Positions 1-17,014 of a stretch of 17,014 nt of DNA are shown piece by piece. Position 1 is the stretch's first letter. Every line of letters begins with the position of its first letter. A program made the translations under genes and the position numbers. Origin of the DNA: Thermoplasmata archaeon (GTDB lineage: Archaea; Thermoplasmatota; Thermoplasmata; Lutacidiplasmatales; UBA184); the NCBI GenBank assembly GCA_030043405.1, contig JASHXS010000057.1, positions 1 through 17,014 of the forward strand, written 5' to 3'. The notes under the pieces were generated by a model, which saw only the letters and a list, made by a program, of their open reading frames with translations, had not been told where the DNA came from and made no database searches.

Positions 1-143
1 GCCTCGATCGTGCAGCCCGGCGTGTCGGCTTTGGGATAGAAGTAGAGGACCGCCCGTTGCCCACGGAGCGAGTCGGAAGAGAAGGGGGTTCCGTCCTGGG
101 TCACCGAATCGAATTTCGGGGTGGCGTCGCCGACCGCTACCAT
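1..143 (-). CDS. bcp: Thioredoxin-dependent peroxiredoxin, BCP/PrxQ type (N-terminal part, cut by window edge)
   Basis: Reading the minus strand from the ATG at 141-143 gives 47 complete codons before the window ends. The peptide starts MVAVGDATPKFDSVTQDGT, followed by the strand YFYPKADTPGCT and IE. This is the N-terminal half of the AhpC/TSA thioredoxin fold. C44 in the TPGCT motif is the expected peroxidatic cysteine, and the P-K-A-D-T-P-G-C-T-x-E arrangement is typical of BCP (bacterioferritin comigratory protein). Members of the family reduce hydrogen peroxide and organic peroxides in the cytoplasm using thioredoxin. The resolving cysteine and the C-terminus lie outside the window. An A/T box centred about 25 nt upstream of the ATG suggests a leaderless transcript. 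The gene is divergent from the methyltransferase at 210. Identification is strong despite the truncation. Confidence 0.9.
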   Translation of the reverse strand, partial: MVAVGDATPKFDSVTQDGTPFSSDSLRGQRAVLYFYPKADTPGCTIE

Positions 144-209
144 GGCCCGGTAGCCCCCGGGCGCTATTTTAGGGCGACCGACGGATGCACCCGACCGGGA
201 GGGCGTCGC
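144..209. promoter_or_regulatory. Divergent promoter region with a single near-symmetric A/T box
   Basis: This 66-nt spacer separates two divergent starts and is GC-rich except for CTATTTTAG at 164-172, which reads CTAAAATAG on the other strand. Its centre (about 168) is 25 nt from the peroxiredoxin ATG, the usual TATA-to-start distance for a leaderless archaeal gene. In the plus direction the same box would start transcription near 194, leaving a leader of about 15 nt that contains GGGAGGG (197-203), a Shine-Dalgarno sequence for the GTG at 210. Use of the box in both directions is inferred, not shown. Confidence 0.5.
197..203 (+). promoter_or_regulatory. Ribosome binding site of the methyltransferase
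   Basis: GGGAGGG lies 6 nt before the GTG at 210. It supports that GTG over in-frame upstream codons such as 57, which would run through the promoter and antisense through the peroxiredoxin gene. Confidence 0.6.
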
Positions 210-869
210 GTGGCCGGGTATTGGGACCGACGCTACTCGGAGGATCCGGAGGCCTTCGGCCGGGAGGGGAGTTCGTTGGCCCGCGCCGCGCTCGGCCCCC
301 TCCTTCGGGACGCGGCCGGGGGCCGTCTGGTCGAGTTAGGATGCGGGGCGGGGCGCGATCTCTGCTACTTCGCGCAGCATGGGTTCGTCGTGGAGGGGTG
401 CGACAGTTCCGCCGTCGCGGCCCGGCTCGCGAATCGGCGATTGGCGGAGCTTCGGGAGGACGCCCCCCTGGTCGCTCTCGTGCGCGACGTCGATGCGATC
501 GAGTTCTTGGCCGCCTACCCACCGGGAGCGGCGGACGTGGTCTTCTCCAACCTCTACCTGAACCTGGAGGTCGACCCAGCCCGGCTGCGTCGCGTGATGG
601 AGGGCATCGCGCGGGCTCTTCGGCCCCGCGGGTGGAACATCCTGTCGGTCCGCTCCACGTCGGATGCGTGGTTGGGCCGCGGCGTGTTGCTCGGTCCTCA
701 GGTGGTCGACCCGGGGGAGTCCCGACCCCCGCTCCGCTTCTTCACCGAGGCCGACGTTCGCGCGCTGGCGGCCCCCTTGTTCGAGGTGGTCTCGTTGCGG
801 GAACACCCCGACGGCGATGCCGACTTCCCCGTGGTCGTGTGGTCCGCGATGTTGCAGCGACGGGACTAG
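210..869 (+). CDS. Class I SAM-dependent methyltransferase, substrate unknown
   Basis: The protein has 219 residues and starts at a GTG (VAGYWDRRYSED). The frame stays open further upstream, but that part runs antisense through the peroxiredoxin, and GGGAGGG sits 6 nt before this GTG. The Rossmann SAM-binding core is clear. Motif I is VELGCGAGRD at residues 41-50. The acidic end of strand 2 is D65 in EGCDSS. An acidic RDVDAIEF segment is near 92-99, and the strand-4 motif DVVFSNLYLNL is at 109-119. A strand ILSVRS and a short C-terminal part with RFFTEADV follow. The overall plan resembles Methyltransf_25 and TehB-like small-molecule methyltransferases. Nothing in the sequence fixes the substrate. 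It shares its stop region with the Lrp-type gene on the other strand and is divergent from a peroxiredoxin; neither neighbour defines its role. Confidence 0.85.
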   Translation: MAGYWDRRYSEDPEAFGREGSSLARAALGPLLRDAAGGRLVELGCGAGRDLCYFAQHGFVVEGCDSSAVAARLANRRLAELREDAPLVALVRDVDAIEFLAAYPPGAADVVFSNLYLNLEVDPARLRRVMEGIARALRPRGWNILSVRSTSDAWLGRGVLLGPQVVDPGESRPPLRFFTEADVRALAAPLFEVVSLREHPDGDADFPVVVWSAMLQRRD

Positions 870-1102
870 CCGGTCGCGACGGTCACCAGTGTTTCCGTCG
901 ACTTGATGCCGGGGATCCGCCGGATCTTGTGAACGACCGTGTCGAGGGCGGTGTTGAGGTGGGGCGCCTCCACTTTCACGATGAGGTCGAAGGGGCCCGT
1001 GACCGCCTGGACCTCGGCGACGCCGGGGACGGCTTTCATGCGCTGGAGGACCCCCTCCAGCTGCCCCACCTCGGTCTCGACGAGCAGGAACACCGTCTCC
1101 AT
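866..1102 (-). CDS. Stand-alone Lrp/AsnC effector-binding (RAM) domain protein
   Basis: This is a 78-residue protein starting METVFLLVETEVGQLEGV. It has the βαββαβ pattern of the Lrp/AsnC ligand-binding domain: a first strand VFLLVE, a helix (LEGVLQRMKAVPGV), the AEVQAVTGPFDLIVKVEA hairpin, a helix (LNTALDTVVHKIRRIPGI) and a final strand STETLVTV. The G-P-F-D-L-I segment and the R-I-x-G-I-x-x-T-x-T ending are typical. There is no helix-turn-helix before it. An in-frame extension back to 1222 is possible, but it adds a low-complexity non-homologous leader and enters cysS, so the ATG at 1102 is preferred. Such single-domain proteins form dimers or octamers that sense amino acids and may join full-length Lrp proteins. 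The ligand is unknown. The gene is divergent from cysS. Confidence 0.85.
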   Translation of the reverse strand: METVFLLVETEVGQLEGVLQRMKAVPGVAEVQAVTGPFDLIVKVEAPHLNTALDTVVHKIRRIPGIKSTETLVTVATG

Positions 1103-1199
1103 GGGAGTCGGACAGCCCACGGAACCGAGCCAAATCAAGTTAGCGCGCCTCGACCTCGGGCAAAGGGTTATGGTCGGCCCGGCCGCGCCCACGAGGGCC
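1103..1199. promoter_or_regulatory. Divergent spacer between the Lrp-domain gene and cysS
   Basis: The 97-nt spacer has one A/T-richer patch, CAAATCAAGTTA at 1131-1142, in otherwise GC-rich DNA. It lies about 33 nt from the ATG at 1102 (minus) and about 34 nt from an in-frame ATG at 1170 (plus). It could serve as the core promoter of either gene or both. It is a poor match to a consensus TATA box and no clear Shine-Dalgarno precedes either start. Confidence 0.3.
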
Positions 1200-2420
1200 A
1201 TGGACTTCCTCCTCCGGGACACCCTGTCCGGCCGAGCGAAGCCGGTGCGGCGCCCACCCGGTCGGCCCTTGGGCCTGTACGTGTGCGGGCCGACCGTCTA
1301 CGATGGGGCGCACGTCGGCCACGCCCGAACGTACCTGTTCTTCGACCTCGTCCGTCGCCACCTCGAGGCCGAGGGCGTGCCTGTCCGCCACGTGATGAAC
1401 GTCACGAATTTCGAGGACAAGATCGACGTCCGAGCGGCCCAGCTGGGCGTCTCGTGGCGATCGCTCGCGCAGCGGGAGGAGGCCGGCTTCCTCCGGGACC
1501 TGAACGCCCTCCGGATCCTGCCCCCGCACTACCGCCCGCGGGCGAGCGACTACGTTCGCCAGATGACCGAGGTCGCCCGCAAGCTGGCCCGGACGGGACG
1601 CGTGCGGCGGCAGGGCGACACCTGGTTGTACACGCCGCCGGAACGCCCCCGGGAGGTCAACTTCGCCACCACCGCCGACCTGGCGTCCCGCGCCGTCCGC
1701 GAACCGGGTCATCCGTTCCCGCTCGGCGAGGGGGCCGCCGGCGAGTTCATGGTCTGGAAGCTGCAGGACCCTCCTCGGCCCTCATGGCCCGGTCCGTGGG
1801 GAGCCGGCACGCCGGGATGGCATCTCGAGTGTTACGCGATGGCCAACGAGCTGCTCGGCCTCCCGGTCGACGTCCACGGCGGCGGCACCGACCTGATCTT
1901 CCCGCACCACTACGCCGAGAACGAGGTGGCGCTCGCCCTTCGCCGGAAACCCTTTGCCCACATCTTCGTCCACCCCGGGCTCGTCCTCTGGGAAGGCTCC
2001 AAGATGTCCAAATCGAAGGGGAACCTCGTCTCCCTCCGACCGACCCTCGCCGAGTTCGGCCCGGACGCCCTTCGCTGGTACCTCCTGGGACGAGCCCTCA
2101 CCGAACGATTCCATTGGAGCGCGGAAGGGCTGCGCCGCGCCAGCTCGGAGTGGAAGCGCATCCGCCGAACCCTCCAGACCTGGCTCCATCCCGGTGCCGG
2201 CGGCCGCGTGGGGTCGATGCGGGCCCGCGAGGTCGCCGCCGAAGTGCGGATGGACCTGGCGGCCGACCTCGCCACCGACCGCGTCTTCGACCACCTGCGG
2301 GCGTGGGCCACCGCGATCGAGGGGGACCCGTCGGGCCACATCCCCCACGGGGAGCGACGCGTGGCCGTGGCGGCGCTCCGGGACATCGAGGGTCGGACGG
2401 GCCTGCGGATCCTGCCGTGA
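1200..2420 (+). CDS. cysS: Cysteinyl-tRNA synthetase, short form
   Basis: This class I aminoacyl-tRNA synthetase charges tRNA-Cys with cysteine. Landmarks in order are LYVCGPTVYD (C29), the HIGH motif H38-V-G-H41, GWHLEC (C211), VHGGGTDLIFPHH (H236) and the KMSKS loop at 268-272. The zinc ligands known from E. coli (C28, C209, H234, E238) map to C29, C211, H236 and E240 with even spacing. The usual HHENE is HHYAENE here, yet a Glu still sits four residues after the first His. From the ATG at 1200 the protein has 406 residues, about 55 fewer than E. coli CysRS, and the shortfall is at the C-terminus (anticodon-binding region). An in-frame ATG at 1170 would add ten residues. I prefer 1200 because it puts the first zinc cysteine at the family position. 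It converges on top6A with a 13-nt gap. Confidence 0.95.
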   Translation: MDFLLRDTLSGRAKPVRRPPGRPLGLYVCGPTVYDGAHVGHARTYLFFDLVRRHLEAEGVPVRHVMNVTNFEDKIDVRAAQLGVSWRSLAQREEAGFLRDLNALRILPPHYRPRASDYVRQMTEVARKLARTGRVRRQGDTWLYTPPERPREVNFATTADLASRAVREPGHPFPLGEGAAGEFMVWKLQDPPRPSWPGPWGAGTPGWHLECYAMANELLGLPVDVHGGGTDLIFPHHYAENEVALALRRKPFAHIFVHPGLVLWEGSKMSKSKGNLVSLRPTLAEFGPDALRWYLLGRALTERFHWSAEGLRRASSEWKRIRRTLQTWLHPGAGGRVGSMRAREVAAEVRMDLAADLATDRVFDHLRAWATAIEGDPSGHIPHGERRVAVAALRDIEGRTGLRILP

Positions 2421-2433
2421 GTCGGGGGCGCGC

Positions 2434-3576
2434 CTAGAGCACGCCCATCTCGGCCAGCTTTTCCGGCAGGTAGTGCTCGGTCACGTAGTTCAGCCCGTAC
2501 TTGGCGAGGGACTGCTGTTCGGCCTTCTTGCCGTTCTTCAGCATCAGCTCGATCTCGGACCTCCACTCGGCGGTCGCGAATCGGGGGTCGGTGAGCTCCG
2601 CCTCGAGGGCCCGGACGTCCTGCTCCGAGAGCTGGTCGGACGGCAGGTCGTAGTTCTCGATGTCCGACGCCGTGACCCCGAGGAACTCGGCCGCGGGGGT
2701 GGCCAGGTAGTTGGAGAGGTGGGCCGTCTTGATGGCCCCGTACGCCACGCTGGCGTAGATCCGGAACGACCAGGGGTCGCCGTCCGTGAACACGACGACG
2801 GGGAGTTGCAGCTCCTCCGTGACCCGACGGAGGAACCGCCGCGTGGAGCGGGCGGGCTGGCCTTTGAGATGGAGGAGGATGGCGTCGTATTGTTCGTCGA
2901 ACCCGTTCTCCGCCAGTCGGTCGACCATGCCACCGCATTCGATCGCGATCACGAACTTCGCGCTGGTCTTCACGAAGTCGACCTTGCCCTTCTCGACGTT
3001 GAACGGCAAGGAATACCCGCCGTCCCCGACGTCGTCGCGGCAGTTGATGGTCTTCACGACGCCCTTGCGGTTCCGTTCCCGGATCGTGAGGTCCCCCAGC
3101 ACCGACGCGCCGTTCTCCTCGGGGTGGAGCCGGAAGTCCTCGCGCAGGCGTTCGCACATCACCTCGAGGTCCTCGATCAGGAGGTTCGACTCGTCCTCGC
3201 TGTGGAACTTCGCCTCCTGCCAGGCCTCGCTGATGTAGTACAGCTCTCGGAGCGTGGACGTCTTCTTGTCCTTCGCCATCTCGTTGATGAAATCGACCAG
3301 GTAGAACGTTCGGAGCAGCATGAGCGCCCCATCCAACTTCCGCGCGCTCCGCGTGCCCATCTGCCGACCGAGCTTCCAGACCCCCTCCCGCATCTGGAAC
3401 TGGAGGTTCTGCTTGGTCCGGAGGGGCAGCCGCATCCGAGGGATCTCTCCGCGGTCGAGTTGACCCCAGATGTCCTTCGCCAGGGCGAGCGTGGGCTGCA
3501 GCGCGTCCGCGCGAACGGACGAGCCGTCGTCCTCGTCACTCTTCTTCGCCGGCGCTCGCGCTCGACTCGGCGGCAT
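2434..3576 (-). CDS. top6A: DNA topoisomerase VI subunit A (Spo11-like cleavage subunit)
   Basis: This is the DNA-cleaving subunit of archaeal type IIB topoisomerase, which relaxes supercoils and decatenates DNA as an A2B2 complex with ATP. The 380 residues show the 5Y-CAP winged helix with [14 protein letters not shown]114 (second of the pair) is the likely catalytic tyrosine. A Toprim domain follows, with E213 in IAIECGGM and the D265-G-D267 pair in VVFTDGDPW for Mg2+ binding. After that come [20 protein letters not shown] and a C-terminal dimer region. Length is normal for the family. The start at 3576 is chosen because GGAGGTG lies 7 nt upstream; an in-frame extension to 3744 would only add arginine-rich sequence antisense to the top6B tail code. 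The first 41 nt overlap top6B, so the two subunits are probably translationally coupled. Confidence 0.97.
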
Positions 3577-5551
3577 CGTAATCCACCTCCTCCTCGCCCG
3601 CGGCCGCGCTCTCGGCCGCGGCGGCCTCGGCCGCTTCGACGATCGTTCGAGGGAGCCGGACGTCCCAGTCCCCGGGCAGCGGGTCCGCCCCGAGGAGATG
3701 GGCCTCGTCGACCCCCGCCACGTACCAGTCGAGGTCGGATGCATCCACGTCCGTCTTCGGCGGGAAGCGCAGCTCGAGCTGCGTCCGCCCGCTCGGGGTC
3801 AACTTGGGCAGCGTCCACCAGGCCCGACCGAGGCCGGGGTCAGTACCGTCGGGGGCCGGGTCGAACTTCGCCACGGCCATCGCCTCGGGCGGTATCTCGG
3901 CGAAGAGCTCCAATACCCGGGCCCGCGGGGTGTAATTCACGATCTGCACGGGGACCCGGATCCCGGCGGGGTCGGTCACCGGCGTGGCGTCCAGGTGAAC
4001 GACGTCCATGATGCGGGTGACGACGGGCGTGAGGTCCGGGACCGGGTTCCCGGTGAGGTGGCTGGTCTTCTCGGCCAGCTTCGGGAGGATCTTCAGGATG
4101 ATCTCGAACTTCGCCCCCGCCTGGTCGCGGCGACTCCGGCGCGAGAGATGGGTGCGGAGGTGGCGCGCCGCCACCTGGAGCGCGAGCGTGACCTCCCGGT
4201 CGATCTCGGGATCCTCGGCGATGGCTTCTTTGGCCTCGCTCGTGAACGGGATCTTCGTCGAGGCGACATGCACGAGGATGAGGGCGGGGCCGCTGGGGAT
4301 CCCCGAGCCGCCCTTCTGGTCGAGACCGTAGCGACGCCAGTCGAGGTTCGAGATGGCGTTGGTGATCGCGCACGCGCCCTGCTGGAACAGGAGGGGCACG
4401 CGGTTCGCGAAGCGTAGGATCTGGATGGGCTGGTCCGCGGGGAGCGCGCCGCCGTAGACGATGCCGACCTCCACCATGAAGGGGAATCCGCCCCGGACCT
4501 TCGGTGGCCGGCTGACCGGCGGCGCGTAGAACTCGGGTCGTACGTCCCCGAGGACGTTCCGGAGACCGCGCTTGATCAACATCGCCCCGATGGGCGAGAG
4601 GCAATCCGAGGACGGCGCGACCAGCGAGACCTCGTGGAGCGACTTCAACAGGCGCTCCTGGGCTTCGCCCTGGACGCTCGATGGCGACTGCCCCGGTTTG
4701 AGGCCGCAGCGGTCGAGCACTTCGCCGACGGCGCGCGCCGACACCCCCTGGAGGTCCTTCCCCAGGAACTCTCGGAGGGTCGGCTTCTTGGTCCCTTTCA
4801 GGAAGTACCCCAACTCCCCCAGTTCGAGGCCGTACGGGTGAGGGAGCGTCTCCTTGGCGGGGGGAGGCAGGTCGGAGGTCGCGCGCTCGAACGTGACCCG
4901 GGTCCCGTCCGGCTCGACCAGCACGATGCGAGCGTGCGGGTTCACGATGGCCGTCCCCCGGAGGTAGTCGTAGGGCGACTGGCGCCCGCGAACGTACCGC
5001 GCCCGGAGGACGAGCTCGATCCGGGTACCGTGGGGCCGGTCCCACAGCATCACGTCCTCCGAGGCGATCCGGGGCTGGTTCTTCTGCGTGTCGAGGAAGA
5101 GCTCGAGGACATGCGCGGCCTCCTCCTCCTCGACTTTCGAGATGATCTTGGCCGGACGGGCCGTCGTGAGGTTCGCGTAGAGGACCGCGGCGCTGATGCC
5201 GATCCCCTGCTGGCCCCGGGCCTGCCGGTTCGAGTGGAAGCGCGACCCGTACAGGAGACGGGCGAAGACGTTCGGGATCTCCCGACGCAGGATCCCCGGC
5301 CCGTTGTCCTCGACGGACACGCGGAGTCGATCCTCGCCCTCCTTCGACACCTGGACGGTCACTTCGGGGAGGATCCCCGCTTCCTCGCACCCGTCGAGGC
5401 TGTTGTCCGCGGCCTCCTTGACGGTCGTGAGCAGGGAGCGCTGCGGGTTGTCGAAGCCGAGGATCTGGCGGTTCCGCTCGAAGAACTCCGCCACGGAGAT
5501 CTCGCGCTGCTTCGCGGCGAGCTGCTGGGCGATGGTCGGGGGAGGCACCAC
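3536..5551 (-). CDS. top6B: DNA topoisomerase VI subunit B (GHKL ATPase)
   Basis: This is the ATP-binding subunit of topoisomerase VI. The 671 residues begin at a GTG. The GHKL (Bergerat) fold is clear: N-box [10 protein letters not shown] (E46, N50), D82-N-G-P-G86, and a glycine-rich ATP lid RGQQGIGIS at 112-120. An H2TH-like helical segment (about 256-310) precedes the transducer domain. There, [11 protein letters not shown] (432-441) carries the lysine that should act as the switch lysine (K441; K427 in Sulfolobus by family knowledge). Residues from about 520 look like the C-terminal β-sandwich seen in larger euryarchaeal Top6B. They are followed by a low-complexity Ala/Glu tail (about 637-671). 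A TATA box 27 nt upstream with no leader space suggests a leaderless mRNA. It lies just upstream of top6A and overlaps it by 41 nt. Confidence 0.97.
3584..3590 (-). promoter_or_regulatory. Strong Shine-Dalgarno of top6A, inside the top6B coding region
   Basis: The minus strand reads GGAGGTG, preceded by more GGA repeats, 7 nt before the ATG at 3576. It lies within the Glu-rich C-terminal codons of top6B. It decides the top6A start and suggests internal or coupled initiation. Confidence 0.75.
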
Positions 5552-5574
5552 CGATGGCTGGGGTCGGCGCCCCT

Positions 5575-5581
5575 CTATAAG
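5575..5581 (-). promoter_or_regulatory. top6B: TATA box for a leaderless top6B transcript
   Basis: On the minus strand CTTATAG sits in the 55-nt gap between the hydrolase stop and the top6B GTG, centred about 27 nt before that GTG. In archaea this spacing puts the transcription start at or next to the start codon. No Shine-Dalgarno is present. The top6BA pair therefore probably has its own promoter, separate from the upstream gene pair. Confidence 0.6.
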
Positions 5582-5606
5582 CGCCGCGTTGGAGCAGAAC
5601 GGAGGG

Positions 5607-6416
5607 TCAGTCCTCGAAGACTTCGCCGGGGCGCGTCGCGACGTCCCGCAGGACCGGACGGAATGGTCGCCACCGGGCCGGTTCGTCCAGGTCCAGCTCC
5701 ACGAGCAGGAGACGTTCCTCGGGGGCGAGGGTGTCGTCGGGGACCGGGCGGGCTGCGACGGGCTCGCCCCGCGGGTCCCACGCGCCGGAACCGCCTCCGA
5801 ACACCACGCCGTCCTCGACGCCCACCCGGTTCACGTAGACGACCGGGAGTCCGTTCTCGATGGCTCGGGCCGGTAGGAGTTTCTCGAACAGGGGACCGCT
5901 CGGGACCGGCGACGCGGACACGATGACCAGCAGGTCCGCGCCGTCGAGCGCGAGATGGCGGGCGACCTCCGGGAAGAAGGTGTCGTAGCAGATCGAAAGG
6001 CCCATCCGGTGGCGGCCGAGCGGGAGCGAGTGGCTTTCGTCGGTCGGCGTGAACGGCACTCCCTCTTCGAACGGTCCGAAATTCGGCAGGTACCGCTTCA
6101 CTTGGACCCCGACCGGGCCATCGGGTCCGAACGCGAGGGCCGAGTTCCGGAGCTCCCCCTTTCGTTCCTCGGAGCGGGTGGGGGCCCCCACCACGAGGGT
6201 CGTGTGGTGGGCCCGGGCCAGCTCGGAGAGCTCGGTCCAGACGGCGTCCCCCGGCCCGAGGGCGAGCTCGTGGAATCGGTCTCCCACCCGGTACCCGGAC
6301 AGGAACAGCTCCGGGAACACCGCCAGGTCCGACTCCACGCGCCCCAGGGCGTGCCGGACGCGGGCCACGTTATCGCGCGGGCGGCCCGCGGCCGGCGCGA
6401 GCTGACCGAGCAACAC
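5607..6416 (-). CDS. Carbon-nitrogen hydrolase (nitrilase superfamily), substrate unknown
   Basis: This family hydrolyses nitriles or amides with a Glu-Lys-Cys triad. All three residues are visible in the 269-residue protein: E36 in [14 protein letters not shown]107 in [16 protein letters not shown], and C143 in [12 protein letters not shown]. The α-β-β-α sandwich elements ([28 protein letters not shown]) are in the expected order, and [14 protein letters not shown] matches the late G-x-S motif. The FPELFLSGY and [13 protein letters not shown] segments resemble the glutaminase-type and NAD-synthetase-associated branch, but no synthetase domain is attached. The GTG start at 6416 lies 5 nt after the upstream membrane-protein stop, with no Shine-Dalgarno, so coupled translation is likely. 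The adjacent TTG codon is an alternative start. The real substrate cannot be read from the sequence. Confidence 0.88.
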
Positions 6417-6421
6417 GCGCG

Positions 6422-6868
6422 TCAATAGAAGTACCGACGCGCCGCGAGCAGGTAGACGAACATCACGATCAGGAGCACGAACAGGACGGTGATCGACCCG
6501 GTGAAGAAGAGGTAGGTCGTGGTGGCGAAGACGATGACCAGGGTCGTCCAGAGCGCCCACGTCTCCTGGCGCCAGAGGGCGGTGGCGATGGCGAGCAGGG
6601 CGATGCCGAGGACCAGCAGGATGGCCGAGCCGAGCAGGTCGACCGAGGGAAACAGGTCGAAGGCGGAGGGGACGACATTGCTGCCGAACTGGTCGAGCAG
6701 GTAGAGCGCCCCGCCCAGGATCATGACGACCGCCACGATGGCGATCAGGATCGAGATCACCGCGACCCCGATCGGAAGGCGCGGCCGCGCGGAGCTCGGC
6801 TCCCACGCCGGGGGCAGCTGGTCGAAGGTCACCGGCGCGTCGGTGGCCGTACTGGAGGCTCCTGCCAT
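6422..6868 (-). CDS. Four-helix integral membrane protein of unknown function
   Basis: I do not recognise this 148-residue protein. After a polar Ser/Thr/Pro-rich N-terminus of about 30 residues, four hydrophobic segments are evident at roughly 32-58, 78-99, 103-122 and 125-142. It ends in the aromatic-basic tail RRYFY. There are no cysteines or histidines and no metal or catalytic motif, so a small structural, transport-accessory or sensing role is as likely as any. The ATG at 6868 has a weak GAGGG only 2 nt upstream. It is followed after 5 nt by the nitrilase-family gene, and the two probably form a unit. The 54-nt gap from the upstream polyprenyl synthase allows either read-through or a separate promoter. 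Confidence 0.75.
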   Translation of the reverse strand: MAGASSTATDAPVTFDQLPPAWEPSSARPRLPIGVAVISILIAIVAVVMILGGALYLLDQFGSNVVPSAFDLFPSVDLLGSAILLVLGIALLAIATALWRQETWALWTTLVIVFATTTYLFFTGSITVLFVLLIVMFVYLLAARRYFY

Positions 6869-6922
6869 GGCCCTCGCCCCGAGCAGCCGGCGGGGGCCTG
6901 ATGTAGCTTTCTCTCGAGCGGA
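6869..6922 (-). promoter_or_regulatory. Possible weak promoter before the membrane-protein gene
   Basis: The 54-nt gap after the polyprenyl synthase stop holds an A/T-richer stretch (minus strand AAAGCTACAT, 6901-6910) in GC-rich DNA. It is centred about 38 nt before the ATG at 6868. It is a poor TATA match, and I see no T-rich run that would mark a terminator. Confidence 0.25.
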
Positions 6923-7981
6923 CTAGAACCGCCGGTCGGCCGCGCCGCGTGCCAGCTGCTCCAGCAACTGTCGGTAGGGCCCGGTCGGGAGCGGTTCCAG
7001 GCATCGGACCGCCCGGTCGGCCCAATCCGAGGCTTCCCGGGCCACGACCTGGGGCGCGTCCGTCATCTGGGTGAGGTCGCGCAGCCGGAGGAGGTGCTTG
7101 GCTCGCTTCCGCCGCAACTGGAAGAGGCGCTCGAACTCCGCCTGGTAGCGGGGCGCGAGCCGCGCATACGCCTCGATGGAGAGGAGGGTCGGATTCCCTT
7201 CGCGCAGGTCCCCGTAGAGCGGCTTCCCGAGCAGGTCCGGGTCGCCGTAGAGGTCGAGGAGGTCGTCGCGGATCTGGAAGGCCATGCCGAGGGCGCGCCC
7301 GTATCCCTGGAGCGCGTCGACGTGGGCCGGCGGGGCGTTCGCGATCTCCGCGACCGACGTGAGCGCCGCCGCGATGATCGCCGCGGTCTTCCGCTCGATG
7401 ACGCGGAAGTAATGGGACCGTCCGCTCGAGAGGTCGAACCGAGAAGCTTCCTGGAGCACCTCGCCCTCGACCAGGTCGGCGCACGACTCGCCGCACCGCA
7501 TGATGATGGCCCGCGGATACTCGGCCGCGAGTTCGAAGGCCCGCACGAACAGGTAATCTCCGGAGACGATCGCGAGGGGGATCCCGAACGCCCGGGGCAT
7601 CGAAGGGCGACCGCGGCGGGTCTCCGCGTGGTCGATGACGTCGTCGTGCACCAGCGTCGCGGTGTGGATGAGCTGGAACGCCGCGGCGAGCGACTGGATC
7701 GGCTGGGTCGAGGTCGCCCCGAGCGCGCGATGGGCCGAGGCCATGAGGAGGGGCCGGACCCGTTTGCCGCCGGTGGAGCAGGCGTACCGCGCCGCTTCGG
7801 TGAGCTGTGCGTACGTCGAGCCCAGGACCTCCGCGACGCGCCAGTCGATGTCCGCCAGGTCGCGTACCAACACCGGCGCGACCTCCGCCAGGGGGCCGAC
7901 CAGCCGGTCGCCAAAGGTCTGGACCACGAGGGTCTCGAGGGACGGGTCGCTCGCTTCCGAGACCTGCGGGGGTACGGTCAC
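6923..7981 (-). CDS. trans-Polyprenyl diphosphate synthase (long-chain type motif; GGPP synthase possible)
   Basis: This enzyme adds isopentenyl diphosphate units to an allylic primer to make a linear isoprenoid chain. The 352 residues carry GGKRVRPLL (71-79), the first aspartate-rich motif D113-D-V-I-D117 with TRRGRPS after it, and the second, D239-D-L-L-D243, followed by GDPDLLGKPLYGDLREGNPT. The segment before the first motif reads QLIHTATLVHDD, with Ala at -5 and Thr at -4. By family rules a small residue there allows long products, and IHTATL resembles octaprenyl and heptaprenyl synthases more than archaeal C15/C20 enzymes. The GTG start overlaps the reductase stop as GTGA, with GGGGAGG 5 nt upstream. 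The product may therefore be a quinone tail or a C20+ lipid precursor; length is not certain from sequence. Confidence 0.92.
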   Translation of the reverse strand: MTVPPQVSEASDPSLETLVVQTFGDRLVGPLAEVAPVLVRDLADIDWRVAEVLGSTYAQLTEAARYACSTGGKRVRPLLMASAHRALGATSTQPIQSLAAAFQLIHTATLVHDDVIDHAETRRGRPSMPRAFGIPLAIVSGDYLFVRAFELAAEYPRAIIMRCGESCADLVEGEVLQEASRFDLSSGRSHYFRVIERKTAAIIAAALTSVAEIANAPPAHVDALQGYGRALGMAFQIRDDLLDLYGDPDLLGKPLYGDLREGNPTLLSIEAYARLAPRYQAEFERLFQLRRKRAKHLLRLRDLTQMTDAPQVVAREASDWADRAVRCLEPLPTGPYRQLLEQLARGAADRRF

Positions 7982-9078
7982 GAGTTCCTCCCCACGCGCG
8001 CCGGCCACCGGAGCCGCATCATCGAGTCGAGACCCCGGCTCCCGATATAGCGCATTCCCAGGGCGAGGAGGGGATCGTAGGCGGCATACCGCTCGCCCCA
8101 CGCCAGGATCCGCGCGGCCCGCTCGAGCGGCTCGTACAGCGACGCCTTCCAATTTGTATCGTACGCGGCGAGCGGGACGTCCCGTCGCACGTGCTCGGCG
8201 GCCGACTGGCCGGCCAGCCAGCCGCTCATCATGGCGGTGGGGATCCCGCCGCCATTGGTCGCCATCACGAGGTTGGCCGCGTCCCCGCAGAGCAGGGAGG
8301 TCCCGTGGACGAGGGTAGAGGGCGGGGGACCGATGGGCACCCACCAGCGGGTCGGGTCGTGCGCCCGACCGAAGCCGCGATGGGCCAGGAACCGGTCCAG
8401 GAGGCCGGCGAGCGTGGCGCCCGGCGGTAACTGCGCCACCCCGAGCCCGACGTTCAGGTCGTCGGCGCGCGGGAAGGCCCACGCGTATCCGCCGGGGGCG
8501 TCGCGTCCGAAGTAGAGGTCGATCTCGTCCTCGAGCGGCTGGTCGACGCTCGCCGTGATCATCCGGAACAGGGTGCGGGAGGGAGCGACCCCCGCCGCGC
8601 GGGCGACCGTGGAGAGCGGGCCATCGGCGCCGATGACGACTTTCGCCTGGACCCGCGCCCCGCCGACCAGTTGCACCTCCCCGTCGCCCACGCCCGTGAC
8701 GCCGACCGGGAAGCGGAGTTCGGCACCGGCCCCTTCGGCCCGGTAGGCGAGTGCCTTGTCGAAGGCGCGCCGCGACACGGTCGCGCCGGCCAGGGGGAAG
8801 CGGAATCGGTGCCCGTAGGGCGAGACGCACGCCATCCAGCGGGTCTCGCGCAAGACGGTCGAAGGGGGGATCTCGAACGCGCGGGCGATCAGCTCGGGGG
8901 TGTCAAAGAGGTCCCGCAATTCGGCGGGAGACGGAACGAACTCTCCACACTGTACGGGGTGGCCGAGTTCGGGCCGATGGTCGACCAGGAGGGTACGCGC
9001 TCCGCCCTCCGCGGCGGCCCGGGCCGCCAGCGACCCCGCCGGACCGGCCCCGACCACGACGACGTCGAAGCGCTCCAT
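7978..9078 (-). CDS. Geranylgeranyl reductase family FAD-dependent oxidoreductase
   Basis: This flavoprotein family saturates isoprenoid double bonds in archaeal phospholipids, menaquinone tails or chlorophyll side chains. The 366 residues begin MERFDVVVVGAGPAGSLA, a dinucleotide-binding fold with G10, G12 and G15. They continue with PVQCGEFV (C44, a conserved family cysteine), VVIGADGPLSTVAR, the reductase signature P195-G-G-Y-A-W-A-F-P203, and LLCGDAANLVMATNGGGIPTAM for FAD binding (261-282). The ATG at 9078 starts 4 nt after the nuoN stop, and the gene overlaps the next one by 4 nt, so it is an integral part of the complex I operon. That context favours a quinone-tail substrate (MenJ-like), while archaeal digeranylgeranylglycerophospholipid reductase remains possible. 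The family call is firm and the substrate is not. Confidence 0.92.
   Translation of the reverse strand: MERFDVVVVGAGPAGSLAARAAAEGGARTLLVDHRPELGHPVQCGEFVPSPAELRDLFDTPELIARAFEIPPSTVLRETRWMACVSPYGHRFRFPLAGATVSRRAFDKALAYRAEGAGAELRFPVGVTGVGDGEVQLVGGARVQAKVVIGADGPLSTVARAAGVAPSRTLFRMITASVDQPLEDEIDLYFGRDAPGGYAWAFPRADDLNVGLGVAQLPPGATLAGLLDRFLAHRGFGRAHDPTRWWVPIGPPPSTLVHGTSLLCGDAANLVMATNGGGIPTAMMSGWLAGQSAAEHVRRDVPLAAYDTNWKASLYEPLERAARILAWGERYAAYDPLLALGMRYIGSRGLDSMMRLRWPARVGRNS
7987..7993 (-). promoter_or_regulatory. Shine-Dalgarno of the polyprenyl synthase inside the reductase gene
   Basis: The minus strand reads GGGGAGG, then 5 nt, then the GTG at 7981 in a GTGA overlap with the reductase TGA. It fixes the start and implies stop-start coupling. 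Confidence 0.65.
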
Positions 9079-9082
9079 CGGC

Positions 9083-10675
9083 TCATACTCCGGCCGAAAC
9101 GAAGTGCTGGGCGGCCATCTGGATCGCCCCGACGACCGGTTGGGGGTAGAGGCCGACGCCCACGATGAGGACGGCTGCGAGCCCGATCGCCACGGCTCTC
9201 CCGTAGCCGAGGCCGCCGGCACCCAACGCGGGCGCCGACGCCGCGGCCGCCGTCCCCTCCGCCGTCTCGAGGGGACCCGGGCGGTCGAAGTACATGACCT
9301 TCAGGACCCGGGCGTAGTAGAACACGCTCAGGGCGCTGTTCAGGAGGCCGGCCACGGCGAGCCAGATGAACCACCCCTCGGCCTGGACCGCCGCCGAGAA
9401 CAGGATGAACTTCGAGACGAATCCGACGGTGAGTGGCACCCCGGCGAGGGAGAGTAGCATGAGCGCGAAGGCGGCCCCGGTGAGCGGCCGACGCACCCCG
9501 AACCCCTTCCAATCGTCGATGAGCGGTCCGATGCCGAGGGCGCCGACCCCGGCCACCACCAGGAACGCGCCGCCTTTCATCAGTACGTGGGCGAAGATCT
9601 GCAGGGTGGCGCCCGTGAGCGCCGGTGCGGTGCCGATGGTGATGCCGATCAGCATGTACCCGGCCTGACTGATCGAGGAGTAGGCGAGCATCCGCTTCAT
9701 CTCCTTCTGGAGAAGAGCCAGGACGTTGCCGACGGTCATCGTCACCACGGCGAGCACCCCGAGGGTGATCGACAGCGTCGGGCCGAGGTCGACCGCGCCG
9801 CCCCCGAACGGCGATTGACCGGCCGCCGCGGTGTTCACGAGAAGGACCGGGCCCAGGAAGACCAGGAAGAAGGCGAACAGGCCGATCTTCTTGGTACCGC
9901 CGGCGAGGAAGGCGCTCACGTCGCTCGGCGCGCCGTCGTAGACGTCGACCGCCCACGCGTGGAACGGCACGAGGGTGACCTTGAACGCGAGCCCCGCGAC
10001 CAGGAACCCGTACCCGAGCAGCACGAGGACGGGGAATCCGACGGTGGAGGCGTCCGCCTGGATCAGGAAGAGGTTCGTCGTGCCGTACGCCCCGAACAGC
10101 AGGGAGGCCCCGTAGAACGAGAGGACCGTGGAGAGGGCGCCGATGATGAAGAACTTCATCGCCGCCTCCATCGACCGGGTCTCCCGCCGCCGGTATCCGA
10201 CCAGCAGGTACGAGGGGATGCTCACGACCTCGATCGCCAGCAGGAGGAAGATCAGGTCGGACGCGACGGCGACGAGGAGCATCCCGAGCGTGGCGAGCAG
10301 GAGGAGGCCGTAGAAGATCGGGGCTCCCGGCTCGTCCGAGGGGCGGCTCGCGGAGGCGAGGGTCACGAGCAGGGCGGAGAGCAGGAAGATCGCCTGGAAG
10401 ACGAGCCCGAGCGACGTGAAGTGGTAGAGCGGGGCCGAACCGAACGCCGGAAGGGTGTCGATCTGGCCCGGGGAGAGGGTCGCCAGCACCGAGAGGGGTC
10501 CGAATCCGAGGTCCCCCAGCACCGAGAGGAGGGCCAGGACGACCGCGGTCACCGCCACGGTGCTGAGCCACTCGTTCCGCCGGAGGCCGAGGACGTCCAA
10601 GAGGAAGATCAGGAGCGTCCCGCCCAGCAGCAGGATCTCCGGTACGAAGGGGCCGACGAAGGAGGTGAAATCCAT
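9083..10675 (-). CDS. nuoN: NADH-quinone oxidoreductase-type complex I, subunit N
   Basis: This is an antiporter-like proton-pumping subunit of the membrane arm. It has 530 residues with about 14 hydrophobic helices. Key family residues are present: a glutamate in LLLAIEVVSIPSYLLVGYR (E149), the lysine of GLAFKVTLVPFHAW (K232), lysines in GGTKKIGLFAF (K262/K263), and YSSISQAGYMLIG. The V-P-F-H-A-W-A-V-D-V-Y-x-G-A-P block is typical of NuoN rather than NuoL or NuoM. The linker just before the last helix is Ala/Gly-rich (about 480-500). The ATG at 10675 follows the nuoM stop by 4 nt. It is followed directly by the reductase gene, so this is the last complex I subunit of the operon but not the last gene. 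Confidence 0.97.
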   Translation of the reverse strand: MDFTSFVGPFVPEILLLGGTLLIFLLDVLGLRRNEWLSTVAVTAVVLALLSVLGDLGFGPLSVLATLSPGQIDTLPAFGSAPLYHFTSLGLVFQAIFLLSALLVTLASASRPSDEPGAPIFYGLLLLATLGMLLVAVASDLIFLLLAIEVVSIPSYLLVGYRRRETRSMEAAMKFFIIGALSTVLSFYGASLLFGAYGTTNLFLIQADASTVGFPVLVLLGYGFLVAGLAFKVTLVPFHAWAVDVYDGAPSDVSAFLAGGTKKIGLFAFFLVFLGPVLLVNTAAAGQSPFGGGAVDLGPTLSITLGVLAVVTMTVGNVLALLQKEMKRMLAYSSISQAGYMLIGITIGTAPALTGATLQIFAHVLMKGGAFLVVAGVGALGIGPLIDDWKGFGVRRPLTGAAFALMLLSLAGVPLTVGFVSKFILFSAAVQAEGWFIWLAVAGLLNSALSVFYYARVLKVMYFDRPGPLETAEGTAAAASAPALGAGGLGYGRAVAIGLAAVLIVGVGLYPQPVVGAIQMAAQHFVSAGV

Positions 10676-10679
10676 GGTC

Positions 10680-12152
10680 TCACAACCCCGCGAAGCCGCG
10701 GATCGGCGAGTTCGTGATCAGGTTCACGAGCAGGAACGGCAGCACGCCGAAGAGGATCGCGGCGCCGGCCAGAATGCCCATCCCCGCGGTCTCGTACCAC
10801 GGTAGGTCGTGCGCGGTGGGGGGCACGCCCTTCGGGGGACCGAAGAGCATCCGCTGCATCATCCAGATGTAGAACGCCGCGGTGACGACCAGGATCCCCA
10901 GCGGGATCAGCACCCAGTACGCGAGGCCATCCCAGGTGGCGAGCAGTGCCGTGAACTCCGCCGGGAAGCTGATGAGCCACGGCAGGCCCAGCGAGGCGAG
11001 CGACCCGACCATGACCATGGTCGAGAGCGTCGGGGTGGTCGGCGTGATCCCTCCGATCGACGCGATGTCGCGGGTGCCGTACGTGTGGTGGACGCTCCCG
11101 GCGGTCATGAACAGGAGCGCGCTCACGACCCCGTGGGCGAACATCAGCAGCACGGCGGCCAACAGGCCGAGCGAGGAACCGAGGGCGATCGCGAGGAGCA
11201 CGATGCCCATGTGGTTGATCGAGGAGAACGCCACGAGGCGTTTCAGGTCCCGTTGCGCCAGCGAGACGATGGAGCCCCAAGCGATCGACGCGAAGGCGAT
11301 CACGAAGAGGATGGGCTGGACCTCGTGGAAGCCGAGCGGGAGCACGAAGACCGCCCAGCGGATGAGTCCGTAGCCGCCGAGCTTCAGGAGGAGGCCGGCC
11401 AGGAGCACCGAACCTCCCGTCGGGGCCTCGACGTGGGCGTCCGGTAACCAGGTGTGGAACGGCACGACCGGGAACTTGACGCCGAATCCGAAGAACAGCG
11501 AGAGGAACAGGAACGCCTGCGTGGCGACCCCCAGCGTCGGAGCCGCCGCGAAGACGCTCGAATAGTCGAAGCTGGTCGCCCCCGAATAGAAGACGAGGGC
11601 CAGCAGGCCCACCAGCATGACGATGGAGGCGACGTGGGTGTAGACGAAGAATTTGATCGCGGCGTATCGGCGTCGGGGACCGCCCCAGTAGCCGATGATG
11701 AAGAACATGGGGACCAGGACGGCCTCCCAGAAGAGGAAGAACAGTAGGACGTCCAGCGCGACGAACACCCCGACGCACCCGAGGCACGTGAGGAGGAGCA
11801 GCCCGAACCAGGCCGCCGGCTTCTTCTGCTCCTCCCACGAGTACACGACCGTCGCGATCTGGAGGATCGCGGTCAGGAAGATCAGGACGAGCGAGATCCC
11901 GTCGATACCGACCGTGTAGTTGACCTGCAGCCAGCCGAGGTGGATCCACGCGTACGACTCGCTGTCCGCGAACTGCGGGACTCCCCCCGCGAGGCCCGGC
12001 CAGCCGGGGAAGTACATCAGCAGGTAACCGACCTCGGCGAGGAACGCGAACGAGACGAGCAGCGCGGTCCATCGGGCGTATTTCCCGGACAGGAACGTCA
12101 GGACGGTCCCGACGAGGAGGGTCGCCAGCAGCGTGGAGAGGACCGGGAACAT
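10680..12152 (-). CDS. nuoM: Complex I membrane subunit M
   Basis: This is the second antiporter-like subunit, with 490 residues and about 14 helices. Signature residues match E. coli NuoM with a constant offset of about eight. E143 in LFFLFWEAVLVPMFF corresponds to E144. K226 in FGVKFPVVPFHTWLPDAH corresponds to K234, and K257 in LLLKLGGYG corresponds to K265. The HTWLPDAHVEAPT block and FSSINHMGIVLLAIA are typical of proton-pumping Mrp-like subunits. The C-terminus is short and polar. The ATG at 12152 lies 1 nt after the TAG of nuoL, and the stop is 4 nt before nuoN, showing tight operon packing. No functional residue appears to be missing. Confidence 0.97.
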   Translation of the reverse strand: MFPVLSTLLATLLVGTVLTFLSGKYARWTALLVSFAFLAEVGYLLMYFPGWPGLAGGVPQFADSESYAWIHLGWLQVNYTVGIDGISLVLIFLTAILQIATVVYSWEEQKKPAAWFGLLLLTCLGCVGVFVALDVLLFFLFWEAVLVPMFFIIGYWGGPRRRYAAIKFFVYTHVASIVMLVGLLALVFYSGATSFDYSSVFAAAPTLGVATQAFLFLSLFFGFGVKFPVVPFHTWLPDAHVEAPTGGSVLLAGLLLKLGGYGLIRWAVFVLPLGFHEVQPILFVIAFASIAWGSIVSLAQRDLKRLVAFSSINHMGIVLLAIALGSSLGLLAAVLLMFAHGVVSALLFMTAGSVHHTYGTRDIASIGGITPTTPTLSTMVMVGSLASLGLPWLISFPAEFTALLATWDGLAYWVLIPLGILVVTAAFYIWMMQRMLFGPPKGVPPTAHDLPWYETAGMGILAGAAILFGVLPFLLVNLITNSPIRGFAGL

Positions 12153-12153
12153 C

Positions 12154-14082
12154 CTAGGTCCCTCCGAAGTGGGCGAGCAGGTACGGCGCGACGAGCAGCA
12201 GGAGGGCGAAGACGCCGACCAGCCCGGCGATCACGTAGGCTGCGTAATCGGAGACGACCCCGGATTGCATCGCCCGGAGGCGGTCGGAGAGCGAGCCGAA
12301 GATCCGCTCGAAGCCGTGAACGGTCCCGTCGATGACATAGCGGTCGACGAAGTCTGCGCCCCGGGAGATCCCGTAGACGGCCCGGAGCCCGATCCAGTCG
12401 TAGGCGACCTTCATGTAATACCGGTTCAGGAGGAGTCGCCGGACCGACTGCCACGGGCTGTCCGCCGGCAGCACGTAGACTCGGCCGTTCCCCCACAGCT
12501 GGTAGGCGAGGCCGATCCCCGCCAGACCGAGCCCGACGCTCACTCCCGACAGGAGCAGGTCGGTCGAGCCATACACCGGCGGGATCCCGGCCACCCCGTC
12601 CCCGTGGAGCAGGAGCCCCTGGAAGTTGGGGAGGAAGATGAACAGCCCGGCGATGAGGGCCATTCCCGAGAGGATCACGAGGGGGACCTGCATCACCCAG
12701 GGACCCTCGTGCGCGTGGGGCAGCGACGGGTCCCGGGGGTGGTCGCCGGAGAACGCGAGGAACCACGCCCGGAAGATGTAGTAGGCGGTCAGGAACACCG
12801 CCGCGAAGGCGAGGAGGAAGAAGGGCCAGTACAGCGGGTGGCTCCCGAGCTGCGAGTACACTGCCGAGAGGATGTCATCCTTCGACCAGAAACCGGCGAA
12901 CGGAGGGATGCCGGCGAGGGCCAGCCCCCCGATCGCGAACGCGGCCGCGGTGACCCGCATCGGCTTGCGGAGCCCGCCCATCTTGAACAGGTCCTGCGTC
13001 CCGACGGCGTGGATCACCGAGCCGGCGGCCAGGAACAGGAGGGCTTTGAAGAACGCATGGGTGAACAGATGGAAGAGACCGACCATGGCAAAGCCGGCTC
13101 CGACGGCCATGACCATGTACCCGAGCTGGCTGATCGTGGAGTAGGCGATCACCCGTTTGATATCCGGATGGACGACCGCCATCGTGGCGGCGAAGAAGGC
13201 CGTGAACCCCCCGATGGCGACGATCGCCAGCTGATCGGTGGACGTGAACCCGATGAAGACGCTCGTGACGGCGAGCAGGTAGACGCCCGCCGCCACCATC
13301 GTCGCGGCATGGATGAGGGCGGACACCGTCGTCGGACCCTCCATCGCGTCCGGCAACCAGACGTGGAGCGGGAACTGGGCGCTCTTGCCGGCCGCCCCGC
13401 CCAGGATCAATAGACCGGCGATCGTGAGGAGCGTCGAGCTCCCGATCGCCCCGGCGGGGAGGAACGGCGTGGTCCCGTTCGTGAAGACGAAACCGTTGGC
13501 GGCCCAGCCCCCGTTCGGGCCGGTGGTCGCGTAGTGGAAGAAATAGATGAAGATCCCAAGCAGGAACAGCACGTCGCCCACCCGGGTGACGAGGAAGGCC
13601 TCCTTCGCCGCACTGGCGGCGCTCGGCTTCTCGTAGTAGAACCCGATGAGGAAGTACGAACAAACTCCCACCAGCTCCCAGAAGAGGAAGAACTCCAGGA
13701 GATTGTTCGACAGGACCAGCCCCGTCATCGCGGCCAGGAAGAGCGAGAGCTCCGCGTAGTAGCGCGGGAGTCCCCGGTCGTGGTGCATGTACCCGATCGA
13801 GTACAGCATGACCAGGAAACCGACGACCGTGACGACGAGGAGCATCAGCGCCGAGAGCGGGTCCACGAGGGTGCCCGCGACGAGGGAGAGCCCGTTGGGG
13901 AACGGACCGGGGGAGGCCGCGAGGTGGAGCCAGGTGTACTGAGCGTTGACGTAGGCGCCCGGATTCAGCATCTCCCCGATGGCGATCGTGACCCCCAGCG
14001 CCATCGCGGCGCCTGCGAAGCCGACCGCCAGCCACCCGCCCCACTCGAGCTTCTGGAGCCGGGTGCCGAACAGGCCGACCAA
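12154..14082 (-). CDS. nuoL: Complex I membrane subunit L (start codon uncertain; probably begins further upstream)
   Basis: This is the distal antiporter-like subunit, with its C-terminal lateral helix. The conserved blocks are LEFFLFWELVGVCSYFLIG (E136 from the listed start), VTRVGDVLFLLG, AQFPLHVWLPDAMEGPT, ALIHAATMVAAG, and AYSTISQLGYMVMAVG. The last ~130 residues supply the long amphipathic helix and final membrane segment. The coordinate given is the first canonical codon, a TTG at 14080-14082, but it cuts the first helix. Upstream in the same frame, 24 sense codons encode TTTAFTTLDDWAFLIPLF and SVIAFA, a good first helix for NuoL, with no ATG, GTG or TTG before the in-frame nuoK TAG at 14164-14166. 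Candidates are the ACG triplets at 14146-14154 or the CTG at 14113-14115. Confidence 0.93.
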   Translation of the reverse strand: MVGLFGTRLQKLEWGGWLAVGFAGAAMALGVTIAIGEMLNPGAYVNAQYTWLHLAASPGPFPNGLSLVAGTLVDPLSALMLLVVTVVGFLVMLYSIGYMHHDRGLPRYYAELSLFLAAMTGLVLSNNLLEFFLFWELVGVCSYFLIGFYYEKPSAASAAKEAFLVTRVGDVLFLLGIFIYFFHYATTGPNGGWAANGFVFTNGTTPFLPAGAIGSSTLLTIAGLLILGGAAGKSAQFPLHVWLPDAMEGPTTVSALIHAATMVAAGVYLLAVTSVFIGFTSTDQLAIVAIGGFTAFFAATMAVVHPDIKRVIAYSTISQLGYMVMAVGAGFAMVGLFHLFTHAFFKALLFLAAGSVIHAVGTQDLFKMGGLRKPMRVTAAAFAIGGLALAGIPPFAGFWSKDDILSAVYSQLGSHPLYWPFFLLAFAAVFLTAYYIFRAWFLAFSGDHPRDPSLPHAHEGPWVMQVPLVILSGMALIAGLFIFLPNFQGLLLHGDGVAGIPPVYGSTDLLLSGVSVGLGLAGIGLAYQLWGNGRVYVLPADSPWQSVRRLLLNRYYMKVAYDWIGLRAVYGISRGADFVDRYVIDGTVHGFERIFGSLSDRLRAMQSGVVSDYAAYVIAGLVGVFALLLLVAPYLLAHFGGT

Positions 14083-14163
14083 GGCGAAGGCGATGACCGA
14101 GAAGAGCGGGATCAGGAACGCCCAGTCGTCGAGGGTGGTGAACGCCGTCGTCGTCCGTCCCCC

Positions 14164-14481
14164 CTATTCCTTCAGCTCGTTGGCCTGGGCGACGTTGATC
14201 GACCCCTTCAGGCGATTCAGGCCCAGGACGATGGCGAGGCCCACCGCGACCTCGGTCGCGGCGAACCCGATCAGCACGACGGCGATCGCCTGGCCGGAGA
14301 GGCCCGTCCCGGACGTGGCGAACGCCGCGAAGTAGACGAAGTTCAGGATCGTCGCGTTCATCGCGATCTCGACGGCGATCAGGATGAGGATGAAGTTGCG
14401 CCGGGTCAGCAGACCGAAGATGCCCACGGCGAGCAGGGCGCCCGAGAGCGCCAGGAACCAGGCGACGGGCAGCGCGGTCAC
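14164..14481 (-). CDS. nuoK: Complex I membrane subunit K
   Basis: This is a small membrane-arm subunit of 105 residues with three hydrophobic helices. Two conserved membrane glutamates needed for proton transfer are present: E38 in LIAVEIAMNA and E77 in GFAATEVAVGLA (E36 and E72 in E. coli). The TRRNFILIL loop and LNRLKGS near the end are typical. It starts at a GTG that overlaps the nuoJ TGA as GTGA (14478-14481). It ends in TAG, after which the same frame continues open into nuoL. Length is normal, so this is not a fragment of a fusion. Confidence 0.96.
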   Translation of the reverse strand: MTALPVAWFLALSGALLAVGIFGLLTRRNFILILIAVEIAMNATILNFVYFAAFATSGTGLSGQAIAVVLIGFAATEVAVGLAIVLGLNRLKGSINVAQANELKE

Positions 14482-14966
14482 TCGCGACCCTCCCGCACGA
14501 GGTAGATCGCGCCGGCCACGCCGCTCATCATGATCAGCCCGAGCAGCAGCAGCCAGGGGCCGTAGTTCCCGAACAGCGCTCCCGAGAGCGCGGTCGGGTC
14601 GTACGACTGGACCGTCAGGGTCCCCTGCGGGAACTCCCCGAGCGAAGCGACCAGGAAGATGAACGTCACCGCCGCGAGGGCGAGCGGCACCGGCCCGATC
14701 CCGGTCGCGGCGTCGCGGGAGAAGATCCGCTTCCTCGTTACCATGATGCCGAACAACAGGAGGACGGTGACGGCGCCGGCGTAGACGCCGAGCTGGAGCA
14801 CGCCGAGGAAGGGCGCATTGAGGAGGAAGTAGATGGCGGAGAGGTCGACAAAGAACACGGCGACCCAGAGGATGGTGTGGACCAGCTCGCGGACGAGGAG
14901 AGCGGCGACCGACGTCCCCACGGCCACCGCCGCGAGCGCGAGGAACGCGAGTTCCTCGAGGTTCAC
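14478..14966 (-). CDS. nuoJ: Complex I membrane subunit J
   Basis: This membrane-arm subunit has 162 residues and about five hydrophobic helices. The third helix contains LGVYAGAVTVLLLFGIMV, the region of the π-bulge that links quinone reduction to proton movement in solved complexes. The FLLNAPFLGVLQ segment before it is also typical. It is a single full-length gene, unlike the split J subunits of some Fpo-type complexes. The GTG start overlaps the nuoI TGA as GTGA at 14963-14966, and its own TGA overlaps the nuoK GTG in the same way, so three genes in a row are joined by stop-start overlaps. Confidence 0.96.
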   Translation of the reverse strand: MNLEELAFLALAAVAVGTSVAALLVRELVHTILWVAVFFVDLSAIYFLLNAPFLGVLQLGVYAGAVTVLLLFGIMVTRKRIFSRDAATGIGPVPLALAAVTFIFLVASLGEFPQGTLTVQSYDPTALSGALFGNYGPWLLLLGLIMMSGVAGAIYLVREGRE

Positions 14967-15742
14967 TTCCTATTCCCCCAGAAGAGACACTCCTTCGGAC
15001 AGACGCTGATGCACGTGCCGCACCGGACGCAGTCGGAGTCGTTGATCACCGGCTCCTTCCAGATGCGCTTCGGCGCCTTCTCGCCGGGCTTCAGCTCCGG
15101 CTTCGGTACGTCGAGCATCGTGATGCACTGCGTGGGGCAGTCGCGCGCGCACGCGTTGCAACCGATGCACAACGGCGGTTCCAACAGGATCTGGTCCTCG
15201 TTCGCCGGGCGCTCGACCCGGATCGGGTTCATCGGCAGCTTCTGCTGGTAGACCTGGTACAGCCGCTCGGGCGAGTAGACCATGTCGGCCCGCTTGTGGG
15301 TCGAGAGCTCGTAGCGGGTCGTCATCGTGAGGCACCCTTCGGGGCACGCGTCCGAGCAGAACCCGCAGTAGCTGCACTTTCCGTAGTCGATCTCCGGACA
15401 CTTCTTCGGGTGCTTCGGGTCGCCGCCCGGCACCGTGACCATCTCGATGCAGAGATCCGGGCAGGAGAATGCGCACAGGTTGCACGAGATGCAGGTCGCG
15501 ATGTTCAGCGCATGGACCCCGCGGTAGTTGTCCCAGATCGGTCCGACCCCGATCGGCTTCCCCGACTCGACGCCGACCTCGGTACGGAACTTGGGGTCCT
15601 CGAGGCGCTCGAAGGGGTAGACCACGGTCGACGGGCGGACCAGGCTCCGGGCGAACTGCCGGGCGGCCGTGACCATCGGCTTCGCCACCCACAGGATCGG
15701 GTTGTCGGAGGGTTTCTCGGTCGCCGTCACCTCGTCCGCCAT
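14963..15742 (-). CDS. nuoI: Complex I iron-sulfur subunit I with an extra two-cluster ferredoxin domain
   Basis: NuoI normally carries two [4Fe-4S] clusters that pass electrons to NuoB. This 259-residue protein has the usual core: the N-terminal helix region, VVYPFERLEDPKFR, RGVHALNIATC, and motifs C84-x2-C87-x2-C90-x3-C94-P and C123-x2-C126-x2-C129-x3-C133-P. After a linker (about 140-185) come two more complete motifs, C192-C195-C198-C202-P and C238-C241-C244-C248-P, giving four predicted clusters in all. A further cysteine follows each CP by three residues (C98, C137, C206, C252). Canonical NuoI is about 130-180 residues, so the C-terminal ~75 residues are an added ferredoxin-like module. 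With nuoE, F and G absent from the operon, this module may help accept electrons, perhaps from ferredoxin. The ATG at 15742 lies 9 nt after the nuoH stop. Confidence 0.95.
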   Translation of the reverse strand: MADEVTATEKPSDNPILWVAKPMVTAARQFARSLVRPSTVVYPFERLEDPKFRTEVGVESGKPIGVGPIWDNYRGVHALNIATCISCNLCAFSCPDLCIEMVTVPGGDPKHPKKCPEIDYGKCSYCGFCSDACPEGCLTMTTRYELSTHKRADMVYSPERLYQVYQQKLPMNPIRVERPANEDQILLEPPLCIGCNACARDCPTQCITMLDVPKPELKPGEKAPKRIWKEPVINDSDCVRCGTCISVCPKECLFWGNRK

Positions 15743-15751
15743 GTGTTCTGC

Positions 15752-16882
15752 TCACACCCCCGGAGAGGGCAGGCAGCCGAACACGGGCAGGCACTTCACG
15801 GTCACGAGGGCCGCTGCGAGGAAGACGGAGGCGAGGCTGAGGGGGATCATCCGGTTCCAGCCGACGCGCAGCAACTGGTCCGTCCGCACCCGCGGGAGCG
15901 AGGCCCGGATCCAGACGAAGAGCCCGAAGACGAGGTAGGTCTTCACCATGAACCAGAAGATCCCCGCGAGCGGGAAGGACGTCGCGGCGGACGGCACCCA
16001 CGAGGGCATCGTCCAGCCGCCCAGGAACAGCAGGACGACCAGGATGCTCCCGACGAGCGCCCGGAGGTAGTCGGCGAGCATGAAGAAGGCGAACAGCATG
16101 CCCCCGTACTCGGTGTTCCATCCCTCGACCAGCTCCGCCTCGGCTTCGGGCAGGTCGAAGGGGATCCGCTCCATCTCGGCGAGCATGCCGGCCACGAAGA
16201 CGATCAGCGCGAGGAACAGCGGCGCCCAGAACCAGTAGTTCTGTTGCTCCATCACGATGACGTTCAGGTTGAAGCTGCCCGAGACGACCACGACCGCGAC
16301 GACCGCGAGGAGGAGCGGGACCTCGTAGGCGATCATCTGGGCGGCCGAGCGCATCCCGCCCATCAGGGAGTACTTGTTGTTGCTCGACCAGGCGCTGACG
16401 AAGATGAACAGCGGGGCGAACGAGAAGACCGCGAGCGCGAGCAGGAGGCTGAGCGGGAGCACCCCGGAGTTCCAGCCGGAGGAGATGGGGAGGATGCCGA
16501 AGATGATCATGGACGTCACCATGTACGCCGTCGGGCCGCCGTAGAACCCGAGGGTGTCCGCCTCCTTCGGCTTGAACGTGTTCTTGCGGAACAGCTTGAG
16601 CCCGTCCGCGAAGTTCTGGAGCAGCCCGGCGTAGCCGACGTGCATGGCCCCGCGCCGGTCCATGAACCGGCCGAGGAGCTTGCGTTCCCACCAGATCAGC
16701 ACGATCGTGTTGATCATGCTCGCGGCGAGCAGGATGGCGCCGAAGACGAGGACCGAGAGGCCCAGGATCAGGTCGCTGTTGGTAATCCAGGCACTGAGCG
16801 GGTACGGAAGGACCGAGCCGAGCGCGGTCAGGAGGGTGTTGACCAGGAAGTACGAGACGCTGTAGAGGGTCGCGCTCGACAT
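15752..16882 (-). CDS. nuoH: Complex I membrane subunit H
   Basis: This membrane subunit forms the quinone-binding chamber together with NuoD and NuoB. It has 376 residues and about eight or nine helices. Signatures are WWERKLLGRFMDRRG (65-78), VGYAGLLQNFADGLKLF (82-98), SLMGGMRSAAQMIAYEVPL (172-190), and ERIPFDLPEAEAELVEG (238-254), with the acidic cluster of the proton-entry E-channel. Several prolines of the first cytoplasmic loop seen in bacterial NuoH (R-x-G-P, V-G-P, L-L-Q-P) are replaced here by Ala, Tyr and Asn. The C-terminus ends in a short tail with two cysteines (KCLPVFGC). The ATG at 16882 follows the nuoD TAA by 6 nt containing GGACC. Confidence 0.97.
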   Translation of the reverse strand: MSSATLYSVSYFLVNTLLTALGSVLPYPLSAWITNSDLILGLSVLVFGAILLAASMINTIVLIWWERKLLGRFMDRRGAMHVGYAGLLQNFADGLKLFRKNTFKPKEADTLGFYGGPTAYMVTSMIIFGILPISSGWNSGVLPLSLLLALAVFSFAPLFIFVSAWSSNNKYSLMGGMRSAAQMIAYEVPLLLAVVAVVVVSGSFNLNVIVMEQQNYWFWAPLFLALIVFVAGMLAEMERIPFDLPEAEAELVEGWNTEYGGMLFAFFMLADYLRALVGSILVVLLFLGGWTMPSWVPSAATSFPLAGIFWFMVKTYLVFGLFVWIRASLPRVRTDQLLRVGWNRMIPLSLASVFLAAALVTVKCLPVFGCLPSPGV

Positions 16883-16888
16883 GGGTCC

Positions 16889-17014
16889 TTAGCGGTCGAC
16901 CTCCCCGACGCAGATGTCGACGCTGCCCATGATCGGCGGGATGTCGGCCACCCGATAGCCGATCAGGTAGTGACGGGTCGCGCTCAGGTTGGCAAAGACG
17001 GGGGAGCGGAACTT
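16889..17014 (-). CDS. nuoD: Complex I 49-kDa-type subunit D, C-terminal end only
   Basis: Only the last 41 codons lie in the window; the 5' part is beyond the right edge. The peptide includes KFRSPVFANLSATRH and ends IMGSVDICVGEVDR followed by TAA. The K-x-R-x-P-x-F-x-N-L stretch and the terminal G-S-x-D-I-x-x-G-E-V-D-R are diagnostic of NuoD/Nqo4 and its hydrogenase-like relatives, which bind the quinone headgroup with NuoB. It is followed after 6 nt by nuoH, so the NADH-module genes E, F and G found here in bacteria are absent. A fused NuoCD cannot be excluded because the 5' part is not seen. Confidence 0.9.
   Translation of the reverse strand, partial: KFRSPVFANLSATRHYLIGYRVADIPPIMGSVDICVGEVDR

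Follow-up and report, generated by a model that had tools for sequence, protein, structure and literature searches.

The stretch of DNA analysed here, hereafter the window, is an entire contig of 17,014 nucleotides from a Thermoplasmata archaeon. It carries the complex I genes nuoH to nuoN on the minus strand, followed by genes for a geranylgeranyl reductase family protein and a polyprenyl diphosphate synthase (Table 1). Because the contig ends only 132 bases past nuoH, nuoABC are absent from the window. At the locus of a relative (L018), nuoA, nuoB, nuoC and nuoD are located upstream, nuoI is again found between nuoH and nuoJ, and cysteines of the N2 type were recognised by eye in nuoB. A dehydrogenase gene beside the nuo genes was seen neither in the window nor at L018.

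Table 1. Genes and protein features in the window (residue numbers refer to NuoI)
Feature	Positions	Strand	Basis
nuoH	15752..16882	minus	PF00146, 8.5e-99
nuoI, 259 aa, four CxxCxxCxxxCPxxC motifs	14963..15742	minus	translation, Pfam and NCBIfam matches
Predicted N-terminal helix, residues 15-35	15638..15700	minus	AlphaFold2 model
Motif 1, residues 84-98, CISCNLCAFSCPDLC	15449..15493	minus	motif scan; NuoI model matches residues 70-161
Motif 2, residues 123-137, CSYCGFCSDACPEGC	15332..15376	minus	motif scan
C-terminal 2[4Fe-4S] ferredoxin module, residues 178-259 (82 residues)	14966..15211	minus	Fer4_7 at 192-251
Motif 3 (extra pair), residues 192-206, CIGCNACARDCPTQC	15125..15169	minus	motif scan
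Motif 4 (extra pair), residues 238-252, CVRCGTCISVCPKEC	14987..15031	minus	motif scan
nuoJ, GTGA overlap with nuoI	14478..14966	minus	PF00499
nuoK	14164..14481	minus	PF00420
nuoL (start from ORF tool)	12154..14082	minus	PF00361 and PF00662
nuoM	10680..12152	minus	PF00361
nuoN	9083..10675	minus	PF00361
Geranylgeranyl reductase family protein (analyst's choice of start; gene downstream of nuoN)	7978..9078	minus	TIGR02032, 196 bits against a cut-off of 158.8; synteny
Polyprenyl diphosphate synthase (start chosen by analyst)	6923..7981	minus	PF00348; synteny

Translation of positions 15742..14963 on the minus strand gives a NuoI of 259 amino acids without an internal stop, in which four motifs for [4Fe-4S] clusters instead of two start at residues 84, 123, 192 and 238. 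The protein contains 21 cysteines in total. Each motif ends in CPxxC, i.e. with an extra cysteine three residues after the CP. Shuffled 20,000 times, the letters of the protein gave on average 0.007 CxxCxxCxxxC motifs per shuffle and never more than 2. A preliminary description of this DNA had claimed the four motifs, the repeated extra cysteine, an undisturbed reading frame and the GTGA coupling to nuoJ, and our analysis agrees with it in all of these points, the overlap sequence having been read by eye.

With 121.8 bits against TIGR01971 (NuoI), the N-terminal half lies above the cut-off of 113.05 and, on this profile match, is an ordinary NuoI; motifs 1 and 2 are its N6a/N6b pair. The model score, the position between nuoH and nuoJ, the two motifs of N6a/N6b type and the NuoI fold together identify the protein as a member of the NuoI family. 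It has the first motif pair, the place in the operon and the fold in common with standard NuoI, NDUFS8 and NdhI. However, the NCBIfam model of standard NuoI comprises 121 positions with one pair, whereas the window protein adds a second ferredoxin module. Against the NCBIfam model of FpoI (135 positions) it reached 79.6 bits, which is below the cut-off of 180, and against that of FwdF 45.8 bits, far below the cut-off of 375.

The affinity of the C-terminal module differs with the comparison set. Among solved chains, the polyferredoxins MvhB and FwdF/FmdF are nearest (PDB 9sw6 and 7bkb, both large methanogen assemblies), whereas the best NCBIfam model is NuoI (2.8e-14, 53 bits, below the cut-off of 260), with FwdF at 1e-6. 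The first comparison favours a polyferredoxin as source of the extra pair, the second a duplication of the pair that NuoI already had. MvhB and FwdF/FmdF wire enzymes together. They consist of tandem 2[4Fe-4S] modules like those of the window NuoI, but are separate proteins of other enzymes, while the module in the window is fused to NuoI. The AlphaFold2 model of the whole protein has a pTM of 0.65, and its pLDDT is 53 at residues 171-180 between the modules and below 50 at residues 38-49 and 55-73; the relative placement of the two halves in this model is uncertain. Predicted alone, the C-terminal module reached a pLDDT of only 61.7. Around the predicted N-terminal helix the values are 69 (residues 11-20), 83 (21-30) and 64 (31-40). 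A Foldseek search with the whole predicted model returned, among others, the Fd-NDH-1L entry 6l7o, and most alignments of more than 110 columns had an rmsd of 7-26.

Named relatives of the window are MAGs of Thermoplasmata, 'Candidatus Lutacidiplasma silvani' and UBA184 among them, and this places it in the group described as Lutacidiplasmatales (PMC9287336). In this order, four strict motifs with the extra cysteine at all four were found at 68 of 73 loci (L001-L073, the window included and some records counted twice). Of the other five, four are truncated by a contig edge, and in L057 the frame is broken. At this latter locus (9140-11245, from UBA184) the nuoI frame contains three motifs only and extends beyond the usual end. 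In a set of 57 sequences, which had been picked for four motifs with all extra cysteines, the median dN/dS was 0.147 for the N-terminal module (1198 pairs) and 0.117 for the C-terminal module (1535 pairs); judged by these ratios, purifying selection on the added module is as strong as on the original one. Only the family of the window, f1, has the extra cysteine in each of the four motifs; in the other families examined it occurs at zero to three. Three motifs have it in f23, f25, f26, f28 and f34, and motif 1 has it at 9 of 17 loci of f8 and without exception in the rows tabulated for the other families with multiple motifs. Azotobacter ferredoxin I has a free cysteine beside a cluster, and by analogy a tuning or protective role of the extra cysteine is therefore possible.

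The search for the NuoI family in the class gave matches in 187 of 200 genomes and also in 11 of 14 control genomes; 30 returned loci and 60 more, chosen to cover the families, were studied. In complex I context, NuoI carries four motifs (in some cases three of them strict) in f1, f8, f11, f16, f20, f22, f29 and f30. The number is five in f21 and five or six in f5, f4 has three motifs, and f19, f27 and f31 have two. For f3, four motifs are indicated by P0026, a relative of full length in which three motifs match the strict pattern and four the loose one; its end is the same as that of the cut-off copy L082. A four-motif NuoI follows directly on NuoB at all seven loci from f23, f25, f26 and f28 (L149-L153, L156, L158). 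NuoH and NuoD were found elsewhere in 7 of 7 of these genomes, in six of them together on another contig, and from this arrangement the nuo operon is split in these families. Orphan nuoB-nuoI pairs without a complex I, which were considered as well, are rejected by the same matches. The preliminary description had proposed to count the motifs in homologues; this revealed a conserved four-motif family.

In f5 (L091, L127, L128, L130-L134) and f21 (L129, L143), NuoI has a further ferredoxin unit between its two terminal motif pairs, and in the aligned rows the fourth cysteine of the last motif is followed by K or R and not by P. A profile of f5 and f21 retrieved 96 proteins at 1e-40, of which 95 were new and 92 of these had five or six motifs. 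A search of the phylum at 1e-25 matched 65 of 147 genomes, many across the N-terminal half only; outside the class, four motifs were found in f34, between H and J, and in f46, adjoining H. Some proteins do not fit. Judged by length and alignment, P0023-P0025, with two motifs, and P0027-P0028, with one, are partial or mis-framed relatives. Two motifs are also present in P0029 (198 aa, 35% identity) and in L140 (f16), which ends at a contig edge. Two-motif NuoI-like proteins that lie elsewhere than in an H-I-J-K gene order, or beside hydrogenase-like neighbours, were seen in f6, f7, f13 and f15, and two-motif second copies in the same kind of context in f3 (L083), f5 (L135) and f25 (L154, L155). 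The 18 kb examined with the second copy in f3 (L083, 9246-9797, genome G026) contain no nuoH-N match, and the complex I end of the same genome (L082) is of the four-motif kind.

In the protein database, a profile of 16 rows gave 237 matches at 1e-30. Among the 120 matches listed, all have four motifs, 118 of them four strict ones, and the source names include Methanomethylophilaceae, Methanoplasma, Methanomassiliicoccales, Methanomassiliicoccaceae and, once, Thermoplasmatales. From these names and a shared motif spacing of 38/83/39 we infer that f8 and its neighbouring families are Methanomassiliicoccales. The FpoI of the sources named Methanomethylophilaceae, Methanoplasma and Methanomassiliicoccales, part of an Fpo-like headless complex, has the same four motifs as the window NuoI. 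The listed Methanomassiliicoccales proteins are 26-34% identical to it and differ in detail, the distance between motifs 3 and 4 being mostly 39 instead of 46 and CPxxC being present once (in 113 of the 120 listed proteins) instead of four times. The idea of a lineage-restricted oddity is rejected, as NuoI with multiple motifs occurs in many families of Thermoplasmatota, including methanogens. Four or more motifs in a NuoI of about 230-330 aa can serve as a simple annotation marker to tell two kinds of complex I apart in this phylum.

Two trees were calculated from NuoH and the N-terminal domain of NuoI, i.e. from columns that exclude the extra module. In the first (LG+G4), one branch with a support of 100/99 splits 47 rows with multiple motifs from 17 rows with two. 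The second, under a mixture model, included f34 and f46, added four rows and left out L107, L141 and eleven rows of f5, f8 and f19 to obtain a thinner set, as well as L126 (f4, three motifs, on a very long branch in the first tree); it gave the same split of 42 and 12 rows, again with 100/99. The window itself is not a row of the trees; with its four motifs it belongs to the group of at least four, and the f1 relatives that represent it stand on the multi-motif side. According to these topologies the extra module was probably gained once. This is the simplest reading and not a proof, because both trees carry a long-branch warning and the outgroup is one bacterial row; the two-motif families may also have lost the module. 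The true fusion or domain addition assumed in the preliminary description is borne out by the conservation, the purifying selection and the distribution on one branch.

Which electron donor is available was addressed by searching for the usual heads of complex I. NuoF (PF10589) was matched in 25 genomes of the class (eight of f9, eight of f19, four of f15, two of f13 and one each of f1, f18 and f25). The single f1 match, G066, stands among at least 21 sampled genomes of this family, and no NuoEFG was found among the window genes examined, the genome of the window being 56% complete. The earlier claim of a complex I without nuoEFG is supported for NuoF. Judged on the window genes and the NuoF search, the complex is not a 14-subunit NADH:quinone oxidoreductase, and an NADH module elsewhere in the genome is rejected on the same f1 count. 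The FpoF-type family PF04432 was present in 10 of 121 class genomes (three of f25, two of f23, two of f8 and one each of f9, f20 and f30) and gave no match in the at least 20 f1 genomes of this sample. An entry of F420H2 is rejected on this result; with neither the FpoF family in f1 nor a score above the FpoI cut-off, the complex is also no F420H2 dehydrogenase (Fpo/Fqo). POR_N, a 2-oxoacid:ferredoxin oxidoreductase family, was found in 56 of 57 f1 genomes, and is common elsewhere too (10 of 14 controls). Based on these counts, f1 can therefore probably make reduced ferredoxin, mostly without the usual heads of complex I.

To our knowledge, electron entry into headless complex I is an open question in most archaea. 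We favour, as rather probable, the reading that the window gene encodes the NuoI of a headless (11-subunit) complex I and that electrons of reduced ferredoxin reach N6a through the 2[4Fe-4S] module fused to its C-terminus. Observed are the motifs, their conservation, the operon, the counts of NuoF and FpoF, POR_N and the two trees; from these we infer that the clusters are assembled, where the added module lies, in which direction the electrons flow and that ferredoxin is the donor. The N-terminal half would carry N6a and N6b, leading to N2 in NuoB, and the C-terminal half would most likely occupy, on the cytoplasmic side, the docking place of NuoG or FpoF. Ferredoxin reduced by 2-oxoacid:ferredoxin oxidoreductases would deliver one electron at a time to the C-terminal module, from where the path would run via N6a, N6b and N2 to a membrane carrier; with the reduction of this carrier, the membrane arm would pump ions. 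The role as electron entry site or as docking relay for ferredoxin, suggested in the preliminary description, is a plausible proposal. Counter-evidence is given by the two-motif complex I of f19, f27 and f31 and by the NuoF match in G066.

A module that serves as docking wire for a specific enzyme, such as a 2-oxoacid oxidoreductase, a hydrogenase/HdrABC assembly or another dehydrogenase, and not for free ferredoxin, is unlikely. The placement of its nearest solved relatives in large methanogen assemblies would agree with such a wire, as would the five to six motifs in f5 and f21, which suit a longer one. However, the NCBIfam models put the module nearest to NuoI and not to FwdF, it is common to lineages of very different metabolism, and the loci of the window and L018 show no dehydrogenase gene beside nuo. 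Much more doubtful is an electron exit or a branch to a second soluble acceptor, for example HdrD in methanogens: since HdrD is known as a methanogen enzyme and complex IV is reported for most of the more complete genomes in the order of the window, a shared exit role is improbable. In the accessible parts of the literature, the headless Fpo of Methanomassiliicoccus is proposed to oxidise ferredoxin and to pass the electrons to HdrD (PMC7374477), a scheme of which a part is marked as unverified for M. luminyensis in a review of 2018 (PMC6019823), but complex IV, adjoining genes for complex III, is reported for 19 of the 22 more complete genomes of Lutacidiplasmatales (PMC9287336). At least as doubtful is the reading that the extra pair lies off the electron path and has a structural or redox-buffering function; two-motif NuoI works in other families and the stretch between the modules is of low confidence, but intact copies keep all ligand cysteines and are under strong purifying selection. 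That nuoI and a neighbouring ferredoxin gene were joined by an assembly chimera or a frameshift is practically ruled out: the assembly of the window is fragmented and 56% complete, but the same architecture recurs at loci of many separate assemblies, including single-contig genomes of f8.

The entry of ferredoxin through the fused module can be compared with several known systems. In photosynthetic NDH-1, another headless complex I, ferredoxin is the electron donor; a fused ferredoxin module is not known from it. The Fpo of Methanosarcina and the headless Fpo of Methanothrix are archaeal relatives of complex I that are fed by F420H2 or, in the proposal for Methanothrix, by ferredoxin, and the FpoI of Methanothrix is of the short kind. 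In the sections available, NDH-1 is described as receiving ferredoxin via extra subunits, and for a complex I without NADH module ferredoxins are proposed as shuttles and NuoI as the first redox subunit (PMC11238625); extra motifs go unmentioned there, and the comparison is one by description. For Methanothrix, the Fpo without FpoF is likewise proposed to use ferredoxin (PMC4153887, in part). By analogy with this Fpo and with the two-motif headless complex I, the use of ferredoxin may therefore not depend on the extra module, whose contribution may be a higher affinity, speed or reach. Thermoplasmatales-type archaea of AMD, except one, are reported without NuoEFG (PMC3750248, in the parts accessible).

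A literature search on additional clusters in NuoI or FpoI found no description in the texts it covered, the likeliest primary papers being outside this coverage. The available parts of the Methanomassiliicoccales genome papers describe an Fpo-like complex without FpoF or FpoO, and list FpoI or these missing Fe-S subunits with no remark on extra clusters (PMC4153887, PMC5011839), and BC and BCD fusions are the only ones given for complex I in the accessible text of a survey on fused proteins in archaea (PMC11237513). The fused ferredoxin module, conserved in many families of Thermoplasmatota including methanogens, is a concrete candidate for the entry site. These data suggest that the electron input of complex I was rebuilt by adding ferredoxin modules to NuoI, up to five or six motifs in some lineages. 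We see even chances for the wider reading that most Thermoplasmatota with complex I form a distinct class, in which four to six [4Fe-4S] clusters make the I subunit a built-in polyferredoxin; the module would have been gained once before the lineages split and would replace the entry through NuoEFG or FpoF, and aerobic soil acidophiles and methanogens would then have a ferredoxin-driven wire in common.

Downstream of nuoN, the genes for polyprenyl synthase and geranylgeranyl reductase were compared between the window (positions 6923-9078) and L018, L030, L041, L061, L067, L085 and L091. Both are present at the five f1 loci examined and at one f8 locus (L085), there in reverse order, and at one f5 locus (L091) polyprenyl synthase lies at the locus edge, downstream of nuoN. 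The short flanks of L074-L076 (f20 type) and L086 (f11) contain neither gene. Both enzymes are possibly linked to the membrane electron carrier. At L074-L076, two consecutive NuoM-like genes are located between nuoL and nuoN, and this pair suggests an extra antiporter-like subunit.
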